Positions 1-64,000 of a stretch of DNA of 64,000 bases are shown piece after piece (within the stretch, counting starts at the first letter, position 1; every line of letters begins with the position of its first letter). The notes below the pieces were generated by a model, which was given only the letters and a program-made list of their open reading frames with translations, did not search any database and was not told where the DNA came from. The stretch comes from Variovorax sp. PBL-E5. GTDB lineage: Bacteria; Pseudomonadota; Gammaproteobacteria; Burkholderiales; Burkholderiaceae_C. The position numbers and the translations under genes were made by a program. Location of the stretch: contig NZ_LR594671.1 of the NCBI RefSeq assembly GCF_901827185.1, forward strand, positions 3,534,001 to 3,598,000. The letters are read 5' to 3'.

Positions 1-504
1 GCCGGCCGGCACCGCGTCGAACCCACGGCGCTGTTCATCCATGGCGCGGTGCATCGCCTCACCGGCCATGCGGTGGTGCTGCACTGCCACATGCCCTATG
101 CGACCGCGCTCACGCTCACGGCCGATCGCGCGCTCGACCCGACGCTGAGCCAGAACGCGATGCGCTTCATGAACCGCATCGCGATCGACGCCGCATACAA
201 CGGACTCGCGCTCGACGATCGCGAAGGCGAGCGCATCGCCGGCGCGATGATCGGCAAGGACATCGCCTTCCTCGCCAATCACGGCGTGATCGTGGCCGGC
301 GCGAACATCGCGCATGCCTACGACGATCTCTACTACCTCGAACGCGCCTGCCTGCACCAGGTGATCGCGCAATCCACCGGCCGGCCGCTGGCGCCGGTCG
401 ATGCCGAACTCGCAGCGCGCGTGGGCGCGCAGATCCAGGGCGAGCGCGAGCAGTCGGACCTGTTCTTCGAGGCGCTGCGGCGCCTGGTGCCGGCGCCGCG
501 CTGA
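1..504 (+). CDS. Class II aldolase/adducin family protein, C-terminal part (5' end outside window)
   Basis: The reading frame is open from the first base of the window, so the true start lies upstream. About 167 residues are visible. The class II aldolase fold (fuculose-phosphate aldolase/adducin head) is shown by the metal-binding HCH of LHCHMPYATAL and by the later NHG of FLANHGVIV, which gives the third zinc-ligand histidine. Members cleave or decarboxylate small hydroxy or keto acids, or sugar phosphates, with a divalent metal; the substrate cannot be read from sequence. It ends 19 bases before the convergent selU gene. It differs clearly from the two other class II aldolases in this window (16700-17479 and 57670-58347), so it is not a recent duplicate of them. 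Confidence 0.85.
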   Translation, partial: AGRHRVEPTALFIHGAVHRLTGHAVVLHCHMPYATALTLTADRALDPTLSQNAMRFMNRIAIDAAYNGLALDDREGERIAGAMIGKDIAFLANHGVIVAGANIAHAYDDLYYLERACLHQVIAQSTGRPLAPVDAELAARVGAQIQGEREQSDLFFEALRRLVPAPR

Positions 505-523
505 GCGGCGCCGCGCTGCGCCT

Positions 524-1588
524 TCAGACCCCGCCGACCACGGACCGCACCGCATCGGCCGCGGCAGCGATGCCTTGATCAGACAGATCGGGTGCGTCCA
601 CGCGCAGACGCGCAGGCCATGCCTGGAAATGACGCGCCTGCGAGCGCTCGTAGTGCGGGTCGTAGTGCAGCGCCATCAACTCGGCGAACAGATGCGGCAG
701 GTCGCCCGTGCGCGCCCATGCCTGCCAGCGCTGCACCGTCTCCTTGCCCTGCAATTCCTTGAGCATGCCCAGCTGGCTGGCGAGCGCTTCGCGATCGTCG
801 CCCAGGTAGGCATAGTCGCGCAGCAGGTAGGCAAGCCGCGCCTCGGGCGTAGCCACCACTTCGACACAGGGTGCCGCGCGCATGCGCGCCACCAGCGGCA
901 GCGGCACCGAGAGGCGCCCGATGCGCGCGCTCTCGCCTTCGACATAGAGCGTGCGCGAAACATCGAGCGATTCGAGCACGCTGGCGATGCGCGTCTCGAA
1001 GCGCTTCTGCGAAGGCTGCGCAATGCCCGGCAACGCGCCGAGCAGCGAGCCCTTGTGGCTCGCGCAGTCTTCCAGGTCCAGCACCTGTTCGCCACGCGCG
1101 GCCAGCTGCGCGAGGATGCGCGTCTTCGCGCTGCCCGTCGCACCGCAAAGCACCTGCAATTTCAGTTGCGGAGAGAGCGCTTCGATCTGCGCCAGCACAT
1201 GGTGGCGAAAGCTCTTGTAGCCGCCGGCCAGTTGCTGCGCATCCCAGCCGACCAGCCGCAGCCATGTGACCATCGAGCCGCTGCGCAGGCCGCCGCGCCA
1301 GCAATACACCAGCGGCTTCCAATTGGCGGGCCGGTCCGCGAAGCGCTCGCGCAGATGGCGGGCCAGGTTCGCCGCCACCATCGCCCCACCCACGCGCCGC
1401 GCCTCGAAGGCGCCCTGCTGCTTGTAGATCGTGCCGACGATCCGGCGCTCGTCGTCGTCGAGCACCGGGCAGTTGATCGCGCCCGGGATGTGGTCGAGCG
1501 CGAACTCGGCCGGCGAGCGCGCGTCGATCAACGTGTCGAAGGCATGCCGATCGGCCACGCGGACCGGCGGGCGATGCGTCACCGACAT
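524..1588 (-). CDS. selU: tRNA 2-selenouridine synthase (SelU/MnmH)
   Basis: SelU converts 2-thiouridine at the wobble position of certain tRNAs to 2-selenouridine, using selenophosphate made by SelD. The 354-residue protein has an N-terminal rhodanese domain (about residues 12-125) with the catalytic Cys96 in LVYCWRGGLRS, corresponding to E. coli Cys97, followed by a P-loop domain with GATGSAKT at 149-156. Length agrees with E. coli YbbB (364). An in-frame ATG at 1630 would add 14 residues; I prefer 1588 because MSVTHRPP leads directly into the rhodanese domain. It diverges from selD with 81 bases between the starts, so the pair probably shares a control region. Confidence 0.93.
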   Translation of the reverse strand: MSVTHRPPVRVADRHAFDTLIDARSPAEFALDHIPGAINCPVLDDDERRIVGTIYKQQGAFEARRVGGAMVAANLARHLRERFADRPANWKPLVYCWRGGLRSGSMVTWLRLVGWDAQQLAGGYKSFRHHVLAQIEALSPQLKLQVLCGATGSAKTRILAQLAARGEQVLDLEDCASHKGSLLGALPGIAQPSQKRFETRIASVLESLDVSRTLYVEGESARIGRLSVPLPLVARMRAAPCVEVVATPEARLAYLLRDYAYLGDDREALASQLGMLKELQGKETVQRWQAWARTGDLPHLFAELMALHYDPHYERSQARHFQAWPARLRVDAPDLSDQGIAAAADAVRSVVGGV

Positions 1589-1669
1589 GCCGATGCGCGC
1601 GGCTGCGCCGAACCGCCCTGGCAGGCACAATTCCGGTCAGCCCCGCACGACACCCGAAAGCTCATCTTC

Positions 1670-2725
1670 ATGGAATCCATCGCTCTCACACAGTTCTCGC
1701 ATGGCGGCGGTTGCGGCTGCAAGATCGCACCCGGCCTGCTGGCGGAGATTTTGGCACGCGCGCCGCAAGGCCTGGTGCCGCCCGAACTGCTGGTCGGCAC
1801 CGAGACCAGCGACGATGCCGCGGTCTACCGGCTCAACGACAGCCAGGCCCTGGTCGCGACCACCGACTTCTTCACGCCCATCGTCGACGACCCGCACGAC
1901 TTCGGCCGCATCGCCGCGGCCAATGCGCTGTCGGACATCTATGCGATGGGCGGCACGCCGATCATGGCGCTGGCGCTGGTCGGCATGCCGATCGCCAAGC
2001 TGCCGCCGGAGGTCATCGGCCGCGTGCTCGAAGGCGGTGCCAGCATCTGCCGCGAAGCGGGCATCCCGATCGCGGGCGGTCACAGCATCGACGTGCTCGA
2101 ACCGATCTACGGCCTGGTCGGGCTGGGCCTGGTGCATCCTCAGCACGTGCGGCGCAATGCGGATGCACGCGCCGGCGACCTGCTCGTGCTCGGCAAGCCG
2201 CTCGGTGTCGGCATCCTGTCGGCGGCGCTCAAGAAGGGCGTGCTCGATGCGGCCGGCTATGCCGAGATGATCCGCCACACCACGCAGCTCAACCGGGTCG
2301 GCATCGAACTCGCCGGCATCGGGGGCGTGCATGCGATGACCGATGTGACCGGCTTCGGGCTGGCCGGGCACCTGCTCGAGGTCTGCCGAGGTTCGAAGCT
2401 CTCGGCCGAACTGCGCCTCGCGGACTTGCCGATGATCGCGCGTGCCGTCGACTTCGCCAGGCAGGGCATCGTGACCGGCGCCTCGGCGCGCAACTGGCAT
2501 GCGTATGGCGACCAGGTCCGGTGGCCTGCGGGCGCGCAGGAATGGCAGCGCGCGCTGCTGAGCGATCCTCAGACCAGCGGCGGCCTGCTGGTGAGTTGCA
2601 GCCCGGATGCACTGGCGTCCGTGCTCGGCGCGTTCCGTGCGGCCGGGTTCCGGGATGCCGCGGCGATCGGCGAACTCGGCGCGCCGACCGACGCTGGCAC
2701 GACCCTCGGCTTTACCGCACGCTGA
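1670..2725 (+). CDS. selD: Selenide, water dikinase (selenophosphate synthase)
   Basis: SelD makes selenophosphate from selenide and ATP. The 351-residue protein opens with FSHGGGCGCK; Cys15 and Lys18 match the catalytic Cys17 and Lys20 of E. coli SelD, so this is the cysteine form, not the selenocysteine form. The ATP-binding AIRS-type fold follows (TSDDAAVYR, ANALSDIYAMGG, GGHSID) and the C-terminal DPQTSGGLL motif is present. The reading frame is open far upstream, but the ATG at 1670 is where homology to the family begins. With selU next door and no selA or selB in this window, the local role is selenouridine synthesis; a selenoprotein role cannot be excluded. Confidence 0.95.
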   Translation: MESIALTQFSHGGGCGCKIAPGLLAEILARAPQGLVPPELLVGTETSDDAAVYRLNDSQALVATTDFFTPIVDDPHDFGRIAAANALSDIYAMGGTPIMALALVGMPIAKLPPEVIGRVLEGGASICREAGIPIAGGHSIDVLEPIYGLVGLGLVHPQHVRRNADARAGDLLVLGKPLGVGILSAALKKGVLDAAGYAEMIRHTTQLNRVGIELAGIGGVHAMTDVTGFGLAGHLLEVCRGSKLSAELRLADLPMIARAVDFARQGIVTGASARNWHAYGDQVRWPAGAQEWQRALLSDPQTSGGLLVSCSPDALASVLGAFRAAGFRDAAAIGELGAPTDAGTTLGFTAR

Positions 2726-2728
2726 GCC

Positions 2729-3259
2729 TCAGCGGCCTTCCGCCGCGGCGCGGTCCGCGAGCTCCCGGATGCGCAAGTCAACCAGCGAACGCCAGCCCTT
2801 CAGCGCCGAACGCAGGCCGTACTTCGCTTCGACCTCCCGTTCGGCCTGGGCGCCGAAGCGCCGCCTCGCTTCGGAGGGCGGCCGCGGAATCTGCGCGCGC
2901 GGCTGCACCGGGCGGCGACTGCGAGGCGCGACCGCAGCGCGCTCGCCGGCGGCCCGTTCCGCCTCGAAGCGCGCGATCAGGCGGGCCGGGTCCTTCGCCA
3001 GCAGCAGGTATTCGCGCTCGCTGAGCGGGCGTCCGTTCGGGCTGCCGTACAGCGGCCAGTCGCGAACGTTGCCATGGAAGAGCTTCTGGTAGCAGCCGAC
3101 GCCGACCACGAACAGCGCCCCGTCCTGGCTGACGACATGGAGCCGCCGGAAGACCGTGCGGCCGCAGCCCGGGGCCTGGCAGGCGAAACGCTTGCTCTGT
3201 GCAACTTCCACCACCGCAAGGAGTTTCTTCGTGTCCACGGCCCTGGCCTTTGCCCACAA
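2729..3259 (-). CDS. Hypothetical protein with N-terminal cysteines and basic linker
   Basis: I do not recognise this 176-residue protein. The N-terminal third carries CQAPGC and, about 30 residues on, GVGCYQKLF, a spacing that could bind a metal. The middle is rich in Arg, Pro and Ala (SRRPVQPRAQIPRPPSEARR) and looks disordered. The C-terminus (REVEAKYGLRSALKGWRSLVDLRIRELADRA) is predicted helical. The longest start is a TTG at 3259; a GTG at 3238 (VDTKKLLAVVE) is an alternative and neither has a strong Shine-Dalgarno sequence. It ends 3 bases from the convergent selD stop. A small nucleic-acid-associated protein is possible but unproven. Confidence 0.6.
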   Translation of the reverse strand: MWAKARAVDTKKLLAVVEVAQSKRFACQAPGCGRTVFRRLHVVSQDGALFVVGVGCYQKLFHGNVRDWPLYGSPNGRPLSEREYLLLAKDPARLIARFEAERAAGERAAVAPRSRRPVQPRAQIPRPPSEARRRFGAQAEREVEAKYGLRSALKGWRSLVDLRIRELADRAAAEGR

Positions 3260-3354
3260 TGCGCTTGTAAAAGTATGTGGGCGATGCGGCCTTTTGTCCG
3301 CTGCACTTGTGGCTTAGGCCGGAAGAGGGGCATCGCCGCCGGCGCGGCACCGCT

Positions 3355-4779
3355 TCAGCCGATCACCTCCGGCCACTCGGTGTGGAAGAATTTTCCTTCG
3401 GGCTGGTCGATGCGCTCGTAGGTGTGGGCGCCGAAGAAGTCGCGCTGCGCCTGCAGCAGGTTGGCCGGCAGGCGCTCGGCACGGTAGCTGTCGTAGTAGG
3501 CCAGCGAGGCGCTGAAGGCCGGCACCGGAATGCCGTTGGAGACGGCCAGCGCCACCACCTCGCGCCAGCTCTGCTGGGTGCGGTTCAGCAGCTCCTTGAA
3601 GAAGGGGTCGAGCATCAGGTTGGCCAGCGCCGGCTGCTTGCGGTAGGCCTCGGTGATGCGGTTGAGGAAGCGCGCGCGGATGATGCAGCCGCCGCGCCAG
3701 ATCGACGCGATGCCGCCGAAGTCGAGGCCCCAGTTCTTCTTCTCGCCCATGGTCTTGATGAGATCGAAGCCCTGCGTGTAGCTGATGACCTTCGACGCGT
3801 AGAGCGCATCGTGCACCTTGGCGACCAGCTCTTTCTTCACGCCGTCGAGCGCGGGCTTCGGCCCCTGCAGCACCTTGCTGGCCGCGACGCGCTGCTTCTT
3901 CTGCGACGACAGCACGCGCGCCTCGACGGCGGCATTGATGGTGCTGATGACGACCGCATTCTCGGCCGCGTTGATCAGCGTCCATTGGCCGGTGCCCTTC
4001 TGGCCGGCCTTGTCCAGGATCATGTCGACCAGCGGGCGGCCGGTCTGCGGATCCTTCTGTTCGAGCGCCTTGCCGGTGATCTGGATCAGGTAGCTCTGCA
4101 GCTCGCCCTCGTTCCATTCGTTGAAGATGGCCGCCATCTCGTCGGTCGTGAAACCGGCCGCCTGAAACAGGCTGTAGGCCTCGCAGATGAGCTGCATGTC
4201 GCCGTACTCGATGCCGTTGTGGATCATCTTCACGTAGTGGCCCGCACCGCCGGGACCGATGTGGATCACGCAGGGCTGGCCGTCGACCTTGGCCGCGATG
4301 CTCTCGAAGATCGGCTTCATCACCTCCCAGGTCGAGAGCGGGCCGCCCGGCATGATCGCCGGCCCCTTGCGCGCGCCCTCCTCGCCGCCCGACACGCCGG
4401 CGCCGACGAAGCGCAGGCCCTTGCTCGCGAGGTAGGCATCGCGGCGCTCGGTGTCGGTGTAGAGGCTGTTGCCGCCATCGATGACGATGTCGTCCTTCTC
4501 CAAGAGCGGGATCAGCTGCTCGATCACCTGGTCCACCGGCGCGCCGGCCTTGACCATGATCTGGATCTTGCGCGGCCGCGCGAGGCTCTGCACGAAGTCC
4601 TCCAGCGTGTCGCAGCCGACCAGCTGCTTGCCCGGATGCTTCGCGACGAATTCGTCCGTGGTCGCCGTGGTGCGGTTGAACACGCTGACCTGGAAGCCGC
4701 GGCTCTCCACGTTCAGCACCAGGTTCTGGCCCATCACGGCCAGGCCGATCAATCCGAAGTCGCTCTTCTTTGCGGTCAT
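3355..4779 (-). CDS. gnd: 6-phosphogluconate dehydrogenase, decarboxylating
   Basis: This enzyme oxidises and decarboxylates 6-phosphogluconate to ribulose 5-phosphate with NADP+, the last step of the oxidative pentose phosphate branch. The 474-residue length is normal for the homodimeric long form. The N-terminal Rossmann motif is GLAVMGQNL (12-20) followed by FNRTT (35-39). The signature around the active site, [19 protein letters not shown], gives Lys184, His187, Asn188 and Glu191. It stands alone between the unknown gene at 2729-3259 and a divergent TRAP importer; edd and eda, which use the same substrate, lie at 27-29.5 kb. Confidence 0.97.
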
Positions 4780-4975
4780 GGTTCGTTGCGCGCGGCGGCA
4801 GCTCGCGCTGTGGGTTGAAGGAGGCGTCCATTGTGCCGGGCACGGCCGGGCGATGCGACACCTCAGGGATACCCATGAGAGCCAGCGTGTCCGTAGCTTG
4901 CTATGGTGTCACGCACCCCTGCCCGCCCGAGCGTGCGGTGCATCGCGCCTCTGCGGCGCCATCAAGGAAACAAGC

Positions 4976-5995
4976 ATGGACAACAACCGACGCAAGATCC
5001 TGTGGGCCGGTGCGGCCGCAACCATGGCGCCGCTCGCGCCGATGGCGTGGGCACAGGCCGGCAGCCTGAAGATCTCGCACCAGTTCCCCGGCGGCACGCT
5101 CACCGAAGGCGATTTCCGCGACCGCCTGTGCCGGCGCTTCGCGGCCGACATCGAGAAGCAGAGCAACGGCGCGCTCAAGGGCGTGGTCTATCCCGGCTCC
5201 TCGCTGATGAAGACCAACTCGCAGTTCTCGGCGCTGCGCAAGGGCGCGCTCGACATCGGCCTGGTGCCGCTTTCGTACGCGGGCGGCGAAGTCCCCGAGA
5301 CCAACATCGGCCTGATGCCGGCCCTGGTGCCGAGCTACGAGGTCGGCGCGGCATGGAAGACCGGCGAGGTCGGCAAGCTGCTCACCAAGATGCTCGACGA
5401 CAAGGGCATCATCGTGCTGAGCTGGATCTGGCAGGCCGGCGGCGTGGCCAGCCGCGCCGCGCCGCTGGTGGCGCCCGAAGATGCCAAGGGCCAGAAGGTG
5501 CGCGGCGGCAGCCGCGAGATGGACATGATGCTCAAGGCGGCCGGCGCCTCGGTGATCTCGCTGCCCTCCAACGAGATCTACGCCGCGATGCAGACCGGCG
5601 CGATGGACGCGGCGATGACCTCCTCCACCAGCTTCATCTCCTTCAAGCTCGAGGAGATCGCCAAGAACCTCACGACCGGGCGCAACAAGGCCTACTGGTT
5701 CATGTTCGAGCCGCTGTTGATGTCCAAGGACATCTTCGCCAGGCTGCCCAAGGCGCAGCAGGACATCATCGTGGCCGCCGGCGCCGCGCAGGAAAAATTC
5801 GCCACCGATGCCGCGCGCGCCGACGACAAGATCGCGGCCGATGTCTACACCAAGGCCGGCGCCAAGGTGTTCGATCTCGACGAGCCCACGATGCGCAAAT
5901 GGCAGGCGATCGCGCGCGACACCGCATGGAAGGACTACGCCGCGCACAACGATTCCTGCAAGGCGCTGATGGCGGCTGCGCAGAAGCTCCTGTGA
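4976..5995 (+). CDS. TRAP transporter periplasmic substrate-binding protein (DctP family)
   Basis: The 339-residue protein starts with a cleavable export signal (MDNNRRKILWAGAAATMAPL, ending near AWAQA) and then shows the DctP-type binding fold: KISHQFPGG, a long amphipathic central part, and MQTGAMDAAMTSSTSF, in the region where the family contacts the substrate carboxylate. It captures an organic acid in the periplasm and hands it to the Q/M membrane pair encoded immediately downstream. Its stop overlaps the GTG start of the Q subunit, so the three genes form one operon. The substrate is unknown; TRAP systems mostly carry C4 or longer carboxylates. Confidence 0.92.
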   Translation: MDNNRRKILWAGAAATMAPLAPMAWAQAGSLKISHQFPGGTLTEGDFRDRLCRRFAADIEKQSNGALKGVVYPGSSLMKTNSQFSALRKGALDIGLVPLSYAGGEVPETNIGLMPALVPSYEVGAAWKTGEVGKLLTKMLDDKGIIVLSWIWQAGGVASRAAPLVAPEDAKGQKVRGGSREMDMMLKAAGASVISLPSNEIYAAMQTGAMDAAMTSSTSFISFKLEEIAKNLTTGRNKAYWFMFEPLLMSKDIFARLPKAQQDIIVAAGAAQEKFATDAARADDKIAADVYTKAGAKVFDLDEPTMRKWQAIARDTAWKDYAAHNDSCKALMAAAQKLL

Positions 5996-6573
5996 GTGCG
6001 GGCGTCGAACGCCGGCCCGCGCCGGCCGGCCTCGGCGCTGATGCGATCGACCCCGCGACGCCGCGCATGCTGATGCCGCTGGCGCGCGCGCTGCATGCGC
6101 TCAACCGCGTGCTGATGGGCATCGGCATGGTCGCGCTGCTGGCCGCGTCGGTGGTGCTGACCACCAGCGTGGTCTCGCGCTACTTCCTCAGGGCCTCGAC
6201 CGACTGGCAGGACGAGGCGGCCGTGTTCCTGCTGGTCGGCGCGACCTTCACCTGCGGCGCCTTCGTGCAGTCGATCCGCGGCCACATCGGCATCGAGGCC
6301 GTGGTCGGCGTGCTGCCGGTCGCCGCGAACCGTTTGCGCATGGCGCTGGTCGATGTGTTCTGCCTCGCCTTCTGCGCCTTCTTCGCGTGGAAGTCGTGGA
6401 CCCTGCTGCACGAGGCCTGGGTCGACGGCCAGACCACGTCCTCGTCGTGGGCGCCGCCGCTGTGGATTCCCTACGGGCTGATGTCGATCGGCATGACGCT
6501 GCTCACATTGCAGCTGCTGGTGCAGGCCTGCGCGAGCATCAACCGCCTTTCGGGCAAGGCACGGGCGCTCTGA
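5992..6573 (+). CDS. TRAP transporter small permease (DctQ family)
   Basis: The 193-residue protein has four predicted membrane segments (around GIGMVALLAASVVLTTSVV, AAVFLLVGATFTCGAFVQ, ALVDVFCLAFCAFFAW and LMSIGMTLLTLQLLVQ), the standard DctQ topology. The start is uncertain: a GTG at 5992 overlaps the TGA of the binding-protein gene as GTGA, while an ATG at 6067 would give a protein 25 residues shorter that still contains all four segments. I list the GTG because translational coupling is typical in these operons. Its stop overlaps the ATG of the large permease by one base. Confidence 0.85.
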   Translation: MSAGVERRPAPAGLGADAIDPATPRMLMPLARALHALNRVLMGIGMVALLAASVVLTTSVVSRYFLRASTDWQDEAAVFLLVGATFTCGAFVQSIRGHIGIEAVVGVLPVAANRLRMALVDVFCLAFCAFFAWKSWTLLHEAWVDGQTTSSSWAPPLWIPYGLMSIGMTLLTLQLLVQACASINRLSGKARAL

Positions 6574-7934
6574 TGTCGATGCTTTCGCTCGGGCTCCTGT
6601 TCGGCGCCGTCACCCTGTTCGTGATGTTCTCGGGCGCACCGATCGCGTTCGCGCTCGGCGGCGTCGCGGTGCTGTTCATGGCTTTCTTCATGCCGGCCTC
6701 CTCGCTCGACACGGTGACGCAGAATGTCTACGAGGAGATGTCCAGCATCACGCTGCTGTCGATTCCGCTGTTCATCCTCAAGGGCGCGGCGATCGGGCGA
6801 TCCCGCGCCGGCCAGGACCTGTATGCGGCGATGCACGTGTGGATGCACAAGGTGCCGGGCGGCCTGGGCATCGCCAATGTCTTCGCCTGCGCGCTGTTCG
6901 CGGCCATGGCCGGCTCGAGCCCCGCCACCTGCTCGGCCATCGGCAGCGCCGGCATCCCCGAGATGCGCAAGCGCGGCTACTCGCCCGGCTTCGCGGCCGG
7001 CATCATCGCGGCCGGCGGCACGCTCGGCATCCTGCTGCCGCCCTCGATCACGATGATCCTGTACGCGGTCGCGGCCGAGCAGTCGCTCGGGCGCCTGTTC
7101 CTGGCCGGCATCGGACCGGGGCTGCTGCTGGTGTCGCTGTTCGCGGCCTACGCCGTCGTCAACTACCGCAAGGAACATCGCCGCGCCGTGCTCGCCTTCG
7201 AGCGCGACGGCACGGCCTCGGCGCTGCTCGACGACGAGCACTTCACGCTGCGCCAGAAATTCGAGATGCTGCCGCGCGTGGTGCCCTTCGTGCTGCTCTT
7301 GATCGGCGTGATGGTCGCGCTCTACGGCGGCTTCGCGACGCCCTCGGAGACGGCCGGCCTCGGCGGCCTGCTGGCGCTGGTGCTGATCGCCGCGATCTAC
7401 GGCGTCTGGCGCGTGCGCGACCTGGCGCCGATCCTCGGCCAGACGCTCAAGGAATCGACCATGCTGATGTTCATCATCGGCATGTCGCTCCTGTTCTCGT
7501 ACGTGATGAGCTACCTGCACATCAGCCAGTCGACCGCGCAATGGATCGTCGGGCTGCATTCGTCGAAGTGGGTGCTGCTGGCCGCGATCCTGGTGCTGGT
7601 GATCGTGCTGGGCTTCTTCCTGCCGCCGGTCAGCATCATCCTGATGACGGCACCGATCTTCCTGCCGCCGCTGAAGTCGGCCGGCTTCGATCTGATCTGG
7701 TTCGGCGTGCTGATGACGATCGTGATGGAGACCGGCCTGATCCATCCGCCGGTCGGCCTCAACCTCTTCGTCATCAAGAACATCGCGCCCGACATCCCGC
7801 TCTCGGACATCGTCTGGGGCGTGCTGCCCTTCGTGGTGCTGATGCTGCTGGCGGTGGTGCTGATCTGCATCTTCCCGGGCATCTCGACCGTGCTGCCGGA
7901 TCTCGTGATGGGGCCGGTGCCGGGCACGTCCTGA
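6573..7934 (+). CDS. TRAP transporter large permease (DctM family)
   Basis: The 453-residue integral membrane protein has about 12 hydrophobic segments and the DctM repeats: FSGAPIAFALGG near the N-terminus, MAGSSPATCSAIGSAGIPEM, AAGGTLGILLPPSITMILYA, and in the second half FFLPPVSIILMTAPIFLPP and HPPVGLNLFVIK. It is the sodium-driven translocation subunit working with the DctQ protein at 5992-6573 and the periplasmic protein at 4976-5995. The ATG overlaps the preceding stop (TGATG). The operon may continue into the EamA permease 22 bases downstream, but that gene could equally be independent. Confidence 0.95.
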   Translation: MSMLSLGLLFGAVTLFVMFSGAPIAFALGGVAVLFMAFFMPASSLDTVTQNVYEEMSSITLLSIPLFILKGAAIGRSRAGQDLYAAMHVWMHKVPGGLGIANVFACALFAAMAGSSPATCSAIGSAGIPEMRKRGYSPGFAAGIIAAGGTLGILLPPSITMILYAVAAEQSLGRLFLAGIGPGLLLVSLFAAYAVVNYRKEHRRAVLAFERDGTASALLDDEHFTLRQKFEMLPRVVPFVLLLIGVMVALYGGFATPSETAGLGGLLALVLIAAIYGVWRVRDLAPILGQTLKESTMLMFIIGMSLLFSYVMSYLHISQSTAQWIVGLHSSKWVLLAAILVLVIVLGFFLPPVSIILMTAPIFLPPLKSAGFDLIWFGVLMTIVMETGLIHPPVGLNLFVIKNIAPDIPLSDIVWGVLPFVVLMLLAVVLICIFPGISTVLPDLVMGPVPGTS

Positions 7935-7956
7935 ACCGACGCGTCCACAATCGCGC

Positions 7957-8820
7957 ATGGCCGCCGCGCACGACCCCTTCCCCCTGCTGCGAACCCTCGT
8001 TCTCGCGACGGCCGCGATGCTCGCCTTCGCCGCCAACTCGCTGCTGTGCCGGCTCGCGCTGCAGCATGGCGGCATCGATCCGGCGAGCTTCGGCAGCATC
8101 CGGCTGGTCTCGGGCGCGATCACGCTGGCCGTCGTCGTGCGCCTTCGATCGGCACCGCCCTCCGGCCGCGCGAGCTGGCTCGCCGCGGCCATGCTGTTCG
8201 CCTACGTCGCGTTCTTCTCCTTCGCCTATGTCAGCCTGCCCGCGGGCACCGGCGCGCTGATCCTGTTCGGCGCGGTTCAGGTCACGATGCTCGGCGCCGG
8301 CCTGCGCGCCGGCGAACGCTTCGGGCCGGCCGGATGGTTCGGCCTGGTGCTGGCGATCGCGGGGCTGGCCTACCTGGTGTCGCCCGGCATCGCCGCGCCG
8401 CCGCTGCTGGGCGCCGCGTGGATGGCGATCGCCGGCGTGGCCTGGGGCGTCTACTCGCTGCTCGGGCGCGGCGTGGCCGATCCGCTGGCGGCGACCGCAC
8501 GGAACTTCGTGCGCGCCGCGCCCTTCGCGCTCGTGCTGAGCATCGTCTTCGCCGCCGGCGCGCATGCCGATCGCGCCGGCATCGCGCTGGCCATCGCATC
8601 CGGCGCCCTCAGCTCCGGCATCGGCTACGTGATCTGGTATGCGGCGCTGCCGCGGCTGTCCGCGATGCGGGCCGCGACGCTGCAGTTGTCGGTGCCGTTG
8701 ATCGCGGCGTTCGGCGGCGTGCTCTTTCTGTCGGAAGCGATCACGCCTCGGCTGGCGGTGGCGTGCGTGATGATTCTCGGCGGGATTGCATTGGTGTTGA
8801 CGGGCAAGGCGCGGACGTAG
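7957..8820 (+). CDS. EamA/DMT-family permease
   Basis: The 287-residue protein has ten predicted membrane segments in two repeated EamA halves (LATAAMLAFAANSLLCRLAL at the start; AWMAIAGVAWGVYSLLGRG begins the second half), as in drug/metabolite exporters. The motif SLPAGTGALILFGAVQVTM at the end of the third helix and IWYAALPRLSAMRAATLQL in the second half are typical. It probably exports a small metabolite. It follows the TRAP operon on the same strand with a short gap and is convergent with the Rieske oxygenase pair. The substrate is unknown. Confidence 0.88.
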   Translation: MAAAHDPFPLLRTLVLATAAMLAFAANSLLCRLALQHGGIDPASFGSIRLVSGAITLAVVVRLRSAPPSGRASWLAAAMLFAYVAFFSFAYVSLPAGTGALILFGAVQVTMLGAGLRAGERFGPAGWFGLVLAIAGLAYLVSPGIAAPPLLGAAWMAIAGVAWGVYSLLGRGVADPLAATARNFVRAAPFALVLSIVFAAGAHADRAGIALAIASGALSSGIGYVIWYAALPRLSAMRAATLQLSVPLIAAFGGVLFLSEAITPRLAVACVMILGGIALVLTGKART

Positions 8821-8848
8821 CGGCATTCACCCCGCGCTGACGTACCCG

Positions 8849-9829
8849 CTACAGATCGAGCACCAGCACCGGCGACAACGCCCGCGAGACGCAGATCATC
8901 ATCGACTTGCCCGCATCCCGCTGTTCCTGCGACAGCACATAGTCGCGGTGCTCGACCTGGCCTTCGCAGACCGCCGTCTCGCAGGTGCCGCACAGACCTT
9001 CACGGCATGAGAAAGGCAGGTTCATGCCATCGGCTTCCAGCACTTCGAGAATGCTGCGGTCCGCGGGCACGGTCAGCGATTTGCCACTGCGCCGCAGCTC
9101 GACGCGGAAGGCACCGGCCGGCACCGCATCAGCGGCCGGTGTGGCGGGCGCGGTGAAGTATTCGAAATGCACCCGCGATGCCGGCCGGTGCGCGGCATGG
9201 TCCTGCACCGCCTGCATCAACGGCTGCGGCCCGCAGCAGTAGACGTGCTCGCCGGCGCCCTCGCCCGCCAGCCATTCGCGCACGTCGAGCACCGTGCCCG
9301 CGAGGTCGTCGAAGTGGAAGTGCACGCGCTCACCGTATGCACGCAGCGTTTCGTAGAAGGCGGTGCGCTGACCGTTGCGCGCCGCATAGACCAGCCGCCA
9401 CGGCCTGGCCTGCGCCTCGCACCAGCGGATCATCGCCATCATCGGCGTCACGCCGATGCCGCCGGCGATGAACAGGTAGCTGTCGGCCTTCGGATCGAGC
9501 GCGAAGTTGTTGCGCGGCGCGCTCACCGCCAGCGGCATGCCGCGGCGCACCGACTGGTGCACGAAGGCCGAGCCGCCGCGCCCGTTGGCCGCGCGGCCGA
9601 CGCCGACCACGTAGCGGTCGCGCTCGCGCCAGTCGTTGGTCAGCGAGTAGTGGCGCACCAGGCCGTTCGGCAGATCGATCTCGAGGTGCGCGCCGGGCTC
9701 GAAGGGCGGCAGCGCCGCGCCGTCCGGCGCCTTGAGCTCGACCAGCACCACGTCGCGCGCCTCGGCCTGGACATCGGTGACCTGCAGCAGCTGCCGGCCG
9801 TTGGACAGCGCGGGCATCGCCGATGCCAT
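8849..9829 (-). CDS. Oxygenase reductase component, VanB/PDR family (FNR domain plus 2Fe-2S ferredoxin)
   Basis: This 326-residue protein passes electrons from NAD(P)H to the Rieske oxygenase encoded just upstream. The N-terminal ferredoxin-reductase part contains HYSLTNDW (flavin binding) and IAGGIGVTPMMAMIRW (nucleotide binding), then YCCGPQPLM. The C-terminal plant-type ferredoxin domain has the CREGLCGTCETAVCEG cysteine pattern and the last ligand in MICVSRA. This order is that of vanillate demethylase reductase VanB and phthalate dioxygenase reductase. Its ATG overlaps the stop of the oxygenase gene (ATGA), so the two are translationally coupled. Confidence 0.93.
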   Translation of the reverse strand: MASAMPALSNGRQLLQVTDVQAEARDVVLVELKAPDGAALPPFEPGAHLEIDLPNGLVRHYSLTNDWRERDRYVVGVGRAANGRGGSAFVHQSVRRGMPLAVSAPRNNFALDPKADSYLFIAGGIGVTPMMAMIRWCEAQARPWRLVYAARNGQRTAFYETLRAYGERVHFHFDDLAGTVLDVREWLAGEGAGEHVYCCGPQPLMQAVQDHAAHRPASRVHFEYFTAPATPAADAVPAGAFRVELRRSGKSLTVPADRSILEVLEADGMNLPFSCREGLCGTCETAVCEGQVEHRDYVLSQEQRDAGKSMMICVSRALSPVLVLDL

Positions 9830-10902
9830 CAGGCCGCGACGGGCGCCGACGGGCTGCGCTCTTCCTGCAGCCGCTGGCTCAGCGTCCAGCGGAAGTGCGA
9901 CAGCGGCGCATCGGCGGCGATCGCCAGCAGCTTGAGATCCGGGTCGCGGTCGAACAGCTTCTGCTGCGCCTCGATGATGGCCTTGTCCTCCATGAAGCCC
10001 TCGCGCAGGCTGTTGCACAGCGACAGCGCGATGTTGGGATCGTCGAGGTCGAAGTTGTGCAGGTAGTTCCAGAAGAAGTGCGTGCTGCGGCGCGTCTCGG
10101 GCGTCATGAACTGGCAGTTGCGGTACTGCCGCGCGCCGTCGATGTGGCCCTTCTCGGCGCCGGTGCCCGCGGGCGCGAACATCGATTCGAGGAAGAAGAT
10201 GCCGGGCACGTGCATGTGGCCGATGTTGCGGCGGTCGACCTTGGCCGTCTTGTCGGGGATCACCTTCTGGTGGAAGGGCGGCGAGTCGCTGTTCATGTGC
10301 CAGCGCTCGACGCGAAAGCCGTTGGGCAGGCGCTCGATGTTCAGCGGCTTGGTCTGGTAGGCGTATTCCTCCGAGCCGCCGAGCGTCTTGGTGTGGACGA
10401 AAGCCAGGTGCGCGAAGTCGCTCAGGTTGTCGACGATCAGGAGCCAGTTGGCGTCGTAATGCATGTACGCGGGCAGGCCCTTCCAGCCCGGCTCGTGCAG
10501 CGGCGGGTAGTCGATGATGAGCGCAGGGTCGGCCTTGTCCGCATCGCCCATCCAGATCCACACCAGATGGTCGCGCTCGACCACCGGATAGCTCCTCACG
10601 CCGAGCTTCGGCGGGATCATGTCCTGTCCCGGGATCTGGATGCACTTGCCCGAGGGCTCGAACTTCATGCCGTGGTACATGCAGCGGATGCAGTCGCCTT
10701 CGATGCGGCCCATCGACAACGGCGCGCCGCGATGGCAGCAACGGTCGTCCAGCGCCACGACCTTGCCGCTCTCGCCCTTGTAGATCACGACCGGCTTCTC
10801 GAGGAGGGTGCGTGCGAGCCTGGTGCCGTCGATCAGCTCGTGGTCCCACGCGGCCACGTACCAGCAGTTCTTCAGGAAGATGTCATCGGTGTCTGTCGTC
10901 AT
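9829..10902 (-). CDS. Rieske non-haem iron oxygenase, VanA-like (aromatic O-demethylase type)
   Basis: The 357-residue protein is the catalytic subunit of a two-component oxygenase. The Rieske 2Fe-2S ligands are Cys55/His57 (CCHRG) and Cys74/His77 (CMYHG). The mononuclear iron site lies in NLSDFAHLAFVH: Asp162 as the bridging residue, His165 and His170 as ligands. Size, Rieske spacing and the paired VanB-type reductase fit the VanA/ring-demethylating branch, but vanillate itself is only one possibility. I start at MTTDTDD because it is preceded by GGAGA; an ATG five codons upstream is also in frame. The shared 69-base promoter block lies upstream at 10927-10995. Confidence 0.92.
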   Translation of the reverse strand: MTTDTDDIFLKNCWYVAAWDHELIDGTRLARTLLEKPVVIYKGESGKVVALDDRCCHRGAPLSMGRIEGDCIRCMYHGMKFEPSGKCIQIPGQDMIPPKLGVRSYPVVERDHLVWIWMGDADKADPALIIDYPPLHEPGWKGLPAYMHYDANWLLIVDNLSDFAHLAFVHTKTLGGSEEYAYQTKPLNIERLPNGFRVERWHMNSDSPPFHQKVIPDKTAKVDRRNIGHMHVPGIFFLESMFAPAGTGAEKGHIDGARQYRNCQFMTPETRRSTHFFWNYLHNFDLDDPNIALSLCNSLREGFMEDKAIIEAQQKLFDRDPDLKLLAIAADAPLSHFRWTLSQRLQEERSPSAPVAA

Positions 10903-10926
10903 GGAAGGTCTCCTCAATGGGCTTTC

Positions 10927-10995
10927 AGCTTAGCGATGCGGGTGCGCGCGATAAATCACCCGGGGCCGAACAAACTGTTCGGATCGCTGGACAAT
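10927..10995. promoter_or_regulatory. Promoter-operator block, copy 1 (VanA-like / LysR intergenic region)
   Basis: This 69-base block matches the block at 17551-17619 at 59 of 69 positions. It contains a perfect inverted repeat, CCGAACAAACTGTTCGG at 10966-10982 (7-base arms, 3-base centre). Read leftward, towards the oxygenase gene, it also has TTTATC (10955-10950) and TAAGCT (10932-10927) separated by exactly 17 bases, a weak sigma-70-like -35/-10 pair. All ten mismatches fall outside the palindrome and the two hexamers. The palindrome ends 19 bases before the lysR ATG and starts 63 bases from the oxygenase ATG. I infer it is the binding site of the LysR protein at 11002-11892. Confidence 0.75.
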
Positions 10996-11001
10996 GACGC
11001 C

Positions 11002-11892
11002 ATGAACTGGGATGACTACGACGTGTTCTGCCACGTCATCGAACACGGCGGCTTCTCGGCCGCGGCACGCGCGATGGACCGCCCCAAGTCGACCGTGAGC
11101 GCATCGATCGGCCGGCTGGAGACCGAACTGGGCACGCGCCTGCTCGAGCGCACCACGCGCCAGGTGCGCCTCACCGAGCCCGGCGAGACGCTCTACCAGA
11201 GCATCGGCGTGCTCTTCACCGGCCTGCGCGAGGCCCGCACCGACGCGCTGGCCCAGGGCGAGGTGGTGGCCGGCACGCTGCGCATCGCGACGCCCTACGA
11301 GTTCGGCGCCCATCACATCGGCCCGGTCGCCTGCAGCCTGATGGCGCGCTATCCGCAGCTCAAGGTCCGCATCGATGTCGAGCACCACGCGGTCAATCCG
11401 CTGGAGCACCGCTACGACATTGCGTTCGCGATGCTCGACGCCGGGCTGCCGGCATCGAGCGTGGTGCAGCGGCGCATGTTCACGCTCGAACGCGGCGTGT
11501 TCGCTTCGCCCGAATTGCTGCAGCGCCTGGGCGAGCCCGTGCTGCCGCAGGATCTGAGTTCGCTGCCGCTCCTGTGCGGCTCGGCCGACACCAAGTGGAC
11601 CTTCACCGCCGCCGACGGCACCAGCGAGGCCGTGCCGACGCCGACCTCGCGCCTCAACAGCGGCAACGCCGACGTGCGGCTGCAGGCGGCCATCGCGGGG
11701 CTCGGGGTGGCGCGCATCACCGCGACCTTCTGCGAACAGGCGGTGCGGGCGGGCAAGCTGCGGCGGCTGCTGACCAACTACACCTGTGCGCCGCTGCGGG
11801 TCTATGCGTTGCTGCCGGGAAAGCGGCTGATGCCGGCGAAGGTGCGGATGTTCCTGGATGCGCTGGGCGAGCAGGCCGGGATCGAGATCTGA
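11002..11892 (+). CDS. LysR-family transcriptional regulator (CrgA-like)
   Basis: The 296-residue protein has an N-terminal winged helix-turn-helix (HGGFSAAARAMDRPKSTVSA then IGRLETELGTRLLERTTR) and a C-terminal substrate-binding-like effector domain (GTLRIATPYEFGAHHIGP onward). It is divergent from the VanA-like oxygenase and convergent with the ABC binding-protein gene that ends the leftward liv operon. The duplicated palindrome lies in its own upstream region and in front of the aldolase that heads that operon, so it is the best candidate for regulating both. The ligand is probably the imported compound or a metabolite of it. Confidence 0.93.
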   Translation: MNWDDYDVFCHVIEHGGFSAAARAMDRPKSTVSASIGRLETELGTRLLERTTRQVRLTEPGETLYQSIGVLFTGLREARTDALAQGEVVAGTLRIATPYEFGAHHIGPVACSLMARYPQLKVRIDVEHHAVNPLEHRYDIAFAMLDAGLPASSVVQRRMFTLERGVFASPELLQRLGEPVLPQDLSSLPLLCGSADTKWTFTAADGTSEAVPTPTSRLNSGNADVRLQAAIAGLGVARITATFCEQAVRAGKLRRLLTNYTCAPLRVYALLPGKRLMPAKVRMFLDALGEQAGIEI

Positions 11893-11932
11893 GGCTTTGC
11901 GCCCTCTCCCGGAAAGAAAAAAGAAAGCCCTT

Positions 11933-13081
11933 CTACTTCTGCAACTTCCAGGCGCCGTCCACGATCCGCACCAGCACCTGCGACCGCTGATCCGATCCGT
12001 TGTGATTGGTCTCGCTCATGCTGAACACAGCCTCGGGCGTGACCACCTCCTTCATCGATTCCAGCGCATCGCGCAGCGCCGTCCGAAACTCCACCGTCCC
12101 GGGCTTGGCCTTCTTCAGCGCCTGCGGCACCGCGGCTTCGAGCCACATCACGGCCGTCCATGCCGAAGCACCGAAGAGCGAACGCGAGCCGGCGCCGTTC
12201 GCTGCCTCGTAGCGCTTGACGTAGTCGAGCGCGGGCTTCTTCAGCACCGACGAATCCGGCAGCTGCTCGGCCACCAGCACCGGCCCGACCGTCATGTAGC
12301 CGCCCTCCACGCCCTTGCCGCCGACACGCAGGAACTCCGCGTTGGCCACGCCTTGCGTCTGATAGATCGGCCCCTTGAAGCCGCGCTTGGACAATTCGAT
12401 CGGCGGCAGCGCGCCCGGCGTGCCCGAGCTCATCACGTACACCGCATCGGGCTGCGCCGACAGCAGGCGCAGCGTCTGCGAGGTGACCGAGGTGTCGGTC
12501 TGGTTGTAGCGCTCGACGGCCACCACCTGAATGCCCTTGGCCGGTGCCATCTTCTCCAGCGTCTTGGTGTAGCCCTCGCCGAAGCTGGTGGCCAGCGCGA
12601 TCACGCCGACCTTCTTCACGCCCTGCGCCACCATGTGATCGAGCGCGAGGCTGACCGCGATCGATTCGGGCGGTGCCATGCGGAAGGCCCAGCGGCGCGG
12701 ACCGTCCGGCGGGTCGATGATGGCGCCGCCGCCGGCCAGCGAGATCATCGGCGTCCTGGCCTGCGCTGCAATGTCGAGTGCCGACAGCGAGGTCGGCGTG
12801 AGCGAGGGGCCGACGATCACGTCGACCTTGTTCTCCGATGTCAGCTTGGTCGCGTTCTTGGCCGCGGTCGTGGTGTCGGATTCGTCGTTGAGGATCGTGA
12901 CGTTGAGCTTCTGCCCCGCGATCTCGGTGGGCCAGAGCCTGGTGGTGTTGGCCTCCGGAATGCCGAGCGTCGCGCCGGGGCCGGTGGTCGAGACCATCAC
13001 GCCGACGTTGATGTCGGCGTGCGCGGCGAGCGCGAAGGCCATCGCGGCCGCGAGGGCTGCCAGCTTGGGGATCGATGTCAT
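11933..13081 (-). CDS. ABC transporter periplasmic binding protein, branched-chain amino acid (LivK) type
   Basis: The 382-residue protein has a Sec signal (MTSIPKLAALAAAMAFALAA, cleavage near AHA-DI) and a type I periplasmic binding fold: VGVMVSTTGPGATLGIPEAN at the mature N-terminus, IVGPSLTPTSLSALDIA, and the hinge region VKKVGVIALATSFGEGY. Liv-type receptors of this kind in environmental Burkholderiales often bind aromatic acids or amides rather than leucine, so the name gives the fold and not the ligand. It is the last gene of the leftward operon 17479-11933, 59 bases after the LivF-type ATPase gene, and meets the lysR gene tail to tail. Confidence 0.93.
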   Translation of the reverse strand: MTSIPKLAALAAAMAFALAAHADINVGVMVSTTGPGATLGIPEANTTRLWPTEIAGQKLNVTILNDESDTTTAAKNATKLTSENKVDVIVGPSLTPTSLSALDIAAQARTPMISLAGGGAIIDPPDGPRRWAFRMAPPESIAVSLALDHMVAQGVKKVGVIALATSFGEGYTKTLEKMAPAKGIQVVAVERYNQTDTSVTSQTLRLLSAQPDAVYVMSSGTPGALPPIELSKRGFKGPIYQTQGVANAEFLRVGGKGVEGGYMTVGPVLVAEQLPDSSVLKKPALDYVKRYEAANGAGSRSLFGASAWTAVMWLEAAVPQALKKAKPGTVEFRTALRDALESMKEVVTPEAVFSMSETNHNGSDQRSQVLVRIVDGAWKLQK

Positions 13082-13140
13082 GGTGATGTCTCCTTTTGGA
13101 TTGAAACGCGGGGAAAAACTGGGGTCTGAGACGATGGCGT

Positions 13141-13890
13141 TCAACGCGCCGCCACGGTGCCGAGGTAGGTCTCGACCACGCGCGGATCGCCGGCCAGCTC
13201 GGCGGCCGGCCCTTCGAGCACGATCTCGCCCATCTCGAGCACATAGCCGTAGTCGGCGACCGCGAGCGCGGCGCGTGCGTTCTGCTCGACCAGCAGCAGC
13301 GTGACGCCGGTGGCGCGCAGGCTGTCGATGGTGCGGAACATCTCCTGCACCACCAGCGGCGCGAGGCCGAGGCTGGGTTCGTCGAGCATCAGCAGCGCGG
13401 GCTCCGACATCAGCGCGCGGCCGAGCGCGAGCATCTGCCGCTCGCCGCCCGACAGCGTGCCGGCGAGCTGCACGCGGCGCTCCTTGAGGCGCGGGAACAG
13501 CGCGTAGACCTTGTCGAGCGCCTCGTCCATTCCGGCGCGGCCCTGATGCCGCTGCCGCCATGCGCCCAGGCGCAGGTTGTCTTCCACCGGCATGCTGCCG
13601 AACAGCGCGCGCGTCTCGGGCACCAGCGCGATGCCGCGCATCACGCGTTCTTCGAGCGGCAGCTCGCCGATCGGCTCACCGTCGTGGCGCACCTCGCCGC
13701 GCATCGGCACCACGCCCATCAGCGCCTTCAGCAGCGTCGACTTGCCCGCGCCGTTGGGGCCGATGACGGTGACCACGCGTCCCGCATCGGCGCGCAGGTC
13801 GAGGCCGTGCAGCACTTCGGCGCGGCCGTAGCCGGCGTGCAGGTCGCTGACCCGGAGCATCTCGCGAGAGGTGTCTGTCGTCATGCTCAT
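13141..13890 (-). CDS. ABC transporter ATP-binding protein, LivF type
   Basis: The 249-residue ATPase has Walker [10 protein letters not shown], the ABC signature LSGGERQ, Walker B LLMLDEPS and the switch histidine region replaced by LLVEQNA, as in LivF. It powers the importer together with the ATPase domain of the fused protein at 13890-15650. The ATG at 13890 overlaps the stop of the fused gene (ATGA); a second ATG two codons later (13884) is possible. Position and sequence place it as the second of the two nucleotide-binding subunits of the Liv complex. Confidence 0.95.
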   Translation of the reverse strand: MSMTTDTSREMLRVSDLHAGYGRAEVLHGLDLRADAGRVVTVIGPNGAGKSTLLKALMGVVPMRGEVRHDGEPIGELPLEERVMRGIALVPETRALFGSMPVEDNLRLGAWRQRHQGRAGMDEALDKVYALFPRLKERRVQLAGTLSGGERQMLALGRALMSEPALLMLDEPSLGLAPLVVQEMFRTIDSLRATGVTLLLVEQNARAALAVADYGYVLEMGEIVLEGPAAELAGDPRVVETYLGTVAAR

Positions 13891-15650
13891 CAAGTGCCCA
13901 GGTAGGCCGTGCGAACGGCGGGGTCGGCCTGCACCTCCGCCGGCGTGCCTTCGGTCAGCTTGGTGCCGAACTCCATCACCACGATGCGGTCGGTCACGTC
14001 CATCACGAGGTCCATGTCGTGTTCGACCAGCAGGATGCTCAGCCCCTCGCTGCGCAATTGCCGCAGCACATCGGCCAGTGCCCGCTTCTCCTTGTGGCGC
14101 AGGCCGGCCGCGGGTTCGTCGAGCAGCAGCAGGATCGGGTCGGCGCACAACGCGCGCGCGATCTCCATCAGCCGCTGCTGGCCCATCGCGAGATTGCCGG
14201 CCTGCTCGTGCATGCAGTCGGCGATGCCGATGCGGCGCAGTTGCAGCTCGGCCTCGCGGAAGAGGCGACGTTCCTCCGCGCGGTCCAGCCGCAGCATCGC
14301 GCCGAGCGGGCCCGCATGGCCGCGCAGGTGAGCGCCGAGCGCCACGTTTTCGAGCACCGTCATGCCGGGCAGCATCTTCACGTGCTGGAAGGTGCGCGCC
14401 ACGCCGCGCCGCGCGATCTCGCGCGACGGCAGGCCGCGGATCGGCGCACCGCACAGGCTGATCTCGCCGGAGCTCAGCCGCAGCACGCCGGTCAGCAGGT
14501 TGAAGGTGGTGGACTTGCCGGCGCCGTTGGGGCCGATCAGCCCGAGGATCTCGCCGGCGCGCACCTGCAGGCTGACGTCGTTGACGGCCACCAGCCCGCC
14601 GAACTGCTTGCGCACGGCGCGCGCATCGAGCACCACCTCGCCGCGTGCCGGCCGCTCGCGCGCGGGCAGCGGCGGCGCATCGGCCCAGTCGCGCCGGCGT
14701 TGCAGGCGCGGCAGCCGCGCCTCGACCGCGGCCCAGAGGCCATCGCGCCCATAGCGCAGCGCCACGACCAGCAACGCGCCGAACAGCACCGTTTCGTAGT
14801 TGTTGGTCACGCCGAGCAGGCGCGGCATCCATTGCTGCAGCTGGTCTTCGAGGATCTTCACCACGGCCGCACCGGCCAGCGCGCCCCACACATGGCCGAC
14901 GCCGCCGACCACCGCCATGAAGAGGTACTCGATACCCATGTTCAGGCCGAAGGGCGACGGGTTGACCGTGCGCTGGAAGTACGCGAACAGCCAGCCCGAC
15001 ACGCTCGCCAGCAGCGCCGCCAGCACGAAGGCCATCACCTTCACGCGGAAGGTGTCGACCCCCATCGCCTCGGCCATGGTGGTGCCGTTGCGCACCGCGC
15101 GCAACGCGCGGCCCATGCGCGAGTCGAGCAGGTGCGTGGTCATCACCGCGGCCACGATCACCAGCGCCCACAGCAGGTAGAAGAAGTGCCTGCGGTTCTC
15201 CAGCGGGAAGCCGAAGATGCTGACCAGGGGCACGCCGGTCAGCCCGTCGAACTTGCCCAGTGCATCCAGGTTGCCGAGCAGGTAGTAAAGACTCAGGCAC
15301 CAGGCGATGGTGGCGAGCGGCAGGTAATGGCCCGACATGCGCAGCGTCACCCAGCCGAGAATCAGCGCACCCACTGCGGTCACCGCGAGGCCTGCTGCCA
15401 GCGTGAGCCACGGCGACAGGCCGTACTTGAGTGCGAGATACGCCGCCGTATAGGCACCGAGACCGACAAAGGCCGACTGGCCGAACGAGATCAGCCCGGC
15501 CACGCCCGTGAGCAGCACGAGCCCGATCGCGACCAGCGTGTAGAGGCCGATGTAGTTGGCCTGCGTGATCCAGAACTCGGGCACGGGCAATTGCGGCAAG
15601 AGTGCCAGCGCGAGCACGAACAGCAGGAGGACGACGCGACGCAAGGTCAT
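13890..15650 (-). CDS. Fused ABC permease and ATP-binding protein (LivM-LivG fusion)
   Basis: The 586-residue protein joins two subunits normally encoded separately. Residues 1-305 are a LivM permease with about eight membrane segments ([20 protein letters not shown] is the family signature). After a charged, Pro/Arg-rich linker (about 313-337), residues 338-586 form a LivG ATPase with Walker [10 protein letters not shown] (373-381), signature [10 protein letters not shown] and Walker B LLLLDEPA. No stop or frameshift separates the parts. Such fusions are known in this transporter family. It overlaps the livH-type gene upstream by four bases and the livF-type gene downstream by one. Confidence 0.94.
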
Positions 15651-16687
15651 TCCTCCTCCTCGTCCGGCCCATGCTTGAAGCTGCGCCACAGCAGCACCGG
15701 CAGGATCAGCGTGAACACGATCACTTCCTTGAAGGAGCTGGCCCAGAAGGAGCCGAAGGATTCCAGCAGGCCGACGAAGAGCGCACCGAGCGCGGCGCCC
15801 GGATAGCTCGCGAGGCCGCCGAAGATCGCGGCGACGAAGCCCTTCAGGCCGATCAGGAAGCCGGTGTCGTAGGCCATCGTGGTGGTCGGTGCGATCAGCA
15901 GGCCGGCCAGCGCGCCGATGAAGGCGGCGAGCGTGAAGCTCAGCCGGCCGGCACCGACCGTCGAGATGCCCATCAGCCGCGCGCCCAGCCGGTTGACGGC
16001 CGTCGCGCGCAGCGCCTTGCCGCGCAAGGTGCGCTCGAAGAAGAGCCAGAGACCGACCATCAGCGCGATCGAGACCATGAAGATGATCACCGCCTGCCCC
16101 GACAGCAGCACGGCGCCGAAGCGAAAGTCCGTGTCCCAGAAGCTCGGTGCGCGAAAGCCCTCGGCGCCGAAGAAGCCGAGGCCGAGCCCGGTCATCGCGA
16201 AGTGCACGCCGACCGAGACGATCAGCAGCACCAGCACGCTCGCGTCGGCGACCTTCTCGTAGGCCACGCGGTACAGCAGCGGCCCGAGCGGCGTGACGAT
16301 GGCCAGCGTCAGCAGGCTCTGCAGCATCAGCGGCATCTGCTGCGCCGCGGCCCAGAGGCTGATCAGCACCACCGGCAGCGGCACCGCGAGCGGCTGGAGG
16401 AAAGCGCTGGCCACGCGGGCCGCGCTGCGGCGATGGCGCAGCGCGTCGACGCCGTCGAGCGCCGACACCCCGAGCGCCAGCGCCAGCAGCAGCCAGACCG
16501 TGCCCGGCACGCGGCCGAGCTGCAGCATGGCGAGCGTCAGTGCACCGTAGGTGGCGAACTCGCCCTGCGGCACCAGGATCACGCGCGTGACCGCGAACAC
16601 CAGCACGATGGCCAGCGCGAGAAGTGCATAGATCGCGCCGTTGCTGCTGCCGTCGAGCAGCAGGATGCCGGCGATGGACAGGTCCAT
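15647..16687 (-). CDS. ABC transporter permease, LivH type
   Basis: The 346-residue membrane protein is the second permease of the Liv complex. It has about eight hydrophobic segments, the N-terminal [19 protein letters not shown] typical of LivH, and [20 protein letters not shown] towards the C-terminus. It ends in an acidic tail (GPDEEEE). It is somewhat longer than E. coli LivH (308) because of an insertion around residues 75-100 ([20 protein letters not shown]). Its gene overlaps the fused LivM-LivG gene by four bases and follows the class II aldolase gene by 12 bases, so all belong to one transcript. Confidence 0.93.
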
Positions 16688-16699
16688 GGGCCGGCCGCG

Positions 16700-17479
16700 T
16701 CAGACCAGCGAGGCCGCGTCGATGCGGCCGCGCCGCAGGACGCTGGTGAACAGCATGCGTTCCAGCGCCTCCTTCGGCTCGAAGGCGCGGGCGTCGCGCG
16801 CGCAGGCGACGCGCACCTCGTCGGTGAGCGGCACGTTGGGGCCGCGCAGGCTGTCGGCCATCACCTGCACCTCGCAGGCGCGCTGCAGCGTCCACATCCA
16901 GCGGAAGGCATTGAAGACATTGCCGCCGGTGACCAGCATGCCGTGGTTGCGCAGGATCATCACGCGCCTGGCGCCCAGGCTCGCGACCAGGCGCGGGCCT
17001 TCGTCGTCGTGCACGGTGATGCCCTCGAAATCGTGATAGGCCACGTCGCCGAACAGCTCGGCGCCGTAGAAGTCGTCATGCCCCAGGCCCTCGCGCTTGC
17101 ACGCGATCGCCATGCCAGCCGTGGTGTGGGTGTGCATCACGCAATGCGCGTCGGGCCGCGCCGCATGCACGGCGCTGTGGATCACGAAGCCCGCGCGATT
17201 GACATGGTGCGGCGTCGGCTCGAGCGGCACGCCGTCGTGGCCGACCTTGACGAGGTTGCGCGCGCTGACCTCTTCGTAGTTGAGGCCGAAAGGATTGATC
17301 AGGAAGGCGGGCCGGTCGCCGGGCAACCGCACCGTGATGTGATTGAACACCAGCTCGGTCCAACCCAGCTGGTCGAAGACGCGGTAGCACGCCGCGAGCT
17401 CGACGCGCGCCTGCCATTCCTGGGGGTGCATGCCCTCGGGGCACAGCGCCTGGGCCTGGCCCACGATGTCTGTTTGCAT
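16700..17479 (-). CDS. Class II aldolase/adducin family protein heading the liv operon
   Basis: The 259-residue protein has the class II aldolase zinc site: CVMHTHTTAG gives the HxH pair and MILRNHGML the third histidine. The N-terminal half contains TELVFNHITVRLPG, where the family binds the substrate. Proteins of this subfamily act as aldolases, decarboxylases or epimerases of small hydroxy acids. It is the first gene of the leftward operon with the Liv transporter, and its upstream region carries the second copy of the promoter block found before the VanA-like oxygenase. That suggests it works on the same imported compound or a breakdown product. The exact reaction is unknown. Confidence 0.9.
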   Translation of the reverse strand: MQTDIVGQAQALCPEGMHPQEWQARVELAACYRVFDQLGWTELVFNHITVRLPGDRPAFLINPFGLNYEEVSARNLVKVGHDGVPLEPTPHHVNRAGFVIHSAVHAARPDAHCVMHTHTTAGMAIACKREGLGHDDFYGAELFGDVAYHDFEGITVHDDEGPRLVASLGARRVMILRNHGMLVTGGNVFNAFRWMWTLQRACEVQVMADSLRGPNVPLTDEVRVACARDARAFEPKEALERMLFTSVLRRGRIDAASLV

Positions 17480-17550
17480 GAAAGCGAGGTCTCCTCTGAA
17501 CGCGACGGCTCTTGGGCGAAAGTCCCGACCGTCTGTGAAATGCCGGGCCC

Positions 17551-17619
17551 AGCTTAGTCAAGCGGGTGCGTTCGATAAATCACCTGCGGCCGAACAAACT
17601 GTTCGGATTCCTGGCCAAT
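17551..17619. promoter_or_regulatory. Promoter-operator block, copy 2 (aldolase-liv operon / sigma factor intergenic region)
   Basis: This is the second copy of the block at 10927-10995, in the same orientation, with the identical palindrome at 17590-17606. Read leftward it has TTTATC (17579-17574), 17 bases, then TAAGCT (17556-17551), as in copy 1. The palindrome lies 110 bases from the aldolase ATG, leaving a leader of about 65 bases downstream of the predicted start of transcription, longer than in copy 1. It is 53 bases from the sigma-factor ATG on the other side. In both copies the leftward gene is catabolic, which makes the leftward promoter the likely target. Confidence 0.75.
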
Positions 17620-17659
17620 CGGGAAATAACTGAAACGCGGCGAACGGGCGTGCCATCTA

Positions 17660-18388
17660 ATGGCGAAACAAGCCATGCACAACGCCGCCCCCCAACCCAC
17701 CACCGCCGATCCGGGCAATGCCTCGGACCTCGAACTCGCGCGCCGCGCTGCCGGCGGCGACACGCCGGCCTTCGAGTGCATCATGCGGCGCCACAACCAG
17801 TTGCTGTTCCGCACCGCGCGCAGCATTCTCAAGACCGACGAGGAGACCGAGGACGCGCTGCAGGACGCCTACCTGAGCGCCTGGCGCGCGATCGGCAGCT
17901 TCCGCGAGGACGCGCGGCTTTCGACCTGGCTGGCGCGCATCGTCATCAACGAATCGCTCGGGCGCCTGCGCCGCCGCGGCGCGCAGGTGATCCCGCTCGA
18001 TACCGCCATCGATTCGAGCGGCGAGTCCGCCGAGTCCTCGGTCGCGGACGACCCCGACCGCCAACCGGAGCGACTCGCCATGCGCGAAGAAATTCGCCAG
18101 CTGATGGAGCGCCGCATCGACCGGCTGCCCGACATGTACCGCACCGTGTTCATGCTGCGCGCGGTCCAGGAGATGAGCGTCGCCGAAACCGCCATCGCGC
18201 TGGAATTGCCCGAAGCCACCGTGCGCACCCGCTTCTTCCGCGCCCGCAGCCTGCTGCGCGAAGGCCTGTCGCGCGACTTCGACCTCGCGGTCGGGGACGC
18301 ATTCTCTTTCGACGGCGCGCGCTGCGATCGCATCGTGGCGCGCGTGCTGGCGACGCTTTCCGCCGAGCGGGGATCCCCCCGCCCCTGA
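17660..18388 (+). CDS. RNA polymerase sigma factor, ECF type
   Basis: The 242-residue protein has region 2 (HNQLLFRTARSILKTDEETE then ALQDAYLSAWRAIGSFR) and region 4 (LPDMYRTVFMLRAVQEMSVA then LELPEATVRTRFFRARSLLR), the two domains of extracytoplasmic-function sigma factors. The linker between them (about 115-145) is acidic. It directs RNA polymerase to an unidentified set of stress or envelope promoters. No anti-sigma factor is encoded next to it; the next genes are a ferritin-like protein, a cytochrome c and folE. The ATG at 17660 lacks a clear Shine-Dalgarno sequence; another ATG at 17675 (MHNAAPQ) is possible. Confidence 0.9.
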   Translation: MAKQAMHNAAPQPTTADPGNASDLELARRAAGGDTPAFECIMRRHNQLLFRTARSILKTDEETEDALQDAYLSAWRAIGSFREDARLSTWLARIVINESLGRLRRRGAQVIPLDTAIDSSGESAESSVADDPDRQPERLAMREEIRQLMERRIDRLPDMYRTVFMLRAVQEMSVAETAIALELPEATVRTRFFRARSLLREGLSRDFDLAVGDAFSFDGARCDRIVARVLATLSAERGSPRP

Positions 18389-18420
18389 TACCCCTTATTT
18401 CACCCACGAGGAAAACAACC

Positions 18421-18990
18421 ATGTCCTTCTTTCAGATGCCCACGCCCGTCGCCGCGCGACGCCTGTTCCTCGGCAAGTCCGGGCTCGTGCTGTCGGGCGC
18501 CGCAGTCGCGCTGCTGGCCGGCAACGAGGCGCTGGCGGCCAAGGCCGGCGGCGGCAGCGCCCATGACGTGCAGATTCTCAACACCGCGCTCGGTGCGGAG
18601 CTCGAAGCCATCGCGGCCTACCAGCTCGGCGCCGAAAGCAAGCTGCTCGAAAAGCCGGTGCTCGACCTCGCGGTGACCTTCCAGGGCCACCACAAGGAAC
18701 ATGCCGACCTGCTCGCCAAGACGGTCGCCAAGCTCGGCGGCAAGGCGGTCATCGCAAAGGCCGACTATCACTTCCCGGCCGACCAGCTGAAGTCGCAGGC
18801 CGACGTGCTGCGCTTCGCGGCCAAGCTCGAACAGGGTGCCGTGAGCGCCTACCTGGGCGCCGTGCCGTTGTTCGGCAACCGCGACCTCGCCAAGGCCGCG
18901 GCCAGCATCCTCGGCGACGAAGCCATGCATTGGGCGGTGCTGCGCCAGGCCCTCGGCGAAGCGCCGGTTCCTTCGGCCTTCATGTCGTGA
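18421..18990 (+). CDS. Exported ferritin-like domain protein
   Basis: The 189-residue protein begins with a twin-arginine-like signal (VAARRLFLGKSGLVLSGAAV, then LLAGNEALA), so it is probably exported folded. The mature part is a four-helix bundle of the ferritin-like kind, with candidate iron ligands Glu60 or Glu62, Glu93-His94 (HHKEHAD), Glu137 (KLEQGAV) and Glu167 with His170 (GDEAMHW). This arrangement resembles the Ferritin_2 group. It lies 32 bases after the sigma-factor gene and its stop overlaps the GTG start of the cytochrome c gene. It may handle iron or peroxide in the periplasm; that role is inference. Confidence 0.85.
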   Translation: MSFFQMPTPVAARRLFLGKSGLVLSGAAVALLAGNEALAAKAGGGSAHDVQILNTALGAELEAIAAYQLGAESKLLEKPVLDLAVTFQGHHKEHADLLAKTVAKLGGKAVIAKADYHFPADQLKSQADVLRFAAKLEQGAVSAYLGAVPLFGNRDLAKAAASILGDEAMHWAVLRQALGEAPVPSAFMS

Positions 18991-19397
18991 AGTTGCGTGG
19001 GGTGTTGACGGCCAGCGTGCTGGCCCTGTGCGTCGCTGCGCCCGCGTTTGCACTCGGGCCGGCCGACGCGGTGCGCGGCGAGCAGGTGTATGCGCGCTGC
19101 CAGGCCTGCCATGCGCTGGCCGTCGACCGGGTCGGGCCGCATCACTGCGGCCTGTTCGGACGGCTGGCCGGCAGCGTCCCCGGCTTTGCCTATTCGCCGG
19201 CCATGAAGAACTCGCACATCGTGTGGAACGACAAGACGCTCGACAGATTCCTCGCCAAGCCGCTGGCCATGGTGCCCGGCACGGCGATGACCTACGACGG
19301 CGTGCCGGACCCGCAGGAACGCGCCGACCTGATCGCCTACCTCAAGCATGCCAACGACACGCCGGAATGCGCGGCATCCTCGTCGGCCAAACACTGA
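18987..19397 (+). CDS. Class I cytochrome c, periplasmic
   Basis: The 136-residue protein starts at a GTG overlapping the previous TGA (GTGA); the following KLRGVLTASVLALCVAAPAF is a good Sec signal ending at AFA. The haem-binding CQACH lies at the mature N-terminus, followed by VGPHHCGLFGR, and the distal methionine is likely in MVPGTAMTY. The fold is that of small mitochondrial-type cytochromes c. It carries electrons in the periplasm. Coupling to the ferritin-like gene suggests the cytochrome donates to or accepts from that protein, though this is inference only. Confidence 0.9.
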   Translation: MKLRGVLTASVLALCVAAPAFALGPADAVRGEQVYARCQACHALAVDRVGPHHCGLFGRLAGSVPGFAYSPAMKNSHIVWNDKTLDRFLAKPLAMVPGTAMTYDGVPDPQERADLIAYLKHANDTPECAASSSAKH

Positions 19398-19405
19398 TCG
19401 CTCCC

Positions 19406-20146
19406 ATGCTTCGAACGGCTGATTTCCCCGGCCCTGTCTTTCGCGACGAAGCGCCCGCGACGGCCGCACCGAGCGTGTCGGAGCGCATTCGCGCGCGCCT
19501 GCTGCAGGCCGGCCAGCGCCACCATGCCAACGACAACATCTCGGAATGGATCCGCGAGGGCGAGCTCGACGAACTGCAGGCCGAGGTGCGCGACCGGATG
19601 CAGGCGGTGCTCGACGCGCTCGTGATCGATGCGGCGAACGACCACAACACGAACGGCACGGCCGAGCGTGTGGCGCGCATGTTCGTGACCGAGGTGTTCC
19701 GCGGCCGCTATGTGCCGATGCCGGCGGTCACCGAATTTCCGAACACCTCGCGCCTGAACCAGCTGATGGTGGTCGGCCCGATCTCGGTGCGCAGCGCCTG
19801 CTCGCACCATCTGTGCCCGATCATGGGCAAGGTCTGGATCGGCATCCTGCCCAATGAGCACTCGAACCTGATCGGCCTCTCGAAGCATGCCCGCATCTGC
19901 GACTGGATCCTGAGCCGCCCGCAGATCCAGGAAGAGGCGGTGATGATGCTGGCCGACGAACTGGAGCGCCGCGTGAAGCCCGACGGCCTCGCACTGGTGA
20001 TGCGCTCGGACCACTTCTGCATGCGCTGGCGCGGCGTGAAGGACCCCGAGGCCTCGATGACCAACAGCGTGATGCGCGGCGCCTTCCTGAACGATGCGGC
20101 GCTGCGGCGCGAGTTTCTTTCACTGTTGAGCAGCCGGGACGACTGA
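19406..20146 (+). CDS. folE: GTP cyclohydrolase I
   Basis: FolE opens GTP to 7,8-dihydroneopterin triphosphate, the first step towards folate and other pterins. The 246-residue protein has the zinc ligands in SACSHHLCPIMGKV (Cys and His) and SDHFCMRWRGV (second Cys), and the GLSKHARI segment that binds the triphosphate. It is about 24 residues longer than E. coli FolE, the extra being at the N-terminus. It follows the cytochrome c gene by eight bases. The gene may be transcribed with the sigma factor operon, which would be an unusual setting for folE. Confidence 0.94.
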   Translation: MLRTADFPGPVFRDEAPATAAPSVSERIRARLLQAGQRHHANDNISEWIREGELDELQAEVRDRMQAVLDALVIDAANDHNTNGTAERVARMFVTEVFRGRYVPMPAVTEFPNTSRLNQLMVVGPISVRSACSHHLCPIMGKVWIGILPNEHSNLIGLSKHARICDWILSRPQIQEEAVMMLADELERRVKPDGLALVMRSDHFCMRWRGVKDPEASMTNSVMRGAFLNDAALRREFLSLLSSRDD

Positions 20147-20178
20147 ACGCGTTCGCGCTGCGCGGGCCCTCCCCTGCG

Positions 20179-20883
20179 TCAGCGCGCCTGCGTGTAGGCC
20201 GGCGGTTCGGCCACCAGTCCCTGCTTGACGTGGCGCGTGGTCGCATCGGCCAGCACCTCGACCTGCCCGGCCTCGACCGCGGCCAGCGTCAGCTTCGCCA
20301 CCGCGTCGGGCGAGGCCTTGTCGCCGGCGATGCCGCGCGTCATGTCGGTGTCCATGAAGGCCACGTGCAGGCTGGTGACCAGCGTGCCCTGCCCGCGCAG
20401 CTCGTTGCGCAGGCCGTTGCTCAGCGACCAGGTGGCCGACTTCGATGCGCTGTAGGTCGCGGCCGTCGGCAGGCTGAGCCAGCTCAGCGCCGACAGCACG
20501 TTGACGATGGCGCCGCCGCCATGAACCGCCAGCACCGGCGCGAACGCACGGCTCATGGCCCAGGTGCCGAAGAAGTTGGTTTCGAACTCGGCGCGCGCGG
20601 CCTCGAAGGCGTCCGGCGATCCGAGGAAGGTCGCGCCGCGCGAGATGCCCGCGTTGTTGACGAGCAGCGTGACATCGCCGCAGGCACGCGCCGCCGCAGC
20701 CACCTGTTCGGGCTGCGTGACGTCGAGCGCGATCGGCGTCACGCCTTCGAGCGTGACCGACTTCGGATCCCGCGCCGCCGCGTAGACCTTCTTCGCGCCG
20801 GCTGCCAGCGCCGCGCGCGCGAACGAGAGACCGAGACCGCGGTTGGCGCCGGTGATGAAGACGACGGAGTCCTGGATTTTCAT
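20179..20883 (-). CDS. Short-chain dehydrogenase/reductase (SDR)
   Basis: The 234-residue protein has the NAD(P)-binding TGANRGLG, the structural LVNNAG and the catalytic YSASK with an upstream serine (NVLSALSW). It oxidises or reduces an unidentified alcohol or ketone. Its gene is the last of a leftward run MarR-MFS-MATE-SDR; it starts 25 bases after the MATE gene stop. The C-terminus (VEAGQVEVLADATTRHVKQG) is typical of small SDRs of unknown substrate in Proteobacteria. Confidence 0.9.
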   Translation of the reverse strand: MKIQDSVVFITGANRGLGLSFARAALAAGAKKVYAAARDPKSVTLEGVTPIALDVTQPEQVAAAARACGDVTLLVNNAGISRGATFLGSPDAFEAARAEFETNFFGTWAMSRAFAPVLAVHGGGAIVNVLSALSWLSLPTAATYSASKSATWSLSNGLRNELRGQGTLVTSLHVAFMDTDMTRGIAGDKASPDAVAKLTLAAVEAGQVEVLADATTRHVKQGLVAEPPAYTQAR

Positions 20884-20908
20884 GAGGGTCTTTCGATGAG
20901 AGGAGGAA

Positions 20909-22348
20909 TCAGGACGCAGGCTGCAGCCGCTGCAGCAGGCCGCGCGTGGTGCGCGGCCAGCCGACCCGGCCGAACCATGCGCCGCCGGCGATCGCCGAGG
21001 CGATGACGACGCCATACACCCCCAGCGCCAGACCTTGCGCGACGAACACGTGCACGAGCTCGCCACCCCAGCGCAGCGCGAGCCAGCCGCCCAGCGCGGC
21101 GGCAGCGAGCCGGGCCAGGTTGCCGAGCACCGGCCACAACAGCCGGCCCGCGCCCTGCGAGGCGAAATACAGCACCAGCCCGATGCCGAAGAAACCGTAG
21201 AACGGCCCGACGGTACGCAGGTACTGCGTGCCGGCATCGAGCATCGCCGCGTCGCTGCCGAACAGATGCAGCCAGGGCTGCGGGAACAGCGCGGCCGCGA
21301 GCCCGATGGTTTCGGTCAGCACGAAGGCCAGCGCCGTGCCGGCCCAGGTGGCGCGCAGCGCGCGCTCGTGCTGCCCCGCGCCCATGCAGGTGCCGACCAT
21401 CGCGACCAGCGGCGCGCCGAGGCCGAACACCAGCGGCACCATCAGGTATTCGAGCCGCGCCGCGGTGCCGTAGCCGGCGATCGCGTTGGGACCGAAGTGG
21501 CCCGCGAGCGCGGTCGCGATGCCGATCGAGACATTGGTGGCCAGGGTCGACACCGCGCCCACCAGCCCGACCTGGAGGATGTCGCGGAACAGCGGCCACC
21601 GGAATCGCGCGCCGGACCACGCCGGCCTGAGCAGGCTGCGACGCGAGCGCAGGTAGAGCCACAGCGCGATCGTGCCGCCCAGGTAGTAGATCAGCAGTGC
21701 CACCGCGCCGCCCGCGATGCCCAGGCCCGGCACCGGCCCCCAGCCGAAGATCAGCAGCGGCGACAGCGGAATCAGCAGCACCACGCCGGCCACCGTCACG
21801 TTGGCCGGCACCGACATGTTGCCGGTGCCTCGGATCACCGCCGCCAGCGAATTGAAGAGCCAGACCAGCACCGCGCCGGCGAACACCACGTTCGAGTAGG
21901 TCACCGCCGCGGCGAGCGATGCGCCAGTGCCGCCCATCGATGCATAGAGCCAGCGTCCGCCGACCAGCAGCGCAAGCATGAACAGGAGCCCGAAGCCGAG
22001 CGCGATCGCGATCGCATGCAGCACCAGCGCATCCGCATCGTCGCGGCGGCGCGCGCCGAGCGCGCGCGCGATCGACGAGGCGATGCCGCCGCCCATCGCG
22101 CCGGCCGAGGTCATCTGCATCAGCATCACGATCGGGAACACCAGCGCCATGCCGGCCAGCGCATCGATGCCGAGCTTGCCGACGTAGAAGGTCTCGATCA
22201 GGCCGACCGAGGCCTGCGCCACCATGACGACGATGTTGGGCGCGGCGAGCCGCAGCAGCGTCGAGACGATCGGCGCCTCGAGCAGGCGCCGGGTGCGCGG
22301 ATCGACGCCATCGGCGGGCGATGCGGTGGCGGGCATGGCAGTGCGCAT
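20909..22348 (-). CDS. MATE-family multidrug efflux transporter
   Basis: The 479-residue protein has twelve predicted membrane segments in two related halves, with LLRLAAPNIVVMVAQASVGL at the start of the first half and ILQVGLVGAVSTLATNVSIG at the start of the second. It exports cationic drugs or metabolites with Na+ or H+. It lies 12 bases after the MFS gene, so two different pumps sit in one leftward unit below the MarR gene. The first ATG is taken; MPATASPADG four codons later is also possible. Confidence 0.92.
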   Translation of the reverse strand: MRTAMPATASPADGVDPRTRRLLEAPIVSTLLRLAAPNIVVMVAQASVGLIETFYVGKLGIDALAGMALVFPIVMLMQMTSAGAMGGGIASSIARALGARRRDDADALVLHAIAIALGFGLLFMLALLVGGRWLYASMGGTGASLAAAVTYSNVVFAGAVLVWLFNSLAAVIRGTGNMSVPANVTVAGVVLLIPLSPLLIFGWGPVPGLGIAGGAVALLIYYLGGTIALWLYLRSRRSLLRPAWSGARFRWPLFRDILQVGLVGAVSTLATNVSIGIATALAGHFGPNAIAGYGTAARLEYLMVPLVFGLGAPLVAMVGTCMGAGQHERALRATWAGTALAFVLTETIGLAAALFPQPWLHLFGSDAAMLDAGTQYLRTVGPFYGFFGIGLVLYFASQGAGRLLWPVLGNLARLAAAALGGWLALRWGGELVHVFVAQGLALGVYGVVIASAIAGGAWFGRVGWPRTTRGLLQRLQPAS

Positions 22349-22360
22349 CTCGCGATTCCC

Positions 22361-23674
22361 TCAGGCCCGCGCGGCGGCCGGCGGCATCACTTGCGACGCC
22401 GGCTTGGCGGGACGGCGGATCGCCATCACCAGCAGCGACGCCAGCAGGCAGGCACCGCCCGCAGCATAGAGCGCGGGCGTGTAGGTCAGCAGCAGCGTGC
22501 GCGCGAAGCCGGCGCCATAGGCCGCGACCGCGGCGCCCAGCTGGTGCGCCGCGAAGATCCAGCCGAACACCAGCCCCACCTTCTGCGGGCCGAAGGCCGC
22601 GCCCGCGAGCTTGACGGTCGGCGGCACGGTGGCGATCCAGTCGAGCCCGTAGAACATCGCGAACAGGCCCAGGCCGTAGATGGTGAATTGCGAATGCGGC
22701 AGCCAGAACAGCGACAAACCGCGCAGGCCGTAGTACCAGAAGAGCAGCTTGCGGTTGTCGTAGCGGTCCGAGAGCCAGCCCGACAGGATGGTGCCGACGA
22801 AGTCGAAGGCGCCCATCATCGCCAGCACCGATGCGGCCGGCACGGCGCCCAGGCCGTTGTCGCCGCACAGCGAGATGAAATGCGTCTGCACCAGCCCATT
22901 GGTGCTGAGGCCGCAGATGAAGAAGGTGCCGGCGAGGATCCAGAAGGTGCGGTTGGAGAACACTTCGCGCAGCACCACGAAGGGTGTGCGGAAGGTCATC
23001 GCCGCCGGCGCGGCCACCGGTGCCGCGGGTTGCAGGCCGGGCTTTTCGCCAAAGGGCAGCAGGCCGATATCCGAAGGCCGGTTGCGCATGAAACACAGCG
23101 CCAGCGTGGCGATCAGCACGCAGCCGACGAAGATCGGCACGATCGCCGAGCGCCAGCCCCAGTGCTCGATCATCCAGGCCGCGAACGGCAGGAAGGCCAG
23201 CTGCCCGGTGGCCGAGCTGGCGGTGAGCATGCCGATCACGAGGCCGCGGCGCGCGGTGAACCAGCGGTTGGCCACCACCGCACCGAGCACCAGCGCGGTC
23301 ATGCCGGTGCCGAGACCGAGCATCAGGCTCCAGAGGATGAAGAGCTGCCACAGCTGCGACGCGACCGTGACCAGCGCCATGCCGAAGCCGACCAGCGCCA
23401 GCCCGGTGCAGATCACCGCGCGCAGGCCGTAGCGTTCCATCAGCACAGCGGCGAACGGCCCCATCAGGCCGAACAGCGCGAAGCGCAGCGCCAGCGCCGA
23501 CGAGATCTGCTCGGTGCTCCAGCCGAATTCCTTGCCGAGCGGCTGCAGCATCGCGCCGGGCAGGCCGAGCGCGGCCGACATCGTCAGCATGGTCAGGAAG
23601 GTGATGGCGGCAATGATCCAGCCATAGTGGATGCCGCGGCGTTGCAACCAGGCCGAGAAGGATGTCGCGAACAT
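22361..23674 (-). CDS. MFS transporter (monocarboxylate-porter-like)
   Basis: The 437-residue protein has twelve hydrophobic segments. The N-terminal RRGIHYGWIIAAITFLTML and the loop after helix 2-3 are like oxalate/formate and monocarboxylate porters of the major facilitator superfamily; GWLSDRYDNRKLLFWYYGLR is the conserved loop between helices in the second half. I start at MFATSFSAW because earlier in-frame ATGs would add a low-complexity leader with no homology. It is 67 bases downstream of the MarR gene on the same strand and is followed by the MATE gene. Confidence 0.9.
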   Translation of the reverse strand: MFATSFSAWLQRRGIHYGWIIAAITFLTMLTMSAALGLPGAMLQPLGKEFGWSTEQISSALALRFALFGLMGPFAAVLMERYGLRAVICTGLALVGFGMALVTVASQLWQLFILWSLMLGLGTGMTALVLGAVVANRWFTARRGLVIGMLTASSATGQLAFLPFAAWMIEHWGWRSAIVPIFVGCVLIATLALCFMRNRPSDIGLLPFGEKPGLQPAAPVAAPAAMTFRTPFVVLREVFSNRTFWILAGTFFICGLSTNGLVQTHFISLCGDNGLGAVPAASVLAMMGAFDFVGTILSGWLSDRYDNRKLLFWYYGLRGLSLFWLPHSQFTIYGLGLFAMFYGLDWIATVPPTVKLAGAAFGPQKVGLVFGWIFAAHQLGAAVAAYGAGFARTLLLTYTPALYAAGGACLLASLLVMAIRRPAKPASQVMPPAAARA

Positions 23675-23741
23675 GGGGCTTCCGTGTGGGGGCGTGAGAG
23701 TGAGCGGATCAGGGAACGGGATGAAAGACCGGCAGCGCGCG

Positions 23742-24197
23742 CTATCCGGCGTGCTCGCCCGCCGCATCGGCGCCGAGCAGCGGCAGGACATCGTCGATCA
23801 ACGCATGCAGCGCGGCCACGCGCTCGATGCCGAGCTGCGCATTGAGCTTGTGCTGCGCCACCTTCCAGTGACGCTGGGCCTCGCGGCGCTTCGCCGCGCC
23901 GGCCTCGGTGATCTGCACCAGCCGGCTGCGGCCGTCGGCACCGGCACCGAGCGCCACCCAGCCGGCCGCGACCAGCGGCTGCAGGTTGCGGCTCAATGTC
24001 GAAGCCGTCATGTTCATCGCGGCGGCCAGCTCCACCGGCCGCATCGGACCGAGGTTCATGACGTTGGACAGCAGCGAATACTGCGTGGTCCGCAGGCCGC
24101 ACTGCGCCACCTCGACGTCATACATCTGGCTGATGCGCCGCATGAGCTGGCGCACCTTGAAGCTGGTGCAGCCCTGGACCTTGGCCTCGGTGTTCAT
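23742..24197 (-). CDS. MarR-family transcriptional regulator
   Basis: The 151-residue protein has the MarR winged helix (RTTQYSLLSNVMNLGPMRPV, then AAAMNMTASTLSRNLQPLVA, wing GADGRSRLVQITEAG). Such dimers usually repress their own gene and a neighbour until a small phenolic or other ligand binds. Two matching TTG-N6-CAA sites lie in the 51-base gap before the divergent thioesterase gene. It probably controls itself, the MFS/MATE/SDR genes downstream and the thioesterase/glyoxalase genes on the other strand. Confidence 0.92.
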   Translation of the reverse strand: MNTEAKVQGCTSFKVRQLMRRISQMYDVEVAQCGLRTTQYSLLSNVMNLGPMRPVELAAAMNMTASTLSRNLQPLVAAGWVALGAGADGRSRLVQITEAGAAKRREAQRHWKVAQHKLNAQLGIERVAALHALIDDVLPLLGADAAGEHAG

Positions 24198-24206
24198 GGA
24201 TTATGA

Positions 24207-24233
24207 TTGTACCTGCAACTATTGCATATGCAA
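24207..24233. promoter_or_regulatory. Tandem MarR-type operator sites
   Basis: Two boxes of the form TTG-N6-CAA stand 15 bases apart: TTGTACCTGCAA (24207-24218) and the perfect palindrome TTGCATATGCAA (24222-24233). They fill most of the 51 bases between the divergent marR and thioesterase starts. MarR family sites are commonly palindromes of this kind, so I infer the neighbouring MarR protein binds both and blocks both promoters. Confidence 0.65.
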
Positions 24234-24248
24234 CTCTAAGGAGATTCC

Positions 24249-24794
24249 GTGACGCAGAACAATGCATTGGAGAACTGGCTCGCCGAGGAGCGCGAGGTCA
24301 TGGCGCGGCTCGACGCCGGCCCGGGCCCCGGCGTGGCGCGGCCCGAACAGATCGCCGGCAAGACCGGCCTGGAAATGATGGAAGCGATGCTGCGCGGCGA
24401 CATCCCCTACGCCGCGATCGCCAAGACGCTGGACTTCACGCTGATGTCGGTCGCGCCGGGGCGCGCCGTGTTCCAGGGCACGCCGCTCGCGCAGCACCTG
24501 AATCCGCTCGGCACCATCCACGGCGGCTGGTTCGCCACCCTGCTCGACTCGGCGCTGGGCTGCGCGGTCCACACCATGATGCCGCCGGGCCGCGGCTACA
24601 CCACGGCCGAGCTCGGCGTGAACCTGGTCAAGGCGCTCACGCCCAAGGTGCCGCGCGTGCGCGCCGAGGGCAAGGTGATCCACTGCGGCCGGCAACTCGC
24701 GACCGCCGAGGCGCGGCTGGTCGGCGCCGACGGCACGCTGTATGCGCATGCCACCACCACCTGCCTGGTGTTCGAGATGGCGTCGCGCGGCTGA
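24249..24794 (+). CDS. PaaI-family acyl-CoA thioesterase (hotdog fold)
   Basis: The 181-residue protein has the hotdog thioesterase signature LGTIHGGWFATLLDSALGCAV and the later helix-strand region TAELGVNLVKALTPKVPRVR. It hydrolyses an acyl- or aryl-CoA ester in the cytoplasm. It starts at a GTG (24249) preceded by AAGGAGA. It is divergent from marR and followed by gloA 39 bases later. MarR control with efflux pumps on the other strand suggests a response to a toxic acid or aldehyde, which is inference. Confidence 0.9.
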   Translation: MTQNNALENWLAEEREVMARLDAGPGPGVARPEQIAGKTGLEMMEAMLRGDIPYAAIAKTLDFTLMSVAPGRAVFQGTPLAQHLNPLGTIHGGWFATLLDSALGCAVHTMMPPGRGYTTAELGVNLVKALTPKVPRVRAEGKVIHCGRQLATAEARLVGADGTLYAHATTTCLVFEMASRG

Positions 24795-24833
24795 CGCGCG
24801 ACAATGCGCGCAGCAGAACCACAGGCCCCTTCG

Positions 24834-25244
24834 ATGCGACTCCTCCACACCATGCTGCGCGTTGGCGATCTCCAGCGCTCGATCGACTTCTACACCGGCG
24901 TGCTCGGCATGCAATTGCTGCGCCGCTCGGAAAACCCAGAATACAAATACAGCCTCGCCTTCGTCGGCTACGAAGGCAATCCGGCCCAGGCCGAGATCGA
25001 GCTGACCTACAACTGGGGCACCGACAGCTACGAACTCGGCACGGCCTACGGCCACATCGCGCTCGGCGTGCCGGATGCCCATGCGGCCTGCGAGAAGATC
25101 AAGGCCGCCGGTGGCCTTGTCACGCGCGAGGCCGGGCCGGTCAAGGGCGGCACCACCGTCATTGCCTTCGTGACGGATCCGGACGGCTACAAGATCGAAT
25201 TGATCCAGCGCGCAGAGACCGCGGCCGGCGGCGGACTGCGCTGA
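24834..25244 (+). CDS. gloA: Lactoylglutathione lyase (glyoxalase I)
   Basis: Glyoxalase I isomerises the hemithioacetal of methylglyoxal and glutathione to S-lactoylglutathione. The 136-residue protein has the metal ligands at exactly the E. coli positions: His5, Glu56, His74 and Glu122. Flanking motifs are [20 protein letters not shown] and [12 protein letters not shown]. It belongs to the short bacterial, nickel-type form. It is on the same strand as the thioesterase. A methylglyoxal synthase-like gene lies far away at 57 kb, so the two are not in one operon. Confidence 0.96.
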
Positions 25245-25254
25245 GCCCTCCTCG

Positions 25255-26283
25255 TCAACGCCACTGCAGCAGCAGCGACCAGGGCTGGCGGCTCATGTGG
25301 CGATCGATGCAGCCGGGCGCGCTCGCGGTGCAGCCCGAGGACAGATAGCTCGGGTCCAGCAGCCTCGTGCCCGGCGCGAAGTCGAGCCGGCGCCGGGTGA
25401 CCGACTGCAGCACATTGCCGCCGATGGTGTCGAAGCCCGTGGCATCGACGGCCACGACGGCGTCGCAATGCATCGGCAACGCGCTGCCGCCGGTAGGGCG
25501 CGTGGCCAGCACCTCGCCGATCTTGTCGAAGCTGTCGAGCCCGGCCTCGGCACCGCGTGCCTGGCACACCAGATCGCCGACGCGCGGCGGCGTGCGCGTG
25601 ATGTCGCAGGCGCGCATCGCATAGCGCGTGGGCCGGCCGGCCGCTTCGTCGGCGCCGGCCTGCCATGCGGCGCCGGCGTAGTCGACATGCGCCTCCGAAA
25701 AAACGAACTCGTCCGCGCCGAGCCCGGCCTGCCGCGCGAGCCAGCTGATGAAGGCGGCGGACCAGGGTGTGTCGATCACGGCGACACGATCCAGCGCGGT
25801 CTCCACCGCGCGCAGCTCGCTCGATTCGAGGCCCTGGTCGGTGCCGACGCCGAGGCCTTGCAGATGCGCGGCCGTGGCCTGGTTCAACGCCTGTGCCAGC
25901 AGCCGGCGGTCGGCTGGCCGCAGCGCACCGAAGCGCACCAGCGAAGGCAGGCGGCCGTCCTGCGGATCGACGGCCTGCCAGTAGCCGAGCACGCGCTGCC
26001 ATGGGGCCGGGCCGCGCCGACGGCTGTGCACATCCTCGGCTTCCGAATTGCCGGATGCGGTGAGCCGGCCTTCGGCGTCCATCGTCTGGTTGCCGAAGGC
26101 GATGTGTTCGCGTTGCGCGGCCGCGGCGAGTGCGAGGGCGCGCGGGGACGGCGCGATCCAAGCGGCGGTGTCGAGGCAGACCGATGCGGCCGAAGCGCCG
26201 CATGCTGGCACCAGCCAGAGTGCGACAGCCGCCACGGCGATGCGTGCCCACGGTGTCGGACTGAAAGCCTCGATGAATGGCAT
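25255..26283 (-). CDS. DUF2272-like exported protein
   Basis: The 342-residue protein has an N-terminal signal-like stretch (IAVAAVALWLVPACGASAA) and a C-terminal half with IDTPWSAAFISWLARQAGLG and TPPRVGDLVCQARG, which I associate with the DUF2272 group of NlpC/P60-like folds. The conserved Cys and His residues (MHCDAVVAVDATGFDTIGGN) would fit a papain-like or cell-wall amidase fold, but this is not shown. I chose the ATG at 26283 as it begins just before the signal. It is leftward and followed upstream by the HAD gene after 31 bases. Function is unknown. Confidence 0.7.
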   Translation of the reverse strand: MPFIEAFSPTPWARIAVAAVALWLVPACGASAASVCLDTAAWIAPSPRALALAAAAQREHIAFGNQTMDAEGRLTASGNSEAEDVHSRRRGPAPWQRVLGYWQAVDPQDGRLPSLVRFGALRPADRRLLAQALNQATAAHLQGLGVGTDQGLESSELRAVETALDRVAVIDTPWSAAFISWLARQAGLGADEFVFSEAHVDYAGAAWQAGADEAAGRPTRYAMRACDITRTPPRVGDLVCQARGAEAGLDSFDKIGEVLATRPTGGSALPMHCDAVVAVDATGFDTIGGNVLQSVTRRRLDFAPGTRLLDPSYLSSGCTASAPGCIDRHMSRQPWSLLLQWR

Positions 26284-26314
26284 GACGGCGCAGGCAGCGG
26301 CCGCGCTCCGGCCT

Positions 26315-27037
26315 TCAGCAGCCGAGCAAATCCGCGAGGCCGCCGATATCCCGCGCATGCAGCGTGTTCTCCGCCCGCGGCGACACATCCTTCAGCTTCG
26401 ACCCGAACTCGTGCGGCCGCTCGATGTAGCCGGTGCGCAGCCCGCACACGCGGGCCGCCGCGAGGTCGTCATGGTGCGCGGCCGCCAGCATGACCTGGCT
26501 CGGCGTCACGTCGAACACCGCGGCCACGCCGAGGTAGGTGCGCGGATCGGGCTTGTAGGCCTTGAAAACCTCGGCCGACAGCACGCAGTCCCACGGCAGG
26601 CCGGCGCGCTTGGCCATGTCGGTCAACAGGCCGATGTTGCCGTTGGACAGCGTGCAGATGATGTACTTGCGCTTGAGCCGCGCAAGCCCCTCGACCGCGT
26701 CCGGCCACGCGGGCAGCCGGTGCCAGGCCTTGTTGAGATCGCGCTTCTTCGCCGCGTCGAGGTCGGTCACGCCGAAGTCCTCGAGCACGGTCCCGAGGAT
26801 GCCCATGTGCAGTTCGTCGATCAGCGTGAAGCCGCCCTCGCCGGCCGCGAGGCGCTCCATCACGCCCTGCATCGCCGGCCGATAGCCCGCGCGCCAGGCC
26901 AGCGCGAAGGCGGCGCCGTCGATGCCGGGCAAGGCACGCTCGACCTCGGCCCGGATGCCGCCATACCAGTCGACCACGGTGCCGAAGACGTCGAAGGCGA
27001 TGACCTTCAGTTCGCTGCCGTCGAAATCCGCGCTCAT
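26315..27037 (-). CDS. Haloacid dehalogenase-like hydrolase, type II
   Basis: The 240-residue protein has the HAD motifs: nucleophile Asp in [17 protein letters not shown], Lys in [12 protein letters not shown] and the acidic DD of [11 protein letters not shown]. The set is that of (S)-2-haloacid dehalogenases, but the family's Ser and Asn before the last Asp read Ala and His here (AAAHHDD), as in many HAD proteins annotated type II without proven dehalogenase activity. It starts 13 bases after the eda stop on the same strand, so it may be the last gene of an edd-eda unit. Confidence 0.88.
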
Positions 27038-27050
27038 CGCACCGCCCTCT

Positions 27051-27682
27051 TCATCGCGCCAGCTTGCTCGCCTCGCGTGCGAGCGCCTCGATGCGCGCCC
27101 AGTCGCCGGCGGCGATCGCATCGGTCGGCACGATCCACGAGCCGCCCACGCAGGCGACGTTGGACAGCGCCAGGAATTCGAGCGCATTGCCGGCGTGAAC
27201 GCCGCCCGTGGGGCAGAACTTCACGTCGCCGAACGGCCCCTGCCAGGCCTTGAGCATCGCCAGGCCGCCGGCCTGCACGGCGGGAAAGAACTTGAGCTCG
27301 GTGAGGCCGTCCTCCTGCGCCATCATGATCTCGCTGCCGGTGGCGACGCCGGGCAGCAGCGGCAGCCCGAGGTCATGGCAGGCGCGGCCGACGGCGCGCG
27401 TGTAGCCCGGGCTGACGCCGAACTTCGCACCCGCCAGTGCCGAGGCCTGGGCATCGGCGGCGCTGCGGATGGTGCCCGCACCGGCGACGGCCTCGGGCAC
27501 TTCCTTGGCGATGATCTCGATGCATTCGAGCGCCTCGCGCGTGCGCAGCGTGACCTCGAGCATGCGGATGCCGCCGGCCACCAGCGCGCGCGCCAGCGGC
27601 ACCGCGTCCTTGACGTCGTGCAGCACGATCACCGGAATCACCGGCGCGTCATGCATCACGTCGAGGGCGGTCAATCGATCGT

Positions 27683-27692
<10 letters not shown>
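27051..27692 (-). CDS. eda: KDPG/KHG aldolase (2-dehydro-3-deoxyphosphogluconate aldolase)
   Basis: Eda cleaves KDPG to pyruvate and glyceraldehyde 3-phosphate, closing the Entner-Doudoroff pathway. The 213-residue protein has the Schiff-base Lys134 in TELKFFPA and the catalytic Glu46 in MLEVTLR, one position from E. coli Lys133 and Glu45. The [13 protein letters not shown] phosphate loop is intact. Its ATG (27692) lies inside the end of edd, a 10-base overlap, showing translational coupling. There is a good Shine-Dalgarno sequence (AAGGAG). Confidence 0.97.
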
Positions 27693-29521
<1,829 letters not shown>

Positions 29522-29568
29522 GGGGTGCTTCGCTTTGCGGTGGCTGCGGGCCGACCCTGCATTCGGAA

Positions 29569-30111
29569 CTAGTCGACCAGCCTCACCTCGACCCGGCGCG
29601 CCTGGACATCGTTGCCCGAGCCCGCGGTGATGGCCGGCTTCTTGAGCTCGATCTTGTCGGCCGGCACGCCCAGGCCGGTGAGCACGTCGCGCACCGTGTC
29701 GGCGCGCTTCCTGGCGAGCTGCTCGTTGAGCGCGGCGTCGCCGGTGGTGTCATGGAAGCCCGACACCTCTGCCTTGCGGCCGGCCTCGACGCCCTTGATC
29801 ACCGCGGCCAGCGCCTCGGCCGCACCGGGCGCCAGGTCGGCGCTCGCGCTGGCGAAGTAGAAATTCACGACGCCGCCGTCGACGCGGATGCTCGCGCCGT
29901 CGGGGATCACGACGGTCACGGTCTCGGTCACCTCGGCCACGGTGCTGGTGGCGGGCGCCGCGGCGGCGGCCACCGCCGGGACCGGCCCGTGCGGCGCGTG
30001 GGCGCGGTGGTAGAGCACGATACCGACCACGAAGAAGATCACGAACGCGATCAGCCCGAGCAGGAAGGCGAGGACGAAGTTTTGCTGGCTGTCGTCGGCG
30101 GTCGATGGCAT
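29569..30111 (-). CDS. OmpA-family inner-membrane-anchored protein
   Basis: The 180-residue protein has one N-terminal membrane segment ([20 protein letters not shown], about 14-34), an Ala/Pro-rich linker and a C-terminal OmpA-like peptidoglycan-binding domain ([20 protein letters not shown], then [20 protein letters not shown]). It probably ties the envelope to the cell wall. The family Asp and Arg of the peptidoglycan site are recognisable in FHDTTGD and [10 protein letters not shown] start at MPSTADDSQ; a start 18 residues earlier is possible. It is followed downstream by edd. Confidence 0.85.
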
Positions 30112-30231
30112 CGGTCGATCTCCGTAGGTAAGGGGTCGGTAAATAATGGTGCGGTGAACCATGACCGCCAAATTGTAGGCGTCGCCCCTTCGGGTCCGGG
30201 CGGCGACCCCGGCCCCCCCGGACTGGACCCC

Positions 30232-30894
30232 ATGCCCAAGCCCCTGCGCGACCCCAAGCCGATGCTCGACCGCGTGATCGACGAATGGGGCGGCCACCAC
30301 GATCTCTGGCTGTTCGGCTACGGCTCGCTGATCTGGCGGCCCGACTTCGACTTCAGCGAGCGGCATCCTGCGCGGGTCCATGGCTGGCACCGGGCGCTCA
30401 AGATGTGGAGCCGCGTCAACCGCGGCACGGTCGAAAACCCGGGCCTGGTGTTCGGCCTGCTGTCGGGCGGCAGCTGCCGCGGCATGGTGTTCCGCATCCC
30501 GATGGCCGACGTGCTCGAGACGCTCGGCCGCCTGTGGCTGCGCGAGATGCCGACCGGCGTCTACGATCCGCGCTGGCTCGATTGCGACATGCCGCATGGC
30601 ACGGTCCGCGCGCTGGCCTTCACGCTCTCGCGGCGCAGCCCGAACTTCACCGGCGAGCTGAGCGAAGAGCGCTACCGCCACATCTTCGCGAACGCGGCCG
30701 GCCGCTACGGCACCTCGCTGGACTATGCGCAGCAAACCCTGCTGGAGCTCAGGCGCCACGGCATCCACGATGCGGCGCTGGCGCGGCTGGTGCGCCTGGC
30801 CGAGGCGCATCTCGTGGCATTGGCTGCTGCCCGCGGCGCGCCGGCTTCGGTATACCCTCGGGCTTCCGGATCCGAATCCCCGACGAAGGAGTAG
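30232..30894 (+). CDS. Gamma-glutamylcyclotransferase (ChaC-like)
   Basis: The 220-residue protein has the family substrate loop LWLFGYGSLIWRP and the conserved acidic residue in FTGELSEERY, as in ChaC-type glutathione-specific gamma-glutamylcyclotransferases, which release 5-oxoproline from glutathione. The ATG at 30232 gives MPKPLRDPKPM, immediately before the domain. A GC-rich leader of about 120 bases separates it from the divergent OmpA-like gene. It is followed 2 bases later by sodC. Confidence 0.9.
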   Translation: MPKPLRDPKPMLDRVIDEWGGHHDLWLFGYGSLIWRPDFDFSERHPARVHGWHRALKMWSRVNRGTVENPGLVFGLLSGGSCRGMVFRIPMADVLETLGRLWLREMPTGVYDPRWLDCDMPHGTVRALAFTLSRRSPNFTGELSEERYRHIFANAAGRYGTSLDYAQQTLLELRRHGIHDAALARLVRLAEAHLVALAAARGAPASVYPRASGSESPTKE

Positions 30895-30896
30895 CC

Positions 30897-31436
30897 ATGT
30901 CCCCTCGCCTCTTCGCTTGCCTTGCCCCGCTGCTGGCCGCGGGCCTGCTGGCCGGCTGCGGCGCCATGATGGGTTCGCGCGCAGACGCCAGCGCCGAGCT
31001 GATGCCCACGGCGGCCATCACGCCAAACCCGACCACCGGCAGCGTCAGCTTCACCGCGCTCGAACACGGCGTGCGCGTCGCCGGCGAAGTGCGCGGCCTG
31101 CAGCCGGGCACCGAGCATGGCTTTCACATCCACGAGAAAGGCGACTGCGGCGACAACGGCAATGCCTCGGGCGGCCATTTCAATCCGTCCGGCGGCACGC
31201 ACGGCAAGTTCGGCGCGCCCGGCAGCCATGCCGGCGAGCTGCCCAGCCTGGTCGCGGATGCCGGCGGCGTGGCGCGCTTCAGCGTCGACGTGCACACCCT
31301 CTCGCTCACCGAGGGCGCGGCCAACAACGTGGTCGGCCGTGCGCTGGTCGTGCACCGCGACCGCGATGACTACACGACCCAGCCGGCCGGCAACTCCGGC
31401 CCGCGCATCGCCTGCGCGGTGATCACGCGGCGCTGA
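30897..31436 (+). CDS. sodC: Copper/zinc superoxide dismutase, lipoprotein form
   Basis: SodC removes periplasmic superoxide. The 179-residue protein has a lipoprotein signal ending LLAG-Cys21. Copper ligands are the two histidines of HGFHIHEKGDC, the bridging histidine of GGHFNP and the one of VVHRDRDD; zinc ligands include the histidines of THGKFG and GSHAG and the following Asp. Both cysteines for the disulfide (KGDC and IACAVI) are present. It starts two bases after the cyclotransferase stop and overlaps the convergent nucleotidyltransferase gene by 14 bases. Confidence 0.96.
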   Translation: MSPRLFACLAPLLAAGLLAGCGAMMGSRADASAELMPTAAITPNPTTGSVSFTALEHGVRVAGEVRGLQPGTEHGFHIHEKGDCGDNGNASGGHFNPSGGTHGKFGAPGSHAGELPSLVADAGGVARFSVDVHTLSLTEGAANNVVGRALVVHRDRDDYTTQPAGNSGPRIACAVITRR

Positions 31437-31998
31437 GCCGCGCCTTGAGCAACAGCTCGGCGCGCGCGAGCGCCTCGGGCGTGTCGATGTCGGTCACGAT
31501 GCCGATGTCGTCGACCTCGACCTGCGCCACCGCACCGGCCTCTCGCAGCGCGCGAAGCACCGGCGCCGCGCCCTGGTTGCCGCCGAGCGCGGCCAGCGCC
31601 TCGCGGCAATCGGCCGCGAAGCCGACCGGGTGCCCGCGTTCGCCGCGGTGCTGCGGCTGGGCGGCACGCATCGGCGCGGCGAGCGCATGCGCCACAGCCA
31701 GCAGCGTGGCCGGCCGCACCAGCGGCAGATCGCCGGGCAGGATCAGCCAGCCCGCGGCATCGGCCGTCGCGCGCACCGCGGCGGCGATCGAATCCCCCAT
31801 GCCGGGATGCCCCGCGTCTTCCAGATGCCACGGCAGGCCGCTCGCGCGCACGGCGGCCAGCGTGTGGCCGAGCACGGTGCTCGCGCCCAGCGCGGCCTGC
31901 AGTTTCGAACCGGTGCCGCCGGCCGCGCGAAAGCGTTCGCCGCGGCCCGAGGCGAGCACGATCACGGTGGGAAAGCGCGATGCAGGGTCAAGCTCCAT
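31423..31998 (-). CDS. MobA-like nucleotidyltransferase family protein
   Basis: The 191-residue protein has the NTP-transferase motif [20 protein letters not shown] followed by a conserved lysine (SKLQAAL) and the metal-binding LILPGDLPL. This is the fold of MobA/MocA enzymes that add CMP or GMP to molybdopterin, also found in proteins of unknown role. It runs towards sodC and overlaps its end by 14 bases. Its start lies 41 bases from the divergent pdxH start. No molybdenum enzyme gene is in the window. Confidence 0.85.
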
Positions 31999-32039
31999 GC
32001 CCGACAGTATCTCCGCTTCGCATGCGCAACAATGGCGCC

Positions 32040-32687
32040 ATGAGCTCTCCCACCACGACGCTGGCCGCGCTGCGCAAGAGCTACGAGCGCGCCGAACTTG
32101 ACGAGACCCGCAGCGCCGAGAATCCGCTGCAGCAGTTCGAGCGCTGGCTCGGCGAGGCGATCGAGGCTCAGGTGCCCGAGCCGAACGCGATGACCCTGGC
32201 CACCGTCGGCGGCGACCTGCGCCCGTCGACGCGCATCGTGCTCATCAAGGGCTTCGACGCGCGCGGCATCGTCTGGTACACCAACTACGAGAGCCGCAAG
32301 GGCCGGGAGCTGGCCGGCAATCCCTACGCCGCGCTGCAATTCCACTGGGTCGAACTGGAGCGCGTGGTGCGCATCGAGGGCCGCGTCGGCAAGGTGAGCG
32401 AGACCGAGAGCGATGCCTACTTCGCCAGCCGTCCGCTCGATTCGCGCATCGGCGCCTGGGCCAGTCCGCAGAGCGAAGTGATCAGCGGGCGCGACGTGCT
32501 GGTGAAGAACGCGGCCGTGCAGGCGGCCAGGCACCTGCTCTCGCCGCCGCGGCCGCCGCACTGGGGCGGCTTCCGGCTGGTCCCCGATCGCTGGGAGTTC
32601 TGGCAGGGCCGCAAGAGCCGGCTGCATGACCGCCTGCGCTACCGCCTCGAAGACGGCGCGTGGCTGCGGGAACGGCTGGCGCCGTGA
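32040..32687 (+). CDS. pdxH: Pyridoxamine 5'-phosphate oxidase
   Basis: PdxH oxidises pyridoxamine or pyridoxine 5'-phosphate to pyridoxal 5'-phosphate with FMN. The 215-residue protein has [13 protein letters not shown] near the N-terminus, the FMN-binding [20 protein letters not shown] and the C-terminal signature [19 protein letters not shown]. Length matches E. coli PdxH (218). I start at the ATG at 32040 (MSSPTTTL); an in-frame ATG six codons earlier (MRNNGAMSS) lacks a better ribosome site. Confidence 0.96.
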
Positions 32688-32697
32688 GCGCCGCGCC

Positions 32698-32766
32698 GGG
32701 CCGCCCCGAGCAAGCTCGCACCCCCTCGGGGGGCAGCGAGGACACGAAGTGCCGAGCGTAGGGGCA
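32698..32766 (+). repeat. Dispersed REP-like intergenic element with small hairpins
   Basis: The 82 bases between pdxH and the drug exporter hold three small inverted repeats in a row: GAGC-AA-GCTC (32708-32717), CCCCC-TC-GGGGG (from 32721) and CAC-GAA-GTG (32743-32751). I remember very similar stretches between genes in Comamonadaceae genomes, so this is probably a dispersed intergenic repeat. No second copy was noticed in this window. Confidence 0.5.
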
Positions 32767-32769
32767 CCA

Positions 32770-34173
32770 ATGAGCATTGAGGCCTCGAACAAGGCCAGCA
32801 CCGGCCTGCTGTGGGTCGTCGCTGCGGCCTTCTTCATGCAGACGCTGGACACCACCATCGTCAACACCGCGCTGCCCTCGATGGCGCACAGCCTCGACGT
32901 CAACCCGCTCGCGATGCAGCCGGTGATCGTCGCCTACACGCTGACGATGGCGATGCTCACGCCGGCCTCGGGCTGGCTGGCCGACCGCTTCGGCACGCGT
33001 GCGACCTACTTCGGCTCGATCCTGATGTTCGCGCTCGGCTCGGTGGCCTGCGCCAGTGCCCAGTCGCTGCCGCAGCTGATCGCGGCGCGCGTGCTGCAGG
33101 GCATCGGCGGCTCGATGCTGCTGCCGATCGGCCGGCTCGCGATGCTGCGCAGCGCGACCGGCGAGCAGTACGTCGCGACCATCGCCACCGTGACCATTGC
33201 CGGCCAGCTCGGTCCGCTGCTCGGCCCGACGCTGGGCGGCTGGCTGGTGCAGGCCGTGAGCTGGCATGCGATCTTCCTGATCAACGTGCCGATCGGCCTG
33301 ATCGGCCTCTGGGCGGTGCGGCGCTATGTGCCGGTGCAGCGCCTCGCGCAATTGCCGCGGCTCGACTTCGTCGGCTTCGCGCTGCTGTCGACCTGCATGG
33401 TTGCCTTTTCGCTCGCGCTCGACGTGCCGGCACGCACGCACCGCGCGGCCTGGTCCGGCGGCTTGCTCGCGCTGAGCGCGATCGCGGTGGGGCTCTACCT
33501 GCTGCATGCGCGGCGGCGGCCGGCGCCGCTGTTTCGCCTGGGCCTGTTTCGCGAACCGAACTTCAGCGTCGGACTGATCGGCAACATGGTCTCGCGCATC
33601 GGCATCAGCGCCTTGCCCTTCCTGCTGCCATTGCTGCTGCAGCTTCAGCTCGGCTACAGCCCGCTGCAGTCGGGGATGATGATGATCCCGGTGGCGCTGG
33701 GCGGCATTGCCATCAAGCCGCTCATCAGCGGGTTGCTGCGGCGTTTCGGCTACGACAGCTTCCTGCTGTACAACACGCTGATCGTCGGCGCCGCCATGAT
33801 CTCCCTGGCGCTCATCAAGCCCGGCTGGCCGCTGTGGCTGCAGATCGTGCAGCTCGCCGTCTTCGGCGGCGCCGCCTCGATGCAATTCGCGGCCATGAAC
33901 AGCATCACCCTGAAGGGCCTGAGCAACGAGGACGCCGGCAGCGGCAACAGCCTCTTCACGATGGTGCAGATGCTGGCGCTGGGCCTGGGCGCGACGATCG
34001 GCGGCGGCCTCGTCTCGCTGCTGTCGGACCACCTGGCCTCGACGGCGCTCGCGTTCCGCTACACCTTCGTCGCGGTCGGCATCATCACGCTGCTGTCGTC
34101 CGTGGTGTTCCGCTGGCTCGACGACGTCGAGTTCAAAGGCGGTTCGCCGGCGCCATCGCGATCGACCGCGTGA
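32770..34173 (+). CDS. MFS drug exporter, DHA2 (EmrB/QacA) family
   Basis: The 467-residue protein has about fourteen membrane segments. Hallmarks are MQTLDTTIVNTALPSMAHSL (motif D1 in helix 1), GWLADRFGTRATYFGS (motif A) and helix 4-5 VLQGIGGSMLLPIGRLAML, followed by IATVTIAGQLGPLLGPTLGG (motif C of the 14-helix antiporters). It exports hydrophobic drugs with protons. It lies downstream of pdxH across the REP-like element and is convergent with the binding-protein gene at 34189-35175. Confidence 0.93.
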   Translation: MSIEASNKASTGLLWVVAAAFFMQTLDTTIVNTALPSMAHSLDVNPLAMQPVIVAYTLTMAMLTPASGWLADRFGTRATYFGSILMFALGSVACASAQSLPQLIAARVLQGIGGSMLLPIGRLAMLRSATGEQYVATIATVTIAGQLGPLLGPTLGGWLVQAVSWHAIFLINVPIGLIGLWAVRRYVPVQRLAQLPRLDFVGFALLSTCMVAFSLALDVPARTHRAAWSGGLLALSAIAVGLYLLHARRRPAPLFRLGLFREPNFSVGLIGNMVSRIGISALPFLLPLLLQLQLGYSPLQSGMMMIPVALGGIAIKPLISGLLRRFGYDSFLLYNTLIVGAAMISLALIKPGWPLWLQIVQLAVFGGAASMQFAAMNSITLKGLSNEDAGSGNSLFTMVQMLALGLGATIGGGLVSLLSDHLASTALAFRYTFVAVGIITLLSSVVFRWLDDVEFKGGSPAPSRSTA

Positions 34174-34188
34174 CCGCCTGCGCGGTCT

Positions 34189-35175
34189 TCACTCCGGCCG
34201 GATGTCCGCGGCCTTCGCCACCTTCTTCCAGCGCGCGATCTCGGCGGCGATGAAGTCGGCGAACTGCTGCGGCTTCATCGGCGCGGGCTCGGCGCCTTCC
34301 TTGATGAAGAAGGCCTTCATCTCGCTCGACTGGATCTGCTTGTTGATCTCGGCATTGAGCTTGTCCACCACCGCCTGCGGCGTGTTCGCCGGCGCCAGCA
34401 CGCCCCACCACAGGTCCACCGCGCTGCCCTTGTAGCCGGACTCCTCGAGCGAGGGAATGTCGGGCGCGACCTGCGAACGCGTGGCGGTGGTCAGCGCCAG
34501 CGCGCGCGCATTGCCGCCGCGCACCTGGGTCAGGATCGACGGCGCGCTGGCCACCAGCACGTCGATCTGCCCGCCCAGCAGGTCGGTGGTCGCCGGCCCC
34601 ATGCCCTTGTAGGGCACGTGGGTCATCTTGATGCCGGCCGCGGCGGTGAACAGCTCGGTCGCGAAATGGTTGATGCTGCCGGCGCCCGAGGTGCCGTAGT
34701 TCAGCTTGCCCGGGCTGGCCTTGGCGGCAGCGACCAGGTCCTGGATGGTCTTGAAGCGCGAGTCCTTGTTGACGGTCACGAGCATCGGGCCCTTGGCCAG
34801 CATCGCCACCGGCTTGAAGTCCTTGATGGCGTCGTAGGTGAGGTTGGTGCGAATGGCCGCGCCCGTGGTGAAGGTGGACGACAGCACCACCAGCGTATAG
34901 CCGTCGGCCGCGGCGCGCGCCACGGTGGCATTGGCGATCACGCCGCCGCCGGCCGGCTTGTTGTCGACCACCACCGGCTGGCCCAGCGCATCCTGCAGGC
35001 GCTTGCCGACGGCACGCGCGAAGGTGTCGTTGGATCCGCCGGGGGCGCTGCCGACCACCAGCGTGATCGGCTTGTTCGGAAAGGCGTCGGCCTGCGCGAA
35101 AGCCACCGCCGGCAGCGCGAGCGCCGCGATCGCGGCCAGCACGCGCCGGCGGTCGGTGACATGATGAAACGCCAT
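34189..35175 (-). CDS. Tripartite tricarboxylate transporter binding protein (Bug/TctC), copy 1
   Basis: The 328-residue protein has a Sec signal (DRRRVLAAIAALALPAVAFA) and the Bug fold: PNKPITLVVGSAPGGSNDTF at the mature start, VDNKPAGGGVIANATVARAA, YGTSGAGSINHFATELF and VPYKGMGPATTDLLGGQIDV. Bug proteins bind carboxylates such as citrate, or nicotinate or aromatic acids, and either feed a TctAB permease or sense the ligand. No TctAB is in the window. It is divergent from the DapA-like aldolase with 140 bases between starts, so it probably shares control with that catabolic cluster. Confidence 0.93.
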   Translation of the reverse strand: MAFHHVTDRRRVLAAIAALALPAVAFAQADAFPNKPITLVVGSAPGGSNDTFARAVGKRLQDALGQPVVVDNKPAGGGVIANATVARAAADGYTLVVLSSTFTTGAAIRTNLTYDAIKDFKPVAMLAKGPMLVTVNKDSRFKTIQDLVAAAKASPGKLNYGTSGAGSINHFATELFTAAAGIKMTHVPYKGMGPATTDLLGGQIDVLVASAPSILTQVRGGNARALALTTATRSQVAPDIPSLEESGYKGSAVDLWWGVLAPANTPQAVVDKLNAEINKQIQSSEMKAFFIKEGAEPAPMKPQQFADFIAAEIARWKKVAKAADIRPE

Positions 35176-35223
35176 GGTTGTCTCCTGATCGGTCATGCAC
35201 GATCCTAAGAACAGCCTGCGCGC

Positions 35224-35251
35224 CTTTCGACGATGTTTTGTCATTCGAAAG
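35224..35251. promoter_or_regulatory. Candidate operator in the Bug / DapA-like intergenic region
   Basis: A 7-base perfect inverted repeat, CTTTCGA (35224-35230) and TCGAAAG (35245-35251), is separated by 14 bases in the 140-base gap between divergent starts. The spacing suits a dimeric regulator contacting two successive grooves. Which protein binds is not known; the LysR regulator at 40311-41219 is one candidate. Confidence 0.4.
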
Positions 35252-35315
35252 AAGAGTTTTTCTTGTGCTCGGCACGCGCGCGCGGCGGCACACTTCGTTG
35301 TCCAAGGAGAGCCTC

Positions 35316-36242
35316 ATGCGACTGCCCACCGATGCCCGCGGCGTCTATCCCATCGCGCCGACCCCCTTTCTCGACGACGGCACCATCGACACCGCATCGA
35401 TCGACCGGCTGACCGACTTCTACCTGGCCTGCGGCGCCACCGGCCTCACGGTGCTCGGGCAGCTCGGCGAAGCGCCCAAGCTCGAGCACGAGGAAAGCGT
35501 CGCGGTCGCGGCGCAGATGATCCGCCGCGCGCCGCAGTTGCCGGTGATCGTCGGCGTCTCGGCGCCCGGCTTCGCGGCCATGCGGGCGCTGACGCGCGAG
35601 GTCATGGAGCGCGGCGCGGCCGGCGTGATGATCGCGCCGCCCAACACCTTGCGCACCGACGAGCAGATCGTCGGCTACTACCGGCAGGCCGCAGAGGCGA
35701 TCGGCTCCGACGTGCCCTTCGTGCTGCAGGACTATCCGCTGACCTTCTCGGTGCAGATGACGCCCGGCGTGATCCGACGCATCGTCGCCGAGATTCCCTC
35801 GTGCGCCATGCTCAAGCACGAGGACTGGCCGGGGCTGGAAAAGATCTCGGCGCTGCGCGGCTTCGAGCGTGAAGGCATGCGGCACCTGCCGATCCTGTGC
35901 GGCAACAACGGGCTCTTCCTCGACTACGAGATGGAACGCGGCGCCGACGGCGCCAACACCGGCTACGCCTTCCCCGACATGCTGTGCGACGTGGTGCGCC
36001 TGTCGGCCGCGGGACAGCGCGAGGAAGCGCACGACCTCTTCGATGCCCACCTGCCGCTCTTGCGCTACGAGCAGCAGCCGGGCGTCGGCCTGGCCGTGCG
36101 CAAGTACGTGCTGCAGCGGCGCGGGCTGCTGAGCTCGGCCGCGCAGCGCAAGCCGGCCGCGGTGCTCACGCAAGCGGCACGCGCCGAAGTCGACCACCTG
36201 CTCGGCCGCCTCGCACGGCACGATCCGCGGGCGCGGCTGTGA
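35316..36242 (+). CDS. DapA-like aldolase/lyase (dihydrodipicolinate synthase family)
   Basis: The 308-residue TIM-barrel protein has the Schiff-base Lys167 in CAMLKHEDWP and the conserved Tyr140 in VLQDYP, so it forms an imine with an oxo acid such as pyruvate. The DapA TTGE motif reads GQLGEA (residues 48-53), which argues against lysine synthesis. Related enzymes make or cleave keto-sugar acids, 4-hydroxy-2-oxoglutarate or similar. It is the first gene of a rightward group with lyase, CoA-transferase, FAD enzyme and amidohydrolase genes, eight bases before the lyase gene. Confidence 0.85.
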   Translation: MRLPTDARGVYPIAPTPFLDDGTIDTASIDRLTDFYLACGATGLTVLGQLGEAPKLEHEESVAVAAQMIRRAPQLPVIVGVSAPGFAAMRALTREVMERGAAGVMIAPPNTLRTDEQIVGYYRQAAEAIGSDVPFVLQDYPLTFSVQMTPGVIRRIVAEIPSCAMLKHEDWPGLEKISALRGFEREGMRHLPILCGNNGLFLDYEMERGADGANTGYAFPDMLCDVVRLSAAGQREEAHDLFDAHLPLLRYEQQPGVGLAVRKYVLQRRGLLSSAAQRKPAAVLTQAARAEVDHLLGRLARHDPRARL

Positions 36243-36249
36243 GACGGCC

Positions 36250-37146
36250 ATGAGAAGCAAGCTCTTCGTTCCGGGCTCGCGTCCCGAACTGTTCGCCAAG
36301 GCATTGGCGGGCGATGCCGACGGCATCTCCTTCGACCTCGAGGATGCGGTCGCCGAAACGCGCAAGGCCGAGGCGCGCGAGGCGGTGCGCGGGTTCCTGA
36401 AGAATGTCGAGGCGGTCGGCAGCAAGATCCTGATCGTGCGCGTCAACGCACTGGACACGCCGCACTTCGCCGCCGACATCGCCTGCGTCGCGCAGCCCGG
36501 CCTGCACGTGATCAACCTGCCCAAGCCCGAGACGCCCGACCAGGTGCGCGCCGCCGCCGATGCCATCGAACGCGCCGAGCACGCGAACGGCGTGGCCGCG
36601 CGGATCGGCCTGCTGCTCAACATCGAGACGCCGAAAGCCCTGCGCGATGCCGCAGCGCTGGCCGCCGCACACCCGCGCGTGGTCGGCCTGCAGCTGGGCC
36701 TGGGCGACCTGTTCGAGCCGCTCGGCATCGACCGGCGCGAGGCCGCCGCGGTGCGGCAGGCGATGTTCGCGGTGCGCATGGCCGCGGGCGTGGCGGGCGT
36801 CTATGCCTACGACAGCGCCTTCGCCAACTTCCGCGATGTCGAGGGCTTTCGCGAGGAGGCCGCGCTGTCGCGGCGCCTGGGCTTCCTCGGCAAGAGCTGC
36901 ATCCATCCGAGCCAGGTTGCGCTGGCCAATGCGGCCTTCCGCCCGACCGATGCCGAGATCGCGCATGCGCTGCAGGTGCTGGCGGCCGCCGATGCAGCCT
37001 CGGCGCACGGCGTCGGCGCCTATGTGGTCGATGGCCGGATGATCGACGCGCCCTTTGCCGCCAGCGCCCGCGCCGTCGTCGCGAACGCACGGCGCCTGGG
37101 CCTGCTGCCCGCCGCCGCGGCCCATCCGCCGACGCACCATGAATGA
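36250..37146 (+). CDS. HpcH/HpaI-CitE family lyase (citrate lyase beta / malyl-CoA lyase-like)
   Basis: The 298-residue protein has the CitE signature RSKLFVPGSRPELFAKALAG, then ISFDLEDAV with the metal-binding Glu-Asp, LLLNIETPKAL with a second metal-binding Glu, and QLGLGDLFEPLG. The family cleaves malyl-, citramalyl- or related acyl-CoA thioesters to acetyl-CoA or glyoxylate/pyruvate. The next gene encodes a CoA-transferase overlapping its end by eight bases, a pairing known for malate or citramalate activation followed by cleavage. The precise substrate is unknown. Confidence 0.9.
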   Translation: MRSKLFVPGSRPELFAKALAGDADGISFDLEDAVAETRKAEAREAVRGFLKNVEAVGSKILIVRVNALDTPHFAADIACVAQPGLHVINLPKPETPDQVRAAADAIERAEHANGVAARIGLLLNIETPKALRDAAALAAAHPRVVGLQLGLGDLFEPLGIDRREAAAVRQAMFAVRMAAGVAGVYAYDSAFANFRDVEGFREEAALSRRLGFLGKSCIHPSQVALANAAFRPTDAEIAHALQVLAAADAASAHGVGAYVVDGRMIDAPFAASARAVVANARRLGLLPAAAAHPPTHHE

Positions 37147-38305
37147 GTCGACGCCCCTGCGCAATCCGTTGCCGCGCACCGGTCCGGCCGGTCCGCTCTC
37201 GGGCCTGCGCGTGCTCGACCTCAGCGCCTACATCGCCGGCCCCTACGGCTGCACGCTGCTGGCCGACCAGGGCGCGGAAGTGATCAAGATCGAGCCGCCC
37301 GCGGGCGACAACCTGCGCAGGTACCCGTCGACGCTGGAGGCCGAGAGCCGCGCCTTCCTCGGTGTCAACCGCAGCAAGCTGGGCATCGTGCTCGACCTCA
37401 AGGATCCCGCCGACCTCCAGGCGCTGCACGCGATGGTGAAGACGGCCGACGTGCTGGTGCACAACTTCAGGCCCGGCGTGCCGGTGCGGCTCGGCATCGA
37501 CTACCAGCGCCTGAAGGCCGCCAATCCGCGCCTGATCTATTGCGCGGTCACCGGCTATGGCGACAGCGGGCCGCTCAAGGCCAAGGCCGGCTATGACCAG
37601 GTGCTGCAGACCATGACCGGCATGTGCGCGATGCAGGCGGCGCCCGGGCAGCCGCCGCAGATCCTCTACGGTTCGGTGGTCGACTACTACGCCGCCGCAC
37701 TGGTGGCAGCCGGCGTGGCGTCGGCGCTGTACGAGCGCGAGAAGAGCGGCGAAGGCCAGGAGGTCGGCGTTTCGCTGCTGCGCTCGGCGCTCGCGATGCA
37801 GTCGGCACGCCTGGTGTGGGCCGAGGACGAGCCGCGCGAAGTCGGGCGCGACATGCGCTCGGGCGGCATCACCGGCATCCATCCGACGCGCGAGGGCCAT
37901 CTCTACATCTCGGCCAACACGCCCCACTTCTGGCGCGCGCTGTGCGAGAAGACCGGCCTGGGTGAACTGCTGGCGACCGAGCGCTACGACAGCGTGCGCA
38001 AGCGCGCGCAGCACCACGAGGAGATCGTGCCGCGCCTGCATGCGGCGCTGGCGGAGCACAGTGCGCTCGAATGGGAAGCCCTCTTCGGCGAGGAGGTTCC
38101 GTGCGCGGCGGCGCGCACGGTCGAGGACATGTTCGACTTTCCGCAGGTGCTGGCCGAGGACATGGTGGGCCGCTTCGCGCACCCGGTGCTCGGCAGCTAC
38201 CGCGGCTTCACGCGCGCGGTCGCCTTCGGCCGCACGCCCGGACCGGACCCGTTCGCGGCGCCGACGCTGGGCCAGCACGACGATCAGATGAAGCCCGCAC
38301 GATGA
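37139..38305 (+). CDS. CaiB/BaiF family CoA-transferase
   Basis: The 388-residue protein has the type III CoA-transferase N-terminus GPLSGLRVLDLSAYIAGPYG, AEVIKIEPP, the NRSKLGIVLDLK stretch, and Asp182 in GSVVDYYAA, the position of the catalytic Asp of formyl-CoA transferase. It moves CoA from a donor such as succinyl-CoA to a carboxylic acid. Its start lies inside the end of the HpcH gene, so the two are co-translated and probably act in sequence: activation, then cleavage of a hydroxy-acyl-CoA. Confidence 0.91.
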   Translation: MNESTPLRNPLPRTGPAGPLSGLRVLDLSAYIAGPYGCTLLADQGAEVIKIEPPAGDNLRRYPSTLEAESRAFLGVNRSKLGIVLDLKDPADLQALHAMVKTADVLVHNFRPGVPVRLGIDYQRLKAANPRLIYCAVTGYGDSGPLKAKAGYDQVLQTMTGMCAMQAAPGQPPQILYGSVVDYYAAALVAAGVASALYEREKSGEGQEVGVSLLRSALAMQSARLVWAEDEPREVGRDMRSGGITGIHPTREGHLYISANTPHFWRALCEKTGLGELLATERYDSVRKRAQHHEEIVPRLHAALAEHSALEWEALFGEEVPCAAARTVEDMFDFPQVLAEDMVGRFAHPVLGSYRGFTRAVAFGRTPGPDPFAAPTLGQHDDQMKPAR

Positions 38306-38329
38306 ACGCGATGCGAGGCGCCTGAGACG

Positions 38330-39463
38330 ATGGACCGCATCGATTGCGCCGTGATCGGCGCCGGCGTGGTGGGCCTCGCAGTGGCGCGCGCACTCGCGAT
38401 GGCGGGGCGCGAGGTCGTCATTCTCGAAGCCGAGAGCGCCATCGGCACGCAGACCAGCGCGCGCAATTCCGAGGTGATCCATGCCGGCATCTCGTACGCG
38501 CCCGGTTCGCTCAAGGGACGGCTGTGCGTGGCCGGCAAGGCCGCGCTGTATGCCTACTGCGCCGAGCGCGGCATCGGGCACCGGCGCATCGGCAAACTCA
38601 TCGTGGCGACGCAGGCCTCGGAGCTGCCGGAGCTGGATCGCTACATCGCGCTCGGCGCCGCCAACGGCGTCACCGACCTGCGCGTGATCGGCGCCGCCGA
38701 AGCGCGCGCGATGGAGCCCGAGGTGCATTGCGTCGGCGCGCTGCATTCGCCCTCGACCGGCATCGTGGACAGCCACGGCCTGATGCTCGCCTACCTCGGC
38801 GATGCCGAAGTCCATGGCGCGACGCTGGCACTGCAGAGCCCGGTGCTGTCGGGCGAGGCCACGCAGGGCGGCATCGCGCTGCAGGTCGGCGGCGACGAGC
38901 CGAGCACGGTGCTGTGCCGCACCGTGGTCAATGCGGCCGGGCTCGGCGCGCAGCGGGTGGCAGGTGCGATCGCCGGCATGCCCGCCGCGCTGATTCCGCC
39001 GCTGTATTTCGCCGTCGGCCACTACTTCACGCTGGCGCGCAAGTCGCCCTTCCACCATCTCGTCTATCCCACCGGCCGCGAAGGCGCGCTGCGCGCGCAC
39101 GTGACGATCGACCTCGGCGGCCAGTGCAAGTTTGGCCCCGACCTGAGCTGGCGCGATGGCGTGGACTACCGCTTCGATCCCACGCGCGAGCCCGCCTTCC
39201 GCGACGCGATCCGCCGCTACTACCCCGGCCTGCGCGACGGCGATCTGCAGCCCGGCTACACCGGCATCCGTCCGCGCCTCGCGGGCCCCGGATCCTCGAT
39301 GCACAACGCGGCGACCGACTTCGTGGTGCAGGACGAAAGACAGCACGGCGCCGCCGGCCTCGTGAACCTGTTCGGCATCGAATCGCCCGGCCTCACCGCC
39401 TCGCTGGCGATCGGCGAGCATGTGCGGCAGACCCTCGGCGAGGCACGCACCGGCGCATCCTGA
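38330..39463 (+). CDS. FAD-dependent oxidoreductase, L-2-hydroxyglutarate dehydrogenase (LhgO)-like
   Basis: The 377-residue protein has the DAO-fold FAD motif VIGAGVVGLAVARAL at the N-terminus and the family stretch ARNSEVIHAGISYAPGSLKG, very like LhgO, then IGKLIVAT and IGAAEARAMEPE. The C-terminal GYTGIRPRLAGPG and LFGIESPGLTASLAIG are also LhgO-like. It oxidises a 2-hydroxy acid, linking to the respiratory chain or oxygen. Its stop overlaps the ATG of the amidohydrolase gene. The substrate here may be a longer hydroxy acid made in this cluster. Confidence 0.9.
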   Translation: MDRIDCAVIGAGVVGLAVARALAMAGREVVILEAESAIGTQTSARNSEVIHAGISYAPGSLKGRLCVAGKAALYAYCAERGIGHRRIGKLIVATQASELPELDRYIALGAANGVTDLRVIGAAEARAMEPEVHCVGALHSPSTGIVDSHGLMLAYLGDAEVHGATLALQSPVLSGEATQGGIALQVGGDEPSTVLCRTVVNAAGLGAQRVAGAIAGMPAALIPPLYFAVGHYFTLARKSPFHHLVYPTGREGALRAHVTIDLGGQCKFGPDLSWRDGVDYRFDPTREPAFRDAIRRYYPGLRDGDLQPGYTGIRPRLAGPGSSMHNAATDFVVQDERQHGAAGLVNLFGIESPGLTASLAIGEHVRQTLGEARTGAS

Positions 39464-40323
39464 TGCCACAAGATTCCATCCCTCATACCACCGGCACGCA
39501 GCCGCCTGTGCTGGCCCTGCCGCCGCAGGCCTGCGACGCGCACATCCATGTGTACGACGCGCGCTTTCCCTCGATCGGCGACCCGGCCCGCGTGCTTGCG
39601 CATGCGACGGCGAGCGACTACCGCCGGCTGCAGGCGCGCCTCGGAACGACGCGCACCGTGGTGGTCACGCCGACGGTCTACGGCACCGACAACCGCGTGA
39701 CGCTGGACGCGATCCGGCAACTCGGACCAACGCACGCGCGCGGCATCGGCGTGCTGCATCCGGAGGTCGACGACGCGACGCTGCACACGCTGAATGCCGG
39801 CGGCATCCGCGGCATCCGCTTCACGCTCTTCGATCCGGCCACGGCCGTGACGCGCTTCGACATGGTCGAGCCGCTCGCACGCCGGATCGCGCCGCTCGGC
39901 TGGCACGTGCAGCTGCACTGGCGCGCGGACCAGATCGTCGCGCATGCCGCGCTGATCGAGCGCCTGCCCTGCCCGATCGTGTTCGACCACATGGCGCGGC
40001 TGCCGCACCCGCAGGGCGAGGCGCATGCGGCCTTCGCCATCGTCACGCGGCTGCTCGATGCCGGGCGCGCATGGGTCAAGCTGTCGGCGCCCTACCTCGA
40101 CGGCGGCACGACGGAAGACGACAGCCGCGCGCGCGTCGTCGAGGCGCTGTGCCGGCGCGCGCCCGAGCGGCTGGTATGGGGCAGCGACTGGCCGCTTCCC
40201 ACCGAGAAGAAGGCGACGCCCGACGATGCCGCGCTGCTCGATCGCTTCGGCGCCTGGGTGCCCGGCGCGGCGTTGCGGCAGCGTGTGTGGGTCGACAACC
40301 CGGCCACGCTCTACGGCTTCTGA
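39463..40323 (+). CDS. Amidohydrolase family protein, 2-pyrone-4,6-dicarboxylate hydrolase (LigI)-like
   Basis: The 286-residue TIM-barrel hydrolase has the metal-binding CDAHIHVYD (His27, His29), the later IVFDHMARL and the conserved Asp of VWGSDWPLP. This cog is that of LigI and related lactonases, which open 2-pyrone-4,6-dicarboxylate to oxalomesaconate. Some members cut other lactones, so the substrate is inferred. It is the last rightward gene of the cluster and overlaps the end of the convergent LysR gene by 13 bases. Confidence 0.86.
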   Translation: MPQDSIPHTTGTQPPVLALPPQACDAHIHVYDARFPSIGDPARVLAHATASDYRRLQARLGTTRTVVVTPTVYGTDNRVTLDAIRQLGPTHARGIGVLHPEVDDATLHTLNAGGIRGIRFTLFDPATAVTRFDMVEPLARRIAPLGWHVQLHWRADQIVAHAALIERLPCPIVFDHMARLPHPQGEAHAAFAIVTRLLDAGRAWVKLSAPYLDGGTTEDDSRARVVEALCRRAPERLVWGSDWPLPTEKKATPDDAALLDRFGAWVPGAALRQRVWVDNPATLYGF

Positions 40324-41219
40324 TGCCTCGCGCCCGCGCCCTCGCCATGACGCCGCCGGATCGCGAACTGGAAGGCCTCGAGCACGGCCTGGATGCGGCG
40401 GCCTTCCGCATCGGCGGGCCGGCACACCATCGCAATGTGCCGCACCGGCGCGTCCTTGCCGAGGCTGATCACCTGCAGCGGATAGGCCTGCAGCACCTCG
40501 TGCCGCAGGGCCGGAACCACCGAGACGCCGAGCCCCGCGGACACCATCGCCGCCACCGCATCGGTGCCCGGCAGATCGAAGGCGCAGCGCGTGCGCGGCG
40601 CGATGCGGTTGACGTGCTGGGCGGCGATGAGGCCGCCGGTGGTCACGCGATCGAAGCGGATCCAGTCGTGGCGCCGCAGCATCTCGACCGGCGAGCCGCG
40701 CCGCACATGCGGCGGCGCGATCATCACGAAGGTCTCCTGCTGCAACGCGAACCAGTGCAGCCGGCTCGAGCCGCCCGACTGCGGGCGCACCAGCACCGCC
40801 GCATCGAGCCGGCCGGCCTTGACGTCGTCGAGCAAGGCGGCGGAGACGCCGCGCGCGATCTCGAACGCGAGGCCCGGCGCCTGGTCGCGCAGCACCTGCA
40901 GCGCGGTGGGCAGGAGCGCCACCTGCGCCGACTCGATGGTGCCCAGGCGCATGCGCCCGGACACCACGGTGTCCTCGCGCAGCCGCAACGCCTTCAGGGC
41001 GTCGAGGGTCTGCTGCATCGTGCCGGCGACCTCCGCCGCGAAGGCGGTCGGCCTGGCCTGCCGCGCCGAGCGGTCGAACAGCGGCCGGCCGAAGTAGTCC
41101 TCGAGCTGCCGCATCTGCAGGCTGACGGCGCTGGCCGTGAGGTTCACTTCCTTCGCCGCAGCGGCGAAGGAGCCGTGACGCAGCACCGCCGTCAGGGTCT
41201 GGAGAAACTGGAGTTTCAT
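40311..41219 (-). CDS. LysR-family transcriptional regulator of the acid-degradation cluster
   Basis: The 302-residue protein has the LysR helix-turn-helix (LRHGSFAAAAKEVNLTASAV, then QMRQLEDYFGRPLFDRSARQ) and the effector domain (GRMRLGTIESAQVALLPTAL). I begin at MKLQFLQTL, because the earlier in-frame ATG would lie 82 bases into the intergenic region without homology. It is divergent from a second Bug-type binding protein gene and tail-to-tail with the amidohydrolase gene, so it probably controls one or both groups in response to the imported acid. Confidence 0.92.
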   Translation of the reverse strand: MKLQFLQTLTAVLRHGSFAAAAKEVNLTASAVSLQMRQLEDYFGRPLFDRSARQARPTAFAAEVAGTMQQTLDALKALRLREDTVVSGRMRLGTIESAQVALLPTALQVLRDQAPGLAFEIARGVSAALLDDVKAGRLDAAVLVRPQSGGSSRLHWFALQQETFVMIAPPHVRRGSPVEMLRRHDWIRFDRVTTGGLIAAQHVNRIAPRTRCAFDLPGTDAVAAMVSAGLGVSVVPALRHEVLQAYPLQVISLGKDAPVRHIAMVCRPADAEGRRIQAVLEAFQFAIRRRHGEGAGARHQKP

Positions 41220-41252
41220 GCGTCTTTCTTCGGCTCGATGGCCAGGGCCGGA

Positions 41253-41262
41253 TTCTGCAGAA
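41253..41262. promoter_or_regulatory. Candidate LysR site in the lysR / Bug intergenic region
   Basis: The 83-base gap between the divergent starts contains the perfect palindrome TTCTGCAGAA. Its position, about 34 bases upstream of the lysR ATG and 40 bases upstream of the binding-protein ATG, suits a LysR operator. It is short and could occur by chance. Confidence 0.35.
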
Positions 41263-41302
41263 GTTTTCATCGTCCACAGAACAACCTCAGGAGACAAGCA
41301 CC

Positions 41303-42286
41303 ATGACAGAAGCATCCTTCACCCTGCGGCGCCGACAGCTGCTGCTGGGCACGGCCGCGCTCGCCGCGCTGCCGGCCGCTGCGCAGGCGCAGGTCTATCC
41401 CACGAAGCCGATCCGCGTGATCGTTCCCTACGCAGCGGGCGGCGGCGCCGACGGCAATGCGCGCCTGCTGTCGCAGCCGATGGCGGCGCTGCTGGGCCAG
41501 ACCCTCGTGATCGAGAACAAGCCCGGCGCGAGCGGCATCATTGCCGCCACCTCGGTGCTGCAGGCGCCCGCGGATGGCTACACGGTGCTCTTCGACACCT
41601 TCCCCTATGCGGTGAACGCGGTGCTGCGCAAGCTGCCCTTCGACCCGGTCAAGGACTTCACGCCGGTGTCGCAGGCGATCAACATGCCGAACATCCTGGT
41701 GGTGCCGAGCTCGGCGCCCTACAAGACCTTCAAGGAATTCATCGCCTACGCACGCGCCCATCCGGGCAAGCTGAGCTTTGCGTCGTATGGCGCCGGCGGC
41801 TCGGCGCATCTCGCGGGCGAGATGCTGCGCCGCGACGCCGGCATCGACTGGCTGCACGTGCCCTACAAGGGCGGCGCGCCGGCCATCACCGACCTGCTGG
41901 CCGGACAGGTGTCGGCCTACTTCGCGAATCCGGTGTCGGGCCTGAGCTATGTGAAGGCCGGCAGCCTGCGCGCGCTGGCGACCACCGGCGCGCAGCGCAT
42001 GGAGGCCTTGCCCGACGTGCCGACCGTGATGGAGAGCGGCTTCAAGGACTTCGAGGTGGTCGAGTGGAACGGCTTCTTCGTCCCTTCGGCCACGCCGGCG
42101 CCCGTCGTCGAGCGCCTCTCGGGCGCGGTGCGCGACGCGATCCGGCAGCCCGAGACGCGCCGCCGGCTGCTGGGGATCGGCATCGAGCCGGTCGGCAACA
42201 CGCCGAAGGAATTCGCCGCCTTCCTGCAGGGGCAGATCACGCGCTGGGCCGCGCTGGTCAAGACCAACCACATCACGATCGACTGA
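41303..42286 (+). CDS. Tripartite tricarboxylate transporter binding protein (Bug/TctC), copy 2
   Basis: The 327-residue protein has a signal (RRRQLLLGTAALAALPAAAQ, preceded by a short charged N-terminus) and the Bug motifs: VYPTKPIRVIVPYAAGGGAD, IENKPGASGIIAATSVL, ASYGAGGSAHLAGEML and VPYKGGAPAITDLLAGQ. It differs from copy 1 at 34189-35175 in most positions, so the two likely bind different acids. It is divergent from the LysR gene and ends 21 bases before the convergent TonB receptor gene. No membrane TctAB partner is nearby. Confidence 0.93.
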   Translation: MTEASFTLRRRQLLLGTAALAALPAAAQAQVYPTKPIRVIVPYAAGGGADGNARLLSQPMAALLGQTLVIENKPGASGIIAATSVLQAPADGYTVLFDTFPYAVNAVLRKLPFDPVKDFTPVSQAINMPNILVVPSSAPYKTFKEFIAYARAHPGKLSFASYGAGGSAHLAGEMLRRDAGIDWLHVPYKGGAPAITDLLAGQVSAYFANPVSGLSYVKAGSLRALATTGAQRMEALPDVPTVMESGFKDFEVVEWNGFFVPSATPAPVVERLSGAVRDAIRQPETRRRLLGIGIEPVGNTPKEFAAFLQGQITRWAALVKTNHITID

Positions 42287-42307
42287 CGCGGCCCGCGCCC
42301 CGAAGCC

Positions 42308-44503
42308 TCAGAAGTGCGTGGTGACGCCCACGTACAGACTGCGGCGCGTGCCGTACTGCGGCGCGCCGACACCGACGCCGGTGCCGTCGCGCAGCAGGTA
42401 CGAGGTGTCGAACAGGTTCAGGATCGCGATCCGCCCTTCGATGTCGCCGCCCGAAGGCTGCTTCCAGGTGTGGGTGTACGAGACATTGGCCACCGTGTAC
42501 GACTTGAGCGAGGCGCTGTTGGGCGCGCCGCCGTCGGGCGTGCTGCGCAGGCCGCTGCCGAAGATCAGGTCGCCGCTCACCCGGTTGCTGCCGAAGCGAT
42601 AGCTCGCGCCGGCCGACACCGTGTAGGTCTGGTCATGGTCCAGGTACACGTAGTGGTTGGCGATGTAGGCCAGCTCGTCGGCGCCGAACAGCGACTGGCT
42701 CGACACGATGTTGCGGCCCATCGCCTTCTGCCAGGCGAAGTTCGCATAGGCCGACCAATGATCGTCGTTGTAGCGCGCCGAAAGCTCGAGCCCGCGCGCA
42801 AAGCCTTTCTGGTAGTTGAAGGGCGACAGGATCAGCGCCTGCCCGAACTGCCCTTCGTCCAGCAGATTCGTGACTCGCTTGTAGTACGCATCGGCCGACA
42901 GCGTGAGCTTCGGACTCAGCCTGTGCGAGGCACCGACATCGAGGTAATGCGTGCGCTCGGCCTTCACCGGATCGGAGCTCGGGATCTCGGGCTGGTTGCT
43001 GGTGCCCGAGTACAGATTGATGCTCTGCTGCGAGGCCAGCTCCTGCGGCGGCGGCGTGAAGTAGCGCGCATAGCCCGCATGCAGCGCGGTGTCGTCCGAG
43101 AGCTTGTACGCGAGGTTGACGCGCGGGCTCCACTGGTGCTCCTTGGTGAAGGCATCGACGCTGTCGTAGCGCAGGCCGTAGTTGAGCGTGAGCTTCGGAT
43201 CGATGCGCCATTCGTCCTGCAGATAGAGGCTGCCGAGCTGGCCGCGCTTGCCCGAGTCGTCGTTGATCAGGATCGGGTCGCTGCCGGTCTGCGCGCCGCT
43301 GCTGTCGACCGGGAACACCCCGACCGCATTGATGCTCTGCGTCGACTGCCGCGTGTAGGCGGCGCCGAAGCGCAGCGTGTGCGCGTCGCCGAGCTTGTAC
43401 GAGCCGTCGAACTGCAGGCCGTTGGCCGAGTTGGATCGCAGCGTGTCCGAGGCGACGCCGTTGTAGATCAGGTCGCCGATCGGATCGGGCGTGTAGTGCA
43501 GTTGGGAATACTGATGGAAGGCCGACACCTGGAAATCCAGCGCGCCGAGGCTCTTCTGGAAGGACAGCGCGAAGAAACGCGTGGCCTCGGTCTGACGCTC
43601 GCGCACGTCGCTCGAAGGCAATGCGTTGAAGCCTGTCGCCAGGTCGCTCACGCCGGCCAGCGACCAGGCCGGCGTCTGGCCCGGATTGGTCGGAATCTGG
43701 AACTGCCCGTTGTAGGTGCCGAACATCAGGCCGACGCGCGTGTCGTCGTCGATGAAATACGAGAGATTGCCGAAGCTGCGGCCCTGCCGGGTGCGGTCGT
43801 TCTGCGCATTGAAGCTGGGCAGCGGGTTCTCGATGCCCTCGGTGTTGGACACCATGCTGGCCGACAGGTAGTAGCTGAGGTTGCCCTTGGTGCCGTAGAC
43901 CGAGCCGTTCTCCTCCAGCGTCTGGTGGCTGCCGAAGGTGAAGCCCAGCGAGCCGCCGGGCTTGCCGAAGCCCTCCTTGGTCTGGATGTCGACCACGCCC
44001 GCGGTGCGCAGGCCGTACTGCGCGGGCAAGGCGCCGGTGAGGAAATCGATGCTCTCGACATAGCGCGTGTCGAGCGACTGGCCGAAGCCCGAGATGCCCT
44101 CGGGCAGCTGCACGCCGTTGATGCGGTACTGCACGTTGCCGTGGTCGTCGCGCACATGCAGCGCACCGGAAGCCTTCGAATCCTTGGCCACGCCGGGCAG
44201 GGTCAGCAGCACGTCGTCGAAAGAAGCGGCGTCGCCCTTGCCGAGCGCATCGATGGCCGAGCGGTCGATGCGGTAGACCGTGGTGCCGACCTGCGGCGAC
44301 AGCTCGATGCGCGCCTTCTTCAGGCGCTCGGCCGTGACGTTCACGGCGGACAGGCTGTCGACCTGCGGCGAGATGGACAGGCCGGAGGGATTGTCCGCAG
44401 CCGGAGCCGCCGCGGGCGGCGCATCGGACTGGGCCAGCGCCGCGCAGGACGCGAGCGAGAAAACAGCAGCGCCGATCGCGCTGCGATGAAAGGAAAAGGA
44501 CAT
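42308..44503 (-). CDS. TonB-dependent outer membrane receptor
   Basis: The 731-residue protein has a signal (AIGAAVFSLASCAALAQS), an N-terminal plug domain (LLTLPGVAKDSKASGALHVR, then RINGVQLPEG and YGLRTAGVVDIQTK) and a C-terminal 22-strand barrel ending in the aromatic-terminal strand YVGVTTHF. It imports a scarce compound across the outer membrane with TonB energy. A TonB box-like segment precedes the plug. A small His-rich exported protein is encoded just upstream, which suggests metal or metallophore uptake, though this is inference. No ABC importer or TonB gene is adjacent. Confidence 0.94.
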   Translation of the reverse strand: MSFSFHRSAIGAAVFSLASCAALAQSDAPPAAAPAADNPSGLSISPQVDSLSAVNVTAERLKKARIELSPQVGTTVYRIDRSAIDALGKGDAASFDDVLLTLPGVAKDSKASGALHVRDDHGNVQYRINGVQLPEGISGFGQSLDTRYVESIDFLTGALPAQYGLRTAGVVDIQTKEGFGKPGGSLGFTFGSHQTLEENGSVYGTKGNLSYYLSASMVSNTEGIENPLPSFNAQNDRTRQGRSFGNLSYFIDDDTRVGLMFGTYNGQFQIPTNPGQTPAWSLAGVSDLATGFNALPSSDVRERQTEATRFFALSFQKSLGALDFQVSAFHQYSQLHYTPDPIGDLIYNGVASDTLRSNSANGLQFDGSYKLGDAHTLRFGAAYTRQSTQSINAVGVFPVDSSGAQTGSDPILINDDSGKRGQLGSLYLQDEWRIDPKLTLNYGLRYDSVDAFTKEHQWSPRVNLAYKLSDDTALHAGYARYFTPPPQELASQQSINLYSGTSNQPEIPSSDPVKAERTHYLDVGASHRLSPKLTLSADAYYKRVTNLLDEGQFGQALILSPFNYQKGFARGLELSARYNDDHWSAYANFAWQKAMGRNIVSSQSLFGADELAYIANHYVYLDHDQTYTVSAGASYRFGSNRVSGDLIFGSGLRSTPDGGAPNSASLKSYTVANVSYTHTWKQPSGGDIEGRIAILNLFDTSYLLRDGTGVGVGAPQYGTRRSLYVGVTTHF

Positions 44504-44581
44504 GGAAGAACACTCGTTGAATCAAGGGGCAGCCCGCCGCCACCCGCAAACGCAGGTGCAGCTCGGCCGGACACGGGGGAT

Positions 44582-44989
44582 TCAGCGAGTGGAAGGCGGG
44601 CCGCGCGCGTCGAACAGCGCGACCCATCGGGCGAGTGCCTCGCCCTCGAGATAGGAGAAGGTGGCGGCCGGCAGCACGACCGGCAACATGACCAGCGGCA
44701 CGCAGAGTGCGGCCGAGCCGTGCGAGAGCTGGTCGTACAAGCGGCAGTCGGCACCGCTGTGGTGATCGAACAGCGCCGCCAGCCAGGGGTGGCGCGCCGG
44801 CAACTGTTCGGCTGGATCGGCGTTCGGGCTGCCCACCTCATCCGTTGCCGGTGACGTGGTGTGTGCGCGCTCCGTCAGCGCGTTGTGGATCGTGCCGTGC
44901 ACCAGCCCCAGCGTCGTCGCCAGCCACACGGCGAACGCCAGCGCACAGAGCAGTGCGCGGGTTCGGTTCGAGCGGGTGGGCAGATGCAT
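44582..44989 (-). CDS. Small His-rich exported protein upstream of a TonB receptor
   Basis: The 135-residue protein has a signal or membrane segment (ALLCALAFAVWLATTLGLVH) and a His-, Asp- and Cys-bearing stretch (HGTIHNALTERAH, then AALFDHHSGADCRLYDQLSH). A second hydrophobic segment follows (CVPLVMLPVVLPAATFSYL). I recall proteins with an HxxHxxxxxC-RLYDQ pattern beside TonB receptors of Burkholderiales and Xanthomonads, without a defined function. Metal binding is likely from the residues. It begins the leftward unit with the receptor, 78 bases upstream of its start. Confidence 0.7.
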   Translation of the reverse strand: MHLPTRSNRTRALLCALAFAVWLATTLGLVHGTIHNALTERAHTTSPATDEVGSPNADPAEQLPARHPWLAALFDHHSGADCRLYDQLSHGSAALCVPLVMLPVVLPAATFSYLEGEALARWVALFDARGPPSTR

Positions 44990-45022
44990 GGCGAGGCCCG
45001 CATTCTCCCACGGGCCTTGCCG

Positions 45023-46615
45023 CTAGCTCTCGCCGCTTTCGACCTGAAATCGGCTGGGCAGGAGGGCCTGCACGACCTCGGGCCAGCTGCGCTGGCGCGC
45101 CCACAGGCGCATGGCTTCGATGGAAGGCGCAAGGAAGCGGTCCTGCTCGATGAAGGCAACGCGCTCGCGGATGGCGGCGAATTCGGCTTCGAGCAGCGGT
45201 GAACTTTTCGGACCTCGTTTCAGCTCGATGCCTTGCACCGCCGCCATGGCCTCGATGCCGACGACCACCGCGGTGTTCTCGACCATCTCGCCCAGGCGTC
45301 GCGCCGCGAAGGTCGCCATCGACACGTGGTCTTCCTGGTTCGCCGAAGTCGGCAGGCTGTCGACGCTGGCCGGATGCGCGAGCGACTTGTTCTCCGACGC
45401 CAGCGCCGCCGCGGTGACCTGCGCGATCATGAAGCCGGAGTTGACGCCGCCGTCGCGCACCAGGAACGGCGGCAGGCCCGACAGGCCGCTGTCGAGCAGC
45501 AGCGCCATGCGGCGTTCGGAGATGGCGCCGATCTCGCTCACCGCGAGCGCGATGATGTCGGCCGCGAAGGCCACCGGCTCGGCGTGGAAGTTGCCGCCGG
45601 AGATCACGTCGCCGTTGTCGAACACCAGCGGGTTGTCCGATGCGGCATTGGCTTCGATGCGCAGCACGCGCGCGGCATGCGCGAGGTTGTCGAGGCAGGC
45701 GCCCATCACCTGCGGGACGCAGCGCAAGGAGTACGGATCCTGCACATGGCCGCAGTCGGCATGCGAGGGAACGATCTCGCTGCCGTCGAGCAGCGCGCGC
45801 ACCGCGGCGGCGACGGCGATCTGGCCCGGCTGGCCGCGCGCGGCATGGATGCGCGCATCGAAGGGCTTGATCGAGCCCTGGATCGCCTCGAGCGAAAGCG
45901 CGCCCGCCATCAGGCCGGCCGCGAACACGTCCTCGGCGCCGAAGAGGCCGGCCAGCGCGAGCGCGGTCGACACCTGCGTGCCGTTGAGCAGCGCCAGGCC
46001 TTCCTTGGGGCCGAGCACGAAGGGCGCGAATCCGATGCGCGCCAGCGCCTCGGCGCCGCCGATCACTGCACCTTCGGGCGTGGTGACTTCGCCCTCGCCG
46101 ATCAGCACGCAGGCCAGGTGCGCGAGCGGCGCGAGATCGCCCGAGGCGCCGACCGAGCCCTTGGACGGAATGCGCGGCAGCAGCCCGGCATTGCCGAGCG
46201 CGAGCAGCGCATCGACGATCTCCGGCCGTATGCCCGAATGGCCGCGCGCCAGGCTCACGGCCTTGGTCGCGAGCACGAGGCGCACCACGCCGGCGGCCAG
46301 CGGCTCGCCGGTACCCGCGCTGTGCGAGAGCACCAGGTTGCGCTGCAGCTCGGCCAGGCGCTCGTGCGGGATGAGGGTCTGCGCGAGCTTGCCGAAGCCG
46401 GTGTTGATGCCGTAGACCACGGCCCCCCCGTCGACGATGCTGCGCACCGTGGCCTGCGATGCAAGCAAGCGGGCATGCGCCGATGGATCGAGCGCGAGCC
46501 GCATGCCGCCGGCATGGATACGGCGCAGCAGGGGCAGGCCGACATGGCCCGGGAGCAGGGCGCCCTCCTCCGGGTTGCCTGCAACGGCCGATGGGTTTTC
46601 AGCAGCTTCTTTCAT
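45023..46615 (-). CDS. hutH: Histidine ammonia-lyase
   Basis: HutH deaminates histidine to urocanate, using a self-made MIO group from Ala-Ser-Gly. That triad is residues 157-159 in [14 protein letters not shown]. The C-terminal [16 protein letters not shown] and [13 protein letters not shown] fit histidine ammonia-lyases; phenylalanine and tyrosine ammonia-lyases lack the QEDHVSM form. At 530 residues it is slightly longer than P. putida HutH (510), mostly at the N-terminus. No hutU, hutI or hutG is in the window, so a single-gene role, or a distant hut operon, must be assumed. It is divergent from a TetR gene with 179 bases between. Confidence 0.92.
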
Positions 46616-46767
46616 AATGTATGAGCCTGTATGTACAAGTAGGGTCTCGTCGATTCTGCCTCGAAAATCGCGCGCTGAACAGGCTTCGCATGACCGATCG
46701 GCGCAGCTGCGTTCGTGGGCATCTGCCGGCTTTCCGGCTTGACGGCCGCCAGAGGCCTCACTACATT

Positions 46768-46781
46768 ACTAACCCGTCAGT
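46768..46781. promoter_or_regulatory. Candidate TetR operator in front of the TetR gene
   Basis: ACTAACCCGTCAGT (46768-46781) is an imperfect inverted repeat (ACTAAC / GTCAGT, five of six pairs) 13 bases before the ATG of the TetR gene. TetR proteins of the AcrR type often bind ACT..AGT palindromes of this spacing. It lies far from hutH (about 150 bases), so control of hutH is less certain than self-control. Confidence 0.45.
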
Positions 46782-46794
46782 CATTAACAATCCG

Positions 46795-47463
46795 ATGCCC
46801 GCCCGCCGCTTCCTTGCCGACAAACTGTGCCCCGTGCGGGCCAAGCGCGAGCGTCGCAAGGAGGCGCGGCCCGGCGAGCTGCTCCAGGCGGCGCTCGACC
46901 TGTTCGTCGAGAAGGGCTTCGCCGCCACCCGCTCCGAGGAAGTGGCCGCGCGGGCCGGCGTTTCCAAGGGCACCCTCTTTCTCTATTTTCCGAGCAAGGA
47001 AGAGCTGTTCAAGGCCGTCGTGATCGAGAACCTCGCGGGCCGCTTCACCGAGTGGAACCAGGAGTTCGAGGTCTTCGAGGGCAGCACCGCCGACATGCTG
47101 CGCTACTGCATGCGCATCTGGTGGGAGCGCGTGGGTTCGACCCAGGCGTCGGGACTCACCAAGCTGATGCTCGGCGAAGGCCGCAATTTCCCGGAGCTCG
47201 CCGAGTTCTATCGCCAGGAGGTGGTGCGTCCGGGCCATTCGCTGCTGCGGCGCATCCTGCGGCGCGGCATCGACAGCGGCGAGTTCGCGCCGATCGACGT
47301 CGATCATGCGATCTACGCCATCGCCGCGCCCATGCTGTTCCTGATGATGTGGAAGCACTCGACCCCGATCTGCATCGACGGCGAGGCCGAACTCGATCCC
47401 GAGAAGTACATCGCGCTGCAGACCGAGATCGTGCTCCACGGCCTGGTCGCACCCCGACCCTAG
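46795..47463 (+). CDS. TetR/AcrR-family transcriptional regulator
   Basis: The 222-residue protein has the TetR helix-turn-helix (LLQAALDLFVEKGFAATRSE, then EVAARAGVSKGTLFLYFPSK) and a C-terminal ligand domain with IDVDHAIYAIAAPMLFLMMW. I start at MPARRFLAD; the frame is open further upstream but that part runs through the intergenic DNA and the operator. It is 38 bases upstream of the pcm gene on the same strand. It may regulate itself and possibly the divergent hutH or another, more distant, target. Confidence 0.92.
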   Translation: MPARRFLADKLCPVRAKRERRKEARPGELLQAALDLFVEKGFAATRSEEVAARAGVSKGTLFLYFPSKEELFKAVVIENLAGRFTEWNQEFEVFEGSTADMLRYCMRIWWERVGSTQASGLTKLMLGEGRNFPELAEFYRQEVVRPGHSLLRRILRRGIDSGEFAPIDVDHAIYAIAAPMLFLMMWKHSTPICIDGEAELDPEKYIALQTEIVLHGLVAPRP

Positions 47464-47500
47464 AATTGAAGGTTTGTCCCGAGTCCCCGAGGAAAAGCCC

Positions 47501-48187
47501 ATGAACCCCACACCCACCCTGGAGCGCCTGCGCTTCAACATGATCGAGCAGCAGATCCGCCCCTGGGACGTGCTCGATCTCGAGATCCTCGACCTGCTGG
47601 CGCAGATCCGGCGCGAAGACTATGTGCCGCCGCCCCACCGGCCGCTCGCCTTCTTCGACATGGAGATCCCGCTGGAAGGTGCCAAGGGCGCCCGCGAACC
47701 GGGCCAGTGCATGCTGTCGCCGAAGGTCGAGGCGCGCATGCTGCAGGACCTGCATGTGCAGAAGACCGACTCGGTGCTCGAGATCGGCACCGGCTCCGGC
47801 TTCATGGCCGCCCTGCTCGCGCACCGCGCGGCCGAAGTGCTGACACTCGAGATCGACCCCGGCCTCGCCGCCATCGCCACGCAGAACCTGCGGCGCAACG
47901 GTGTGGCCAACGTCGAGGTGCGCGTTGCCGATGGTGCGGTGCCGCTGCCCAGCGGGCCGACCTTCGACGTGATCGTGCTGAGCGGCTCGGTGGCGCGCGT
48001 GCCGCAAGGCCTGCTGGGCTCGCTGAAGATGGGCGGACGGCTGGCTGCGATCGTCGGCGAAGAGCCGATGATGCGCGCCCACTTCGTCACCCGCGTCGGC
48101 GAAGGCAAGTGGGAAAGCACGCAGCCGTGGGACACGGTCGCGCCGCGCCTCTTGCGCTTCCCCGAGCCTTCGCGCTTCAACTTCTGA
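47501..48187 (+). CDS. Protein-L-isoaspartate O-methyltransferase
   Basis: Pcm methylates L-isoaspartyl residues to start repair of damaged proteins, using S-adenosylmethionine. The 228-residue protein has motif I VLEIGTGSGFMAALLA, the preceding MLSPKVEARML and the post-motif LTLEIDP. The N-terminal NMIEQQIRPWDV is a known start of this subfamily, which lacks the usual active-site triad order of E. coli Pcm, so the real substrate is less certain. It starts 37 bases after the TetR stop and is followed by rhodanese and tolC. Confidence 0.85.
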   Translation: MNPTPTLERLRFNMIEQQIRPWDVLDLEILDLLAQIRREDYVPPPHRPLAFFDMEIPLEGAKGAREPGQCMLSPKVEARMLQDLHVQKTDSVLEIGTGSGFMAALLAHRAAEVLTLEIDPGLAAIATQNLRRNGVANVEVRVADGAVPLPSGPTFDVIVLSGSVARVPQGLLGSLKMGGRLAAIVGEEPMMRAHFVTRVGEGKWESTQPWDTVAPRLLRFPEPSRFNF

Positions 48188-48201
48188 AGCCGGCCCGCCT
48201 C

Positions 48202-48540
48202 ATGATCGAACAGATCCGCCCTGCCGAAGTCGCCGCCTGGTTCGCGCGCGATGCCGGCGCCGCGCCGGTGCTGCTGGACGTGCGCGAACCCTGGGAGCTG
48301 CAGACCGCCAGCGTGGTGCCGCAGGGCTTCGCGCTGGTTGCGATCCCGATGAACGAGATCCCCGGCCGCCTGGCCGAGCTCGACCCCGGCCAGCGCATCG
48401 CCTGCCTGTGCCATCACGGCGCGCGCAGCCAGCGCGTGGCCGCCTTCCTGGCCCAGAGCGGCTTCGACACGGTGGCGAACATCGCCGGCGGCATCGATGC
48501 CTGGTCGGCCCAGCACGACACGTCCGTGCCGCGCTATTGA
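48202..48540 (+). CDS. Rhodanese-like sulfurtransferase
   Basis: The 112-residue single-domain rhodanese has the catalytic Cys70 in CLCHHGARSQRV (loop CHHGARS), preceded by LLDVREPWEL with the CH2A-type Asp. It transfers sulfane sulfur to an acceptor. It follows pcm by 14 bases and precedes tolC by 18, an arrangement I know from Burkholderiales chromosomes, which suggests one transcript. The physiological acceptor is unknown. Confidence 0.92.
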   Translation: MIEQIRPAEVAAWFARDAGAAPVLLDVREPWELQTASVVPQGFALVAIPMNEIPGRLAELDPGQRIACLCHHGARSQRVAAFLAQSGFDTVANIAGGIDAWSAQHDTSVPRY

Positions 48541-48558
48541 TTCCATCCAAGGACCTGC

Positions 48559-50088
48559 ATGCCCGTGCGCCGGCTTTCTTCTCTCTGCGCGGCGCTCGCG
48601 GCCGCGTTCGCCGCAGCGATCGCATTGCCGGCCCAGGGCCAGAGCCTGATCGAACTCTACGATGCCGCACGCGATTACGACGCGAGCTACCAGGGCGCGC
48701 GCGCGCAGTACGACGCCAGTGTCGCGCGCGCGGCGCAGGCCAAGGCGGGCATCCTGCCGACCGTCGGCCTGTCGGCCGGCGACACGCGCACCCAGCTCGA
48801 TGTCGACGTGCCCGGCAGCAACGTGTCGCGCGGCTTCAGCACGCAGACCGTCGGCATCAATGCCACGCAGCCGCTTTACCGGCCGGCGAACTGGGCCACC
48901 TACGAGCAGGGCAAGCGCCAGGCCGACATCGCACAGGCCGTGCTGACCGCGGCCGAACAGGACCTGGTGGTGCGCGTCAGCCAGGCGTACTTCGATGTCC
49001 TCGGCAGCCAGGACAGCCTCGCGCTGGTGCGGGCGCAGAAGACCGCGGTGGCCGAGCAGCTGGCCTCCGCCAAGCGCAATTTCGAGGTCGGCACCTCGAC
49101 CATCACCGACACGCGCGAGGCGCAGGCGCGCCACGACCTCGTGGTCTCGCAGGAGATCGCGGCCGAGAACGACCTGCAGGTCAAGAAGATCGCACTCGAC
49201 CAGCTGGTCGGCCGCACGGGCAGCGTGCCGGTGCCGCTGGCCGCGCCGGTCGTGCTGCCCACGGTCTCGCCGGCCAGCATGGAAGCCTGGGTGGCCCAGG
49301 CCGAGGACGTGCATCCATCGATCCGGCAGGCCCGGCTCGGCGTCGACGTGGCCGGGCTCGAAGTGCAGAAGGCCGAGGCCGGCCACAAGCCCACGCTCGA
49401 TGCGACCCTGGGCTACAACGTCGCCAACAATCCGCAGGGCACCAGCACCACCACCGGCCGCTCGCGCATCAACGCCGCCACCGTCGGCGTGGTGTTCAAC
49501 CTGCCGCTGTTCGCGGGCTACGCGACCGAGAACCGCATCAAGGAAACGCTGGCGCTCGAAGACCAGTCGCGCTCGGTGCTCGAAGGCACGCGCCGCAGCG
49601 TCACCCAGGCCACGCGGGCCGCCTACCTCGGTCTGGTCTCGGGTGCGGGCCAGGTCAAGGCGCTGGAAGCCGCCGAGTCCTCCAGCCAGAGCGCGCTGGA
49701 CGCCAACAAGCTCGGCTACCAGGTCGGCGTGCGCATCAACATCGACGTGCTCAACGCACAGAGCCAGCTCTACCAGACCAAGCGCGACCTGGCACTGGCG
49801 CGCTACAACGTGCTGCTGGGCCACCTCAAGCTGCGCCAGGCCAACGGCACGCTCAGTGCGGACGATCTGCAGGGCATCAACCTCGCGCTGGCGACCGGCG
49901 ATCGCGCCACGCCCGAAAGCGCCGCCTCGCCGACGCAGCCCTCGGCCGCGACGCAGAGTCCGGTGCCGGTGCCGCGGAACACCATCCCGCGCGTGCCGCC
50001 GGTGCCGGTGCCGCCCTTCAATCCCGGTGCGCCCATGATGCCGGTGCCGCCACCGCCGCCGGTGATCGTCGCACCACCCGGCAGGTAG
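48559..50088 (+). CDS. TolC-family outer membrane channel
   Basis: The 509-residue protein has a signal (SLCAALAAAFAAAIALPAQG) and the two OEP repeats of TolC: LIELYDAARDYDASYQGARA, TVGINATQPLYRPANWATYE and, in the second repeat, VVFNLPLFAGYATENRIK and YQVGVRINIDVLNAQSQLY. It makes the trimeric outer membrane tunnel of efflux pumps or type I secretion. The last 55 or so residues are a Pro- and Val-rich tail (e.g. VPPVPVPPFNPG) unusual for E. coli TolC. It is the third gene after pcm and rhodanese. Confidence 0.93.
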   Translation: MPVRRLSSLCAALAAAFAAAIALPAQGQSLIELYDAARDYDASYQGARAQYDASVARAAQAKAGILPTVGLSAGDTRTQLDVDVPGSNVSRGFSTQTVGINATQPLYRPANWATYEQGKRQADIAQAVLTAAEQDLVVRVSQAYFDVLGSQDSLALVRAQKTAVAEQLASAKRNFEVGTSTITDTREAQARHDLVVSQEIAAENDLQVKKIALDQLVGRTGSVPVPLAAPVVLPTVSPASMEAWVAQAEDVHPSIRQARLGVDVAGLEVQKAEAGHKPTLDATLGYNVANNPQGTSTTTGRSRINAATVGVVFNLPLFAGYATENRIKETLALEDQSRSVLEGTRRSVTQATRAAYLGLVSGAGQVKALEAAESSSQSALDANKLGYQVGVRINIDVLNAQSQLYQTKRDLALARYNVLLGHLKLRQANGTLSADDLQGINLALATGDRATPESAASPTQPSAATQSPVPVPRNTIPRVPPVPVPPFNPGAPMMPVPPPPPVIVAPPGR

Positions 50089-50092
50089 CGGT

Positions 50093-51100
50093 TCAGGGGC
50101 CGCCGCGGCGGTACGCGCCCGGCGCGCTGCCCGTCCAGCCCTTGAAGGCGCGCTGGAAGGCCGCGCTGTCCGCGAAGCCCAGCTCGTAGGCCAGCGTGGC
50201 CAGGGGCACGGTGCTGGTGTTGAGGCGCACGATCGCCATGTCGCGTCGCAGTTCGTCCTTCAACGACTGGAACGAAACGCCCTCATTCGCGAGGCGCCTT
50301 TGCAGCGTCGACGTCGACATGTGCAGCGCATCGGCCGTCGCGGCGAGCTCGGGCCACGCGGGCTGCGTGTGCTGGAGGTGGTCCCGCACGCGCGCGCTGA
50401 CGAGGTCGTCGCCGCGCCGGGGCACGATGACCTGGGTCTGCGCGTCGGCCAGGAAGGCGCGCAGCGCGGCCTCATCGCGACGCACCGGCGACTGCAATTG
50501 CGCCGCATCGAACCAGAACGCCGAGTGGCGGCATTCGAACTGCAGCGGCGCCGGAAAGACCTTGCCGTAGCTGGCCGCATGCAGCGGGCGCTCGAAGGCG
50601 AAGTCGAAGCCTGCGGCAGGCAGCTGGCCGCCTACCAGCCAGGCCAGCAGGCGCCAGAAGATGCGCAGCAACAGCTCGTGCAGAAAGGTCGGGCGCGCGA
50701 CGGACGCCTCGGTGAAATGCAGGGCCAGACCCGCCAGCGCACCATCGTGCACCGGCACCAGCAGAAGGTCGTCCTGCAACAGGCGAAAGCTGCGCGCGAT
50801 GCGGCGCATCGCCACCTCCAGCGTCGCGGCACCGATGGCCGAGCGGATCACCAGCGCCAGGCTGCCGCGCCTGAGAGGCCGCGACAGGAAGCCGAGGCAT
50901 TCGTCGTCGAGGCCTTCCATCAAGAGTCGGAACAGCGCCACGTACTGGTCCGCGGTCACGCGCGCACCGACCTGATGAAGCAGTTCCGGCGCAATGCCAG
51001 CGCCGGCCAGGAAGGCGTCGCAGGGTTGATGGCGTGCCTGCACGCCGGACACCATGCCCTGCACGAAGGCCATCGGAATCGTGACGGGAGGACGCAGCAT
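50093..51100 (-). CDS. AraC-family transcriptional regulator (AraC-arabinose-binding-like N-domain)
   Basis: The 335-residue protein has a C-terminal AraC domain (MSTSTLQRRLANEGVSFQSL, then LATLAYELGFADSAAFQRAF and GSAPGAYRR) and an N-terminal domain like that of OruR/ArgR-type regulators (GVQARHQPCDAFLAGAGI). The ATG at 51100 begins MLRPPVTIP; another ATG at 51151 is possible. It is divergent from the acyl-CoA operon at 51240-56927, with 139 bases between, so it most likely activates that operon in response to its substrate. It is convergent with tolC, the stops four bases apart. Confidence 0.92.
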   Translation of the reverse strand: MLRPPVTIPMAFVQGMVSGVQARHQPCDAFLAGAGIAPELLHQVGARVTADQYVALFRLLMEGLDDECLGFLSRPLRRGSLALVIRSAIGAATLEVAMRRIARSFRLLQDDLLLVPVHDGALAGLALHFTEASVARPTFLHELLLRIFWRLLAWLVGGQLPAAGFDFAFERPLHAASYGKVFPAPLQFECRHSAFWFDAAQLQSPVRRDEAALRAFLADAQTQVIVPRRGDDLVSARVRDHLQHTQPAWPELAATADALHMSTSTLQRRLANEGVSFQSLKDELRRDMAIVRLNTSTVPLATLAYELGFADSAAFQRAFKGWTGSAPGAYRRGGP

Positions 51101-51239
51101 CAAGGCGTGCCGAGCAAGGGATTGAGGTCTTTTGCCATGGGATCGACGCATTGCGCAATCGCGCGCGGGGCCGCCGGTTTCTACCATGAGCCCATAGCCA
51201 AGGAGACCTCGCAATCCCGGGGTCGAACGGAGACGCAGC

Positions 51240-52799
51240 ATGTACCTCACCCAAGCCTTGCACCGCGCAGTGCAGCAGCATCCCGACCGGATCGCGGTGC
51301 GCTTCGGCGAACGAGAGCGCACGTTCCGCGCGCTGGCCGATCGCGTCGCACGCCTGGCCGGCGCATTGCGCGCCCTCGGCATGCAGACCGGCGATCGCGT
51401 CGCGATGCTGTCGCTCAACTCCGACCGCTACCTCGAATACCAGATGGCGGTGCCCTGGGCCGGCGGCGTGCTGAACCCCTGCAACATCCGCTGGTCCGCC
51501 GCGGAGATCCTGTACTCGCTGGAAGACTCGGGCTCGACGCTGCTGCTGGTCGATGAGACCTTCCGTCCCATGGTCGAGCAGTTCCGCCACCAGTCGGGCA
51601 GCCTGCGCCAGGTGATTCATTGCGGCGACGGCGATGCGCCGAAGGGCATGCACGGCTACGAGGCGCTGATCGCCGAAGCCGACCCGATGGCCGACGCCCT
51701 GCGCCGCGGCGAAGACCTCGCCGGCATCTTCTACACCGGCGGCACCACCGGCTTTCCCAAGGGCGTGATGCTGAGCCACACCAACCTGTGCAGCTCGGGC
51801 CTGGCCCTGCGCGCCGAGAGCTTCGCGACGCCGGACGGCACCTACCTGCATGCCGCGCCGATGTTCCATCTGGCCGACATGGGCTGTGCGATGCCGCACT
51901 GGATCGAGGGCAACGCGCACGCGATCATCCCGGCCTTCCACCCCGAGCAGGTGCTCGACGCGATCGCGCGCGACCGCGTGACGCACACGCTGCTGGTGCC
52001 GACGATGATCCAGATGCTGGTCGACCATCCGTCGATGAAGAAGCCGCGCGACCTGGGCTCGCTGAAGGCCATCGCCTACGGCGCCTCGCCGATGTCGGAA
52101 GCGCTGATCGAACGCGCGATGGCGGCGCTGCCCGGCGTCGATTTCGTGCAGGCCTACGGCATGACCGAGCTGTCGCCGGTCGCGACCATCAACCCGGCCT
52201 CGTACCACCGGCCCGAGACGCGCTACCTGGGCAAGCTGCGCTCGGCCGGGCGCGCAAGCTTCGCGATGGAGGTGCGGATCGTCGATCCGATGGACGAGGA
52301 AGTGCCGCGCGGCACCGTCGGCGAGGTCGTGGTGCGCGGCCCCAACGTGATGCAGGGCTACTGGAACAAGCCCGAGCTCACGGCCGCCGCCCTGCGCGAC
52401 GGCTGGATGCACACCGGCGACGGCGCGTGGATGGACGAGGACGGCTTCGTCTTCATCGCCGATCGCCTGAAGGACATGATCATCAGCGGCGGCGAGAACG
52501 TCTACTCGGCCGAGGTCGAGAACGCGCTCGCCCAGCATCCGGGCGTCGCCGCCTGCGCCGTGATCGGCGTGCCGAGCGACGAATGGGGCGAGGCGGTGCA
52601 CGCGGTGGTGGTGCGAAGGCCCGGCAGCGATGCCGATGCCGCGGCGCTGATGGCGCATTGCAAGACGCTGATCGCCGGCTACAAGTGCCCGCGCAGCGTG
52701 GACTTCGTCGAGGCGCTGCCGCTGTCGGGCGCCGGCAAGGTGCTCAAGACCCAATTGCGCGAGCCCTTCTGGCAGGGCCGCGAACGGCATGTGGCGTGA
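51240..52799 (+). CDS. AMP-dependent acyl-CoA synthetase/ligase (FadD-like)
   Basis: The 519-residue protein activates a carboxylic acid to its CoA ester with ATP. It has the adenylation motif YTGGTTGFPKGVMLSH, the AMP-binding QAYGMTELSPV, the hinge TGDGAWMDEDGFVFI, RLKDMIISGGENVYSAEVE and the C-terminal lysine region LSGAGKVLK. It belongs to the medium/long-chain or aryl-acid group of fatty-acyl ligases. It is the first gene of a six-gene operon with thiolase, MaoC pair, SDR and dehydrogenase, so it probably feeds a beta-oxidation-like route. Confidence 0.94.
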   Translation: MYLTQALHRAVQQHPDRIAVRFGERERTFRALADRVARLAGALRALGMQTGDRVAMLSLNSDRYLEYQMAVPWAGGVLNPCNIRWSAAEILYSLEDSGSTLLLVDETFRPMVEQFRHQSGSLRQVIHCGDGDAPKGMHGYEALIAEADPMADALRRGEDLAGIFYTGGTTGFPKGVMLSHTNLCSSGLALRAESFATPDGTYLHAAPMFHLADMGCAMPHWIEGNAHAIIPAFHPEQVLDAIARDRVTHTLLVPTMIQMLVDHPSMKKPRDLGSLKAIAYGASPMSEALIERAMAALPGVDFVQAYGMTELSPVATINPASYHRPETRYLGKLRSAGRASFAMEVRIVDPMDEEVPRGTVGEVVVRGPNVMQGYWNKPELTAAALRDGWMHTGDGAWMDEDGFVFIADRLKDMIISGGENVYSAEVENALAQHPGVAACAVIGVPSDEWGEAVHAVVVRRPGSDADAAALMAHCKTLIAGYKCPRSVDFVEALPLSGAGKVLKTQLREPFWQGRERHVA

Positions 52800-52838
52800 A
52801 CGCGCCCCTCTTCTTTTTCTTTCTCCAGGAGTTTTCTC

Positions 52839-54023
52839 ATGAGCCGTGACGTCTTCGTCGCCGGGGTCGGCATGATCCCTTTCACCAAGCCCGGGGCCCA
52901 CGAGCCCTATCCGCAGATGGCCGCCAGGGCTGCGCGCGCCGCGCTCGCCGATGCCGGCGTCGGCTACGAGCAGATGCAGCAGGCCTACGTGGGCTACGTG
53001 TACGGCGACTCCACCGCAGGGCAGTGCGCGCTGTACGAAGTCGGCATGAGCGGCATCCCGATCGTCAACGTCAACAACAACTGCTCCACCGGCTCGACCG
53101 CCCTCTTCCTCGCGCGCCAGGCGGTGGCGAGCGGCGCGGCCGACTGCGTGCTCGCGCTCGGCTTCGAGCAGATGAGCCCGGGCGCACTCGGTGCCGTGTT
53201 CAAGGACCGGCCGAGCCCCTTCGAGCGCTTCGACCGCGCCACCGACGAGCTGGTCGGCCAGGGCGACGTGCCGCTCGCGCTGCGCTACTTCGGCGGTGCC
53301 GGCCTCGCGCACATGCAGCAGTACGGCACGCAGCTGTCGACCTTCGCGAAGATCCGCGCCAAGGCCAGCCGCCATGCGGCGAACAATCCGCTCGCGCTCT
53401 TTCGCAAGGTCGTGACGGAAGACGAGGTGCTCGCCGCGCCCGTGATGTGGCCTGGCGTGATGACGCGCCTCATGGCCTGCCCGCCGACCTGCGGCGCGGC
53501 CGCGGCCGTCGTCTGCTCGGCCGCTTTCGCCGAGCGCCACGGCCTCGACCGACGCGTGCGCATCCGGGCGCAGGCCATGACCACCGACCGGCCGATCAGC
53601 TTCGAGGCGCGCGACATGCGCGAGGTGGTCGGCTTCGGCATGGCCAGGGCCGCGGCCGCGCAGGTCTACGAGGCGGCCGGCATCGGCCCGCAGGACGTGG
53701 ACGTGGTCGAGCTGCACGACTGCTTCGCCCACAACGAGTTGATCAGCTACGAGGCGCTCGGCCTGTGCCCCGAAGGCGGCGCCGAGAAGTTCGTCTGCGA
53801 CGGCGACAACAGCTACGGCGGCCAGGTCGTCACCAACCCGTCGGGCGGGCTGCTGAGCAAGGGGCATCCGCTGGGCGCGACGGGCCTGGCGCAGTGCTAC
53901 GAACTCACGCACCAGCTGCGCGGCACGGCCGACGAGCGTCAGGTCGAAGGTGCGCGGCTCGCGCTGCAGCACAACCTGGGTCTGGGCGGCGCGTGCGTGG
54001 TGACGCTGTACGAACGCGTCTGA
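52839..54023 (+). CDS. Thiolase, SCP-x / lipid-transfer protein type
   Basis: The 394-residue protein has the nucleophilic Cys82 in NVNNNCSTGSTALF, VELHDCFAHNE and the C-terminal GGLLSKGHPLGATGLAQ with its active-site histidine. This is the sterol-carrier-protein-x thiolase group, used for 2-methyl-branched or bulky side-chain acyl-CoAs, rather than the FadA group, which carries a second catalytic cysteine in CxGGG. It follows the ligase gene after 39 bases and precedes the first MaoC-fold gene by 23. Confidence 0.92.
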   Translation: MSRDVFVAGVGMIPFTKPGAHEPYPQMAARAARAALADAGVGYEQMQQAYVGYVYGDSTAGQCALYEVGMSGIPIVNVNNNCSTGSTALFLARQAVASGAADCVLALGFEQMSPGALGAVFKDRPSPFERFDRATDELVGQGDVPLALRYFGGAGLAHMQQYGTQLSTFAKIRAKASRHAANNPLALFRKVVTEDEVLAAPVMWPGVMTRLMACPPTCGAAAAVVCSAAFAERHGLDRRVRIRAQAMTTDRPISFEARDMREVVGFGMARAAAAQVYEAAGIGPQDVDVVELHDCFAHNELISYEALGLCPEGGAEKFVCDGDNSYGGQVVTNPSGGLLSKGHPLGATGLAQCYELTHQLRGTADERQVEGARLALQHNLGLGGACVVTLYERV

Positions 54024-54046
54024 ACAAAAAGCAAGAAGGAAGCCCC

Positions 54047-54487
54047 ATGATCGACAGGAAATGGATCGGCCACGCGCTGCCCGCATCGGTGCTGCCGATC
54101 GAGCGCAGCCGGCTGCGGTTCTTCGCCAAGGCGATCGGCGAGACCGATCCCGTCTACACCGATGCCGCGGCCGCGCACGATGCCGGCTATCCGGATCTGC
54201 CCGCGCCGCCGACCTTCCTGTTCGCGGCCGAGCTCGACTCGGGCGTGCTGGACCGGCTGCTCGCGGACCTGCAGATCCCGATCGCCAGGCTGCTGCATGG
54301 CGAGCAGAGTTTCAGCTTCCACCGGCCGGCCTGCGTGGGCGACACGGTCACCGTGCGCTCGACGATCGACGACATCTACGACAAGAAGAACGGCGCGCTC
54401 GAATTCGTCGTCAAGACCGCACGGGCCACCAACCAGCGCGATGAGCTTGTAGCCGAGCTTCGCACCGTCATCGTTTGCCGGAACTGA
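54047..54487 (+). CDS. MaoC-fold protein, N-terminal-type (FAS1-like dehydratase domain)
   Basis: The 146-residue hotdog protein is like the N-terminal half of two-domain MaoC hydratases. In place of the catalytic GDHNPIH of true hydratases it has IGETDPVYTD, and the following loop AGYPDLPAPPTFLF is complete, so it is probably a structural or substrate-binding partner. The three-base gap to the next gene, which has the catalytic motif, implies a heteromeric hydratase, as seen for steroid side-chain degradation enzymes ChsH1/ChsH2. It has no known independent activity. Confidence 0.85.
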   Translation: MIDRKWIGHALPASVLPIERSRLRFFAKAIGETDPVYTDAAAAHDAGYPDLPAPPTFLFAAELDSGVLDRLLADLQIPIARLLHGEQSFSFHRPACVGDTVTVRSTIDDIYDKKNGALEFVVKTARATNQRDELVAELRTVIVCRN

Positions 54488-54490
54488 AGC

Positions 54491-54910
54491 ATGAACCGAC
54501 TCGAATTCGACAACATCCGGATCGGCGACGAACTGCCGCCGCTGCAATTGCAGCCCGTGACCCGCACGACGCTGGCCCTGTTCGCCGGCGCCTCCGGCGA
54601 CCACAACCCGATCCACATCGACACCGACGTGGCGCGCACGTCCGGCATGCCGGACGTGTTCGCGCAGGGCATGCTGGGCATGGCCTGGCTCGGCCGCCTG
54701 CTGACCGGCTGGGCGCCGCAGAGCCGGCTGCGCCGCTTCGAGGCGCGCTTCCAGGGCATCACGCACCTGGGCAATGCCATGCGCTGCACGGGCCGCGTGG
54801 TCGAGAAGCTCGAACACGACGGCGAGCGCTGCGTGCGCATCGAGCTGCAAAGCGCCAACCAGTTCGGACAAACCAAGATCGTCGGCGAAGCCCTCGTCGC
54901 CCTGCCTTGA
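54491..54910 (+). CDS. MaoC-fold enoyl-CoA hydratase (catalytic partner)
   Basis: The 139-residue protein has the hydratase-2 catalytic motif in FAGASGDHNPIHIDTDVA, with Asp and His of GDHNPIH as the catalytic dyad, and the overhanging loop GMPDVFAQGMLGMAWLG. It adds water to a trans-2-enoyl-CoA. It lies three bases after the non-catalytic partner gene (54047-54487) and 25 bases before the SDR gene, so it is in the centre of the operon. The product would be a 3-hydroxyacyl-CoA used by the SDR. Confidence 0.88.
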   Translation: MNRLEFDNIRIGDELPPLQLQPVTRTTLALFAGASGDHNPIHIDTDVARTSGMPDVFAQGMLGMAWLGRLLTGWAPQSRLRRFEARFQGITHLGNAMRCTGRVVEKLEHDGERCVRIELQSANQFGQTKIVGEALVALP

Positions 54911-54935
54911 GGCATCTTTCAGGAGAACCCCCACC

Positions 54936-55766
54936 ATGACACGCAAACTCGAAGGCAAGGTCGCCCTCGTCACCGGCTCGGGCCGCGGCATCGGCCGTGC
55001 GATCGCGCAGAAGCTCGCCAACGAAGGCGCTCGCATCGTCGTCAACGACCTCGATGCCGAGCCGGCAGAAGAAGCCGTGCAGGCCATCCGCGAGGCCGGC
55101 GGCCAGGCCGTCGCTTGCGTGGGCAACGTCACCGCGCCGGATTTCGCCGAACGCTTCGTCGGCACCGCAGTCAGCGAATACAAGGGCCTGGACATCGTCG
55201 TCAACAACGCCGGCTACACCTGGGACAACGTGATCCAGAAGATGAGCGACGAGCAGTGGTACGCGATGCTCGACTGCCACCTGACGGCGCCCTTTCGCAT
55301 CCTGCGCGCCGCGCAGCCGGTGATCCGCGCACTGTCCAAGTCCGAAGCCGAGGCGGGACAGCGCGTGGTGCGCAAGGTGGTCAACATCTCGTCGGTCGCC
55401 GGCCTCTTCGGCAACGCCGGCCAGGCCAACTATTCGACCGCGAAGGCCGGCATCGTCGGCATGACGCAGACCTTGGCCAAGGAATGGGGCCGCATGAACG
55501 TCACGGTCAATTGCGTGGCCTACGGCTTCATCAAGACGCGGCTGACCGTCAGCGCGGCGGGCGACGCCACTGCCACCATCGACGGCCGCGAGATCAAGGT
55601 CGGGGTCAATCCCGATCTGATGGCGGCGATGGAGCGGAGCATTCCGCTCGGCCGCGGCGGCACGCCCGACGAGGCGGCGGGCGCGGTCTACCTGCTGTGC
55701 ATTCCCGAGTCCGACTACGTGAGCGGCCAGACGCTGATGTGCAGCGGCGGCCTCACCGGGATCTAG
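54936..55766 (+). CDS. SDR-family 3-hydroxyacyl-CoA dehydrogenase/ketoreductase
   Basis: The 276-residue protein has ALVTGSGRGIGRAIA at the N-terminus, VNNAGYTWDN, the catalytic ISSVAG serine with YSTAK tyrosine and lysine, and TVNCVAYGFIKTRLT. It resembles FabG-like enzymes and the dehydrogenase part of peroxisomal multifunctional enzymes (17-beta-HSD4). In this operon it would oxidise the 3-hydroxyacyl-CoA made by the MaoC pair. It is followed at once by the dehydrogenase gene, whose GTG directly abuts the stop. Confidence 0.92.
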   Translation: MTRKLEGKVALVTGSGRGIGRAIAQKLANEGARIVVNDLDAEPAEEAVQAIREAGGQAVACVGNVTAPDFAERFVGTAVSEYKGLDIVVNNAGYTWDNVIQKMSDEQWYAMLDCHLTAPFRILRAAQPVIRALSKSEAEAGQRVVRKVVNISSVAGLFGNAGQANYSTAKAGIVGMTQTLAKEWGRMNVTVNCVAYGFIKTRLTVSAAGDATATIDGREIKVGVNPDLMAAMERSIPLGRGGTPDEAAGAVYLLCIPESDYVSGQTLMCSGGLTGI

Positions 55767-56927
55767 GTGAACACCATGCTGCCCCGACTCTTGCGCCATC
55801 GATGGATGGACGACGACATCGAAGCCTTTCGCGAACAGGTGCGACGCTACATCGCGGCCGAGCTGACACCGCATCTGGATGGCTGGCGCCGCCAGGGCTT
55901 CATCCCGCGCGAGGTCTGGCGCCCGTTCGGTCGGATGGGCTTCCTGCTGCCCGAACTGGCCGAAGCCTGCGGCGGCGCGGGCGCCTCGCTGGCCTACCAG
56001 CTGGTGGTGCAGGACGAGCTGGCCAAGGCCGAGGTCCCGGCCATCACCGGCGTGCACACGATCGCCGCCCACTACATCCTCGACTACGGCACCGAAGCGC
56101 AGAAGCAGCGCTGGCTGCCCAGGCTCGCGAGCGGCGAGATGCTGGCCGGCATCGCACTCACCGAGCCCGGCTGCGGCTCGGACCTCAAGGCGCTGCGCAC
56201 CCGTGCCCGGCGCGAGGGCGACGACTATGTGATCGATGGCGCCAAGACCTTCATCACCAACGGCTTCACCGCCAACCTGCTGGTGGTGGCGGTGCGCACG
56301 GGCGATGCCGGCAGCCGCGGCGTGTCGCTGGTGGTGCTGGAAACCGAAGCGCTGACTGGCTTTCGCGTCGGCCGCCGGCTCGAGAAGCTGGGCCAGCATG
56401 CGTCCGACACCGCCGAGCTGTTCTTCGACCGCGTGCGCGTGCCGGCCGATCAGTTGCTGGGTGAGAAGGAAGGCCAGGGCTTCGCACAACTGATGAGCCA
56501 GCTGCCCTATGAGCGCCTGCTGATCGCCGTGCCCGCAGCCGCGGTGATCGAGCGCGCGGTGGAACTGACGGTGGACTACACGCGCCAGCGCAAGGCCTTC
56601 GGCCAGCCGCTGGCCGACTTCCAGAACACCCGCTTCAAGCTCGCCGAATGCGCGACGCTGGCCCACGTGGTGCGCAGCTTCGTCAACGACTGCATCCAGC
56701 GGCTGCTCGACGGCACGCTCGACGACGAAGCCGCCTACATGGCCAAGTGGTGGTGCAGCGAGCAGCAGGGCAAGGTCGTCGACGAGTGCCTGCAGCTCTT
56801 CGGCGGCTATGGCTACATGGCCGAGTACCCGATTGCGCGGCTGTATGCCGATGCGCGCGTGCAGCGCATCTATGGCGGCGCCACGGAGATCATGAAGGAC
56901 CTGATCGCGCGCAAGCTGTGCGCATGA
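55767..56927 (+). CDS. Acyl-CoA dehydrogenase
   Basis: The 386-residue flavoprotein has the ACAD signatures GIALTEPGCGSDLKALRTRA and QLFGGYGYMAEYPIARLYAD. The C-terminal motif reads IYGGATEIMK rather than the IYEG form that holds the catalytic Glu of medium-chain enzymes; a Glu in LPYERLLIAV lies where isovaleryl- and long-chain-type enzymes keep theirs. It therefore likely acts on branched or bulky acyl-CoAs. The start is a GTG at 55767, with an ATG at 55776 as alternative. It is the last gene of the operon. Confidence 0.93.
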   Translation: MNTMLPRLLRHRWMDDDIEAFREQVRRYIAAELTPHLDGWRRQGFIPREVWRPFGRMGFLLPELAEACGGAGASLAYQLVVQDELAKAEVPAITGVHTIAAHYILDYGTEAQKQRWLPRLASGEMLAGIALTEPGCGSDLKALRTRARREGDDYVIDGAKTFITNGFTANLLVVAVRTGDAGSRGVSLVVLETEALTGFRVGRRLEKLGQHASDTAELFFDRVRVPADQLLGEKEGQGFAQLMSQLPYERLLIAVPAAAVIERAVELTVDYTRQRKAFGQPLADFQNTRFKLAECATLAHVVRSFVNDCIQRLLDGTLDDEAAYMAKWWCSEQQGKVVDECLQLFGGYGYMAEYPIARLYADARVQRIYGGATEIMKDLIARKLCA

Positions 56928-56987
56928 CACCGTCGCTCGAGATCCCGCGCTGCTTGCGACTTCGGCAGCGAGCCCGAAGGGTCGCTC

Positions 56988-57673
56988 TCAGAGGATCGGC
57001 GCAAGGCCGAGCGCCGTCGCCCAGCGCGCGGCCATCGCCGGCGAGTTGAAGCAAGTGGTCTCGTGGGTCGCGCTGCAGACGGCTCGCTCGAGCAGCTGGA
57101 TGTCCGCCTCATGTTGCCGCGCCACGTGGGGTTCCTCGAAGAAGATCACCTGGTGGCAGCGGCGATCGAGCACCAGCTCGGCGATCTGCGCGTCGCCGCG
57201 CACGCGACGGTGCGGCTTGCCAGCGGGCCGCGAAGATTGCCGCAGGGCTTGCGGGCGTGGGCGAGTTCCACGTCGATCCACTCGGCCGCGCCGGCGGCGA
57301 TGGCCACATAGGGCTTTCCGTGAATCACGCACTGGCGCTTGAGCGCCTGCGTCTCGGGACAGAGCGACGACGGGTCCACGGGATCGACGAAGTAGATGAT
57401 CCCGTCGAGTTCCCCTTCCGCCTCCAGGCCGCCCGCGATGCACGACACCAGCCGCATGACGCCGCCCTCGGGGCCGTAGGGCAGCCGGACCAGCGGCGGG
57501 TAGGCGCTCAGCAGGCCTTGTTTCGCCAGCGCGTCGCAGGTGCCGCCGACTGCATGCAGTCCAAGCCCGAGCGCCCGGATGCCGGGGTCGCACGCGCGAA
57601 CCCAGCGCAGCAGGGCACCGTCCGATTGACGATGAAAACGGTGGGCGACAAGTCCGAAACGCATGCGGGTCAC
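56988..57673 (-). pseudogene. Methylglyoxal synthase-like gene with disrupted reading frame
   Basis: The frame starting at 57673 encodes a methylglyoxal synthase domain (GLVAHRFHRQSDGALLRWV, VGGTCDAL, YGPEGGVMRLVSC, IYFVDPVDPSS, and up to AAGAAEWIDVELAHARKP near 57245). It then runs into unrelated sequence and stops at 57146, giving 175 residues. From about 57200 a different frame continues with family-like sequence (DAQIAELVLDRRCHQVIFF, QHEADIQLLERAV, NSPAMAARWA) to a stop at 56988. A frame change therefore lies within 57198-57245. It may be a real frameshift or a sequencing error. The first domain alone is full length and could still turn dihydroxyacetone phosphate into methylglyoxal. Confidence 0.8.
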
Positions 57674-58347
57674 CAGTGAGCGCCGAACGCGCGCCGCAAT
57701 TCGCCGATCGCCGCGTCCGCCAGAGACGGCGCGGTGCGGCCCGAGAGCAGCCAGAGCCGCGCCGTCTCCTCGAGTTCTTCCAGCGTCGCCATCGCGGCCG
57801 CGGGCGAGTCGTGCCAGACATTCGGGCCGAGCCGATCGAGCATCACGGCGCGAATGGGCGTCCCCGCACCGGCATAGCGGCCGATGGCGGTCGCGACATG
57901 CTCCGCGGCCGTGGCATCGCCCGGACGCGCACAGGGCACCCGCGGCACATGGCCGACTTTCATGACGAAGTACGGGGTGAGTGCGGGCAGCAGTTCCGCG
58001 CTTCTCGCGTGCGCTTCACCCGGTGTCAAAGTGAGTGCCACGCAATGCGTGCTGTGCGTATGGATCACGCACTTCGCGGGACATGCGGTGGCAGCCGAGG
58101 CCTCGTAGATCTTGCGATGCAATGCGATCGTCTTGCTCGCACGATCGCCGCCGATCTGCTCGCCCTGGCGGTCGAGCCTGGCCAGACGCGCAGGATCCAG
58201 AAAGCCCAGGCAGGCGTCGGTCGGCGTGATCAGGAATCCGTCATCGAGGCGCACGCTGACATTGCCCGCCGTGGCGTGCACGTAGCCGCGTTCGAACAGG
58301 CTGCGGCCGACGCGGCAGATCTCTTCGCGCGCGAATTCCTCAGTCAA
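57670..58347 (-). CDS. Class II aldolase, OtnC-like (3-oxo-tetronate 4-phosphate decarboxylase type)
   Basis: The 225-residue protein starts at TTG 58347, preceded by GGAGAC with a five-base gap, a strong ribosome site that decides the start. The domain has FERGYVHATAGNVSVRLDDG and LITPTDACLGFLDP at the N-terminus, and the zinc HxH of CVIHTHSTHCVAL; the third histidine of the family lies in the C-terminal half. OtnC cleaves 3-oxo-tetronate 4-phosphate; no OtnK-type kinase is beside it, so the assignment is by similarity. It ends four bases into the start of the methylglyoxal synthase-like gene (overlap 57670-57673). Confidence 0.82.
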   Translation of the reverse strand: MTEEFAREEICRVGRSLFERGYVHATAGNVSVRLDDGFLITPTDACLGFLDPARLARLDRQGEQIGGDRASKTIALHRKIYEASAATACPAKCVIHTHSTHCVALTLTPGEAHARSAELLPALTPYFVMKVGHVPRVPCARPGDATAAEHVATAIGRYAGAGTPIRAVMLDRLGPNVWHDSPAAAMATLEELEETARLWLLSGRTAPSLADAAIGELRRAFGAHW

Positions 58348-58352
58348 GCTGC

Positions 58353-58358
58353 GTCTCC
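58353..58358 (-). promoter_or_regulatory. Shine-Dalgarno sequence deciding a TTG start
   Basis: GGAGAC on the minus strand, five bases before the TTG at 58347, fixes the start of the OtnC-like gene. Without it an upstream ATG at 58491 might be chosen, adding 48 residues with no similarity to the family. Confidence 0.7.
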
Positions 58359-58521
58359 GATCACTGTGATTCGTGACGCGTGCAGAGGTTGGCGCAAGGG
58401 AGCTGGCAGGGCGGAATGCATGGCGATCGGCTTGTGGCGGGAGCACCCGACTGTAAGCCGCGAGCAGGACCTGCTCAACCTCACGCCGCAAACCGGCACC
58501 GGCGCGACCGCCGGGGCGCGC

Positions 58522-58794
58522 TCAGGGCCAGAGGTGCCCAGGCACCGTTTCGGCGTGGGCGCTGGCATGGCCGACCGGCGGCGCCTCGAAGGCATCGGCA
58601 CCGACTTCGCGATGCCAGCGCAGCGCGGCGATGCCCGCGTCCGTCGCCAGGCCGCGCGTCGGCAGCGGGCCGCAGGCGTAGTCCACGATGGCTTCCAGTT
58701 CGTCGGGGCGCCCGGGCCGAACGATCGTCCAGAAGAAGAGGCCTGCCATGGGCTCGTCGACGATCAGTTCGAATTCGTTCTTCATTCTTGCCAT
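58522..58794 (-). CDS. Small hypothetical protein
   Basis: The 90-residue protein is not recognised. It has an N-terminal strand-helix pattern ([20 protein letters not shown], then [20 protein letters not shown]) and an Ala/His-rich tail. The ATG at 58794 (or 58785, MKNEFELIV) is preceded by no strong ribosome site. It lies upstream of the OtnC-like aldolase with a gap of 174 bases and after the divergent, mostly featureless DNA before waaA. It may be a true gene because its codon use resembles its neighbours, but no function is proposed. Confidence 0.5.
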
Positions 58795-58918
58795 TCAGTT
58801 AAATCGAATGACTACATTGGACCGGCGCAGGCGTGCGAGGGAAAGGCAGGATTTCACGAGCGGCCGCGAATCGTCCGGCCGCCCGCATCTCGCACGCCGA
58901 TGCCGCGAAAAAGAGACG

Positions 58919-60274
58919 CTATTCGAGCCGCGGCTCGGCGCGTTCCTCGGTGCGCACCGGCGCGTTCTGCGCAATCGCGAGCACCGCTGCGGCGGTGCGT
59001 TCGGCCGCGCCGCGGTTCGACGACGCGAAGGCCAGCGCGGCCTCGGCCATCGCCTCGCGGCGCTCCGGGTTCTCGACCAGCTTGAGCGCGGCGGTCACCG
59101 CATGCTCCATGTCCTCGACGCGCAGCGAGGCGCCGGCGGCGAGCGACAGCGCCGCAGCCTCGGCGAAGTTGAAAGTGGACGGTCCCATGATCACCGGACA
59201 GCCGCAGGCCGCGGCCTCGATCAGGTTCTGGCCGCCGAGCGGCTCGAAGCTGCCGCCCAGCAGCGCGACGTCGGCCAGGCCGTAGTACAGCGCCATCTCG
59301 CCGAGCGAATCGCCGAGCCAGATCTCGGCCGCGGCCGGCGCGCCCGCCGCGCTGCGCCGCGCCACCGCGAAGCCATGGGACTCGACCAGGGCCGCGACCT
59401 CGTCGAAGCGCTGCGGATGGCGCGGCACGATCATCCATTGCACGTCCTGTACCCGCTTGGCGATCGATTGCACCGCATCGTGCGCGGGCGGCACCGGCGC
59501 GAGTGCGCCGAAGCGCTTGAGCACCTCGAGCAGCAGCTGCTCCTCGCCGTCGCGCGAGCTGGCGAACACAACCACCGGCCGCGGCAGCTGCGTGCGCAGC
59601 CGGGTCGCAGCGGCGAGCTGGCGCGCGTCGGGCGTGGCGTCGAACTTCAGATTGCCATACACGCCCGCCACCTTGGCGCCGAGCGAGACCAGCCGGTGCG
59701 CATCGGGCTCGGTCTGCGCCCACACGGCGGCCAGCGCCGAATAGGCCGGCCGCGCGAGCCACGACAGGCGCTCGGCCGCGGCCAGCGACTTCTCGTTCAG
59801 GCGCGCGTTGGCCAGCACCAGCGGAATGCCGCGCTCGGCGCAGGCAGCCGCCATCTCGGGCCAGACTTCGGTCTCCATCAGCACGCCGATGCGTGGCTGG
59901 AAGCGATCGAGAAAACGCGCGACCGCGACTGGCGCGTCCCACGGCTGCCACACCTGCAGATCGCCGGGCGAAAGCAGCTTGGCGCCCTCTTCGCGTCCGG
60001 TGGCGGTGCCGTGCGTGAGCAGGATCGGGATGTCGGCGTACTGCCGGCGCAGCTCGTCAATCAGGATGCCGGCGGCGCGCGCCTCGCCGAGCGAGACCGC
60101 ATGCACCCAGCACCAGCCGGTGCCGGTGGCGGCCGTGTCGTAGTGGCCGAAGCGCTCTTCGACGGCGAACGCATAGCCCGGCTCGGCCACCGCGCGGCGC
60201 CGCAGCTTGCGCCGCACCAGCGGCTGGGCCAGGGAAGTGAAGGCGCCGTACAGGCGCAGCAGCAACGAACGCAC
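58919..60274 (-). CDS. waaA: 3-deoxy-D-manno-octulosonic acid transferase
   Basis: WaaA (KdtA) attaches Kdo residues to lipid A precursor at the inner membrane. The 451-residue protein has an N-terminal membrane anchor (LLLRLYGAFTSLAQPLV), the base Glu in VHAVSLGEARAA, the FETEVWPEM-like stretch VLMETEVWPEMAAACAERG, LANARLNEKSL, and the donor-binding LGGSFEPLGGQNLIEAAACG. It is somewhat longer than E. coli WaaA (425). It is downstream of the phosphomannomutase gene by 12 bases. Confidence 0.95.
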   Translation of the reverse strand: MRSLLLRLYGAFTSLAQPLVRRKLRRRAVAEPGYAFAVEERFGHYDTAATGTGWCWVHAVSLGEARAAGILIDELRRQYADIPILLTHGTATGREEGAKLLSPGDLQVWQPWDAPVAVARFLDRFQPRIGVLMETEVWPEMAAACAERGIPLVLANARLNEKSLAAAERLSWLARPAYSALAAVWAQTEPDAHRLVSLGAKVAGVYGNLKFDATPDARQLAAATRLRTQLPRPVVVFASSRDGEEQLLLEVLKRFGALAPVPPAHDAVQSIAKRVQDVQWMIVPRHPQRFDEVAALVESHGFAVARRSAAGAPAAAEIWLGDSLGEMALYYGLADVALLGGSFEPLGGQNLIEAAACGCPVIMGPSTFNFAEAAALSLAAGASLRVEDMEHAVTAALKLVENPERREAMAEAALAFASSNRGAAERTAAAVLAIAQNAPVRTEERAEPRLE

Positions 60275-60286
60275 GCTTGTCGGATC

Positions 60287-61669
60287 TCAGTGAGCGGCTT
60301 CCGCGAGGGTGGCGTCGGGCTTGACGCTCCTGAGCAGCGCGAGCATCTCGTCCTGGATGCGTTGCAGCGCGGCCTCGGTCTGGCCTTCGAAGCGCATCAC
60401 CAGCACCGGCGTGGTGTTGGAGGCGCGGATCAGGCCGAAGCCGTCGGGCCAGTCGACGCGCACGCCGTCGATGGTGGAGATCTTCGCGGGCGCGGCGAAC
60501 TTCGCGGTCTTGACGAGTTCGGCCACCAGCGTGTGCGGCTCACCCTCGGCGCAGGCGACATTGAGCTCGGGCGTCGAGAAGCTGGTCGGCAGCGCGTTGA
60601 GCACGTCGCTCGCGTTCGGGCTCCGGCTCAGGATCTCGAGCAGCCGGCAGCCCGCATAGGTGCCGTCGTCGAAGCCGAACCAGCGTTCCTTGAAGAAGAT
60701 GTGGCCGCTCATCTCGCCGCCGAGCGGCGAATCGATCTCCTTCATCTTCGCCTTGATCAGCGAATGGCCGGTCTTGTAGATCAGCGGCTTGCCGCCCGCG
60801 GCCTCGATGGCCGGGCCCAGGCGCTGCGAGCACTTGACGTCGTAGACGATGGTGCCGCCGGGCACGCGCGAGAGCACGTCCTGCGCGAACAGCATCATCT
60901 GGCGGTCCGGGTAGATGTTGGTGCCGTCCTTGGTCACGATGCCCAGGCGATCGCCGTCGCCGTCGAAGGCCAGGCCCAGCTCGGCATCGCCGGCCTGCAG
61001 CGCGGCGATCAGGTCCTTGAGGTTCTCGGGCTTGCTGGGATCGGGATGGTGGTTGGGGAAGTCGCCGTCGACATCGCTGAACAGTTCGGTGACCTCGCAG
61101 CCGATCGCGCGCAGGATGCCCGGTGCCGAGGCGCCCGCGATGCCATTGCCGGAATCGACCACGATCTTGAGCGGCCGCGCCAACTTGATGTCGCCGACGA
61201 TGCGCTGCGTATAAGCCTCGGTCACATCGACCTTGCGCACGCTGCCGCCGGGCGCGAGCTTCGCGCTGTCGGCTTCCATCACGCGGCGCAGGCCCTGGAT
61301 CTCGTCGCCATAGATCGCACGGCCGGCCAGCACCATCTTGAAGCCGTTGTAGTCCTTCGGGTTGTGGCTGCCGGTGACCTGGATGCCGCTGCGCGACAAG
61401 GTGTGCGCGGCGAAATAGAGCATCGGCGTGGTGACCGCGCCGACATCGATCACCTCGATGCCGGTGGCCACCAGGCCACGGATCAGGGCCTCGGCCAGGG
61501 CCGGGCCCGACAGGCGGCCGTCGCGCCCCACCGCCACCGTCTTCTCGCCAGCAGCGCGCGCCGCGCTGCCGAAGGCCTTGCCCAGGCCCTCCGCGACCTC
61601 TGCATCGAGGGTCATGGGCACCACGCCCCGAATGTCGTAGGCCTTGAAGATCGATGCGCTGAGCTGCAT
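60287..61669 (-). CDS. Phosphomannomutase/phosphoglucomutase (AlgC/ManB type)
   Basis: The 460-residue enzyme interconverts hexose 1- and 6-phosphates. It has the phosphoserine Ser101 in TGSHNPKDYNGF, the magnesium loop LAFDGDGDRLG, the sugar-binding GGEMSGHIFFKERW and the C-terminal phosphate loop RASNTTPVLVMRFEG. Length and motifs fit Pseudomonas AlgC. It supplies sugar nucleotides for lipopolysaccharide, consistent with waaA as neighbour. Its start is an ATG at 61669; the frame is open beyond that only by chance in high-GC DNA. Confidence 0.96.
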   Translation of the reverse strand: MQLSASIFKAYDIRGVVPMTLDAEVAEGLGKAFGSAARAAGEKTVAVGRDGRLSGPALAEALIRGLVATGIEVIDVGAVTTPMLYFAAHTLSRSGIQVTGSHNPKDYNGFKMVLAGRAIYGDEIQGLRRVMEADSAKLAPGGSVRKVDVTEAYTQRIVGDIKLARPLKIVVDSGNGIAGASAPGILRAIGCEVTELFSDVDGDFPNHHPDPSKPENLKDLIAALQAGDAELGLAFDGDGDRLGIVTKDGTNIYPDRQMMLFAQDVLSRVPGGTIVYDVKCSQRLGPAIEAAGGKPLIYKTGHSLIKAKMKEIDSPLGGEMSGHIFFKERWFGFDDGTYAGCRLLEILSRSPNASDVLNALPTSFSTPELNVACAEGEPHTLVAELVKTAKFAAPAKISTIDGVRVDWPDGFGLIRASNTTPVLVMRFEGQTEAALQRIQDEMLALLRSVKPDATLAEAAH

Positions 61670-61816
61670 GGGCTTCCTCTGAACTTGCAAGAAAAATGAA
61701 GACCATTGTAGGCATGCGCTTCCTGCAGCCCGGCTGCGGCAGCCCGGTGCGGGCGCATCGAAGCCACATGTCCGAAAATGGCCAGTTCGCGCGGCGCGCG
61801 ACCCTATCATCCGTTC

Positions 61817-63337
61817 ATGTCCTCCACCCCCGCATCCAGCCCCGGCCTCGAGAACGACGCCTGCTACCTGGCGATGAAGGCGCACGACGCGCGCTTCGAC
61901 GGCTCGTTCTTCACCGGCGTCACCTCGACCGGCGTCTACTGCCGCCCGGTCTGCCGCGTGAAGCTGCCGCGGCGAGAGAACTGCCGCTTCTTCCGCCACG
62001 CGGCGCAGGCGGAAGCCGCGGGCTTTCGTCCTTGCCTGCGCTGCCGGCCCGAACTCGCGCCGCGCGCGGCGAGCTGGTCGACCGAGGACGCCTCGCGCAT
62101 CCTCGCGCTGCAGGCCGCGCGCCTGATCGACGAGCCCGATGCCTGGGCCGAGGACGGCCCAGGCGCGGCCGACATCGCGGCCCGGCTCGGCGTCAGCGAC
62201 CGCCACCTGCGACGGATCTTCGAGACGCAGTTCGGCGTCTCCCCGCTGCAATACCTGCAGACGCGCCGCCTGCTCGCCGCCAAGCAGCTGATCGCCGACA
62301 CGCGCCTGCCGATGACGCAGGTCGCGCTGGCCAGCGGCTTCGCGAGCGTGCGGCGCTTCAATGCCGCCTTCGTCGGGCATTACGGCCTCAATCCGAGCGC
62401 GCTGCGCCGCGCCGGACCCTCGCGCCACGGCCGCGAAGGCGAGGCGGTCGAGGTGCGGCTGGGCTTCCGGCCACCCTATGACGGCGAGACCATGCTGGGC
62501 TTCTTCGCCCGCCGCGCATTGGACGGCGTCGAGGTGGTGTCCGGCACCGGCGATGCGATGCAGCTCGCGCGCACGCTGCGCGTCGTGCAGTCGACGCGGC
62601 TGCACACGGGCTGGCTGCAGCTTCGCTTCGATCCGCTGCGCGAGCAGCTGCTGCTGCGCGTCGGCGATTCGCTCGCGGCGGTGCTGCCGACCGTGATCAG
62701 CCGCGTGCGCGCGATGCTCGATCTCGATGCCGAGCCGATGGCGATCAACCACGCGCTGCATGCGGCCTTCCCGCATGGCGATGGCCTGCGCGTGCCGGGC
62801 ACGGTCGACGGCTTCGAGCTCGCGGTGCGCGCGGTGCTCGGCCAGCAGATCACCGTGGCCGCGGCACGCACTTTGGGCACGCGGCTGGTGCAGGCCTTCG
62901 GCGAAGCGCTGGCGACGCCGGTCGCGGGGCTCGACCGGCTGTTCCCGACACCGGCCGCGATCGCCGAGGCCAGCGGCGATGCGCTGGGCCAACTCGGCAT
63001 CGTGCGCCAGCGGCAGGCGGCCTTGCTCGCGCTGGCGCGCGAGGTGATCGCAGGCCGGCTCACCCTGCATGCCGGCGCCGACGTGCCGGCCACCCTGGCG
63101 GCGCTGCAGGCGCTGCCCGGCATCGGCGACTGGACCGCGCAGTACATCGCGATGCGCGCGCTGCGCTGGCCCGATGCCTTTCCCTCCGGCGACGTGGCGC
63201 TGCAGAAAGCGCTCGGCGTCTCGACGGCGCGCGCCGCGGCCGAGGCCTCGCAGGCCTGGCGACCGTGGCGCAGCTACGCGGTGCTGCGCGCCTGGTACAG
63301 CCCCGCTCCCGCAACCACCACCGGCATTCCTGCCTGA
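61817..63337 (+). CDS. Ada-AlkA fusion: alkylation-response regulator and 3-methyladenine DNA glycosylase
   Basis: The 506-residue protein joins three parts. Residues 12-80 are the Ada N-terminal zinc domain with Cys42, Cys46, Cys73 and Cys76, spaced as Ada Cys38, 42, 69, 72, which takes methyl groups from phosphotriesters. Residues about 115-205 are an AraC-type helix-turn-helix (AARLGVSDRHLRRIFETQFG). The rest is an AlkA glycosylase with the helix-hairpin-helix LPGIGDWTAQYIAMRALRWP and the catalytic Asp in FPSGD. The O6-methylguanine-transferase domain of Ada is missing; the next gene supplies it. Start is ATG 61817. Confidence 0.94.
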   Translation: MSSTPASSPGLENDACYLAMKAHDARFDGSFFTGVTSTGVYCRPVCRVKLPRRENCRFFRHAAQAEAAGFRPCLRCRPELAPRAASWSTEDASRILALQAARLIDEPDAWAEDGPGAADIAARLGVSDRHLRRIFETQFGVSPLQYLQTRRLLAAKQLIADTRLPMTQVALASGFASVRRFNAAFVGHYGLNPSALRRAGPSRHGREGEAVEVRLGFRPPYDGETMLGFFARRALDGVEVVSGTGDAMQLARTLRVVQSTRLHTGWLQLRFDPLREQLLLRVGDSLAAVLPTVISRVRAMLDLDAEPMAINHALHAAFPHGDGLRVPGTVDGFELAVRAVLGQQITVAAARTLGTRLVQAFGEALATPVAGLDRLFPTPAAIAEASGDALGQLGIVRQRQAALLALAREVIAGRLTLHAGADVPATLAALQALPGIGDWTAQYIAMRALRWPDAFPSGDVALQKALGVSTARAAAEASQAWRPWRSYAVLRAWYSPAPATTTGIPA

Positions 63338-63342
63338 CAGCC

Positions 63343-63840
63343 ATGAAATTCAAGACCTCCCACCTGCGCACCGCGCATTTCGACAGCCCGCTCGGCGGCA
63401 TCACGCTGGCGGCCACCGACCAGGGCCTGGCCGGCGTCTGGTTCGACCAGCAGCGTCACTGGCCCGACATGACCGGCTGGGTGCCCGATGCCGATCATCC
63501 GGTGCTGCGCGAGGCGGCCGCCCAGTTGCGCGACTATTTCGCCGGCACGCGCAAGCACTTCGACCTGCCGCTGGACCTTTCGCACGGCACGGCCTTCCAG
63601 CAATCGGTGTGGCAGGCGCTGCTCGCCATCCCGCCGGGCCAGACCACCAGCTACGGCGCGTTGAGCGCCGGCGTCGGCAATCCCGCTGCGGTGCGTGCGG
63701 TGGGTGCGGCGGTCGGCCGCAATCCGCTCAGCGTGATCGTGCCTTGCCACCGCGTGCTCGGCACCGACGGCTCGCTGACCGGCTATGCGGGCGGGCTCGA
63801 TCGCAAGGCCGCGCTGCTCGAACTCGAAGGCGCCCGATGA
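63343..63840 (+). CDS. ogt: Methylated-DNA--protein-cysteine S-methyltransferase
   Basis: The 165-residue protein removes methyl groups from O6-methylguanine, taking them onto Cys135 of SVIVPCHRV. The helix-turn-helix region GQTTSYGALSAGVGNPAAVR and the following active-site loop are intact. Size and lack of other domains fit Ogt. It starts five bases after the Ada-AlkA gene, so the two form an alkylation-repair operon with the methyltransferase function split off from Ada. Its stop overlaps the ATG of the next gene (ATGA). Confidence 0.95.
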   Translation: MKFKTSHLRTAHFDSPLGGITLAATDQGLAGVWFDQQRHWPDMTGWVPDADHPVLREAAAQLRDYFAGTRKHFDLPLDLSHGTAFQQSVWQALLAIPPGQTTSYGALSAGVGNPAAVRAVGAAVGRNPLSVIVPCHRVLGTDGSLTGYAGGLDRKAALLELEGAR

Positions 63841-64000
63841 GCGAAGGCGAGTGTGCGACCGCTGGCACGACCATCGTCAGCTCCCTCACGGAAGCACCGG
63901 GCGCGGCCCGGCCTGCACGCCGCGCCTGGCTGGTCGACCTGCTGCTGCTGGCCTCGCTGTGGGGCGCGTCCTTCCTCTTCATGCGCATCGGCGCGGCCGA
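63837..64000 (+). CDS. EamA/DMT-family permease, N-terminal part (3' end outside window)
   Basis: About 54 residues are visible. After a polar leader (to RPARRAW) the first membrane segment DLLLLASLWGASFLFMRIGA is that of EamA permeases of the drug/metabolite family. The ATG overlaps the ogt stop, so it may be co-transcribed with the repair genes. The rest lies outside the window. Confidence 0.75.
   Translation, partial: MSEGECATAGTTIVSSLTEAPGAARPARRAWLVDLLLLASLWGASFLFMRIGAA

Follow-up and report, generated by a model that had tools for sequence, protein, structure and literature searches.

Divergently arranged catabolic operons under LysR-type regulators of the ThnR, CatR and GcvA type are the closest described systems for the regulatory region considered here. 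In these systems, the regulator gene is divergent from its target, and an inverted repeat near -65 overlaps the promoter of the regulator gene and is accompanied by a contact toward -35 (PMC4834489, PMC5002191); such a site has been described as the layout of the LysR family (PMC4834489). Vanillate O-demethylase VanAB and dicamba O-demethylase DdmC combine Rieske and VanA_C domains with a flavin/2Fe-2S-type reductase, and the class II aldolase/adducin family includes decarboxylases, for example DhbB, which acts on a ring-cleavage product (PMC6362003). Another type of control of aromatic catabolism is represented by HpaR of the MarR family.

The locus analysed here lies in a stretch of 64,000 nucleotides (the window) from Variovorax sp. 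PBL-E5. It has the divergent regulator gene and, as predicted from the promoter boxes, an inverted repeat near -65 overlapping the putative promoter of the regulator gene and a presumed contact toward -35 in common with the ThnR/CatR/GcvA type, whereas its half-sites (TGTYC/GRACA) lack a conserved T-N11-A and a 70-base promoter-operator block is present almost whole at two operons. The oxygenase and reductase resemble VanAB and DdmC in domain composition, but the oxygenase is only distantly like DdmC (E 2.6e-47) and reached no NCBIfam cut-off. The aldolase-like protein agrees with its family in the Aldolase_II domain and the PRK07044 assignment. An HpaR-like gene stands beside the aldolase operon in relatives, whereas a LysR-linked block is found there in this genome. 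On the basis of the sequence comparisons described below, one LysR-type activator, whose gene lies next to the first block, very probably acts on both blocks as its target promoters. One regulator running two gene groups is a neat but ordinary layout for a degradation pathway, and the locus is a well-marked candidate LysR regulon for an aromatic-acid pathway, of which no description was found in the literature searched.

Two copies of a promoter-operator block

The features of the locus are shown in Table 1. An earlier note on this DNA had placed one block between a LysR gene and a VanA-like oxygenase and the other before a class II aldolase and Liv importer genes, and the Pfam and NCBIfam assignments agree with both statements. 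The same note had proposed cleavage of the compound as a step of the pathway; membership of the Aldolase_II family was confirmed, whereas cleavage of a carbon chain is not a necessity. Since the family includes decarboxylases, the reaction is left open, and the protein may be a decarboxylase. The pathway substrate is probably an aromatic acid; protein families, PDB sequences and the literature yielded no named substrate, and among the papers listed no title or abstract seemed to match the cluster.

Table 1. Positions of genes and predicted regulatory elements of the locus in the window
Feature	Position	Strand	Remarks
Oxygenase reductase, 326 aa	8849..9829	-	C-terminal 2Fe-2S domain; NCBIfam matches to oxidoreductase and ferredoxin families, none reaching its cut-off
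VanA-like Rieske oxygenase, 357 aa	9829..10902	-	Pfam Rieske and VanA_C; nearest solved structure dicamba O-demethylase DdmC
Promoter-operator block copy 1	10926..10995	-	Reads leftward into oxygenase, just upstream of LysR gene; 60/70 identical to copy 2; 36.1 bits (PWM)
Promoter copy 1	10927..10955	-	-35 TTTATC (10955-10950), 17-base spacer, -10 TAAGCT (10932-10927)
LysR operator copy 1 (predicted)	10968..10995	-	ATTGTCC-N8-GAACA-N3-TGTTC; 0 mismatches to footprint pattern, unique in genome; conserved columns
LysR-type regulator, 296 aa	11002..11892	+	N-terminal HTH_1, C-terminal LysR_substrate (Pfam, both above cut-offs); presumed binder of both blocks
LivK-type substrate-binding protein	11933..13066	-	Start approximate; convergent with LysR gene; Pfam Peripla_BP_6
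LivF-type ATPase	13141..13890	-	Start approximate; Pfam/NCBIfam in ORF 13141-15672
LivM-type permease and LivG-type ATPase	13890..15650	-	Start approximate; Pfam domains in ORF 13890-16895
LivH-type permease	15647..16687	-	Pfam BPD_transp_2
Class II aldolase/adducin-family protein, 259 aa	16700..17479	-	Aldolase or decarboxylase; Pfam Aldolase_II; NCBIfam PRK07044 above cut-off
Promoter-operator block copy 2	17550..17619	-	Reads leftward into aldolase-livHMGFK; 60/70 identical to copy 1; 31.5 bits (PWM)
Promoter copy 2	17551..17579	-	TTTATC-N17-TAAGCT
LysR operator copy 2 (predicted)	17592..17619	-	ATTGGCC-N8-GAACA-N3-TGTTC; 1 mismatch to footprint pattern; all other genome places 3
ECF sigma factor (PRK11922 family)	17660..18388	+	Divergent from copy 2; NCBIfam above cut-off

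The likeness of the blocks, established by ungapped comparison, far exceeds the chance level: no 70-base pair from 60 first-order random windows exceeded 44 matches (mean of the best pairs 40.8), compared with 60 observed; the 59 of 69 reported previously refers to this alignment with one base fewer. The ten mismatches (10934, 10935, 10937, 10947, 10948, 10961, 10963, 10985, 10986 and 10991 in copy 1) all lie, as had been stated, outside the palindrome CCGAACAAACTGTTCGG (10966-10982 and 17590-17606) and the promoter hexamers, and the probability that all of them miss these 29 columns is about 0.003, the columns having been picked post hoc. The palindrome, formerly called perfect, has a 7+3+7 structure in which the 7-base arms match exactly and the 3-base centre is asymmetric. 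The view that the mismatches are just what selection on the site would leave was rejected, because 32 of the 41 non-core columns are also identical. One mismatch (10991/17615) falls inside a third conserved half-site outside the palindrome, the first in the array, where copy 2 departs from the consensus (T to G).

Operator layout and rarity

The operator exceeds the palindrome given in the earlier note and consists of three half-sites, ATTGTCC...GAACA...TGTTC, situated in the intergenic region between the divergent LysR and oxygenase genes. The inverted repeat that is conserved best would be centred at about -64.5, close to where LysR-type regulators usually bind, assuming a transcription start 7 bases past the -10 box. 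T-N11-A is a common feature of LysR-type sites but is not known to be universal; here, it was not conserved, the best tested column pair in the first repeat being present in 20 of 54 sites and outside the repeat in 25 of 54. The boxes TTTATC and TAAGCT and their spacing are identical in two relatives (G473 and G352) and nearly the same in a third (L013).

On the basis of this layout, we infer that a LysR tetramer would occupy the array ATTGTCC-N8-GAACA-N3-TGTTC, with the first inverted repeat as the main recognition site and the third half-site, near -50, as the activator-side contact. LysR, once it has bound an inducer, would activate the leftward promoters, that of copy 1 driving the oxygenase and reductase genes and that of copy 2 the aldolase-livHMGFK operon for import and later processing; the inducer is probably the aromatic acid or else a product. 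Autoregulation of the LysR gene is also very likely, because a mere 6 bases separate the end of operator copy 1 from its start codon.

Copy 2 might act on the divergent ECF sigma gene no less than on the aldolase operon, or on the sigma gene alone, considering that 40 bases separate the end of its operator from the sigma start and that ECF sigma genes accompanied by redox partners are repeatedly found near this oxygenase. This appears unlikely: the -35 and -10 boxes of the block point leftward, and in two relatives (L013 and L014), in which the sigma unit is kilobases away, no site above 9 bits was found near it.

Both operons are preceded by the operator, which is otherwise rare in the genome. 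Exact copies of CCGAACA-N3-TGTTCGG occur only in the two blocks of the 7.09-Mb genome (about 0.02 expected at window composition); the genome search proposed earlier thus returned two places and not the many copies that would count against a common regulator. Only the same two places were matched by a 103-base block query or by the wider footprint pattern with up to two mismatches. With three mismatches, the pattern was found at 22 genome places as against 7 in the reversed control, and therefore further weak LysR targets are possible. The block had no match in a plasmid collection searched in distant mode, and a DNA search of 100 genomes of the genus gave none outside the window's own genome. 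The locus is rare, because relatives of the LysR protein (E up to 1e-70) were found in only 3 of 101 genomes of the genus and those of the oxygenase (E up to 1e-130) in 15 of 399 genomes of the family, the window's genome included in both cases.

Co-occurrence of the operator and the LysR gene

A position weight matrix (PWM) was trained on 53 relatives, this genome being excluded. Within the window, the blocks scored highest (Table 1), followed by the copy 1 site read in reverse (19.0 bits), and the next independent place reached 6.7 bits. We then scored the 300 bases (206 in L047) that precede the oxygenase gene in 80 oxygenase relatives; for each test, training sequences with over 60% similarity to the tested sequence were dropped. 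All 53 loci with an adjacent divergent LysR gene had a recognisable operator (scores of at least 9.0), whereas 24 of the 27 without it had none (at most 4.0). Two of the three exceptions (L035 and L026) carry LysR elsewhere in the locus, and in the other (L047) the contig starts 43 bases before the site. It should be noted that the threshold fixed first, 15, gave 30 of 53 versus 3 of 27 and the cut near 9, which separates the groups better, was chosen after the scores had been seen, and that the relatives are not independent, their effective number being about 9-10. The top score for the same loci read backwards was 17.3. A further match of 18.5 bits, above this control, was observed in L046.

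These data bear on the possibility that the blocks are bound by a different regulator, such as a repressor of the TetR or MarR type, with the LysR gene being a bystander. A short CCGAACA-N3-TGTTCGG palindrome would fit many dimeric repressors, and the sites lack the canonical T-N11-A. However, the operator follows the LysR gene among relatives, including L014, in which neither was found and the -35 and -10 boxes are nevertheless retained; in L035, in which LysR adjoins the aldolase gene, sites occur both there and in front of the oxygenase gene; and the array has three half-sites at LysR positions rather than a single repressor palindrome. We therefore regard a different binder as quite improbable.

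Second sites and origin of the second block

Second sites recur in other genomes. G473 has two sites with 0 mismatches each, before the oxygenase and before aldolase-livH; its aldolase is 83% identical, and the site lies at the same place as copy 2. In L035, sites of 28.7 and 25.1 bits are found at the oxygenase and LysR/aldolase promoters, and the second site of L021 (27.2 bits) precedes GST-TRAP genes. That of L026 is weak (13.5 bits), below the top backward control. No site was detected at the aldolase-livK operon of L013, 2 kb from its LysR-oxygenase pair (best -3.3 bits), or within 700 bases before the aldolase of G352 (best -8.0), whose LysR is 87% identical. Together, the two genome copies, the PWM, the LysR co-occurrence and the recurring second sites support the earlier proposal that one LysR regulator would link the oxygenase and the Liv-transporter operon. 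That copy 2 is instead a relic of duplication or rearrangement without control of the aldolase-Liv operon, as its departure in a conserved half-site and the likeness beyond the core could indicate, is improbable, considering that the G473 site has been retained while its surroundings diverged, because it has 0 mismatches but the two G473 sites share only 20 of 41 non-core columns.

In the window, identity outside the binding site exceeds what selection on the site needs, and therefore the promoter of the second block was probably copied from the first. An HpaR-family gene above cut-off adjoins the orthologous aldolase operon in L013 and G352, and a similar HpaR-like protein is encoded there in L014 and L160; none of these four relatives has the second block. 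The window's genome and G473, which have the LysR block, contain just a 39-40% relative, located elsewhere. A change of regulator between HpaR-like MarR and LysR at the aldolase operon is thus likely. More tentatively, the LysR-controlled oxygenase promoter might have been duplicated onto the aldolase-Liv operon, displacing an HpaR-like MarR regulator whose gene relatives retain next to the orthologous operon, although we would not yet favor this scenario. If true, closely related genomes would show one pathway before and after a regulator change, a possible natural rewiring by promoter copying within one genus (MarR-linked operon in G352, LysR-linked in G473). A tree of 14 aldolases, built without L044, without L080 and without the 31-33% matches from loci of the Bradyrhizobium type, did not resolve the eight closest rows and gave no direction for the MarR/LysR exchange.

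The pathway recurs in Burkholderiales and Alphaproteobacteria, where it is combined with different importers (Liv, TRAP and TctC). Aldolase and TRAP genes lie downstream of the oxygenase gene on the same strand in L017 and L018, which suggests that these functions belong together.

Two copies of one promoter-operator block

The earlier note had proposed that a single regulon joins the Rieske oxygenase and the Liv operon. Matrix scores, co-occurrence with LysR and recurring two-site layouts support this, and a LysR-controlled catabolic regulon of two operons is well supported as a prediction from sequence. The features concerned are listed in the table; in the window, the lysR and livK genes are convergent, with their ends facing.

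Coordinates of the features discussed
Feature	Location	Coordinates	Strand	Setting
Copy 1	window	10926-10995		
Copy 2	window	17550-17619		
LysR gene	window	11002-11892	+	one side of copy 1
VanA-like Rieske oxygenase	window	9829-10902	-	other side of copy 1
Oxygenase reductase	window	8849-9829	-	downstream of oxygenase
Class II aldolase-family gene	window	16700-17479	-	first gene behind copy 2
livH, livM, livG, livF, livK	window	down to 11933		after aldolase gene, behind copy 2
ECF sigma gene	window	17660-18388	+	divergent, opposite side of copy 2
Sigma unit	window	17660-19397		
Sigma unit	L013	13400-15094		
Sigma unit	L161	9607-11291		
Sigma unit	L041	7237-8930		
GTP cyclohydrolase I gene	window	19406-20146		near cluster
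GTP cyclohydrolase I gene	L157 (G352)	12929-13657		adjoins MarR gene
774-aa frame	window	401-2725		

The two blocks are identical at 60 of 70 bases in an ungapped comparison; the best block pair in 60 random windows reached no more than 44 of 70. As had been claimed, all ten differences (10 of 10 in the alignment) lie outside the palindrome and both hexamers. The palindrome, previously described as perfect, is so in its 7-base arms, but its centre, AAC, is asymmetric. A genome-wide search for it had also been suggested: its exact form occurs in 7,086,410 bases at two places, copy 1 and copy 2 (∼0.02 expected at the composition of the window), with 10 further places at one mismatch and 78 in all at two or fewer, compared with 42 for the reversed pattern. 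A 103-base block query matched copy 1 and copy 2 only in the genome.

The operator footprint and its association with LysR

Relatives of the oxygenase were collected by a scan of genome contigs, and the best 80 of 325 were taken with their flanks. An adjacent divergent LysR gene was found in 53 of these 80 loci, whose intergenic regions have in common the footprint ATTGTYC-N8-GNACA-N3-TGTYC, followed downstream in most of them by a -35-like and then a -10-like box. Among 54 sites, including that of the window, TGTYC (columns 3-7) and ACA (columns 18-20) were each kept in 49, and the second TGTYC (columns 24-28) in 38. On these counts, conservation of the palindrome first noticed (columns 14-30) is lower than that of a second inverted repeat that overlaps it, ATTGTCC-N8-GAACAGT (columns 1-22). 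The canonical T-N11-A was not conserved over the 54 sites. If transcription is assumed to start 7 bases past TAAGCT, the centre of the repeat at columns 1-22 falls near -64.5, and the third half-site near -50. A report on the LysR activator ThnR places the usual primary site near -65, overlapping the promoter of the regulator itself (PMC4834489), and another describes inverted repeats between divergent LysR genes and their neighbours (PMC5002191). In Ramlibacter-type loci such as L030, L049 and L064, where the LysR start was set by alignment to that of the window, the start codon of LysR lies partly within the first half-site and the third half-site is lost; this arrangement suggests that autoregulation may be tight there.

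The 53 relatives, without the window, were used to train a 32-column matrix (effective number of sites ∼9-10), which gave 36.1 bits for copy 1 and 31.5 bits for copy 2. The next match in the window (19.0 bits) was the copy 1 site in reverse reading, and the best thereafter had 6.7 bits. Each locus was also scored over a 300-base stretch in front of the oxygenase (206 bases in L047), with training restricted to sequences no more than 60% like the one under test. All 53 loci with an adjacent LysR gene scored at least 9.0, and 24 of the 27 without one scored 4.0 or less. The remaining three had 24.3 to 35.2 bits: L026 and L035 carry LysR elsewhere in the locus, and the contig of L047 begins 43 bases before the site. 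At a threshold of 15, chosen first, 30 of 53 loci with LysR were positive versus 3 of 27 without (Fisher P=9e-5, ignoring kinship). In the examined stretch of L014, neither LysR nor the operator was found; GATTTACC and a CTAAGCT box are kept.

Recurrence of the second site

Across the genome, copy 1 matched the footprint without mismatch and copy 2 with one, all other places (22) having three; the reversed footprint gave 7 places in all. Two-site layouts recur in relatives. In genome G473 (same contig as L016), one site without mismatch precedes the oxygenase (C22:4280) and another precedes an aldolase-livH operon (C141:2142) whose aldolase is 83% like that of the window. L035 has 28.7 bits before the oxygenase and 25.1 bits between LysR and aldolase, and the same layout in L026 gave 24.3 and a weak 13.5 bits. 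Since reversed loci yielded 17 matches above 9 bits, the highest 17.3, only its position argues for the latter. In L021 the second site (27.2 bits) precedes GST and TRAP transporter genes. Evidence against a general second site comes from L013 and G352, which have the LysR-oxygenase site and no second site, the best scores before the aldolase being -3.3 and -8.0 bits, respectively.

Origin of copy 2

The differences between the blocks had been read as what selection on a binding site would leave. This explanation falls short: the window blocks share 32 of 41 non-conserved columns, the most among all pairs compared (20 in G473, 21 in L035 and 15 in L026). Because such identity exceeds what binding-site selection needs, the sequences suggest that copy 2 arose by copying, perhaps with later homogenisation. 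The aldolase blocks of the window and G473 have 29 non-conserved bases in common; the oxygenase block of G352 shares 28 with the oxygenase block and 29 with the aldolase block of the window, and the blocks of L035 and L026 share 9 to 15 with those of the window.

The orthologous aldolase operon of L013, L014, L160 and G352 adjoins a MarR gene pointing away from it, and the promoter region differs, with an inverted repeat seen by eye. The HpaR cut-off was passed by the MarR proteins from L013 and G352, and those of L014 and L160 look like them; a single lineage probably accounts for L013, L014 and L160. Besides G352 itself, MarR relatives at 61-70% occur in G364, G291 (L013) and G198, the last with MarR relative and aldolase on different contigs; the window's own genome and G473 have only a 39-40% relative. 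LysR block and adjacent MarR gene were mutually exclusive in the six liv/livK aldolase operons examined. It is possible that a copied LysR promoter replaced an HpaR-like regulator; the aldolase tree gives no direction for the MarR/LysR exchange.

In G352 (L157, 4533-5576), the LysR protein is 87% identical to that of the window. The oxygenase divergent from it reaches only 58-59%, a pattern that would fit replacement of the oxygenase with the regulator retained. The GTP cyclohydrolase I of G352 is 80% identical to that of the window.

Putative pathway and neighbouring genes

Oxygenase and regulator persist while importers vary between loci: Liv in the window, G473 and G352, TRAP in L015, L017, L018, L021, L026 (by similarity only) and L035, and TctC receptors in L030 and L053. 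The L018 operon also encodes a LigB-type member of the 4,5-DOPA extradiol dioxygenase family, and the nearest structure to the oxygenase is dicamba O-demethylase. These features fit a putative pathway that would import an aromatic acid, oxygenate (perhaps O-demethylate) it and cleave the ring. The class II aldolase family includes DhbB, reported as a decarboxylase of a ring-cleavage product (PMC6362003), and an aldol cleavage is therefore only a candidate reaction for the window enzyme.

Near the oxygenase, several lineages carry a recurrent unit in which the gene for an ECF sigma factor (PRK11922 family) precedes those for a ferritin-fold protein (Ferritin_2 or DUF4142) and a small redox protein, either a cytochrome c or a cupredoxin. 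Of 86 loci, 23 had sigma matches (with two duplicate loci and many that represent one Bradyrhizobium synteny); the partners were scanned in the window, L161 and L041, and assigned by similarity in L013 and L014. In L161, where LysR was not found in the stretch examined, no more than 64 bases separate the cupredoxin from the oxygenase, which follows it in the same orientation. Elsewhere in the window, the C-terminal half of the 774-aa frame matches selenide, water dikinase SelD.
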